Assembly (NCBI GenBank): GCA_020832365.1
Contig: JAFIEX010000009.1
Span: 1 to 32,635 of the forward strand
Length of the DNA: 32,635 nucleotides
Reading direction: 5' to 3'
Origin: Crocinitomicaceae bacterium
GTDB taxonomy: Bacteria; Bacteroidota; Bacteroidia; Flavobacteriales_D; Crocinitomicaceae
Below the pieces are notes generated by a model. It ran no database searches and was not told the origin of the DNA. It worked only from the letters and a program-made list of their open reading frames with translations. The translations under genes and the position numbers were made by a program. Below, piece by piece: positions 1 to 32,635 of the stretch (positions are counted from its first letter, which is position 1; every line of letters starts with the position of its first letter).

Positions 1-629
1 ATGGTCTCAAACAAGTTTATTTCCTGGCTAATAGCAGCTCCAAGCTTTTCAATTAGCACTGTTTTTTGAGCGTTTATTTGAGCTTCAAAATTTTGAGCTT
101 TAATTTCTGAGGTAATCCCTGAATAACTTTTACGTAGTATTTCCTTTTTCTTCGTAACTTCTGAATAGCCAATTATATCCGATAAATACTTGAGTTTGTC
201 ACTTTTTGTATTATCGATAAAATCTGTGAGGTATTGATAACGCAGCAACAAATTTTCAGATTCAGAACTTAATAAGTATTCTTTAAAAGGTTCAGTAGAA
301 TTTGAAAGTTCAACGGTTAGTTTTCCTTTTTTTGAAACCAATTTTCTCTCTGAATCAAGTGCTGAAGATTTTATTAAGTTAAGTGATACATAAGAATTTT
401 CATCTTGTGCTTTATTGATATTTCTCAATGCATCTTTGAGATCTATTTCTGAACTTGACAAATGAGAAACACGGTTGGTGTAAAACCATTCTATAGCATC
501 GGATATACTGCTTTTTCCTGTCCCATTATCACCATACAGGACAATAGATTTACCGTTTAGTGGCAATTCTAATTTTGATTGTACACCACGTATACCGTCA
601 ATTTCGATTTTATTGATTTTAACGCTCAT
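1..629 (-). CDS. SMC/RecN-like AAA ATPase, N-terminal part (cut by window edge)
   Basis: An open frame starts at ATG 629 on the minus strand and leaves the window after about 209 residues, so only the N-terminal part is visible. It begins MSVKINKIEIDGIRGV, the first strand typical of RecF/SMC-type ABC ATPases. A Walker A motif GDNGTGKSS follows at about residues 34-42, then SDAIEWFY, as in AAA_15/AAA_23-type proteins. The rest is charged and helical, as expected where a coiled coil starts. The Walker B and signature motifs would lie outside the window. The start overlaps the stop of the 60-aa gene by 11 bp, so the two are probably translationally coupled. ATPases of this kind power many anti-phage systems, but which type this is cannot be decided from half a protein. 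Confidence 0.8.
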   Translation of the reverse strand, partial: MSVKINKIEIDGIRGVQSKLELPLNGKSIVLYGDNGTGKSSISDAIEWFYTNRVSHLSSSEIDLKDALRNINKAQDENSYVSLNLIKSSALDSERKLVSKKGKLTVELSNSTEPFKEYLLSSESENLLLRYQYLTDFIDNTKSDKLKYLSDIIGYSEVTKKKEILRKSYSGITSEIKAQNFEAQINAQKTVLIEKLGAAISQEINLFET

Positions 630-801
630 TTTCGGTTCTTAATCTTTGTAATTCATTCTTGACATTGGCATCAGTTAGTTTATCCTCGTTATACAACTGC
701 TTAATCATTGCAGCAATGTTCGGATCAACAGTTTCAATGTTTTCAATTCCAGCGAAAAATTCATCCAGAATTTCTTTTCCTGATTTTACGTTTTCTGCCA
801 T
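619..801 (-). CDS. small hypothetical protein (60 aa)
   Basis: A 60-residue acidic, helical protein starting MAENVKSGKEILDEFF and ending LRTENER. It has no signal peptide, membrane segment or cysteine. I do not recognise the family. It lies 7 bp after the GIY-YIG gene and its last 11 bp overlap the start of the ATPase gene, which supports real, coupled expression. A small partner just before an SMC-like ATPase recalls the middle components of three-component ABC systems and the small subunit of Lamassu-type systems, but I see no sequence evidence for either. A regulator or assembly factor of the ATPase is the simplest guess. Confidence 0.6.
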   Translation of the reverse strand: MAENVKSGKEILDEFFAGIENIETVDPNIAAMIKQLYNEDKLTDANVKNELQRLRTENER

Positions 802-808
802 TGTTCAA

Positions 809-1264
809 TTATTTAAAGTAATCCCAATCAATTTTGAAATGGGTTTTAATGTTGTTGTTCATGATATCGAGACCAGATTTGTTGTTGCAAATTGGATATA
901 CACCAAATTTCCCCACAAAATCGAGGATGAAATAACTTTCCAGATCTTCAATTCTATAATCCCATCGACTTTTCAGTAAATCAAAATTGATATACGTAAA
1001 ATATAATTCGGTCACCTTTCGGTAGCTCTGAAGTCCAACGTTTTTTGATTTCCCATCAAAATGTCCCAAGAGTCTACTACCAATGCTATTTGTACGTTTT
1101 TCACTCATTCCGATATACAGCAATTTGGATTGCTGAAATGGGTAATTGATATCAACACTTTTACTGAAAATAAAATACAATCCAGCAATGCCATTCAGTG
1201 GCCGGATATTTTCCGGAATGAAAGGTATAGGATTGTCAAAAAATATTTTCAGTTGCTCATTCAT
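809..1264 (-). CDS. GIY-YIG-fold domain protein (putative nuclease)
   Basis: The 151-residue protein is essentially one GIY-YIG-like domain. GLYFIF at residues 28-33 matches the GIY strand and LLYIGMS at 48-54 the YIG strand. Then come Arg64 and His68 in SRLLGHF, a candidate metal-binding Glu109 in ESYFILDF, and Asn127/Asn128 near the end. This order (GIY, YIG, Arg, Glu, Asn) is that of the catalytic GIY-YIG core, though the spacing between the first two strands is rather long. GIY-YIG domains cut DNA in restriction enzymes, repair nucleases and homing enzymes. The start overlaps the preceding gene by 4 bp (ATGA arrangement). In this operon it would be the likely nuclease effector, an inference from fold and context. 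A non-catalytic DNA-binding variant is possible. Confidence 0.65.
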   Translation of the reverse strand: MNEQLKIFFDNPIPFIPENIRPLNGIAGLYFIFSKSVDINYPFQQSKLLYIGMSEKRTNSIGSRLLGHFDGKSKNVGLQSYRKVTELYFTYINFDLLKSRWDYRIEDLESYFILDFVGKFGVYPICNNKSGLDIMNNNIKTHFKIDWDYFK

Positions 1265-1863
1265 TCTACCCCTAATATTTCTCGGAATTTTGTTTCAATT
1301 TGTTCTTTTAATACCGGAACTTCTTTTTCCAACTTTTCCTTTGCTTGTTTGAACGAGTTCATTTGGAGATCAGCTGAAAGATTTATCCATTGATACTGAA
1401 TAGTAAGGTCATATTGACACGAACGCATTTCTTTGATTATCTCATCAATAGTTTCGCACATTTCCTTACTGAAATAGAGTTTATTCATTAGATAGTATCT
1501 ACTGAATTTACTACCAGACTCAAAGGTTTTGTTTGCTTCCTCAAATTGTTGCTTCTTAATCTCCTCATCAGTTAACCCAGTTACATTTTTCCACCTGATC
1601 AACGTGTCCAAATCCATATAAAATTCAGTCAGCTTTTCATATAATTCTTGAATTGTTTCAATACGTTTATCATGCAATCTGGATTGTTTTACATTAATTA
1701 GTTCAAGTTCCGCTTTATGAGACTCTAACTGCTGATTCAACTGCATTTTATGGATTTCAAGGTTTTGATTCATAAAATGCTTACCAAGTGTTTTAATAAG
1801 GTAGGTTAATGCACCGCCAATCGCAGTGAAGAATCCTAACTCTTTCAATATTGACCAATCCAT
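1261..1863 (-). CDS. membrane-anchored coiled-coil protein, unknown function
   Basis: A 200-residue protein with one hydrophobic stretch near the N-terminus (about residues 11-25, FFTAIGGALTYLIKT). A long charged helical region rich in Glu, Lys, Gln and Leu follows (about 30-90 and 150-195), suggesting a coiled coil. I recognise no family and see no catalytic motif. It is likely anchored in the inner membrane with the bulk in the cytoplasm. Its stop overlaps the GIY-YIG start by 4 bp, and it begins 8 bp after the 322-aa membrane protein, so it belongs to the same transcript. Membrane-tethered helical proteins beside an ATPase and a nuclease suggest a sensor or membrane-damage role, but that is inference. 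Confidence 0.7.
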   Translation of the reverse strand: MDWSILKELGFFTAIGGALTYLIKTLGKHFMNQNLEIHKMQLNQQLESHKAELELINVKQSRLHDKRIETIQELYEKLTEFYMDLDTLIRWKNVTGLTDEEIKKQQFEEANKTFESGSKFSRYYLMNKLYFSKEMCETIDEIIKEMRSCQYDLTIQYQWINLSADLQMNSFKQAKEKLEKEVPVLKEQIETKFREILGVE

Positions 1864-1871
1864 AATAACTA

Positions 1872-2840
1872 CTATTTCAATTTAATCGATTCTGATATAC
1901 TTTTCAGAGCCTCCAATATTGGTCCCTTGTCATTATGTGAATTGTTATCTAACGTTTTGCTAGGATTGTAAGAAACCGTTTCAACAAGTATCTGAATAAC
2001 ACTCTCGTTTAGTCTTTGGCCAAGCTCGGTATTGTCTAATTGTTCAATCTCATTTTTTAAACCATAATACAACTTTGCAACATCTTCTTTATACGCGTAT
2101 TCCTGCTGTAAACGAATATTTTGACTACGTTGTTTGCTGGCATAAATCGCTAACCATACTCCTGCACCTATGAACGGAAGATTACCAAGGGTTATTTTCC
2201 ACATTTCTGTAAGGTCACGATTCGATACAAAAAATGCCGTAATTGTCAATCCCATTAGCCCCGATAACGCACCAACGAAAACCCATAGCCAAAGTTTGTT
2301 AGGTTTATCAAATTGTTTTTTATGCTCTTCAAATGCTTTTGCTAAAGCAACCGTGCTCGCCCCCTGGAGTAATTCTTCAATTTTCTCCAATAATGCTTGT
2401 TGCTTTTTCTCATTGGCTTCTATGTTCTGAGCCAATTGCTTTTGCATGTTATCAATTTTGTGAACTAACCCCGGAACTTGTTTTCCATTTTCATCCTCAG
2501 TACCATAAAGTTGATCTTTGTATTTAGCAATTTGGCTTTTCAGATCAAGAATTTCTTTTGACTCTTTATCAGCTGATTCCTTAAAAGTAATCAATTTGTC
2601 CTCAATAGTTTCTCCATTTTCATCTTCCGCAATTATGAAATCATGCAGCTCTGCCAACTTCTTTTTAAATCCATCGATTTCATCAATTGAATAGACCGAA
2701 TCTGATCCCTCGACAATTTCATTTTTCAGTTTCTCAATTTCAGATATTGCCTGCTTGGACTCTTCTAGAAACTTATTGATATATTGCCTAAAGTATCTCT
2801 TTTGTCCTGGTGTTAATTCTTTCTGTTCTTCTTTGCTCAT
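1872..2840 (-). CDS. coiled-coil protein with two transmembrane helices, unknown function
   Basis: The 322-residue protein has a long, very charged helical N-terminal part (residues 1-180). Two hydrophobic helices follow, at about 183-205 (WLWVFVGALSGLMGLTITAF) and 216-234 (TLGNLPFIGAGVWLAIYA), then an 85-residue helical tail. Inside the N-terminal part a short motif occurs twice: AEDENG near 71-76 and TEDENG near 114-119, each between helices. The hairpin of two membrane helices between coiled coils suggests an inner-membrane scaffold with both ends in the cytoplasm. It starts 19 bp after mod and ends 8 bp before the next membrane protein. No family function is recognised, and its place in the restriction-modification operon is the only functional clue. 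Confidence 0.75.
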   Translation of the reverse strand: MSKEEQKELTPGQKRYFRQYINKFLEESKQAISEIEKLKNEIVEGSDSVYSIDEIDGFKKKLAELHDFIIAEDENGETIEDKLITFKESADKESKEILDLKSQIAKYKDQLYGTEDENGKQVPGLVHKIDNMQKQLAQNIEANEKKQQALLEKIEELLQGASTVALAKAFEEHKKQFDKPNKLWLWVFVGALSGLMGLTITAFFVSNRDLTEMWKITLGNLPFIGAGVWLAIYASKQRSQNIRLQQEYAYKEDVAKLYYGLKNEIEQLDNTELGQRLNESVIQILVETVSYNPSKTLDNNSHNDKGPILEALKSISESIKLK

Positions 2841-2859
2841 AGTAGTTGTAGGTTAGTTT

Positions 2860-4917
2860 CTAAAACGCTATAAATTTCTCGCCCAAATAATGTTTCAAGT
2901 TCCATTTCTTGGTTGTGTCCAGGGCACGCTCTAGGACAATCAATTTTTGGGAGGTGTTGTTTTTGAAATACTCAACAGTTTCATTGGCGATGGTAACATC
3001 CAAGCAAAGTAGGGTTTCCTTTTCGCCATCTGAAGCCAATACGATTTCGTTCTTTTTGAATTGCTCTTGTTTGGTGATTGTGTAATTCAATTTGAAGCCG
3101 TTTTTCAAGAGAATTTCGGTTGTGAGCTCGTTGCGGTTGAAGGCTGAAACTAATTGGGCTTCTTTGACTTCAATGTATTTCTTCAGTAATTCAATGTTTT
3201 CTTCTTCAGAAAGCTCTGGATCGGGTGCAAATTCTGTTCTTGGGAAGTTGGATTTTTGCAGCTTGAACACTTTAAATCCTAAGCCGTTTAATTGCTCTTG
3301 CTCATCTTCTTTTCCAGAGAATAAATCAGGTTGTGCTTTTTTCTTTTCCTCAATGATGTTGTTGATAACGCGTTTGTTGCGCTCAATAGTGATATCACTG
3401 ATTTTCTTGTAGCCCGCTTTGAAAGCTTCGCTCTTTTCTTCTGTTGCTTCTGGGAATTGAACAAGAATAAAATTTCTTTTTTTATTATCAGATTCATTCA
3501 ATTCAACTATTGCATGTCCAGTAGTTCCAGAGCCAGCAAAAAAGTCCATAAATAAGTCATGGTCATTACAAGTAATCGAATCAAAAAGTATTTTTAGTAT
3601 CGAGGTTGGTTTTGGATATGAGAAAAAGCTCTTTCCATCAAAAATCTTTTCTAATTGAATACCACCATCACTCTTTGTAGATAATATTGATCGCAATAGG
3701 AAGCTTTCTACTTCATCGAAATAAGTTATTGAGCTAGGTTGAGTAGCTTCATCTTTACTAAACCAAATTCTACCACAGATAAAACTGCCATCATGGAGTT
3801 CTTTGATTTCTTCATATTTACCTTCTTTAATCCCTGCAGCATCTTCAAATGTGTCAATCTTCCAACGCCATCCTCTGTCTGGAACTTTTACGGGTTTGTT
3901 GGTTTTGGGATGTAAGACATCATAAGTTGGTCCGAATGTATCTGCATTTGGCCAACTCATATTTATTTTCCCCCATAAACGATAATCATCATTTAATGAA
4001 TTATATAAGGTAATTCCCCTGTCAAAATCTTTTTTCTTGTATAGTTTCTTTAATTCCAAAACAGCTTGTGGTAGAGGGATTTTTTTAGATTTCAACTTAT
4101 TAATCAGTTTATCAATGTCCTCTAAACCTTCTTTGCGCATTAAAAACTCATGCTTCAATGAACTATCCTTAACATAAACCAAAATGTATTCATGTATATT
4201 TCCAATTCCTTTATCATTCTTCGGAACCCGTTTATTCCATGTGATGCACTCTATGAAATTTGATTCTCCAAATACCTCATCACACAATTTTCTTAAATGA
4301 TGTATTTCATTATTATCTAGAGAGATAAAGATAACTCCATCCTGCCTTAGAAGTTGTCTTGCGATCAGAAGTCTCGAATACATCATATTTAACCAGTTAC
4401 TATGATAGCTTCCAGAGTTTTCAATATTTGTGTCAATTTGAACTCCGTTTTCGATCATTTCAGCATCTTCCCAATAAGATTTAACATCTTGGCGCCATGT
4501 ATCTTTGTAGACATAATCTTTGTCTTTGTTGTAAGGCGGATCGATGTAAATACATTTGATTTGTTCGCGGTAACTTTTACTCAATAATTTAAGTACCTGT
4601 AAGTTTTCACCTTCTATGATGAGGTTTTCGCTGTGTTCCGGGGTTACACTTCTTTCTTCGTCAAAAACCAATGTTGCATCTGTTGGCGTAAAGGCTTCAC
4701 GCTTGGCTTTACTTTTTCCAAACCAACGGAATTCGTAACGCTCTGTTTCATTCAAACTTTCCGGATCAACAATTTGCTTGAGGTCATTGATGTTCAATTT
4801 TCCATCATTGGTGAACAAGTCGGGCATCAACTGTTTTAGTTGCTCCAGTCGTTCCTGGTTCCAATCGTGTGACTGAACGTTTTTGAGTGGGTTATCTGTG
4901 TTACTCTCCATTTCCAA
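2860..4917 (-). CDS. mod: type III restriction-modification methyltransferase subunit (Mod)
   Basis: This 685-residue protein is an N6-adenine DNA methyltransferase of the beta class. The catalytic motif DPPYN is at residues 126-130 and the S-adenosylmethionine-binding motif FAGSG follows at 460-464; that permuted order defines the class. The region between them should hold the target-recognition domain. The C-terminal VFKLQKSNFP region is typical of Mod proteins. Mod reads the asymmetric recognition sequence, methylates one strand, and is needed by Res for cleavage. The start overlaps the end of the KilA-N gene by 17 bp, so the genes are cotranscribed. Length and motifs look intact. The recognition sequence cannot be read from the protein. 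Confidence 0.96.
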   Translation of the reverse strand: MEMESNTDNPLKNVQSHDWNQERLEQLKQLMPDLFTNDGKLNINDLKQIVDPESLNETERYEFRWFGKSKAKREAFTPTDATLVFDEERSVTPEHSENLIIEGENLQVLKLLSKSYREQIKCIYIDPPYNKDKDYVYKDTWRQDVKSYWEDAEMIENGVQIDTNIENSGSYHSNWLNMMYSRLLIARQLLRQDGVIFISLDNNEIHHLRKLCDEVFGESNFIECITWNKRVPKNDKGIGNIHEYILVYVKDSSLKHEFLMRKEGLEDIDKLINKLKSKKIPLPQAVLELKKLYKKKDFDRGITLYNSLNDDYRLWGKINMSWPNADTFGPTYDVLHPKTNKPVKVPDRGWRWKIDTFEDAAGIKEGKYEEIKELHDGSFICGRIWFSKDEATQPSSITYFDEVESFLLRSILSTKSDGGIQLEKIFDGKSFFSYPKPTSILKILFDSITCNDHDLFMDFFAGSGTTGHAIVELNESDNKKRNFILVQFPEATEEKSEAFKAGYKKISDITIERNKRVINNIIEEKKKAQPDLFSGKEDEQEQLNGLGFKVFKLQKSNFPRTEFAPDPELSEEENIELLKKYIEVKEAQLVSAFNRNELTTEILLKNGFKLNYTITKQEQFKKNEIVLASDGEKETLLCLDVTIANETVEYFKNNTSQKLIVLERALDTTKKWNLKHYLGEKFIAF

Positions 4918-5695
4918 GTTTTTTTATGTGTTGGTTATCTACCAATGATTTCATTTGCGTAATTGCGATGTTGTTGAGCTGAATCAGTCTTTCGCTTTGG
5001 GGCATATCCTGCGCAATCAGCATAGCGTTTATGCTTTCTAAATTGGATAGCACTACCAATTGTTGTATGGTGGCATAGTCTCGGATATTCCCCTTCGATG
5101 AACTCAGGGCATCGCCCTTCGATGAACTTAGACCACCGCCTTTCTCGTTGGGGTTGGTATCACGCCATTGTTTGGCCGTCATTCCGAAAAGTGCCATGTT
5201 CAAGACGTCTGCTTCGGAAGCGTATACCAAAGAAGTTTGTTTTTTATCTAGTACCTGAGGAATGAGGTTTTCCTTGATGGCGTCCGTGTGAATCTTGTAA
5301 TTGACTTTTGCTAATGTGCGTTGGAAGTTCCATTCGATTTGTTGACGGTTTGATTCTTGCTCCTTTAGTCTCTGGAATTCGTGAATAAGATAAAACTTAA
5401 ATTCCGCACTGATCCATGAAGCAAATTCAAAAGCAATATCTCTGTGCGCAAAAGTACCACCATATCGACCAGATTTTGAAATAATCCCTACTGCATTAGT
5501 TGATTCTATCCACTTTTGTGGAGTAAGCGCAAAGCTATTCGAACCAGATTCGTTTTTAAAGGCATCGAATTCGATGCTTTTAAAATTAGGGTTGTTCAAT
5601 TGCTCCCATAAACCACAAAATTCAATGGCACTTCTGGTACGCATCCAGTTTTGAATGATGTAGTTGGTTCTATCCGTATCGCGGTATCTCGCCAT
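4901..5695 (-). CDS. KilA-N domain protein, 5' end frameshifted
   Basis: The 264-residue frame is most of a KilA-N DNA-binding domain protein: NYIIQNWMRTR, GLWEQLNNPNF, SGRYGGTFAHRDIAFEFASWI and LIHEFQRLKEQE are family hallmarks. KilA-N proteins are often coded between res and mod in Bacteroidota. The frame begins at an internal Met (5695). The bases upstream encode the missing start of the domain: in this frame they read EITLYSNQSEEYISLTD directly into MARYRD, but the true ATG lies at 5781 in another frame. One base is therefore missing near 5744-5750. The protein also carries an insertion, GGLSSSKGDALSSSKG, from two 24-bp repeats at 5091-5138. The gene is either decaying, phase-variable, or affected by a sequencing error. 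Its exact role is unknown; DNA binding or regulation is likely. Confidence 0.85.
   Translation of the reverse strand: MARYRDTDRTNYIIQNWMRTRSAIEFCGLWEQLNNPNFKSIEFDAFKNESGSNSFALTPQKWIESTNAVGIISKSGRYGGTFAHRDIAFEFASWISAEFKFYLIHEFQRLKEQESNRQQIEWNFQRTLAKVNYKIHTDAIKENLIPQVLDKKQTSLVYASEADVLNMALFGMTAKQWRDTNPNEKGGGLSSSKGDALSSSKGNIRDYATIQQLVVLSNLESINAMLIAQDMPQSERLIQLNNIAITQMKSLVDNQHIKKLGNGE
5091..5138. repeat. two tandem 24-bp repeats inserted in frame in the KilA-N gene
   Basis: Two adjacent 24-bp units (5091-5114 and 5115-5138) share CCCTTCGATGAACT and then diverge slightly. They encode (G/D)(G/A)LSSSKG twice in the KilA-N protein. Removing both would join NEKG to NIRDY, the expected family sequence there. 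The TTCGAnnnACTCAG pattern resembles short dispersed repeats I recall from other bacterial genomes, including Bacteroidota; I cannot confirm that here. Confidence 0.7.
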
Positions 5696-5739
5696 ATCCG
5701 TAAGTGAAATATATTCTTCGGATTGATTTGAATACAGCG

Positions 5740-5781
5740 TTATTTCTTTTCCAATACTTCTATTTTTTTATTCTTAGCCAT
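5740..5781 (-). pseudogene. out-of-frame 5' fragment of the KilA-N gene
   Basis: ATG at 5781 opens a 13-codon frame, MAKNKKIEVLEKK, which meets TAA at 5740-5742. Intact KilA-N proteins begin with just such a short basic strand, followed by EITLY; that continuation is present one frame away, starting at about 5746. Adding one A to the AAAA run at 5747-5750 would give LEKEITLYSNQSEEY and join the two parts. The fragment is thus the original start of the KilA-N gene. There is no good slippery heptamer here, although A-rich runs can slip. Confidence 0.75.
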
Positions 5782-5801
5782 TGTGAATCCATTTAGCAAT
5801 G

Positions 5802-5833
5802 TTTTAATACTACCGAATTCGGTAGTATTAAAA
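5802..5833. promoter_or_regulatory. 32-bp perfect palindrome between res and the KilA-N gene
   Basis: The bases form a perfect inverted repeat without spacer, centred on GAATTC, with arms reading TTTTAATACTACCGAA. It lies 7 bp after the res stop and about 20 bp before the original KilA-N ATG at 5781. As an RNA it would fold into a 16-bp stem with no room for a loop at the centre. The U-run of an intrinsic terminator is on the wrong side (T before, A after). A dimeric operator, a processing hairpin, or a recombination scar fits better than a terminator. Confidence 0.55.
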
Positions 5834-5840
5834 TTCCATA

Positions 5841-8570
5841 TTAGTTATCAGTTAATTCCTCCATCTGTTTTGTAATGTACTTTGCAGCTTCCTCTTTGAA
5901 ATAGTTAAACTCCTTCACTGGTGCTTTGTATTCTACATCGATGCCCAGGGCAGCAAAATGCTTCATTGCACATTTAATTTTGTACACCTCACTTTCTTTC
6001 AATGCTTTTTTATCGTTGATATCGTTTGTTCCTTTTGTTTCTACCACAAAATAAAATTCGCTTTCCGTACCATTTTTCAATTGTTTACGGCGCATCACGA
6101 TACCAAAATCGGGTTCGTATTCTCCAATTGGTGTTGGGATTTTGTAGTACGAAGGCAGCTTTAGGAAACAAACGACTTCATCGTCGGAGTCAGTCGCTTT
6201 GGCAAAGGTTTTCTCCACATCACTATCCACGAGCATTTTATCGAATACACCTCGATTTGGTGTTTCTACAAAGCCTTTTTCATCGATATTTCTCACGTAA
6301 TCATCAAAACTGAATGGAAAGGCTTCATTTGAGACTTCATATTGTAACCCTCGAATCATTTCATCCAGTTCGATGTTCTTTATTTCTAACGAAGCAAGGT
6401 GGATAAACTGAGGTGGATTTTTAATGATGTGCGCAAAAGACTTCATTCCTGTAATGATCTTGAACACGGTAATGTACGAAACACCTGTGCTTTCACTGAT
6501 TTCTTCAATGATGTCTAGACTTGAAAAACGTGCCTTTAGTTTGTACGATTCAGAACCTCCAAATTCATCTTGGATTTCATCTTCTGAAATGCCAGTTATT
6601 GAACGGCTTTGAACCTCGGCCTTGTAATCTGAAAGCGCAATATTGTCTAATGCTTCGATGGATTTTGCAATTAAGGCATCTTCATCAAAAGCAACTGAGA
6701 AGCTTGTCTTTTTCGCCAATGCTTTCCAGAAACGTTTGAACGCTTGGTTTACAGTTTCATTTGGATTGCGCTTGAATTTAATTTCATTTTGGGGTTTCCC
6801 TTTGTGCGTATGCGCCATTCCTGCACCCGCAGCAGATGTTCCGTAAACCTCTTTGATTTCTTCCTGATATTGGGTAACGAATGTTTCATACGTTTCGTTG
6901 GGAATGACCGTAAGCTGATTGATTCTATCCGCATCTGCCACTTCGGGGTTGTCATAAACACGTTGACCATCTTTATTGACGCAGATTCTCAAGCCACGAC
7001 CAATTTCTTGACGCTTTTTGATTTCAGAATAAGAATTGCTCAATGTAGCAATGTTAAAGATATTTGGATTGTCCCAACCAACTCCCAGAGCAGAGTGCGA
7101 AAAGATGAATTCGATTTTATTGGCTACAGAATCTCCATAGGATAACAATTCTTCTTTGTCTTTTAGAATGGCGTCAAAGATGTCTGAATTCTTCCGCATA
7201 GCGGTTTCGTTATCCGTAAATTCACCTTTTCCTGTTTTCGCAAAATAAAATCCTTGTATGGATTCGATATGCTCAGCAGAAGGCTGTTCGTTGTTGTGGA
7301 ATTCCGCATACACGCTTTTGTATTTTTCAATAAACAAGTTCTTAATCACTGGATCTTCTCCCATGAAGTTGGCAACTTTATCAATGAAAATAAGCGAAAG
7401 GCATTTGATTCCCAATTCTTGAAGTCGCTGCTTCTTAGTAAAATGACGAATAATCAACCATTCTAATTGCAAAGCCCAAATACTTTCTACATTAGTTGAT
7501 GATTGTTTCTCAAAAATTTCAGTACCATTTGTAAAAGTCAATGACCACTTACCTGTCCGCAAACTTTTATTGATTCGTTCAATCGTATAGTTTAGGTAAC
7601 TAGGATTATTAGTTTTATCTCCAATATTATCTCCAATGCTTAACCATTTTGTCTCTTTGAACTCGATCTTTCCAGCGGCACTTTGATGCCAGGCTTTTAT
7701 TTTTGCTTTAGGGTCTCCTTTTCCTATTTGGGTATTTGAGTATTCTAATTTTAGAGTTGCTTCATCGTTCTTTTCTGTGACTGTAAGCACCTCTATTTTC
7801 TTTACCAATCCTTCACGGTAACTGTCATAAGGAGTTAAGCGATAAATTCTATTTTTCACTTCTTTGTGGGTAGCTGAATAACGAATTTTGAAAAGCGGAT
7901 TTAGTTTGGCAATTTGCTTCACTGAATTGTCTGTATCCATTCCCTCTTGAGGTTCATCCATGAAGATGATTGGATTGGTTCTACCAATGGTATCAATGAA
8001 TGGAATATTGGCAAAAAGGTCTTCTCGTTTTGATTGGTTTAAAATTTTGTCCTCTGAATTGAAAGAAGCCAATGTCATCACCATAATCTGCGGATGTTGC
8101 TCTTCAATAAATGACGTTACATTGTTCAGTTTTTTACTTGTATATTCAAAGTATTTTGGTTTAAATCCGTAGATATCTTCCAATTGATTTTCAAACATTT
8201 TTAAGGTATTTAAGACCCCTTGACGAATAGCAACAGACGGAACAAGAATGATGAATTTTGTGAACGCGTAAGCCTTGTACAACTCACAAATGGTTTTTAT
8301 GTAGACCAATGTTTTTCCTGTGCCGGTTTCCATTTCAATAGTCAATTCGCGCTCTGGGCTTAATTTCCCGATTGATACGTCGATACCATTTTCAACAATG
8401 ATCTGCTGAATATTTTGAGCTAATTGCTCAGGTGACAACGAAAGCATGTTCGAACGAATTCCTTCTTCGCAAGCATTATCGAAATTGTTTTTCTCATTGC
8501 CGTCAAAAACTTTGACAATGGAATCAATTGCAATTTGCTGATATTGTAGATTCTCGAGTTTAATTTGCAT
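5841..8570 (-). CDS. res: type III restriction endonuclease subunit (Res)
   Basis: The 909-residue protein is an SF2 helicase-like translocase fused to a nuclease. Walker A ETGTGKT is at residues 81-87, DEPQ (Walker B variant) at 205-208, and motif VI QEIGRGLR at 521-528. The C-terminal PD-(D/E)XK nuclease has Asp821 in EPDFG and Glu844-x-Lys846 in VVETKG. Res acts with Mod: after two unmethylated sites are recognised, ATP hydrolysis drives long-range communication and DNA is cut near one site. All key residues are present and the length is usual for Res. It lies 58 bp after the WYL regulator gene and precedes the palindrome and KilA-N gene, all on the same strand. Confidence 0.96.
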   Translation of the reverse strand: MQIKLENLQYQQIAIDSIVKVFDGNEKNNFDNACEEGIRSNMLSLSPEQLAQNIQQIIVENGIDVSIGKLSPERELTIEMETGTGKTLVYIKTICELYKAYAFTKFIILVPSVAIRQGVLNTLKMFENQLEDIYGFKPKYFEYTSKKLNNVTSFIEEQHPQIMVMTLASFNSEDKILNQSKREDLFANIPFIDTIGRTNPIIFMDEPQEGMDTDNSVKQIAKLNPLFKIRYSATHKEVKNRIYRLTPYDSYREGLVKKIEVLTVTEKNDEATLKLEYSNTQIGKGDPKAKIKAWHQSAAGKIEFKETKWLSIGDNIGDKTNNPSYLNYTIERINKSLRTGKWSLTFTNGTEIFEKQSSTNVESIWALQLEWLIIRHFTKKQRLQELGIKCLSLIFIDKVANFMGEDPVIKNLFIEKYKSVYAEFHNNEQPSAEHIESIQGFYFAKTGKGEFTDNETAMRKNSDIFDAILKDKEELLSYGDSVANKIEFIFSHSALGVGWDNPNIFNIATLSNSYSEIKKRQEIGRGLRICVNKDGQRVYDNPEVADADRINQLTVIPNETYETFVTQYQEEIKEVYGTSAAGAGMAHTHKGKPQNEIKFKRNPNETVNQAFKRFWKALAKKTSFSVAFDEDALIAKSIEALDNIALSDYKAEVQSRSITGISEDEIQDEFGGSESYKLKARFSSLDIIEEISESTGVSYITVFKIITGMKSFAHIIKNPPQFIHLASLEIKNIELDEMIRGLQYEVSNEAFPFSFDDYVRNIDEKGFVETPNRGVFDKMLVDSDVEKTFAKATDSDDEVVCFLKLPSYYKIPTPIGEYEPDFGIVMRRKQLKNGTESEFYFVVETKGTNDINDKKALKESEVYKIKCAMKHFAALGIDVEYKAPVKEFNYFKEEAAKYITKQMEELTDN

Positions 8571-8628
8571 GTTTGGAATTCATTAAATATATATTCGATT
8601 TATGTATTTCGTCTTCAAATATACCAAT

Positions 8629-9531
8629 TTAGTACAATTTTTCTGTTTCTTCCAGCTCTACAATTTCCTGTAATGGTTCGGGGAGGGAAATTATTTTGAT
8701 GTCTTCGTTTAGGCCTTTGATGAAACGGAATACAGGACGCAGGTCGTTGACGTGGCATTGGAAGATGAAGTTTTTGGATTTTGTTTTTTTTGTAATGAAC
8801 TCTTCTGTTTTTGGGTATTCTTCTGAAAGTAGAATTTTGGCTTTCAGAGAGAGTACGAGGTGAACTGGGAAGGTTCTTTGGTCTGAACGAGGGCCAAAAC
8901 CGAAAACGTCTTTTTCTGTAACAAGGTGTTTGTCTTGGTGTTTGAATTCTGTTTTCGTGATTTCAACGTTTTGCATGCGTTCGATAACAAATGTTTTGTT
9001 AATGCCAGAAGCTATTTCGAAAGCCGTAATTGTGCGATAATTTGCATCTATTGCGATAGGTTCTACAATTCTGTCAGAAATGGATTGAGAGCTTATGGAA
9101 TTGTATTTTTTAATGATGATTTGTTTTTCGAGGTTGATGGCTTCTTGAATGTCTTCAATCATTTTACTGATGTGTGCGTTGCCGATGGTAATTGAAGCAA
9201 TTTGAACATCTGAACGTACAGCCATTTTTTTTAATATGGATTGATTCAAAGGATTGGAGCGGTCTGATGTCTGGAGGAGCTTTGAAACATGGTTGAACTC
9301 TTGTTTTGTTAGTTGGCTTATTTCCATTATTTCATTGGTTCTAATTGTATAGCGCCCAGTGTTATCTCTTTCGATTCTAAAGCCAATTTCTTCTAATAGT
9401 TCAAAATAGCGATATACGGTTCTTGTGCCGGATCCAATGATTTCGCTTAATTCTTCCATTGATTTTGGTAGGTGGGTTTGTAAGGCTACGATTAACTGTA
9501 GAACACGTAAAATTTTATTTTGATGTGCCAT
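8629..9531 (-). CDS. WYL-domain transcriptional regulator
   Basis: A 300-residue protein with an N-terminal helix-turn-helix (residues 1-60; LPKSMEELSEIIGSGTRTVYRYFELLEEIG) followed by RIERDNTGRYTIR, as in DeoR-like regulators. A WYL-type domain spans about 135-210 (KKYNSISSQSISDRIVEPIA, then TITAFEI), and a WCX-like C-terminal part includes FGPRSDQRTF. WYL regulators bind nucleic acid or nucleotide ligands and often repress phage-defence operons (BrxR/CapW type). The gene lies directly upstream of res on the same strand, so it probably controls the whole restriction-modification operon and may also be cotranscribed with it. No consensus promoter was found with confidence in front of it. Confidence 0.88.
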   Translation of the reverse strand: MAHQNKILRVLQLIVALQTHLPKSMEELSEIIGSGTRTVYRYFELLEEIGFRIERDNTGRYTIRTNEIMEISQLTKQEFNHVSKLLQTSDRSNPLNQSILKKMAVRSDVQIASITIGNAHISKMIEDIQEAINLEKQIIIKKYNSISSQSISDRIVEPIAIDANYRTITAFEIASGINKTFVIERMQNVEITKTEFKHQDKHLVTEKDVFGFGPRSDQRTFPVHLVLSLKAKILLSEEYPKTEEFITKKTKSKNFIFQCHVNDLRPVFRFIKGLNEDIKIISLPEPLQEIVELEETEKLY

Positions 9532-9618
9532 TGAAAAAGTGTTTTAAGCACAAATAATTAAAAATAAAATGAATTATGCAAATTAGTGTCCTTAGTTGAC
9601 AAAGTTTTTTTTTTATTT

Positions 9619-9750
9619 GGTTAGGTAATTTGAAAATGATTCAATTTGAAAATTTGGAAATGAGAGAATTTGGAAATGTGACAATTTGGAAATTTGGAAA
9701 TGGTTCAATTAGGTAATTTGGAAATGATTCAATTTGGAAATTTGGAAATG
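9619..9750. repeat. degenerate AATTTGGAAAT repeat array, left of the nuclease gene
   Basis: About 130 bp built from AATTTGGAAATG-like units, joined by short linkers such as GATTC, GTGAC and GGTTC. The same blocks, including ATGTGACAATTTGGAAAT and CAATTAGGTAATTTGGAAA, recur in the same orientation on the other side of the nuclease gene (10717-10810). It carries no ORF. The rest of the 279-bp gap between the WYL gene and the nuclease gene is plain AT-rich sequence. Confidence 0.8.
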
Positions 9751-9769
9751 GGGGATTGTAGATTTTAAA

Positions 9770-9796
9770 TTGAGGGATTGGATTTTGTTATTTTTG
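9770..9796 (+). promoter_or_regulatory. possible Bacteroidota-type promoter of the nuclease gene
   Basis: TATTTTTG at 9789-9796 matches the TAnnTTTG box. A TTG lies at 9770-9772 with a 16-bp spacer, shorter than the preferred 17-20. The ATG is only 14 bp after the box, which would give a very short leader, so this is tentative. Confidence 0.25.
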
Positions 9797-9810
9797 AAGA
9801 AAATTGAGTT

Positions 9811-10716
9811 ATGAAGATAATTGGTTTAATTGTAGTTTTTGTTTTTGGGGTATTGCATGCCCAGGAAGGGATTTATCGACCGACGCAACATTTTGTTTTT
9901 CCGATTGTGGAGGTAGATGTTGATGCGAATAAACCGACCTCATCGGTGGTGGATAGGCAGGAGCATTTGGATTTTGTGTTTCAATATGCTTATTCGGCTT
10001 GTGTGGATAGGGAATATAATTTACCGATTTGGGTGAGCCATCATTTGAATGGCGATTTGTTGGAACGTAATTATAATTCACGACCGAATGGTTATCCTGC
10101 TGATGCGCAATTGGAGGGATTGCGTGGCAATGCCTATCAAAGGAGTGGATATGATCATGGTCACTTGGCACCTGCTGCAGACTTTCAATGGGATAAAACA
10201 GCATACTTGCAAAGTTTTTTGATCTCGAATATGTCGCCTCAACATGGTTGTTTTAATCAAAAAGGATGGTGCAATTTGGAGGGAACTTTGCGCGAATGGG
10301 TAAAGGAGAATCCAAAACTTGACTTGTATATTGTTTCCGGTGCTGTTGTTAATGAGTTTGTGGATACGCTTTGTTTGCCCAGAGACATAAAAGTTTATGT
10401 ACCAAAATATTTTTACAAAGTGGTTTTAGTGATGGAACCAGGAAACGAACCGTATGCGGTTGGATTCCTAGTTCCGAACGAGGATGTATCTTTTAAAGAA
10501 ATCCCTGACTTTGTTCGTAGTGTTCGGGAAATTGAGTTAATGACTGGTTTGGATTTCTTTTCGTTTCTTCCAAGGAAAGTACAGGATGAGGTGGAAACTG
10601 TTGTTCCAACTGTGAAGTTTTACGATAAACCGATTGGATGCCCTGCTAAGGGATGTGAATCGGTGTATTCGAGGAGGGTTAAGGCTGAGGAGAGGGATGG
10701 GCTGAGGTGTGAGTAG
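9811..10716 (+). CDS. secreted DNA/RNA non-specific endonuclease
   Basis: The 301-residue protein has a Sec signal peptide (MKIIGLIVVFVFGVLHAQ) and an Endonuclease_NS (NucA/Serratia nuclease type) domain. The core motif is RSGYDHGHLAPAADF at residues 111-125, with catalytic His118. The usual DRGH reads DHGH. LISNMSPQ follows, with the metal-binding Asn at about 140, and Asn149 in FNQKGW. These enzymes hydrolyse DNA and RNA outside the cytoplasm, for nutrient use or defence. The mature protein would be periplasmic or exported; no T9SS tail is seen. It is the only plus-strand gene among leftward neighbours and lies between two matching repeat arrays, which suggests it was gained or moved as a unit. 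Confidence 0.92.
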   Translation: MKIIGLIVVFVFGVLHAQEGIYRPTQHFVFPIVEVDVDANKPTSSVVDRQEHLDFVFQYAYSACVDREYNLPIWVSHHLNGDLLERNYNSRPNGYPADAQLEGLRGNAYQRSGYDHGHLAPAADFQWDKTAYLQSFLISNMSPQHGCFNQKGWCNLEGTLREWVKENPKLDLYIVSGAVVNEFVDTLCLPRDIKVYVPKYFYKVVLVMEPGNEPYAVGFLVPNEDVSFKEIPDFVRSVREIELMTGLDFFSFLPRKVQDEVETVVPTVKFYDKPIGCPAKGCESVYSRRVKAEERDGLRCE

Positions 10717-10810
10717 GTGATTTGGAAATTAGGCAATTTGGAAATTGTTCAATTAGGCAATTTGGAAATGTGACAATTTAGAAATTGTTCAATTAGGCAA
10801 TTTTAAAATG
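10717..10810. repeat. degenerate AATTTGGAAAT repeat array, right of the nuclease gene
   Basis: Starting just after the nuclease stop, units such as CAATTAGGCAATTTGGAAA and ATGTGACAATTTAGAAAT repeat with 2-4 differences from the array at 9619-9750, in the same orientation. Both arrays end with AATG followed by a GGGG run. After this array, 10811-10953 holds no recognisable gene. Confidence 0.8.
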
Positions 10811-10953
10811 GGGGAATCCCGTCCTTATGCTTTGGCGCAATTCGGTTAGGGACTTGCTAGGTGCTTGTTTGGGAATGGGGTATTGGTTAACTTGATGATA
10901 GGAAACATGATTTCAGAATATGTATATTTAAGTTTAAAGCAGGATTCAGTATT

Positions 10954-11166
10954 CTAAATTTTTCTGGATTTCAATTTTGGAATTAATTTTTCATAAACTT
11001 CTAGCCATGAAGTTCCGTAAGTCCCGCAACTTGTTAGATTATTTGAATGCCTATAACAAACGCCTTTTTTATCTTTGTTATCGATTAATATTTCATGTTC
11101 TCCTTCCCCCCAATTCTTATCTTTGATGAAATACGGGACTTTATTTAAAAATTCTTTTTTTGTCAT
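10954..11166 (-). CDS. small hypothetical protein (70 aa)
   Basis: A 70-residue protein (MTKKEFLNKVPYFIKDKNWG at the start, KLIPKLKSRKI at the end) with a normal-looking amino-acid mix, two cysteines and no membrane segment. I do not recognise a family. It follows the attC-like hairpin of the DUF262-HNH cassette in the same orientation, 25 bp after that site's core-like sequence, where a second cassette gene would be expected. No second attC-like site is visible after its stop, so it may be the last or a degraded cassette. Confidence 0.5.
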   Translation of the reverse strand: MTKKEFLNKVPYFIKDKNWGEGEHEILIDNKDKKGVCYRHSNNLTSCGTYGTSWLEVYEKLIPKLKSRKI

Positions 11167-11191
11167 AAAATTCTTATTGTATTTTTAACAT

Positions 11192-11323
11192 ATCTGACGT
11201 TTTGCGTGTATGAGAAGTAGCGGATTAGAAGCACTTCAGTTTCAGTTTGGTACTGACTTTTGATAAAATCACTGACCTTTGATATAGCACTGAACCCGCT
11301 ATTTCTTGTACACGCTGTTAGGC
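11192..11323. repeat. attC-like recombination site after the DUF262-HNH gene
   Basis: Read on the minus strand, the 132 bp begin with GCCTAAC (11317-11323), which fits the integron inverse core RYYYAAC, 9 bp after the HNH gene stop. They end with GTCAGAT (11192-11198), one mismatch from the core GTTRRRY. Between them two long imperfect inverted arms (about 11203-11233 and 11287-11316) share GCGTGTA, AGAA, TAGCGG and TT with scattered mismatches, as in folded attC sites. No integron integrase lies in the window, so this is a structural resemblance only. Confidence 0.45.
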
Positions 11324-11332
11324 ACTGTATTT

Positions 11333-12880
11333 TTAGTTTTTATATGTTGTGTTGCAGTATGGATGTGTGATCTGCCCATTTTCAGCATTTCCCATACCTC
11401 CATCTTCTTTTCTATTGATATGGTCTATGGTCATTGCGTTTTTATGTATGTAACCGTTACATATTGCACACCTTAAACCGTTTTTAATAGCTTCTTTAAT
11501 AAATACTTCTGACTTGGAGTCTGTGGTGAAGTTGCTAAATATATTTTTTTCGTCCAAAGTTGATGAAAGTGTTAAATGGTTAAATTTTGGTAACTTTATT
11601 ACTTCTTCAATGACGTGATTTAAATTGACATTTTCTTTTAATTTATTCATCATTTCAAAATACAATTCAACTACGTGCGGTATAGCTGCGTATGCGCCTC
11701 TATATTTCCTAGTCATTTGTTGAATTAGGTAGTCGTAAGTCAACAAAAATTCTTCAAATTTTTCTCTAACCTCTATAAAATCATTGTATTTATTCTTTTT
11801 GTCTAATTCTTTGATAAATGCTAAAGTGAAGTAAAACGATGCTGGTTTATGTTTTCCTTCATTTGAATAAAAATATACAATTGGGTGAAGACCTAATGAA
11901 GAAGGATGAACACTATTGATACGCCAAGCCAATTTTCTCGCATTTTTTAAATACCTTATAGTTTCTAACCCATCTAAATCATCATTTAATGTTTCAGAAA
12001 AATTTGAACCAATATTATTTGTTGTATTCACAAATTCTAAAATCAAGGGCAAACTTTGTGCAGAAACTAATTTCCCTCCAATTGGGATGTCTAATGTTTT
12101 AACTGGTGTTTTTAAAGTTGGATTGTAAATTATCTCGTGTATTTCTTTAGATAATTTTTGAATATCGGACTGAATTTCTGCAGAAAAATCAGACCAATAT
12201 TTATGTCCTTGACCACCACGAATTATAGCTCTAGCTGCAATGCAATTACCTTTTTTTCTTGATTCAAGTATTTTTAGTTCTGTTGGGTCTATTTTTGATG
12301 GCTGTTGGTTGATCTTAAAAAATGATTTTTCCGCTTTTTTAGCGTCCCCATCAACCCATTGAACTTGAATTGAGTATGCCCCTAAATTTTTAGCTTTCTG
12401 TATTAAAGCTTCATTAGATTTATCATTGTTAGGTGCTTCTATAATATCAAGATAACGACCTATTTTTTTATTGATAAGTTTTCGTGTCTTTTCTGCTATT
12501 TCTCTATGTTCATCATTGATGCTATCCCCATAAAATTTCTTTGAAATCTCACCATCTCCGTAGTCGTCTTTGATCCAACTAATCAGAGCACTTAATCTAT
12601 GAGCTCCGTCAATTACAAAGTAAAGTCCTGAATTATTACGCCATAAAATTATTGCAGGTATTAGTTCGCCATTTATATAGCTTTCTATAAATTCCACTAT
12701 TTTTTTAGCGTCCCATTCGTTTGTTTCTCTTTGAAAATCGGGTTTTCTTAGAAATGGATAGAAAAACCCTCCCGTAAAATTTGAAATAGAAATTGAATTA
12801 AAGAGATTCATTGAGTTTTGGTTTCCAATAACTTCAAAGTCTTCTCTTGGGATAATTGCGTCTAAATTTACTTTTGCCAT
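11333..12880 (-). CDS. DUF262 (ParB/Srx-like) and HNH endonuclease domain protein
   Basis: A 515-residue protein. The N-terminal DUF262 domain has RKPDFQRETNEWDAKK (about 45-60) and VIDGAHRLSAL (89-99), a variant of the DGQQR motif that binds and hydrolyses nucleotides in GmrS-type proteins. At the C-terminus is an HNH nuclease: CAIC at 471-474, Asp486-His487 in TIDHINRKEDGG, an Asn near 498-501, His506 and Cys509, so a CxxC...C zinc site is likely. DUF262-HNH proteins include type IV restriction enzymes (GmrSD) that cut modified phage DNA. The gene lies between GTTAGGC and GCCTAAC core-like sites and so looks like a single-gene cassette. A defence role is inferred from the domains. Confidence 0.85.
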   Translation of the reverse strand: MAKVNLDAIIPREDFEVIGNQNSMNLFNSISISNFTGGFFYPFLRKPDFQRETNEWDAKKIVEFIESYINGELIPAIILWRNNSGLYFVIDGAHRLSALISWIKDDYGDGEISKKFYGDSINDEHREIAEKTRKLINKKIGRYLDIIEAPNNDKSNEALIQKAKNLGAYSIQVQWVDGDAKKAEKSFFKINQQPSKIDPTELKILESRKKGNCIAARAIIRGGQGHKYWSDFSAEIQSDIQKLSKEIHEIIYNPTLKTPVKTLDIPIGGKLVSAQSLPLILEFVNTTNNIGSNFSETLNDDLDGLETIRYLKNARKLAWRINSVHPSSLGLHPIVYFYSNEGKHKPASFYFTLAFIKELDKKNKYNDFIEVREKFEEFLLTYDYLIQQMTRKYRGAYAAIPHVVELYFEMMNKLKENVNLNHVIEEVIKLPKFNHLTLSSTLDEKNIFSNFTTDSKSEVFIKEAIKNGLRCAICNGYIHKNAMTIDHINRKEDGGMGNAENGQITHPYCNTTYKN

Positions 12881-12906
12881 TGTTTATTTATGTCGTTTGT
12901 AATATT

Positions 12907-12985
12907 GTGCCTAACTTTGTTATCACCGCCATAAAATCGCGATAGTTCACTACAAAAAGTAGTGCTTATCGCAGCTAAATGTCAC
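12907..12985. repeat. core site and hairpin at the 5' boundary of the DUF262-HNH cassette
   Basis: On the minus strand, GTTAGGCAC (12907-12915) lies 26 bp before the HNH gene ATG and is the inverse of the GTGCCTAAC after the stop. Just upstream is a strong hairpin: GCGATA, AG, CACTAC, loop TTTTT, GTAGTG, AAC, TATCGC. This is the arrangement expected for the attC site of a preceding cassette, though the outer arms are hard to define. Confidence 0.4.
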
Positions 12986-13020
12986 GAAAAATACCAAAAA
13001 AAATATAAATAAAAGTAAAT

Positions 13021-13052
13021 GGCATTAAAAAAAAGCACCCGAGGGTGCTTTT
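13021..13052 (-). terminator. intrinsic terminator after the amidase gene
   Basis: AAAAGCACCC and GGGTGCTTTT form a 10-bp stem with a 2-nt centre at 13031-13052, beginning 3 bp after the amidase stop. On the minus strand it is followed by a run of eight T, a textbook terminator. Confidence 0.85.
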
Positions 13053-13055
13053 GTG

Positions 13056-14012
13056 TTAGAGGGAAAGGAGCATTTCGATGAGTTCGGGTTGGGGGGAGAC
13101 GTCGGTTTTGGTGGTTTGGACGTTGGTATGTGACCAGATGCCTGGTGTGTTTATGCACATTTGCGGACTTGTGATGTGAAATGCTTTTGCGCCTTTTTTA
13201 CGGATGAGGTTGGGCAAACCTTGACGGATGTCGATGTTGTGTTCATTGGCTAGGTGTTTTAAGAGCTGTTTTAGGGATTGGAGCTGCTGGGTGCTGTAAC
13301 GATGATAGTAGGAATAGTCTCGGAATGGATGTTTTAGGGGTTCTACTTGGTCTCGGTGGACTTCTTGGCCAAGGTAGGTGTAGTATTTGTTTTTGTCTAG
13401 TTCGATGGTTTGTAAGCGACCATTGACTCTGCGTTCGAAATAGCCTTTTGTTATTCTTCCAAAACTGGTGAGTTCTATTCCAATGCTTTCTCGGTGCATG
13501 CGTTGGTTGCCTATTCCAAGGTGCCACGCCCAACCGTTGTTTGGTATGGCTTGAAGGATTTTGCCGTCATTTGGGTTGTCGCTGGTGTTGTGAATGGATT
13601 GTCCTCCAATGACAAATTCTGTGGCTACTTTGCGTTCGGCTTCTCTTCCCCATGCATCGATTACGCGATAGGGGTTTTCCCAACCGGCTGTGTGGTGTAA
13701 GAAGATCCAGGACTTCTTGGTGGGCTTTATGAAATAGGCATCGTTTGGTAAGAAATATTCTTTGATTTCAAGGGATGGTTTGGGATGTACTGGTTTTGGT
13801 GGAACTGCTTCTGACTGAAATGGATAATGACGAATGATTGTGCACCATGTTTGTGGGCCTACTATTCCATCTACTGCGATGTGGAACTTTGCTTGGAGCT
13901 GCATTACTGCTGCTCGGGTTATTGGACCGAATATTCCGTCTCGGTTGAGGTCTAAGAGTGTTTGTAAGATTTGAACACTGGTGCCTCGGGAGTTTGTTTG
14001 AAGTGTTTGCAT
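13056..14012 (-). CDS. N-acetylmuramoyl-L-alanine amidase with peptidoglycan-binding domain
   Basis: From the likely start at 14012 (MQTLQTNSRGT) the protein has 318 residues. A PG_binding_1 domain comes first (GTSVQILQTLL, then DRDGIFGP-like RDGIFGPITRAAV and GIVGPQTW). An Amidase_2 domain follows: SWIFLHHTAGWENPY carries a zinc-ligand His, then WAWHLGIGNQRMHRESIGIEL. It cleaves the bond between muramic acid and the stem peptide. There is no signal peptide, as in phage endolysins. The open frame reaches back to 14108, but that part is translated palindromic repeat, so the later start is preferred. It is the last gene of the HTH-rep-ATPase block and ends at a terminator. Lysin and wall-remodelling roles are both possible. 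Confidence 0.87.
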   Translation of the reverse strand: MQTLQTNSRGTSVQILQTLLDLNRDGIFGPITRAAVMQLQAKFHIAVDGIVGPQTWCTIIRHYPFQSEAVPPKPVHPKPSLEIKEYFLPNDAYFIKPTKKSWIFLHHTAGWENPYRVIDAWGREAERKVATEFVIGGQSIHNTSDNPNDGKILQAIPNNGWAWHLGIGNQRMHRESIGIELTSFGRITKGYFERRVNGRLQTIELDKNKYYTYLGQEVHRDQVEPLKHPFRDYSYYHRYSTQQLQSLKQLLKHLANEHNIDIRQGLPNLIRKKGAKAFHITSPQMCINTPGIWSHTNVQTTKTDVSPQPELIEMLLSL

Positions 14013-14030
14013 TTTTTTTGTTTTTAGGAG

Positions 14031-14175
14031 ACGCCATGAATGGCGTACTTTACTGTGTGAGACGCCATGGATGGCGTGCTGTGCGATGTGTGATGCCATG
14101 GATGGCATGCTGTGTGATGTGAGAGATACGCCATGAATGGCGTATCTGCGAGGATACGCGCCTATCGGCGCTTAT
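14031..14175. repeat. cluster of five palindromes between amidase and ATPase genes
   Basis: Four copies of the palindrome ACGCCATGRATGGCGT lie at 14031-14046, 14062-14077, 14093-14108 (as ATGCCATGGATGGCAT) and 14128-14143, about 31-35 bp apart. The second and third sit in near-identical 31-bp tandem units containing GCTGTG and GATGTG. A different near-palindrome, GATACGCGCCTATCGGCGC, follows at 14154-14178 over the ATPase stop. Each would form a short RNA hairpin. They resemble REP-type palindromes. Confidence 0.8.
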
Positions 14176-14785
14176 CTTTTGCGTCGGCAGGAAAGGAGAT
14201 GAGGTTGAACATTTCACGTAGTCGGGAGCGGACACGGTGTCCGTAGATTTGTTCGATTTCGTTGGCGGTGAGGTTGGTGGTGGCGTGGGTGACGATTTGG
14301 TTTTTGACTAAGAGTTCATGGCGGTGGAGGAGAATTTCGGCAATGGTGTTGCATTCGTTGCCAAAGAATTTGATGTTCTGTTCTACGCCGATGTCGTCTA
14401 GGCAAATGGGGTGCTGGCGATGTCCGTAGTTGGCGATGATGCTGTAGCCTTCTCGATTGAACTCGTGTGCAATGGTTCTTGTGCTTTTTACTTGGAATTG
14501 TTCGTTGGAAAGCAAAATGGTTTGAATGAGGTTCATCCAAGATGTTTTGCCACAACCAACAGGACCTATGAGCAATATGCCTTTGCGTAAATCGAGGCTG
14601 TATTTTTTGCACAGGGTTTCTTCGTGGATCATGTAGCTGACGAACTTGTGGAGCAGCAAATAGTCTTCTGGGTGAATTTTGAATTTACCTCCGTATTTTT
14701 TTTTGCCCTGGACTTGCAAAAATGCTATTGTGTCTCTGAATTTGAAATGGCGCATGCCATTGATGATGACATAAGGTTTTTTCAT
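14162..14785 (-). CDS. DnaC/IstB-like AAA+ ATPase
   Basis: The 207-residue protein has Walker A GPVGCGKT at 74-81, Walker B ICLDDIGVEQ at 127-136, a sensor-1 region THATTNL at 166-172, and arginines in GHRVRSRLREMF at 182-193 that fit an arginine finger. This is the layout of DnaC-type helicase loaders and IstB-like ATPases. Together with the initiator-like gene 12 bp upstream it probably serves replication of the integrated element, loading the host helicase at its origin. A role with a transposase (IstB) is less likely because none is nearby. The open frame and motifs are intact. This block is richer in G+C than its surroundings, which fits a separate origin. Confidence 0.8.
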   Translation of the reverse strand: MKKPYVIINGMRHFKFRDTIAFLQVQGKKKYGGKFKIHPEDYLLLHKFVSYMIHEETLCKKYSLDLRKGILLIGPVGCGKTSWMNLIQTILLSNEQFQVKSTRTIAHEFNREGYSIIANYGHRQHPICLDDIGVEQNIKFFGNECNTIAEILLHRHELLVKNQIVTHATTNLTANEIEQIYGHRVRSRLREMFNLISFPADAKDKRR

Positions 14786-14796
14786 GGTTTTAAGAT

Positions 14797-15663
14797 TTAC
14801 AAGGGTTCTGAATAATCTTTTTTCTCTGTGACGTGTAAGCGCTGTTGGGCTGGACTCATTTTGGAAAGTTGGTATTCTTCAGCTCGAATCATCCAGTTCC
14901 GGGCAGCTGCTTTCCAGTTTTTCATGGGGGTCTTCCCTCCTACTTTCCAACCGTTGGATTCAAAGTGATTGAAAAACATTTCTGCTTGCTGATAGGAGGA
15001 TTTGTTCTGATGGAAGTAGTCTTTTGCTTCCTGAAGTGTTGGTGGGGTAAATTTGGTTTTTGTCTTTTTTGGTTTTGGAGTGGGGGAATTGGGCGAATGC
15101 AATTCGCCCATACGGGAATTGTCAGAAGAAAAATTTTCATCGGTTTCTTTTTTTGGGGCTGAGGGTGGCAAAAATTCATTTTTGCCCTCTAATGTTTTAT
15201 AATGTTTATTATTGTTTATTATATGTTTATTACTGTTTAAGAAAGGTCGCACGAGATGTACAGATGTATTATCAGATGATGTATCACATGATGTATCACA
15301 TGATGTATCAGGTGTTGTATTAGATGTTGTATTAGATGTTGTATTAGATGTTGTATCAGGTGTTGTATCAAATCTGTACATGTGAACTTTTGAAGACTTG
15401 AAACGGCTTTTAGATGGGGCATACAAAATGTAGCCCCAATCATTGAGTTCTTTTAGACATCGTGTGTAAGTATTAGCCGATCCAATTTTTGAAAGCCCCA
15501 TCAATTCATCTCTCCGAATGTTGATTTCATCCTTGAATCGAGTTGTATTCCAAATTTGGAATAAAGCGAAATACAAACTCACATGCCAAGGAGTTATGCG
15601 CTTGTCTTCTGAAATCATTTGAAAGAAATTTGTAACGTGGGCAATGTAGTTTACATCTGCCAT
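14797..15663 (-). CDS. replication-initiator-like winged-helix protein
   Basis: A 288-residue protein. The first 95 residues look like a winged helix: ITPWHVSLYFALFQIWN, then INIRRDELMGLSKIGSANTY and CLKELNDWGYILY, as in DnaD-like or plasmid/phage initiator proteins of Bacteroidota. A low-complexity linker of four-residue repeats (TTSN, TTPD, TSCD) covers about 104-135. After it comes a Pro/Lys-rich stretch, then a C-terminal region (EAKDYFHQN, EMFFNHFESNGWKVGG, MKNWKAAARNWM) that resembles the helicase- or DNA-binding tail seen in such proteins. It is tightly linked to the HTH gene (2-bp gap) and the ATPase. Initiation of element replication is inferred, not proven. Confidence 0.6.
   Translation of the reverse strand: MADVNYIAHVTNFFQMISEDKRITPWHVSLYFALFQIWNTTRFKDEINIRRDELMGLSKIGSANTYTRCLKELNDWGYILYAPSKSRFKSSKVHMYRFDTTPDTTSNTTSNTTSNTTPDTSCDTSCDTSSDNTSVHLVRPFLNSNKHIINNNKHYKTLEGKNEFLPPSAPKKETDENFSSDNSRMGELHSPNSPTPKPKKTKTKFTPPTLQEAKDYFHQNKSSYQQAEMFFNHFESNGWKVGGKTPMKNWKAAARNWMIRAEEYQLSKMSPAQQRLHVTEKKDYSEPL
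15268..15370. repeat. 12-bp tandem repeat inside the initiator-like gene
   Basis: About eight units of a 12-bp repeat, mostly GATGTTGTATTA or a variant such as CATGATGTATCA, in frame, giving runs of TTSN, TTPD and TSCD in the protein. Two subtypes are visible: TTSN/TTPD units at 15311-15370 and TSCD/TSSD units at 15271-15310. Unit number could vary by slippage without a frame change. Confidence 0.85.
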
Positions 15664-15665
15664 GG

Positions 15666-15953
15666 CTATCCGTTTTGTTTGTTATCTTCGATTATGTCTA
15701 AAATCTCTTTCTTGTTATAAAAAATCACACCTCCTACCTTTGAGAAAGGTAATGTGCCATTAACCCTCATGTTTTGTAAAGTTCCAGCTGATATTCCAAG
15801 CATCCGCTGAACTTGATGTGATTTTAGAAGTTCTACTTCTGGTGTTTTACTAGCTTGATTTTCGATTAACACTTCCTGTAGTTCAGTTAATTTTTCTAAC
15901 AGGGTTGATTTTAGTTCTTGCAGATCTTGCTGCGTAACAATTGAAATTTCCAT
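15666..15953 (-). CDS. excisionase-type helix-turn-helix protein
   Basis: A 95-residue protein with an N-terminal coiled coil (LQELKSTLLEKLTELQEVLI) and a C-terminal HTH_17/MerR-like domain: LLKSHQVQRMLGISAGTLQN followed by MRVNGTLPFSKVGGVIFYNK. This is the standard small DNA-binding protein of Bacteroidota mobile elements, acting as excisionase, regulator or origin-binding factor. It is the first gene of the HTH-initiator-ATPase-amidase block. The array of GGGCTTGCA repeats lies directly upstream and is its most plausible binding region. Confidence 0.82.
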   Translation of the reverse strand: MEISIVTQQDLQELKSTLLEKLTELQEVLIENQASKTPEVELLKSHQVQRMLGISAGTLQNMRVNGTLPFSKVGGVIFYNKKEILDIIEDNKQNG

Positions 15954-16006
15954 AAAGCATTTGTTTTAAGATTCGATGCAAAGGGAAAAAAAAGTATTTG
16001 ATTTTT

Positions 16007-16317
16007 GGGCTTGCAGGGGCTTGCAGAAAGTGCGTGCAAGCCCTGATTTTACTGATGTTTTGATAGAATATTTTTTGAAAATAGGATATTGAGGATGTGT
16101 TGATTCCTCGGATAGTTGAAAATGACACTAATTGGCAGTATATACAATTAAATTCTATTGAATTTTTTAAAATTAAAACTGCTCGTTTTCTTAGGGCTTG
16201 CAGTTGAAAAAATGTTAGTTTTTAAAACCTACACACCTCTATTACAATTCATTATACTTTAAGATACATTTGATGAGCATTTAAAAAAAAATATAAAGTG
16301 CAAGCCCTTGCAAGCCC
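16007..16317. repeat. iteron-like GGGCTTGCA repeats
   Basis: GGGCTTGCAG occurs at 16007-16016, 16017-16026 and 16194-16203. The inverse TGCAAGCCC occurs at 16035-16043, 16299-16307 and 16309-16317. Two copies are directly abutting in each cluster. The sequence after the inverse copies is also similar in both clusters (TGATTTTACTGATGTTTTGATA near 16044 and TTGATTTTACTAGTGTTTCATA near 16329). Such clusters bind initiators, excisionases or integrases. Confidence 0.7.
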
Positions 16318-16518
16318 CTTTAAAGCCCTTGATTTTACTAGTGTTTCATAATGATTTGATTTTCTTCATTAAATTTGTTTGATTTTCAATTGAATTGGTT
16401 ATAAATTTGATGATCAATCAGAGCAAAATGTTGCTTGATTTGTTAAACATAAATACGTTGATTATAGGATAATAATTAAAATAAACATATTATAAATAGT
16501 GTCGCGAAAGCTATTTTG

Positions 16519-16627
16519 GAACCAAAAACCGTCAAATTTTAGCACTCCAAAAAATAGTCTTATCGCCCTGCTAAGGCGTGGGCTTAAGATTGTTTGGAGT
16601 GCGGGTTCTTGACGGTACCTAGGGTTC
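16519..16627. other. strong multi-step hairpin; candidate structured RNA or DNA origin element
   Basis: Five nested helices can be drawn: GAACC (16519-16523) with GGTTC (16623-16627); CCGTCAA (16529-16535) with TTGACGG (16609-16615); GCACTCCAAA (16542-16551) with TTTGGAGTGC (16593-16602); TCTTA (16558-16562) with TAAGA (16585-16589); GCCC (16565-16568) with GGGC (16580-16583). A second GGTTC at 16604-16608 could compete for the outer GAACC. CCACGC at 16640-16645 could pair with GCGTGG in the apical loop as a pseudoknot. It is too large for a terminator and matches no RNA family I know. Confidence 0.5.
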
Positions 16628-16667
16628 AACAAGATTGGTCCACGCTCATTTTTTACAGGTATTTGTT

Positions 16668-16865
16668 ATGTTAAAAGTTGAATTAAGTAAGTATCCGATT
16701 GAAATTTCAGAAATTGATAAACTTGTAATTTTTATGGTTTATCATGAAATAGAAGATATTAAAGGACTTCTGTCTATAAAACCAGAATTGTTAAAAGAAT
16801 ATGGTGGCTGGACAGAGGCACTAAACGCTTCTGTTGAAACTATTCGTAAGTATAATCAATTATGA
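16668..16865 (+). CDS. small hypothetical protein (65 aa)
   Basis: From ATG 16668 the frame codes 65 residues starting MLKVELSKYPIEISEIDKLV and ending ETIRKYNQL, with a globular-looking mix of residues. The frame can be extended upstream to a TTG at 16635, but that would reach into the folded element, so the ATG is preferred. I do not recognise a family. It lies 40 bp after the hairpin at 16519-16627 in the same orientation, and its 3' end overlaps the convergent 503-aa gene by 10 bp. The hairpin may act as its leader. Confidence 0.45.
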   Translation: MLKVELSKYPIEISEIDKLVIFMVYHEIEDIKGLLSIKPELLKEYGGWTEALNASVETIRKYNQL

Positions 16866-18367
16866 GTTGGTATTTTATTAATGATTTGGAACGCTAAATC
16901 TCGGATTTTATTAGCGCTTGATGGATGCATATTGTATAAGTTATTTCTAATATGCTTGACAGAAAAATCTTTGCTTTGTTCGTTAACAAAAGAAGCTTGA
17001 ATCCATTGAGCTAGACTGCTCATAGACTCTGGTTCAATTACACCTAAATCATATACTACTCTGTAGAATGTTGAGAGCTCTTTGCTGTTAAAACGTGTTT
17101 TTAACTTTTGCTGTTTTAAAGATTCATCTTGTGTTGTTTTTCCTTCGTCTTTCCTTGGATAGATATTCCAGAAGTCTAATTCAATATCTATCCATGCAAT
17201 TACTTTTTTTACTAGTTGGCTATCTTTTTCATCTATCTTTAAAAGAACCTGACTGAACTCTTTCTTTTTCTGTAATAAGTATAAGTGTTTTTCTTCATGG
17301 TCATCGAAATCGTGAATAGCATTTATTATGTCGTTCACTAGATAGTCGAAAAAACTTTGGTTTTGAAAGTTAATCGTGACTAAAAATTGTATAATTTGTT
17401 GTTCATCAATTGGCATTAGTTTAGCCCTGGATAGATACATGAATAAATTTCGAAGCAAATTATTGTAATATCCAAACTCTTTATACGAAATTCGTTCAGA
17501 GTTGTGAAGGTTTAATACCTTTTCAAGCTCCTCCTCCATTAAAAAATAAAAGATTTCATCTACTTCAATTTCTTTAAGCGCCTTTAGTATTTTCTTTGCT
17601 TTGTTAACAAAGTCATTTTCATTTAATGATTTGGAAAAATATGGTATTTTCTGTGAATCATCAATAAATTCAGAAAAAGTAGAAACAATAAAATCCATCA
17701 AATTAACAATAGACCTATAGATAAGGACAGCATGATCCTTGGCCGTGTATCTTGTTTTGATTTTGATTTTAAGGTCGTTGTGTTTTAAACCGTATTTTTC
17801 AATTAATTCATTTAGATAGCTTGTAAGAATACGTTGCAATTTAGCTACTAGCGTATTGAATTCTATTTCGTTCATTCTAATTGAGCAATCCCTAAGCGTT
17901 TTAGTATGCTCAGTATATATTTGATTTAAAACCATGTTCAGGTATCCGTACTTCAAACGATTTTCTTCTAAATCAGTCCAATTAATCTCCTTGGAAATTG
18001 AAATTGTGTAAACTCCATCTGTTTTCGTTATATTGTATTGACTTTTACTGATATCTTCCGAGGAAATCTTTAATTTACTTATGACTTGCTCATTTAAAAT
18101 TTCTTCCATTGGATAGGGGAAAGAAAAGTTAGATGTTTCAAGAACTTCCCTGAATAATGGGTGAGCGGATGATACTTTTAGCGATTCAATTATTTCAAAA
18201 TCCTTTTCTGTCTTTAATTTTTTGAACCTAACCAATGTTACCTCCCTACAGTCAACTTTATCGTTTTTTAAAGTTTTCGCTATAGAATTGGCGTCCATCT
18301 TTTCAGGAGCCAGATCACCATTGATTGGATCATGATATGAGATAATTCTATCGAAAATTTCATGCAT
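16856..18367 (-). CDS. hypothetical protein, weak RteC-like C-terminus
   Basis: A 503-residue, largely helical, charged protein with no signal peptide or membrane segment. The last 85 residues (RFNSKELSTFYRVVYDLGVI, FSVKHIRNNLYNMHPSSANK) and the preceding WIDIELDFWNIYPR recall the C-terminal part of RteC-type regulators, which control excision of Bacteroides conjugative transposons. The match is from memory and modest. The gene is next to the integrase and on the same strand (175-bp gap with a terminator on the integrase side), which fits an element-encoded regulator. The first 400 residues remain unassigned. Confidence 0.55.
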   Translation of the reverse strand: MHEIFDRIISYHDPINGDLAPEKMDANSIAKTLKNDKVDCREVTLVRFKKLKTEKDFEIIESLKVSSAHPLFREVLETSNFSFPYPMEEILNEQVISKLKISSEDISKSQYNITKTDGVYTISISKEINWTDLEENRLKYGYLNMVLNQIYTEHTKTLRDCSIRMNEIEFNTLVAKLQRILTSYLNELIEKYGLKHNDLKIKIKTRYTAKDHAVLIYRSIVNLMDFIVSTFSEFIDDSQKIPYFSKSLNENDFVNKAKKILKALKEIEVDEIFYFLMEEELEKVLNLHNSERISYKEFGYYNNLLRNLFMYLSRAKLMPIDEQQIIQFLVTINFQNQSFFDYLVNDIINAIHDFDDHEEKHLYLLQKKKEFSQVLLKIDEKDSQLVKKVIAWIDIELDFWNIYPRKDEGKTTQDESLKQQKLKTRFNSKELSTFYRVVYDLGVIEPESMSSLAQWIQASFVNEQSKDFSVKHIRNNLYNMHPSSANKIRDLAFQIINKIPTHN

Positions 18368-18488
18368 ATCAGTTAAATTTGATGCTAATTAACGAATAGT
18401 TTTTGCCAAATACTGGCAATGACCTTTTAAAACAATTTTCTCACGCTGTTTTTTTATCAATAAACAATAAATTTTTTGACTGTATTTT

Positions 18489-18522
18489 AAAAATGCACCT
18501 AGTCATAGACCAGGTGCATTTT
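18489..18522 (-). terminator. intrinsic terminator after the integrase gene
   Basis: AAAATGCACCT and AGGTGCATTTT form an 11-bp stem, with GTC/GAC continuing inside around a small loop. On the minus strand the stem starts 20 bp after the integrase stop and ends in TTTTT. Confidence 0.85.
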
Positions 18523-18541
18523 GATATTTGATTTGATTAGT

Positions 18542-19804
18542 TTAACTAATCTTTTTGTTCTGAGTTGTGCTACCTAAACCAAAAAGCTTTGCTTTAAGGT
18601 TCTGCATATCCTCCGAAACTTTCTTCTCCACCACCTTCGCATATATTTGGGTGGTGCGAATTGAATTATGGCCCAACATGGAGCTGACCGTTTCAATGGG
18701 CACACCATTGGCTAAAGTAACGGTGGTCGCAAACGTATGACGAGCAATGTGCGAGGTGATTTTTTTATTGATATTGCAAATGGCCGCAATCTCTTTGAGG
18801 TAAGAATTGTAGCGTTGATTAGAGTTCACCGGAAGCAACTTGTTTGCTTCAATGCAATACTCATGATCGCGATACCTTTCGATAATTTGCAAAGCAACCG
18901 GAAGTAATGGAACGCTCTCACGAGTTCCTGTTTTTTGGCGGTTAGTTGAGAGCCAATATTCACCATCAATTCCTTTGGTGATGGCATCGTATTCAAACTT
19001 ATAAATATCGGAATAGGCGAAACCTGTGTAACAACAGAAAACGAAAACATCCCGCACTTCGGACAAGCGGGGGTTGTCAATTTTCTTGAAACGTAATACA
19101 TCCAGTTCTTCTTGTGTGAGTATTTCACGCTCTGGTGAAGTGTATGAACACCTGAAGTTATTGAATGGGTTTGATGGAATCCAGTCCAATCCAACGGACA
19201 TGTTCATGACCTTCTTTAGGTTCTTGATGTATTTGTGTGCGGTGTTGGATTGAAGTTTGTCTTGTGTGAGTAGGTAGTGTTCGAACTCTGTAACAAAGCG
19301 TAAGCGCATTTCGGGGAGGGGCATGTCGTCCACTTTGTATTGGAATTGCATGAAGGCTTGGACTTTGTTTTTGGTAATCTTGTATCGGGTGTGGGTTTTC
19401 TTTACCACCTTTCCGATTTTGACTTGCTCTTCAAGTTTGGTGTTATGGTAGTCGAAGGCTTCGAGGATGGTTTTGTGGGAGGGGGAGGGATTTTTTAATC
19501 CTAGGTACAAATTTTTTATGTAACTGCTAGTTAGCTTTTTCCCTTTTGCTGACTCCTCAATTAATAGCTGATTAATCTCGTTCTGAATACGGTCTATATA
19601 CGTATTGATAAGATGAGAATGTTTGTTACCTGGTTTAACTTTTCTCTGCTTTTCATTCCAATCCTTCAAAGGAATGAAATGAGTTGTTGCAAACTCCGCT
19701 CTTTTCTGATCTACAATAATCCGCACGTAAAGTTGTACTTTATTCTCTTTTACCTTTTTCTTGTTTGCGTAAAAGTGAACGTTGAATTTCTGAATTGTAC
19801 TCAT
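18542..19804 (-). CDS. tyrosine recombinase / integrase
   Basis: A 420-residue integrase with the three-domain layout usual in Bacteroidota. An N-terminal arm-binding part (FNVHFYANKKKVKENKVQLY) comes first, then a SAM-like core-binding region at about 105-210, then the catalytic domain. Catalytic residues are His352 and Arg355 in HIARH, His379 in MLGHNS, and nucleophile Tyr388 in QIYAKV. In the box I motif the usual Arg is replaced (YTGFAYSD), a variation I recall from other recombinases of this phylum such as IntDOT relatives. It lies beside the 3' end of tRNA-Lys, with inverted and direct TAGGACAC repeats between, so it most likely catalyses integration of this element at that tRNA. Confidence 0.93.
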   Translation of the reverse strand: MSTIQKFNVHFYANKKKVKENKVQLYVRIIVDQKRAEFATTHFIPLKDWNEKQRKVKPGNKHSHLINTYIDRIQNEINQLLIEESAKGKKLTSSYIKNLYLGLKNPSPSHKTILEAFDYHNTKLEEQVKIGKVVKKTHTRYKITKNKVQAFMQFQYKVDDMPLPEMRLRFVTEFEHYLLTQDKLQSNTAHKYIKNLKKVMNMSVGLDWIPSNPFNNFRCSYTSPEREILTQEELDVLRFKKIDNPRLSEVRDVFVFCCYTGFAYSDIYKFEYDAITKGIDGEYWLSTNRQKTGTRESVPLLPVALQIIERYRDHEYCIEANKLLPVNSNQRYNSYLKEIAAICNINKKITSHIARHTFATTVTLANGVPIETVSSMLGHNSIRTTQIYAKVVEKKVSEDMQNLKAKLFGLGSTTQNKKIS

Positions 19805-19922
19805 ATTCTATTTGTTTTTCGGTTACCATTTAAAATGGTTCACTTAAACTTTTTGTAATCATAGAATAAAAGAAGAACTTAACATTTATGTCCCCTTTAA
19901 AATCAATGAATCATTCTATTTT

Positions 19923-19966
19923 GGTGTCCTAAATTATGCATAAAATTAGGACACCACATAGGACAC
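19923..19966. promoter_or_regulatory. TAGGACAC repeats between integrase and tRNA-Lys (possible arm sites or operator)
   Basis: GGTGTCCTAA (19923-19932) and TTAGGACACC (19946-19955) form perfect inverted arms around an AT-rich 13-bp spacer. A further ATAGGACACG follows at 19957-19966 as a direct copy. Closer to the integrase start a palindrome, ACCATTT-A-AAATGGT (19825-19839), may be an operator. The position between the integrase gene and the tRNA fits att-site arm sequences. Confidence 0.45.
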
Positions 19967-20054
19967 GAGATTTTTAAATTTATATAAATTCTTTAGTGTT
20001 TGTGGTGTTATGGAAACGCTTGATTTTCCATTAAATTTAGTGGTATTTAACGAA

Positions 20055-20080
20055 AAAAGCCTCTCGAATGAGAGGCTTTT
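20055..20080 (-). terminator. terminator of tRNA-Lys
   Basis: AAAAGCCTCTC and GAGAGGCTTTT form an 11-bp stem with a 4-nt loop. On the minus strand it follows the tRNA 3' end by 2 bp and continues into TTTTTT. Confidence 0.85.
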
Positions 20081-20082
20081 CG

Positions 20083-20155
20083 TGATCCCGCTGGGGCTCG
20101 AACCCAGGACCACCTCATTAAAAGTGAGGTGCTCTACCAACTGAGCTACGGAATC
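20083..20155 (-). tRNA. tRNA-Lys (anticodon TTT)
   Basis: The 73 nt fold as a complete tRNA without encoded CCA. The acceptor stem GATTCCG pairs with CGGGATC (one G-U); the D-arm is AGCTCAGTTGGTAGAGC; the anticodon stem is CCTCA/TGAGG with loop CTTTTAA, so the anticodon is TTT. The T-arm is CTGGGTTCGAGCCCCAG, and the discriminator base is A. The integrase gene lies on its 3' side, making it the probable attachment gene. A 16-bp copy of its 5' end occurs upstream at 20237-20252, so its normal promoter now lies about 130 bp away. Confidence 0.97.
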
Positions 20156-20252
20156 ATTATTCTATGTCAAAACTTCGTAGCGTCTTGTCCCGATTTAGAT
20201 GAACAGAGCAGTACTCGTTGTGCATCTTCATAGGGAAGCTACGGAATCATTA
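20144..20252. repeat. 93-bp insertion or duplication flanked by a 16-bp copy of the tRNA-Lys 5' end
   Basis: AGCTACGGAATCATTA (plus strand) occurs at 20144-20159, where it covers tRNA nt 1-12 plus four upstream bases, and again at 20237-20252. On the minus strand the distal copy is the first 12 nt of a tRNA-Lys that then stops matching. The bases between (20160-20236) are not tRNA-like and hold no gene. Confidence 0.8.
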
Positions 20253-20562
20253 ATTTTGTATTACAGGGGAAACGTTTTTCCCGTTTGCGGGTGCAAATAT
20301 AGTTACTTAATTGATACTGACAAGGGAAAAAGCATAATTTTTATTTTTTTCTGCATTCCTGTCTCTAAAGAACATGTTAATAGAACCTTGACTAATCTTT
20401 TGCCCAACCGCTTAAACCCTGATAAACAACAAACTATGGTTAATCAACATGGAGTTATGGCTGAGGCAAACAAATCATTAACATTTGCAGTGCTGAAAAC
20501 AAGTGAAACGGCAAATCAAAAAATATTTTCTAACTTTACGAAAGTAAATAAATTTTCAAATA
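20156..20562. other. 407-bp intergenic region between tRNA-Lys and the protease gene
   Basis: It contains the 93-bp duplicated segment, the tRNA promoter, and AT-rich sequence up to the protease start. An open frame at 20199-20615 (plus) is rejected as non-coding because it crosses the promoter and has no natural composition. No other gene is seen. Confidence 0.6.
20294..20323 (-). promoter_or_regulatory. Bacteroidota consensus promoter reading toward tRNA-Lys
   Basis: On the minus strand TTG (20321-20323) is followed after exactly 19 bp by TATATTTG (20294-20301), a perfect match to the TTG-N19-TAnnTTTG consensus. Transcription would start near 20288, about 40 nt before the truncated tRNA copy and 130 nt before the intact tRNA-Lys. 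Confidence 0.75.
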
Positions 20563-21606
20563 TTGAAATCCATTTTTCTCTCATGTCTTTTTGTGCTGAC
20601 GATTGCCATATCTAACGAGTTCTGTTATGGGCAAAAAATACACACCAAAGATGGGGTCTTCATTGGTATGGAGGAAGATTTCATCAATGCTTGTGTTGAA
20701 AGTAGTCAGAATCGATTTGTTGAATTTGCTGGCCAAACTGTTGGAATGGAAGCCTACTGTTATTGCGCAGTCACAAAAATCTTTGCCAATATTACCTCTA
20801 AAGAACTGTTTGCTGCAAATAGTGAAGAGAAAATGGTCAATATGATGATGGAGGAACCCCATTTTTCATTATTAATGGACTGTCTCAAAGAACATGTAAC
20901 CTATGACGAAAACCTCGATTTAAACTACCTTCAGGAAGACCAATTAATCTACGAAATGGCACTCAAGGCCTGTGTGCATGAAATTGCTAACAACGAGGAA
21001 ACCAGAGAGCTCTGGGACGCAAAATCAGCAAAAACTTATTGCGACTGTGCACTGACTGGCTTATTAAACAAAGGACTTAAATACAAAGACCTTTTGCAAT
21101 TGGAGGATATTGACGGAACGCTTTTCAATGAGGTCATTATACCTTGCGCAAGCGCTTCTCTTGCAGCAGAGGAGATGGAGGAAGACTTAATGTTCAACAC
21201 TCGCATCATCGGTGAATCGGAAAAATGCACCATAGAACTTACTAAATCCATTGATGAGACCTTTAAAGTAAAACTAAACATTGGCGGCATACAAAAATAC
21301 TTCCTTTTAGACACAGGAGCAAGCATGTTGACGATCAGTGAGTCTTTGCTTCAAGAGCTCTTGCAAGCTGGAGCTTTAAGCGATTACCATGTGATTGGAG
21401 TACATCCTTTTCAATTAGCCAATAATGAAATCATCATGGCAGAACTCATATCAATACCGTCCATAAAATTTGGCTGCTACACAATAGAAGATGCTACTGC
21501 GGCAGTTTTACCCAACGGATCTCTTATTTGCGGTGTTGAATTTTTGGATTTATTTGACAACTGGTCCATCGATAGAAAGCAAAAACAACTTATTCTAACT
21601 AGGTAA
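20563..21606 (+). CDS. exported retropepsin-like aspartic protease with duplicated Cys-rich region
   Basis: A 347-residue protein that must start at TTG 20563: only that start gives the complete signal peptide (MKSIFLSCLFVLTIAISNEF, then CYGQ), and an in-frame TAA lies 18 bp upstream. The mature N-terminal part holds two similar helical repeats, ACVES...YCYCAVTKIFANIT (about 43-80) and ACVHE...YCDCALTGLLNKG (about 136-170), each with a C...CxC pattern. The C-terminal third is a clan AA protease domain with the catalytic motif FLLDTGASMLTIS (about 246-258), which should act as a dimer. It probably works in the periplasm; its substrates are unknown. aroK follows after 14 bp, so they may share a transcript. 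Confidence 0.8.
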   Translation: MKSIFLSCLFVLTIAISNEFCYGQKIHTKDGVFIGMEEDFINACVESSQNRFVEFAGQTVGMEAYCYCAVTKIFANITSKELFAANSEEKMVNMMMEEPHFSLLMDCLKEHVTYDENLDLNYLQEDQLIYEMALKACVHEIANNEETRELWDAKSAKTYCDCALTGLLNKGLKYKDLLQLEDIDGTLFNEVIIPCASASLAAEEMEEDLMFNTRIIGESEKCTIELTKSIDETFKVKLNIGGIQKYFLLDTGASMLTISESLLQELLQAGALSDYHVIGVHPFQLANNEIIMAELISIPSIKFGCYTIEDATAAVLPNGSLICGVEFLDLFDNWSIDRKQKQLILTR

Positions 21607-21620
21607 TACAAGTTTCACTT

Positions 21621-22136
21621 ATGAAGCAACCAATATTTTTAATTGGCTACATGGGAGCAGGAAAAACAACGTTGGGCAAACAAATAGCAAAAAAACTTGG
21701 ATACACTTTCCTCGACACTGATGCTTGGATTGAAGAAAAAATGCAACTCTCTATCCCTGAGATTTTTGAAACTTATGGAGAAAACTACTTTCGCAATCTA
21801 GAAAAAGAGGCCATTTTTCAGCTGCCTAAGGAAGAAATTGTTGTTGCAACAGGTGGTGGACTGCCCTGTTACGGCAATTTAATGTCAACTATACAGACAT
21901 TAGGGATTTCAATTTATCTGCATCGACCAGCTAAAGAATTGGCACAGCGACTTAGCCATGCAAAGGCTAACAGACCCTTGATTCGAAATAAAAGTGAAGC
22001 CGAACTATTGGACTATATTACTTCCCAATTAAAGGTAAGGGAAGTTTTTTACCAACAAGCGGACATTATCCTAAAAAGAGAATCCCAACAAGTAGCTGAC
22101 ATCCTAGCAGCCATTCAAGCTTTTGAAGCAAACTAA
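21621..22136 (+). CDS. aroK: shikimate kinase
   Basis: The 171-residue protein matches shikimate kinase in length and motifs. The P-loop GYMGAGKTT is at 9-17, DTDAWIE at about 32-38 carries the shikimate- and magnesium-binding Asp, FRNLEKEAI at 58-66 carries a shikimate-binding Arg, and TGGGLP lies near 78-83. The lid region contains NRPLIRNK. It phosphorylates shikimate with ATP in the fifth step of the chorismate pathway, in the cytoplasm. All catalytic residues are present. Confidence 0.96.
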   Translation: MKQPIFLIGYMGAGKTTLGKQIAKKLGYTFLDTDAWIEEKMQLSIPEIFETYGENYFRNLEKEAIFQLPKEEIVVATGGGLPCYGNLMSTIQTLGISIYLHRPAKELAQRLSHAKANRPLIRNKSEAELLDYITSQLKVREVFYQQADIILKRESQQVADILAAIQAFEAN

Positions 22137-22227
22137 AATACCATTAATCAGGTATTGCATTTTCTTTATTGCTATTGTAAATTTGACCCAAACATCCTTC
22201 TCAAGTTCAGAAGGAAATTATATAGCC

Positions 22228-22839
22228 ATGGAAACAAAAGCAATTACATCATTCAAAAAGCAACTTTTCGAGCCTTATATGGCTTCGGAAAAACCGGTAG
22301 CACCAGATTTTATCTCAACTTTAGTGGATTCATTGCAAAAAAGTCATGAACTATACCTGAACAAGAAGTTACCAGAGATACAACAATCTATATCACATTT
22401 ATCCAATAAACTAGATGAAAAGCATCATTTTTTTCAATTTTTGGCCACGCTTTTTAAACGCTATGAACAATCATTATTGGCCCATATTGCGGAGGAAGAC
22501 GAAGTCATCTTTCCTTACGTGCGCTATTTACTGTCTTGCGAAGGTATATTAGACCAAGCACAAGCGACAAAAATTTTAAGAGGAGCAAATTCTTTACAGC
22601 AGTATATTGCTACTCATTCTGATACGGAGGAACAATTAGAAGTATTCCTTCAAATGTTGGAAAAAGCGAAGAAAGAAATAGGGAATTATTATCCATTCAA
22701 TGTATTATTGCATCAAATTACCTGGTTAAAGGACGATTTGAATAGACATGCATTTTATGAAGACGAAATACTTGTACCCATTGCGCTTCGCTTAGAAAAT
22801 GAATTAATTAATAATTGGTCTGGGCTGATTAAAAACTAA
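22228..22839 (+). CDS. hemerythrin-like (HHE) domain protein
   Basis: From ATG 22228 (METKAITSF) the protein has 203 residues and is all helical. Candidate iron ligands are in QLFEPY, ELYLNKKLPEI, LLAHIAEEDEVIFPYV, NVLLHQITWLKDDLNRHAFYEDEILVP: several His and Glu in H-x3-E and H-x4-D/E spacing, as in di-iron hemerythrin-like proteins and the RIC/YtfE repair family. It may bind oxygen, nitric oxide or iron for stress repair. The frame extends to TTG 22123 inside aroK, and that extension looks somewhat like a signal sequence, but an AGAAGGA sequence before 22228 and the cytoplasmic nature of the family favour the ATG. Confidence 0.72.
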   Translation: METKAITSFKKQLFEPYMASEKPVAPDFISTLVDSLQKSHELYLNKKLPEIQQSISHLSNKLDEKHHFFQFLATLFKRYEQSLLAHIAEEDEVIFPYVRYLLSCEGILDQAQATKILRGANSLQQYIATHSDTEEQLEVFLQMLEKAKKEIGNYYPFNVLLHQITWLKDDLNRHAFYEDEILVPIALRLENELINNWSGLIKN

Positions 22840-22931
22840 GAAATTAGTATTTTTGCAATGCCTAGGGTTTGAAAATTTAAGGCACCCAATCAGAAAATTT
22901 AGGTATTTTTCAAAAAAAGTAATCATTCCCT

Positions 22932-22961
22932 TTGTAATTAATTAAAATATGCTTTTCTTTG
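22932..22961 (+). promoter_or_regulatory. candidate promoter of the bL28-bL33 operon
   Basis: TTG (22932-22934), a 19-bp spacer, then TTTCTTTG (22954-22961), one mismatch from TAnnTTTG. It lies 34 bp before the rpmB start, in the gap after the hemerythrin-like gene. Confidence 0.45.
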
Positions 22962-22994
22962 CACCCGCTTTTGTAAATAGCAAATAATAATATT

Positions 22995-23231
22995 ATGTCA
23001 CGAGTTTGTCAATTAACAGGAAAAAAAGTAATGGTTGGGAACAATGTTTCTCACTCCATGCGTAAAACGAAGAGAAAATTCTATCCGAATTTAGTTGTGA
23101 AAAAGTTCTATCTTCCAGAAGAAGATAAGCATATTTCACTAAAGATTTCCACTTCTGCATTACGTACAGTAAATAAGAAAGGAATCAGTGCGTGTGTTAA
23201 AGAAGCTCGCGAAAAAGGATATTTAAAATAA
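22995..23231 (+). CDS. rpmB: 50S ribosomal protein bL28
   Basis: The 78-residue protein begins [20 protein letters not shown], the hallmark start of bL28 (CQLTGK, GNNVSHS), and continues with [18 protein letters not shown] and the usual basic tail. It is a structural protein of the large ribosomal subunit near the E site. It is first in a compact unit with rpmG (8-bp gap) and the DUF4295 gene. Confidence 0.97.
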
Positions 23232-23239
23232 ATTGAGCA

Positions 23240-23428
23240 ATGGCAAAGAAAGGTAAAGGCAATAGAATCCAGGTTATATTAGAGTGTACTGAACATAAAG
23301 ATTCAGGTATGCCTGGTACATCAAGATATATTTCTACAAAAAATAGAAAGAACACTCCAGATCGTTTAGAGATCAAGAAATTCAATCCTATCTTGAAGAA
23401 ATACACTATTCATAAAGAAATTAAATAA
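23240..23428 (+). CDS. rpmG: 50S ribosomal protein bL33
   Basis: The 62-residue protein has the bL33 pattern: [13 protein letters not shown], then [20 protein letters not shown] and [17 protein letters not shown]. Only one of the zinc-binding cysteines remains, so this is the zinc-independent form. It belongs to the large subunit near the E site and is read with rpmB and the DUF4295 gene. Confidence 0.97.
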
Positions 23429-23435
23429 TTGAGTT

Positions 23436-23588
23436 ATGGCTAAGAAAACAGTAGCATCTATTCAAAAAGGAGGTGGTAAAGAACATACGAAAGTGATCAA
23501 AATGATCAAAACAGATAAAGGTTCTTACAACTTCAAAGAAGAAATTGTACACAACGACAAAGTAAAAGAGTGGTTCGACAAAAACTAA
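23436..23588 (+). CDS. DUF4295 small ribosome-associated protein
   Basis: A 50-residue basic protein, MAKKTVASIQKGGGKEHTKV ending EWFDKN, 7 bp after rpmG. DUF4295 proteins are found in Bacteroidota directly after bL28 and bL33. I recall one being modelled as an extra large-subunit protein (bL38) in a Flavobacterium ribosome structure, a point to verify. The start, length and position match the family. A terminator follows at 23614. Confidence 0.88.
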   Translation: MAKKTVASIQKGGGKEHTKVIKMIKTDKGSYNFKEEIVHNDKVKEWFDKN

Positions 23589-23613
23589 TCTTTTCGTGAC
23601 TTATTTATAAAGT

Positions 23614-23646
23614 AAAGCTCCTTCATTTTTGCAGGAGCTTTTCTTA
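23614..23646 (+). terminator. intrinsic terminator after the ribosomal protein operon
   Basis: AAAGCTCCT and AGGAGCTTT pair around a 10-nt loop, followed by a T-rich run (TTTTCTTACTTTT), 26 bp after the DUF4295 stop. Confidence 0.8.
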
Positions 23647-23691
23647 CTTTTACACACCTCATTATTTTAGCATAAATTAATCCGCAGAACT

Positions 23692-24648
23692 ATGGGATTA
23701 TTTGGATTATTTTCAAAGGATAAAAAGCAGAAACTCGATGAAGGGCTTTCAAAAACGAAAGAGACTTTTTTATCGAAGTTAGCAAGAACGGTAGTCGGCA
23801 AATCTAAAGTAGATGCAGATGTACTAGATGAACTAGAGGAAGTACTGATTTCCTCAGATGTAGGAGTAGCAACAACCATCAAAATTATTGACAGGATTGA
23901 AGCTCGCGTTGCAAAAGAAAAATACATCAATGCCGATGAACTACAAACTATTCTTCGTGATGAAATAGCTTCTTTGTTGGAAGAAAATAACACCAGTGAT
24001 GCACAGTTTGAATTACCTGTTCACCCTGAAGGTCAACCGCATGTTATCATGGTGGTTGGGGTAAATGGCGTAGGAAAAACCACAACCATTGGCAAACTAG
24101 CTAATCAGTTCAAACAGATGAACAAAAGTGTCATCTTAGGAGCCGCAGACACATTTCGTGCCGCAGCGGTTGATCAACTAATCATTTGGTCGGAGCGAGT
24201 TGGCGTTCCTATCATTCAGCAAGGTATGAATGCAGACCCTGCGTCTGTTGCTTTTGACACCTTACAAGCTGCCAAATCCAGAGGTGCTGATGTGGCTATC
24301 ATTGATACTGCCGGAAGATTGCATAATAAAGTCAACTTGATGAATGAACTTGGAAAAATTAAACGTGTAATGGACAAAGTTATTCCTGGCGCGCCACACG
24401 AAATTTTGCTCGTTTTAGATGGCTCAACTGGTCAAAATGCATTTGAACAAGCCAAGCAGTTCTCCTTAGCAACTGATATCAATGCCCTTGCCATCACAAA
24501 ATTAGACGGAACTGCTAAAGGCGGGGTTGTGATTGGTATTTCTGATCAAATGAAAATTCCAGTAAAATATATCGGTGTAGGTGAAGGCATCAATGACCTG
24601 CAAGCCTTCCATAAAAAAGCTTTTGTTAACTCTTTATTTGGTGAATAA
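23692..24648 (+). CDS. ftsY: signal recognition particle receptor FtsY
   Basis: The 318-residue protein has the NG-domain GTPase of FtsY. The helical N domain covers about 20-110, then G1 GVNGVGKTTTIG at 123-134, DTFRAAAVDQL at 153-163, DTAGRLHN near 206-213 and TKLDGTAKGG near 264-273. It receives ribosome-SRP complexes at the inner membrane and passes nascent chains to SecYEG. The acidic A domain of Enterobacteria is absent, as is usual in Bacteroidota. Its stop overlaps the start of the FKBP lipoprotein gene (ATAATG region). The position after rpmB-rpmG-DUF4295 is conserved in the phylum. Confidence 0.97.
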   Translation: MGLFGLFSKDKKQKLDEGLSKTKETFLSKLARTVVGKSKVDADVLDELEEVLISSDVGVATTIKIIDRIEARVAKEKYINADELQTILRDEIASLLEENNTSDAQFELPVHPEGQPHVIMVVGVNGVGKTTTIGKLANQFKQMNKSVILGAADTFRAAAVDQLIIWSERVGVPIIQQGMNADPASVAFDTLQAAKSRGADVAIIDTAGRLHNKVNLMNELGKIKRVMDKVIPGAPHEILLVLDGSTGQNAFEQAKQFSLATDINALAITKLDGTAKGGVVIGISDQMKIPVKYIGVGEGINDLQAFHKKAFVNSLFGE

Positions 24649-26006
24649 TGCAAGTGAAATTAATCTTATCTGTTCTTTTGTCGATGCTACTTTTAGCATG
24701 CACTAACAGCGACAAAAACAACCTTGAAAATGTAACATTTAACAATCCTAAAGAACGAGTTTCTTATGCCATCGGTGCTGATTACGGTGTTAACGTGCTA
24801 GGCATTCCCGACGAGGCATTCGCACAATTGGATATCCCAACAATTATAAATGGGTTCTTAGCGGGTTTAGAAGAAAATAGCGAAGGAAGAGAAAAATGCG
24901 AGTTTTTAGTTCAAGGACTCTTTTCACCCAAAGGAATGGACACGTCATTATACAAACCCACTCAAGTAGCTGACTGTTATGGCTTTTTATACGGTGATAT
25001 ACTAAGAGACAACATGAAGCGCAAAGAAGCCTTAGAATTACTAGATTTGAAGTACATTGAGATAGGTTTTACACACGCTTTGAATCGCATGGACACCTTA
25101 ATTCCATTGCAAGAACGAAACAAAATGGTAATGGACTTCAACAATGATGTTGCAGCGCAAATGAGCCAGCGAATGATCGACATGGCGCGCTCAATTCCAA
25201 ATGCATACATTGATGATAAAGGTTTCATTTTAGTTACTCATCAAGAAGGCGATGGAGAAGTTTTGAATCGTGAGAATGAGTTTCGTATGGTTTTCACGCT
25301 TACCTCACCAATTGGAGATACCATTGTTTCAACAATTCAAGATCCAACTGCGCCAGATTCGAAGAACGCACAAATCATAAGTGCGGATGAATTAGTTGTA
25401 CCTAATGGATTCATGGATGCAGTCCAACACATGCGCGTTGGGGGGAGCTACACCGTTTATGTACCTTTCGATCTGGCTTTTGGAGAACAAGGTTTATTTG
25501 ATAGCAGGAAAAAAAATTACGTTGTTCCACCAAATACAAGCGTAATTATTCATGCGACAGTTCTTTCGCAAGGACCAATTCATGGATTAATACGAAGTCA
25601 AGGGGAAAAAGTCATTGCAGAAGCAAAGAAAAGACCGAATACTATAGTTGGTCAAGAAGGTTATGTATTAGAAACTTTAGTTGCTGGTTCTGGAGGTAAG
25701 ATTCCTGCTGGCTCGGATGTAAAAGCGCATTATATTTTGTCCAATGCCTTTGGCGAAGAGATTGAAAACAGCTATTTGGGGGAGCAGCAAGGAAGAGGTA
25801 TTCCTGCTTTTCCATTAAGCGGCGTAATCAAAGGATGGCAACTGGCAGTGCCTCAAATGCAGAAAGGTGGTAAATATCGACTTTATTTGCCTTACGATAT
25901 TGCCTACGGGGAAAATGGAACAGGAAGCATCCCTCCCTACTCTACTTTGATTTTTGAAATGGAAATTATTGATTTTGGTCCTGAAAAAAGTTTAACGCAA
26001 AGATAA
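24648..26006 (+). CDS. FKBP-type peptidyl-prolyl isomerase lipoprotein with two FKBP domains
   Basis: The 452-residue protein starts with a lipoprotein signal (VLLSMLLLAC, lipid-modified Cys18). A helical FKBP_N-like dimerisation region covers about 38-190 (RVSYAIGADYGVNV, RNKMVMDFN). Two FKBP domains follow. The first (about 195-310) includes GFMDAVQHMRVGGSYTVYVP and AFGEQG; the second (about 340-447) includes GVIKGWQLAVPQMQKGGKYR and IAYGENGTGSIPPYSTLIFE. They speed proline isomerisation and assist folding in the periplasm or at the outer membrane. The second domain keeps the canonical active-site pattern better than the first. It overlaps ftsY by one base and is followed after 7 bp by a small lipoprotein gene. 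Confidence 0.92.
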   Translation: MQVKLILSVLLSMLLLACTNSDKNNLENVTFNNPKERVSYAIGADYGVNVLGIPDEAFAQLDIPTIINGFLAGLEENSEGREKCEFLVQGLFSPKGMDTSLYKPTQVADCYGFLYGDILRDNMKRKEALELLDLKYIEIGFTHALNRMDTLIPLQERNKMVMDFNNDVAAQMSQRMIDMARSIPNAYIDDKGFILVTHQEGDGEVLNRENEFRMVFTLTSPIGDTIVSTIQDPTAPDSKNAQIISADELVVPNGFMDAVQHMRVGGSYTVYVPFDLAFGEQGLFDSRKKNYVVPPNTSVIIHATVLSQGPIHGLIRSQGEKVIAEAKKRPNTIVGQEGYVLETLVAGSGGKIPAGSDVKAHYILSNAFGEEIENSYLGEQQGRGIPAFPLSGVIKGWQLAVPQMQKGGKYRLYLPYDIAYGENGTGSIPPYSTLIFEMEIIDFGPEKSLTQR

Positions 26007-26013
26007 ATTCAAA

Positions 26014-26418
26014 ATGCACATCGCACAGTTAGTCACATTTAAATTACTGTTAATCTTTGTTTTAACTTCATGTGAAACAACAGACACAAATGACTCAGAA
26101 ACACTTTTGGAAGGCAGGTGGAAAATTATTACTATTGATGATAAAGGGCAGGCTGGTGTTGAAGGCTATCAATTTGCACCCAACAAGCAGTATTTCCGAA
26201 TCGATTCACAAGGAAGAATCGTGCCGAAATTAATGGAACGTATTTGGGAAATTAATCAAGACACGTTAAAGTTAGTTGATTATAATTATGAACCAGATTT
26301 TATAGAAAAGAAGGGGACATTTATCTATCATATTCAAAAATTAACAGCAGAAGAACTAATTTTAAAGCAAATTAATACGCAACCAAATAGCTTAATAGTG
26401 CTTGAAAAGGTAAAGTGA
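26014..26418 (+). CDS. lipocalin-like lipoprotein, unknown function
   Basis: A 134-residue protein with a lipoprotein signal peptide (LLLIFVLTSC, Cys20). The mature part starts LEGRWKIITIDDKGQ, the GxW-type start of lipocalin-like domains, and continues as mostly beta strands (IWEINQDTLKLVDYNY, GTFIYHIQKLTAEELILK). Such small proteins are common in Bacteroidota, and their ligands are not known. It lies between the FKBP lipoprotein (7-bp gap) and the NAD(P)HX repair gene (4-bp gap), all on one strand. Confidence 0.75.
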   Translation: MHIAQLVTFKLLLIFVLTSCETTDTNDSETLLEGRWKIITIDDKGQAGVEGYQFAPNKQYFRIDSQGRIVPKLMERIWEINQDTLKLVDYNYEPDFIEKKGTFIYHIQKLTAEELILKQINTQPNSLIVLEKVK

Positions 26419-26422
26419 CCCC

Positions 26423-27952
26423 ATGAAAATCTTAACCGCTTCCCAAATCAGAGCGACAGATGAATATACCATTCTTCATCAACCCATTAAAAGTGAGGAG
26501 CTCATGGAGAAGGCTGCTGATAAATGTGCAAAATGGTTAGTACAACAGCACACACCTGAAATTAAAGAGTACTTGATTTTTTGTGGTGTCGGTAACAATG
26601 GTGGTGACGGTATTGTAATCGCTCGATTGCTTCAAGAAAGTGGAATATCTGCTCGTGTTTTGGTTTATGGCGACTTAGAAAAAGCATCTCAGGATTTTAA
26701 TTTTCATTGGAAAAAACTCAAACAGCAAGGTGTCATTTGGCAGAAAATCAAAGCAGCAACAGATTTACCAGAAATAGGGTCGAACACCATCATTATTGAT
26801 GCTATACTGGGCACAGGTTTACAAAGACCACTATCAGGAGAATTAGCTAAAATTGTAGCAAAGCTGAATGAATGTCCCGCAAAAATAATTGCTATCGATG
26901 TCCCAACTGGTTTATTCACCGAAGCGCATAATCCTGCATCGCAGACTACCATCAGAGCAGCACACACCCTAACTTTTCAATGCCCAAAATTAAATTTTTT
27001 ACTCCCAGATTATTTTCAATTCGTAGGTGACTGGACTGTATTGGATATTGGATTAGACCAAAATTTCATGGACAAACAGTTAAGTGATTATCACTACCTA
27101 ACACCAGCATTAACTAGCAACTTACTCAAAAAAAGTAAAAAATTTGACCACAAAGGCAGTAATGGTTTTGCTTTACTCATTGGCGGTAGTCAAGGAAAAT
27201 ATGGTGCCATTTGCTTAAGTGGAATGGCTGCAATGCGATCAGGAGCAGGACTCGGGGCTGTGTTAACCACCCAAAAAGGATGTGATTTTGTACATAGTCA
27301 TAGCCTTGAATTAATGACCATCCCCAACGAAGGAAAAGATCACCTCTGTACCATTACAGATTACACCGTGCTGAATGACAAAAGTATTGGCATAGGCCCC
27401 GGTATGGGTAACACCTCCAGCACGATGGCCTTTTTTCGCAGCGTTTTGGATCATTGTAAACAAGCCATTGTTATCGATGCGGACGCCATCAATATCCTTG
27501 CAACAAACCGCGACCTTCTTACTCAACTGCCTGAAAACAGCATCTTAACTCCACATCCAAAAGAATTAGAAAGATTGCTCCAGGTAAAATGGCAAAATGA
27601 CCATGAAAAATTAAACTTAGTTAAGGCGTTTACTCAAAAACACCAATGCATATTAGTTGTCAAAGGCGCACATACATTGATAACCTTACCAGATGGCACT
27701 TGTTTTTTCAATTCAACAGGCAATGCTGGAATGGCCACAGCAGGCAGCGGAGATGTACTCACAGGTATAATTACTGGATTACTCGCAAGAGGACATCAGC
27801 CATCTGAAGCGGCAAAACTTGGAGTTTACCTGCATGGTTTAGCTGGTGACCACGCAAAGAAAGAACTTGGGGAAATCGGCATGATAGCCAGTGATTTTAT
27901 TCGCTTTTTACCATCAGCCATTCAAGAGCTTTCATCTAATGGGAAGTATTAA
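26423..27952 (+). CDS. nnr: bifunctional NAD(P)H-hydrate epimerase / ADP-dependent dehydratase
   Basis: The 509-residue protein fuses two enzymes. The N-terminal YjeF epimerase domain has ILTASQIRATDEYTI, GVGNNGGDGIVIARLL (about 52-67), and AIDVPTGL. The C-terminal dehydratase domain has HKGSNGFALLIGGSQGKYG (about 242-260), GIGPGMG, DADAINIL, TPHPKELERLL and NAGMATAGSGDVLTGIITGL. It repairs hydrated NADH and NADPH: the epimerase interconverts R and S forms and the dehydratase restores the cofactor with ADP. All motifs are intact. It is the last gene of the rightward run and converges with the T9SS genes. Confidence 0.95.
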   Translation: MKILTASQIRATDEYTILHQPIKSEELMEKAADKCAKWLVQQHTPEIKEYLIFCGVGNNGGDGIVIARLLQESGISARVLVYGDLEKASQDFNFHWKKLKQQGVIWQKIKAATDLPEIGSNTIIIDAILGTGLQRPLSGELAKIVAKLNECPAKIIAIDVPTGLFTEAHNPASQTTIRAAHTLTFQCPKLNFLLPDYFQFVGDWTVLDIGLDQNFMDKQLSDYHYLTPALTSNLLKKSKKFDHKGSNGFALLIGGSQGKYGAICLSGMAAMRSGAGLGAVLTTQKGCDFVHSHSLELMTIPNEGKDHLCTITDYTVLNDKSIGIGPGMGNTSSTMAFFRSVLDHCKQAIVIDADAINILATNRDLLTQLPENSILTPHPKELERLLQVKWQNDHEKLNLVKAFTQKHQCILVVKGAHTLITLPDGTCFFNSTGNAGMATAGSGDVLTGIITGLLARGHQPSEAAKLGVYLHGLAGDHAKKELGEIGMIASDFIRFLPSAIQELSSNGKY

Positions 27953-27959
27953 AAACAGC

Positions 27960-27987
27960 TTCGCCCATTCTCAACAGAACGGGCGAA
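27960..27987. terminator. hairpin between convergent genes (likely terminator)
   Basis: TTCGCCC and GGGCGAA form the outer stem and TTCT/AGAA the inner stem around CAAC, 7 bp after the nnr stop. A T-run is weak (TAATT follows), so efficiency is uncertain. It could serve either strand. Confidence 0.5.
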
Positions 27988-28049
27988 TAATTGAAGCGAT
28001 TTGCATGGTGTGAACTAATTTAGCACTCACACAACGAAATGGATGATTA

Positions 28050-31000
28050 TTATTTGATTACTACAAATCGCTCCCCCCAAAGTTTATTTCCACTGCTATC
28101 TGAAACTTGGATTAAATAAATTGCTGGTGTTAAATTTACGATGGATAAGCTCATACTTGATGCATTGCTGCTCGGAGACGAATGGGTTTCTACAAGCTTT
28201 CCATCTATTGTAAAAATCTGAATTATTCGATCATCATTGCTCCTTTCCTGGGGAAAGGTCAATTGCAACCTATCACTTGCTGGATTAGGGAATAAGCTGT
28301 ATGCTTCTATTTCACATGAAGCAGAAATTGGACCATAAATGACTTCAGTCCCATCGAAATCTCGTTGAATTAATCGGTAGTAGGTGGTTGTTGAATTTGG
28401 ATATGTCCCTCTATCTTTCCATTGATATTCAATTTTCGTATTTGAAAACCCAGCCGCTTTTTCCACTGCTAATGATGTCCAATTTATAGCATCAATACTT
28501 ACTTGGAGCTCAAAGAAGTCCGAATTGGTTTCTGTCTCTGTAACCCAATTTACAACCTTAATATTTTCAAAACAAACAACATTAAAATCAGATAAAGTTA
28601 CGGGTAGCGGAGAGTTGTTTTCACTTCCATGTAGCCACAACTCAGAAAAAGAAGAAATTTGGTATTCAATATATTTGGCATTTGGGTCAAAACTGGTAAA
28701 CATATCGGTTACATCACCATGAGATATCTGAGGATGAATAGTTGTGTTTTCATTACCTCCAGTAGCCAAGCAGTTATTGTTTGGGTCATCATCCACATTC
28801 AATGGTCCATGGTATTTACTTAATAAAAGACTTTCAATATCAATGATATCATCATTTGGATTCAAATTGCTATTTGCATCACTAATTAGTGTGGATAGCT
28901 CCCCATTAACAGGATGATCATCTAATGGAAGACGAATAACAATTGGGGCTGTTGGTTGAAACTCAGGAGTTGCTACCCAGTGTCTCTGAAGTACATTTGT
29001 CATGAGGTTCATATCCAATGGTGCATGGCAAGCAAAAGCTTCTAATGGCGAACTATTCACAAAGGTTTGCACTTCTACCTCCCCAAGATTTTGTCCCTGA
29101 GAATTAATTGACAAAAGCAATCTTCCATCGGGGTTAAAGAAATGTACAAAATTATTATCATTAACTAGACAAGTGGCAATATCTAAATTTTCAGCAAGTT
29201 GGTTATTATTAGGAGGTAATGTTACTTGCCCACTTACGCAAGTACTTGTCGGACAACCATTTGTTGAGATTGCGCCAACGTAATAGGTTGTTGTGACCGA
29301 TGGGTTGACACTAATTGCTGGACCTGTTCCAATTAAAGTTCCTCCGCAGCCACCTGTAAACCAGCCCCATTCATGACCAGCAATAAGGCTACCTCCAGAA
29401 ACAGATAAATTAGCAGTGGCACCATTACATATACTTCCAATTCCGTTAATACCTGTTGGTGGAACACTTTGCTCAGTATCAACTGAAACTCGCCATTCAT
29501 TCACATCAGTTATACTAGTTATATTGATCGCCCGGAGTCTTAAAATATTATATGTAGTGGTATTTAACCCACTGATATCAATTGGAGAGATAGCATTCCC
29601 AGAAGAATTATCGGGTATTTCTGAGTTTGGAACTAAGGAGAAACTTGAACCGTTAAAATAAAGTATTTGGACTAAAACACCAGGCTCTAAATCAAAAATT
29701 ACCTCATTCCAACCATCAGCATTTAAAAAAGCATCATAATAAATAGAATTAGAAGTTAATGCATTCGTCACATCGTCTACACCAATATGAAAAAGAAAAT
29801 CAAAAGACATTGCAGTTAACGCCGAAGGAGAAAAACCTACCGGTTGACCGCTAGTAAAAGGGGAGCTACCAAGATAGCCTCCTCCTGATCCTCCAATCAT
29901 CGGAATAAACATGTTATTACAACTTAACATGATACCCAGATAATAAGTTCCTGCTGGCAGGAAAGGATTAGAAGTTGTGGGAAGACTGTTCCACCAATTT
30001 ACAGCTGTTTCTGTGTTAGTTTGAGCAACTAAATTTCCGCTTGCGTCGTATAATCCCATTCTAATATCACCACAAGGCGCACTTCCAAATCCACCGCTTC
30101 CTCCAGTCACATAAGCTGCTAAAAACTGTAACTCACCTGGTGTTGTAATTACTATTTGTTGTGTTACCAAGTACCCTCCCCAAGAATTATACCCATTGAA
30201 AGCGTGAGCGCCCTGATTTCCAAAAATATTTTGGGCTATTAAAAGCGGAGCTTGATTGCCAGAAAGCAATTGATCCTCCTCCCACTGATACCAGTCTACC
30301 TCGCAATCATTACTCAATGTAAAAGAATTGACCCCTGAGAAGTTAGACCAACTAGCTCCCCCATCGGCGGAATATCTTACACGAGCATAGTAAACTGTCA
30401 TCGGTGTTGGAGCAAAATTTGGTGATAAATCATTACATATGAATTCATCCTGCTGGTTATTTGTAAAAGTTCCGCTAAATGATTGAAAATATGAAGTACC
30501 TGTAAAGTTTGCATTTGTATTGATTTCAATTTCTACAAAATCAAATGGTCCGCCGCTATTTGGGGCTTCTATTAAAAATATTGGCTCCTCACCTTGAATA
30601 ATAATGTTATCAAAAAATACTTGGTTGGAACTAGACTGTTGTACAAAAACAGGAACAATGGGCAATGTATAAGTTATTCTTATTGCACCATCTGCACCTG
30701 CGCCCCCTACCTGTGTTCCAGAAGAAGATCGTCTAGCGCCAGAACCACCTCCGCCATAAGCTAACCCAGGCTGTCCCGGACCTTGGAATGATGTTCCTGA
30801 TCCGCCATTCCCACCAAAATCATTCCCACCCACTCCAGCTAAAGCGGCACCAGAAGTTGAGGATCCGCCATTTGTCCCGTCTTCAAAAGATCCTGCGCCA
30901 CCACCACCACCGCCACTCTGTGATCCAAACCCACCATTAGCACCCCTTCCACCACTAAACGTTACGTCTCCTTGGCTATCAATAGCTTGGCCACCGAGTC

Positions 31001-31385
31001 CGCCAGTAGCAACATTATTATTTACTCCATTCCCTCCTTTTGCCTCCACTAAACCAGACCCAAAAACAGTATGTCCACCATTTACTGAGGTGGTATTGGA
31101 TTCTCCACCTTTTCCAACAGTAAAATTCAAACTCTGACCAGAAGTAACAGCCAATACACTTCTTGCATAAGCACCGCCGCCACCGCCGCCGCCAAATCCA
31201 TTTGTAGTCCTTGTTCCTCCTGCCCCTCCTGCGCCCCAGCATTCAACAATAATTTCAGTAACACCTGGGGGCACTACAAAAACTCCTGGTCCGTGTTGAT
31301 CAAAGACGTCCACAGTCTGGGCTTCAAGACTTTGAGCAATAAATAGTAATACAACTAAATGATATAAACAGTTTTTAAGTGGCAT
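28050..31385 (-). CDS. large secreted protein with glycine-rich module and T9SS sorting domain
   Basis: A 1111-residue exported protein. It has a signal peptide (VVLLFIAQSLEAQ), then PPGVTEIIVECWGAGGAGG opening a glycine-rich domain with many GGxGG and GGGGGG runs (about 45-240). Beta-sandwich-type regions follow, including FNVVC and Ig-like segments with the pattern TTYYVGAIS...CPTSTC (about 690-725). The C-terminus (AYSLFPNPASDRLQLTFP, then GKLVETHSS, IYLIQVSD and GERFVVIK) is a type A T9SS sorting domain, so the protein is exported through the outer membrane and attached or released at the surface. An adhesin or surface-layer role is likely. It is 9 bp after the stop of the neighbouring T9SS gene, so the two form a unit. 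Confidence 0.88.
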   Translation of the reverse strand: MPLKNCLYHLVVLLFIAQSLEAQTVDVFDQHGPGVFVVPPGVTEIIVECWGAGGAGGTRTTNGFGGGGGGGAYARSVLAVTSGQSLNFTVGKGGESNTTSVNGGHTVFGSGLVEAKGGNGVNNNVATGGLGGQAIDSQGDVTFSGGRGANGGFGSQSGGGGGGAGSFEDGTNGGSSTSGAALAGVGGNDFGGNGGSGTSFQGPGQPGLAYGGGGSGARRSSSGTQVGGAGADGAIRITYTLPIVPVFVQQSSSNQVFFDNIIIQGEEPIFLIEAPNSGGPFDFVEIEINTNANFTGTSYFQSFSGTFTNNQQDEFICNDLSPNFAPTPMTVYYARVRYSADGGASWSNFSGVNSFTLSNDCEVDWYQWEEDQLLSGNQAPLLIAQNIFGNQGAHAFNGYNSWGGYLVTQQIVITTPGELQFLAAYVTGGSGGFGSAPCGDIRMGLYDASGNLVAQTNTETAVNWWNSLPTTSNPFLPAGTYYLGIMLSCNNMFIPMIGGSGGGYLGSSPFTSGQPVGFSPSALTAMSFDFLFHIGVDDVTNALTSNSIYYDAFLNADGWNEVIFDLEPGVLVQILYFNGSSFSLVPNSEIPDNSSGNAISPIDISGLNTTTYNILRLRAINITSITDVNEWRVSVDTEQSVPPTGINGIGSICNGATANLSVSGGSLIAGHEWGWFTGGCGGTLIGTGPAISVNPSVTTTYYVGAISTNGCPTSTCVSGQVTLPPNNNQLAENLDIATCLVNDNNFVHFFNPDGRLLLSINSQGQNLGEVEVQTFVNSSPLEAFACHAPLDMNLMTNVLQRHWVATPEFQPTAPIVIRLPLDDHPVNGELSTLISDANSNLNPNDDIIDIESLLLSKYHGPLNVDDDPNNNCLATGGNENTTIHPQISHGDVTDMFTSFDPNAKYIEYQISSFSELWLHGSENNSPLPVTLSDFNVVCFENIKVVNWVTETETNSDFFELQVSIDAINWTSLAVEKAAGFSNTKIEYQWKDRGTYPNSTTTYYRLIQRDFDGTEVIYGPISASCEIEAYSLFPNPASDRLQLTFPQERSNDDRIIQIFTIDGKLVETHSSPSSNASSMSLSIVNLTPAIYLIQVSDSSGNKLWGERFVVIK

Positions 31386-31394
31386 GGGTGATTG

Positions 31395-32633
31395 TTATTT
31401 CTTTAATATCTTAATAGCATGTAGCTTCTGGGTTTCTTGGTCTAAAAAAGTAAAAATGTACAATCCTGACTCTAAATCAGATAAATTCAATGTTTGCCCT
31501 ATTAAGTCTGATTTAGTTTTTACAATTTTCCCATTATAATCTAATACATTCAATAATGCTATTTCATCCGATTTGGCTATCAATAACTCAACCACTCCAT
31601 CAGTTGGATTCGGATAAACTACAACATCATTATTCAAATGCCATTCTGATGTGCTTAAACCAGTTACAGGAATACAATCAGAAGTAGCTTCGCAACCATC
31701 ATAATTAATGACAACAGCGTATTCACCATTAGCTGCTGGGCTAAATGTTTGGCTCGTTTCTCCAGCTATCGGGTTATTGTTAGCGCAATCAATCCATTGA
31801 TAGCTCGCATTGTTTTGTAGTGCTGTTAACACGCCATTTTGGAAAGTCACTTCGTTATTCACTTCCTTGATTGTAAGATTTAAGGTGATGGTGCTATCAC
31901 ATCCCGCTGCGTTAGTGATTACTTGCTCAAACTGACCTGTGTTTTGATATACCTGACCATTTAACTCAAAAGAGAAACAAGCTTCTTCTGTAATTTCCGA
32001 AAAAGTAGGAACACAAGCAGTTGTTGGTTCAATTTCAAATCGAACATCAGGTAAGCCATTCAATGCTGACATCGTTCTTGTGGAAGACCAAGGATTACTG
32101 TCATCGTTATACGATCTGATGCGATTCGCCGCTCCTGAGCTTGTATTGAACCACCTCGGAAATTGCGCTGAAGTCAATGGCGCTTGATCGCCTTTGATGA
32201 CTAATATCTCAAGGTTGTCTGTGTTGTTGTAAGCAAATGGTGTATCTAAATTCACAGACATCCAGCCAGTTGCAGCAGTATTGGGAAATGTTCCATCATA
32301 AACTAATTGATAACCTACAGTATTCGTTGTTCCAGTTGTTTTAGTGTTATCAGATGTGTGTTTCATGTAAATTGTAACCGCTAGAATTGGCTGAGTATTG
32401 CTTCCTGAAGCCTTGTTAAATGCAATACTTTTTATATCACCTTGCACATCGATTTCTGATTGCAAATAAATAAATTCGGAAGCATGGTAACGAAAGAACC
32501 GGCTTATTGGCTGACCTGCGAAAGCTTCTGCGTTACCAATTTCAACTTGAGTCGTCTGAGCATTCGTAATCGTAGCTGAAAAAAACAAAATTGAGATAAA
32601 ACTCAGCAATGCTAAATTGGTAATAGTTTTCAT
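31395..32633 (-). CDS. T9SS-sorted secreted protein
   Basis: A 412-residue protein starting at ATG 32633 near the window edge. It has a signal peptide (LALLSFISILFFSATITNAQ) and a beta-rich N-terminal domain (about 25-205; SRFFRYHASEFIYLQSEI, GYQLVYDGTFP, NLEILVIKG), which resembles domains found beside fibronectin/Ig repeats in Bacteroidota surface proteins. A Cys-containing region follows (CDSTITLNLTIKEV, YQWIDCANN, EYAVVINYDGCEATSDC), then a T9SS type A sorting domain (VVVYPNPTDGVVELLI, GLYIFTFLDQ). The DSTITLNLTI and YQWIDC patterns recur in many T9SS proteins of the phylum. Function is unknown, probably surface attachment. It precedes the glycine-rich gene in transcription order. Confidence 0.87.
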   Translation of the reverse strand: MKTITNLALLSFISILFFSATITNAQTTQVEIGNAEAFAGQPISRFFRYHASEFIYLQSEIDVQGDIKSIAFNKASGSNTQPILAVTIYMKHTSDNTKTTGTTNTVGYQLVYDGTFPNTAATGWMSVNLDTPFAYNNTDNLEILVIKGDQAPLTSAQFPRWFNTSSGAANRIRSYNDDSNPWSSTRTMSALNGLPDVRFEIEPTTACVPTFSEITEEACFSFELNGQVYQNTGQFEQVITNAAGCDSTITLNLTIKEVNNEVTFQNGVLTALQNNASYQWIDCANNNPIAGETSQTFSPAANGEYAVVINYDGCEATSDCIPVTGLSTSEWHLNNDVVVYPNPTDGVVELLIAKSDEIALLNVLDYNGKIVKTKSDLIGQTLNLSDLESGLYIFTFLDQETQKLHAIKILKK

Positions 32634-32635
32634 AC

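Follow-up and report, generated by a model that had tools for sequence, protein, structure and literature searches.

The window, a 32,635-nucleotide stretch of a contig from a Crocinitomicaceae bacterium, carries a pseudoknotted RNA element of about 150 to 155 nt that belongs to a family found across the Bacteroidota. One segment of the RNA, GGCGUGGGC, has two alternative partners: its 5' neighbor, which gives a hairpin, P6, and the 3' terminus, which gives an 8-bp pseudoknot; both pairings are maintained by two-sided changes. Nearly every copy of the RNA is followed by a co-oriented gene. We think it probable that the RNA is a cis-acting leader, belonging to a new Bacteroidota-wide family, that switches the downstream gene by a choice between P6 and a pseudoknot acting as a terminator.

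A structured RNA in an integrative element

Sequence conservation spans position 16499 to the end of a T-tract at 16654. Two covariance models built for the family, R1 and R2, match the window copy with 127.8 and 108.2 bits, respectively (R2 E value, 3.5e-20; all covariance-model E values given here are approximate because calibration was shortened). The stretch from 16500 to 16670 folds as RNA to -60.5 kcal/mol compared to -39.6 +/- 4.2 kcal/mol in 200 dinucleotide shuffles, none of which reached the native energy (z = -5.0). The original prediction, made from the letters of the window, had seen a large nested hairpin at 16519 to 16645 that was unlikely to arise by chance. The hairpin is indeed there, and the shuffles and the existence of homologs bear out that judgment; only the extent needed revision, as the element is somewhat longer than proposed (16499 to 16654). 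The predicted outer helix is present (GAACC at 16519 to 16523 with GGTTC at 16623 to 16627), as are its alternative GGTTC at 16604 to 16608, helices P3 and P4, and the short pairings TCTTA with TAAGA and GCCC with GGGC, the last of which (16565 to 16568 with 16580 to 16583) is P6 of the window copy. A loop pseudoknot, proposed as GCGTGG with CCACGC at 16640 to 16645, forms as well and extends to 8 pairs (16575 to 16582 with 16639 to 16646). The parts of the element are as follows.

16499-16654, + strand: structured RNA element (covariance-model match at 16499-16651 plus the T-tract)
16502-16513, + strand: conserved 5' box or small hairpin, family consensus NAGCGUNAGCUN
16518-16523, + strand: 5' strand of P2, six pairs of which covary beyond a simulated-phylogeny null
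16529-16535, + strand: 5' strand of P3, CCGTCAA (UCGCCAA in the family)
16542-16551, + strand: 5' strand of P4, GCACTCCAAA, supported by per-sequence complementarity against crossed controls
16565-16571, + strand: 5' strand of P6, the alternative to the pseudoknot
16575-16583, + strand: strand common to hairpin P6 and the pseudoknot, GGCGTGGGC
16593-16602, + strand: 3' strand of P4, TTTGGAGTGC, with the same support as its 5' strand
16604-16619, + strand: Pa motif, GGT[TCTTGACGGT]ACC, enclosing the 3' strand of P3
16609-16615, + strand: 3' strand of P3, TTGACGG, enclosed by Pa
16623-16627, + strand: 3' strand of P2, supported by covariation and two-sided changes
16639-16646, + strand: 3' strand of the pseudoknot, TCCACGCT (8 bp, 99.1% paired)
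16649-16654, + strand: T-tract immediately 3' of the pseudoknot strand

The window RNA sits between an xis-like gene and a small open reading frame (ORF) of an integrative element, which also encodes a DnaC-like ATPase, an amidase, a GmrSD/HNH protein, and a type III restriction system.

2860-4917 and 5841-8570: Mod and Res of a type III restriction-modification system, apparent cargo
8629-9531: WYL-type regulator, apparent cargo with the type III system
11333-12880: GmrSD_N/HNH protein
13056-14108: amidase with peptidoglycan-binding domains (endolysin-like), adjoining DnaC-like and Rep-like genes
15666-15953, - strand: HTH_17/excisionase-like gene, divergent (Pfam HTH_17, 2.5e-9; PHROG excisionase matches)
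16668-16865, + strand: 65-codon ORF behind the candidate leader, with relatives in the corresponding position of other elements
16856-18367, - strand: gene for a 503-amino-acid protein, convergent with the small ORF, which accompanies the RNA in window-type elements
18542-19804, - strand: tyrosine integrase (Phage_integrase, 5e-15), adjoining tRNA-Lys
20082-20155: tRNA-Lys, beside the integrase

Relatives of the 65-codon ORF are diverged and still recognizable (alignment A8); in nine window-type relatives, an ORF of 54 to 67 codons starts 170 to 184 nt after the start of the RNA. The 65-codon ORF had no match in Pfam, PHROG, NCBIfam, or PADLOC, and neither did the 503-amino-acid protein. Moreover, a structural model of the latter (pLDDT 82) had no fold match in the PDB (best E value, 0.13), and thus the protein gives no clue to the RNA. 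Relatives of the protein occur without the RNA at three loci (L006, L015, and L016). We note that the amidase is odd cargo for an integrative element and may hint at a phage-satellite-like way of life. A search for the element ends found no repeat of more than 14 bases of the tRNA-Lys region in the window.

Distribution of the family

The RNA occurs well beyond the window and its element. A blastn search over 199 related genomes returned three relatives, two of which share the window gene order of HTH/xis gene, RNA, small ORF, and convergent gene of about 500 codons, and searching with the protein of about 500 amino acids recovered further copies of the element, most with the RNA at the same place. 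Of 399 genomes of the order, 49 had full-length matches to model R1, which was built from ten copies, with E values down to 1e-34. In a sample of 395 genomes drawn from the whole phylum, model R2 detected the RNA in 69, with up to six copies in one genome; these are minimum figures, since few candidates were scored per genome. Moreover, a pattern scan of named genomes gave 79 genome loci, 35 of which matched R1, and all 35 are from organisms named as Bacteroidota except one "uncultured bacterium." Carriers include Prevotellaceae, Bacteroidaceae, Paraprevotella clara, Alistipes, Rikenellaceae, Paludibacter, Chryseobacterium, and Zunongwangia. The other pattern-matched loci, mostly from other phyla, had no R1 match, and the 22 of them that were searched again with R2 had none either.

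One plasmid each of Chryseobacterium shandongense and Rhizosphaericola mali carries a copy, followed on the same strand by genes for a type IX secretion system (T9SS)-sorted protein and a hypothetical protein; blastn of plasmids with the window's own copy gave no match. Among viral contigs, a loose pattern found loci of which none fit the model, a tighter pattern found one true member in two contigs (L215 and L220), and a Flavobacterium-type pattern found none, nor did blastn against phages.

Paired changes and the strand of the RNA

Compensatory change was measured in A7, an alignment of 67 diverse family sequences. Pairing in the nested helices P2, P3, and P6 reaches 88.9%. Two-sided changes in these helices number 237 compared to 67 in shuffles, and their covariation is 0.432 compared to 0.199 when shuffled and at most 0.116 when the 3' partner is slid; indeed, sliding by any offset abolishes the signal. 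Individually, P3 is 92% paired with two-sided changes in seven of its eight pairs, and P6 is 91% paired with two-sided changes in six of nine. The small 5' hairpin is paired in 82 to 91% of sequences (A7 columns 7 to 10 with 17 to 20). For P4, per-sequence complementarity lies above the 95th percentile of crossed controls in 94% of copies. The covariation of P2, P3, and Pa also lies above a simulated-phylogeny null, at very low E values, but the null is crude and some neighboring positions that do not pair reach E values near 0.02 as well, and thus individual pairs near that value should not be overread.

No other helix in the family is as well conserved as the pseudoknot, GGCGUGGG with UCCACGCU, or has such strong paired-change support: the pseudoknot is 99.1% paired in the 67 sequences and has two-sided changes in six of eight pairs. 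Pa is 94% paired, with 18 two-sided changes at one pair. Taken together, the pseudoknot and Pa are 97.0% paired, with a covariation of 0.347 compared to 0.183 when shuffled and at most 0.126 when slid. As both helices were absent from the structures of R1 and R2, the search did not select for either. The homologs with compensatory changes that the original prediction had proposed to look for thus exist throughout the phylum.

The noncanonical pairs indicate the strand. Cells with G-U outnumber those with A-C by 107 to 0 in the pseudoknot, 126 to 5 in P6, and 65 to 12 in P2. P3 is the exception, with 0 G-U and 15 A-C, and thus the strand signature is uneven between helices. The pseudoknot counts place the RNA on the + strand. 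With compensatory changes beyond shuffled and slid controls and strand-specific tolerance of G-U, the feature is a structured RNA family.

Two further pairings were seen in the alignments. A closing helix of 5' GTAGCG with 3' CGCTAC appears in several window-type copies and was rejected; it overlaps the better-held pseudoknot strand. In A7 columns 20 to 33 and 67 to 84, UUAUUCUUG can pair with CAAGAAUAA, the latter also being part of P5. This helix exceeds the 95th percentile of crossed controls in 27% of copies compared to 94% for P4; it is suggestive and weaker than P4, and a second switch within the same RNA is possible.

Two competing pairings

Because they draw on the same nine bases, P6 and the pseudoknot cannot coexist. 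Two mutually exclusive pairings that are both conserved, each with two-sided changes, are what is expected of a riboswitch, and their mean computed stabilities are nearly equal (-13.4 kcal/mol for P6 and -15.4 kcal/mol for the pseudoknot). The pseudoknot strand leads directly into a U-tract: at least 5 of the next 8 bases are T in 88% of copies. The 8-bp pseudoknot would be an unusual terminator stem in that its arms are 56 nt apart, and a standard terminator scan makes no call on it.

Many copies have an additional helix, P7, between the bases just 5' of the pseudoknot strand and bases beyond the U-tract. P7 scores 16 or more in 45% of copies compared to 13 to 16% in controls, and by eye its downstream half forms the loop of another hairpin in several copies. 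In window-type copies, P7 is not recognizable.

Genes and promoters around the RNA

The original prediction had suggested that the hairpin might regulate the small ORF at 16668, and its position there fits a pattern that holds across the phylum. When ORFs of 100 codons or more are considered, the closest one downstream shares the strand of the RNA at 107 loci and is on the opposite strand at 11, and 10 of those 11 are of the window type and have a short co-oriented ORF of their own. Upstream neighbors show little strand bias (67 versus 48). A consistent place ahead of a co-oriented gene is expected of a leader RNA. From the RNA to the start codon, the median distance is 52 nt, within a range from less than 50 to 715 nt. 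The upper part of that range is occupied by TonB-receptor loci, in which the gene starts 220 to 715 nt after the RNA, a gap that is long for a simple attenuator. Many loci of this type (L347 to L368) have a small divergent HTH-like gene 5' of the RNA.

Most of the downstream proteins look secreted. By a simple and rough rule, 71 of 107 downstream proteins begin like secretion signals compared to 66 of 355 (19%) other ORFs of the same loci. Pfam matches among the downstream genes include LamG with a Por secretion tail, BspA leucine-rich repeats, the TonB plug, and an outer membrane protein barrel, and further downstream genes match LuxR-type response regulators and a redoxin. Secreted LamG proteins with a near-constant N terminus (MKK..FTAFAVGLCLSANVMAQVPSYVPTNGLVGWWPFNGNANDESGNGNNGTVNGATL) occur as paralogs, several per genome, each with its own copy of the RNA (loci including L169 to L172, L176, L178, L180 to L183, L191, and L194).

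Promoter-like boxes are enriched upstream of the RNA. The motif TAnnTTTG, the -7 box of Flavobacterium promoters (PMC9723704), occurs 101 times in 125 upstream stretches of 90 nt compared to 7.4 expected. The window copy lacks the box, and the aligned stretch reads TATAGGATAATAA. Bacteroidales copies (for example, L269, L291, and L227) have, instead of TAnnTTTG, a conserved GCCTATG box 35 to 40 nt upstream and a GACATATA stretch directly 5' of the RNA, an arrangement that may be another promoter type.

A proposed leader switch and its alternatives

A cis-acting switch is the simplest account in which every part of the RNA has a role. The RNA would be transcribed in the same direction as the downstream gene, with P2, P3, and P4 nested around the switch segment. 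P6 would fold first, and the emerging 3' strand could then displace it to form the pseudoknot just ahead of the U-tract, at which point transcription would stop or pause. The pseudoknot and U-tract would most likely constitute a terminator-like OFF state, and an RNA in which P6 is held would be in the ON state, with the gene expressed. Switching might act on termination or on translation, in response to a ligand, a protein, temperature, or contact with another RNA. The target in the window would be the 65-codon ORF of the integrative element, and targets elsewhere would mostly be secreted, outer membrane, or regulatory proteins. A more specific version, in which the RNA is a new riboswitch-like class that senses a ligand or other signal, the pseudoknot is the terminator stem, and a module shared across the Bacteroidota for the control of surface and secreted proteins is also used by integrative elements for their own small ORF, is conceivable but somewhat doubtful; the gene context suggests no ligand.

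The RNA might instead be free-standing, made from its own promoter, ending at the pseudoknot and U-tract, and acting in trans on mRNAs or a protein, with the neighboring gene as a frequent companion or target. Such a small RNA (sRNA) would account for the promoter-like boxes, the U-tract in 88% of copies, the long gaps in TonB-receptor loci, and the several copies per genome, and it would have precedents in the trans-acting FopS, which controls SusC-like genes in Bacteroides (PMC11697453), and in the structured sRNA Rfp18 of Flavobacterium (PMC9723704). However, almost every copy is co-oriented with the next gene, and many copies continue past the U-tract with P7, a helix that is sensible only in a read-through transcript. 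We regard a trans-acting RNA as the main rival of the leader switch, though an unlikely one. P7 also ties the pseudoknot region to sequence nearer the start codon in many copies, and the element ends a median of 52 nt from that codon. Together with the compact multi-pseudoknot architecture, both features would suit a leader that sets surface-protein expression through translation or mRNA stability, its pseudoknot binding a protein or the ribosome or blocking exonucleases. Shine-Dalgarno pairing is barely used by Bacteroidota. A leader of this kind would leave the U-tract right after the pseudoknot strand unexplained, and the distance to the gene varies from less than 50 to more than 700 nt; we consider it quite improbable.

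The original prediction had also entertained a nick or transfer hairpin or an origin element. A DNA hairpin serving as nick site, transfer origin, replication origin, or recombination site of a mobile element would agree with window-type copies, which lie between xis-like or replication genes and the integrase side of their elements. The family as a whole speaks against this idea: most copies precede ordinary surface-protein genes with no recognizable adjoining integrase, and most homologs have no integrase or replication gene as a neighbor. Moreover, no relaxase was recognized next to the RNA or elsewhere among the scanned window genes, the companion gene of about 500 codons occurs three times without the RNA, promoter boxes lie upstream and a U-tract downstream, and G-U tolerance is specific to one strand. 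A role as DNA is therefore highly improbable. Chance folding of AT-rich DNA, which only the general ease of forming hairpins would favor, has a negligible probability given the z score of -5, the phylum-wide homologs, and the covariation.

Members of the Bacteroidota are dominant in the human gut and in many soils and waters, and they are known to switch their surface proteins, yet to our knowledge few of their leader RNAs have been described. If the RNA is a leader switch, then a shared and as yet unnamed layer of control, a phylum-wide multicopy RNA with two competing, coevolving folds, would govern TonB receptors, BspA-type and LamG proteins, lipoproteins, and response regulators, and a mobile element would use the same module. 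The two helices, which can be broken and restored, would offer direct handles on surface regulation in the phylum.

Relation to known RNAs

The RNA family is apparently uncatalogued. No Rfam 15 family scored above its gathering cutoff over the element in the window, a relaxed search of the window (E values up to 10) gave only chance-level matches outside the element, and 18 named homologous loci had no Rfam match over theirs. The candidate new structured RNA of the original prediction is thus upheld by its paired changes, its G-U-tolerant strand, and the want of an Rfam counterpart. A search of mainly open-access literature found no published description of the family.

Riboswitches and attenuators as a general class share with it the 5' leader position, the co-oriented gene, the conserved core, and two alternative pairings of one strand with a U-tract after one of them. 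Unlike that class, the family has no Rfam match and no identified ligand or leader peptide, a long-range pseudoknot takes the place of one of the two local hairpins, and its downstream genes mainly encode surface proteins rather than one metabolic pathway. Bacteroidales-1 (RF01693), Flavo-1 (RF01705), and 6S-Flavo (RF01685) are computationally found Bacteroidota RNAs (Weinberg 2010, PMC2864571) that are likewise conserved and structured, but their Rfam models match neither the window nor the 18 named loci. FopS/GibS of Bacteroides are also a multicopy RNA family linked to outer membrane (SusC-like) genes. FopS RNAs, however, are abundant trans-acting sRNAs of about 65 to 70 nt with a single-stranded seed and a terminator hairpin (PMC11697453), whereas the new RNA is about 155 nt, nested, and pseudoknotted and probably acts in cis. 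Finally, Flavobacterium psychrophilum has Rfp18, which affects secreted proteases, and 64 structured 5' transcripts (PMC9723704). These are structured Flavobacterium RNAs too and were compared by description; identity with single members of the family is possible, and some members may already stand in published transcript lists.
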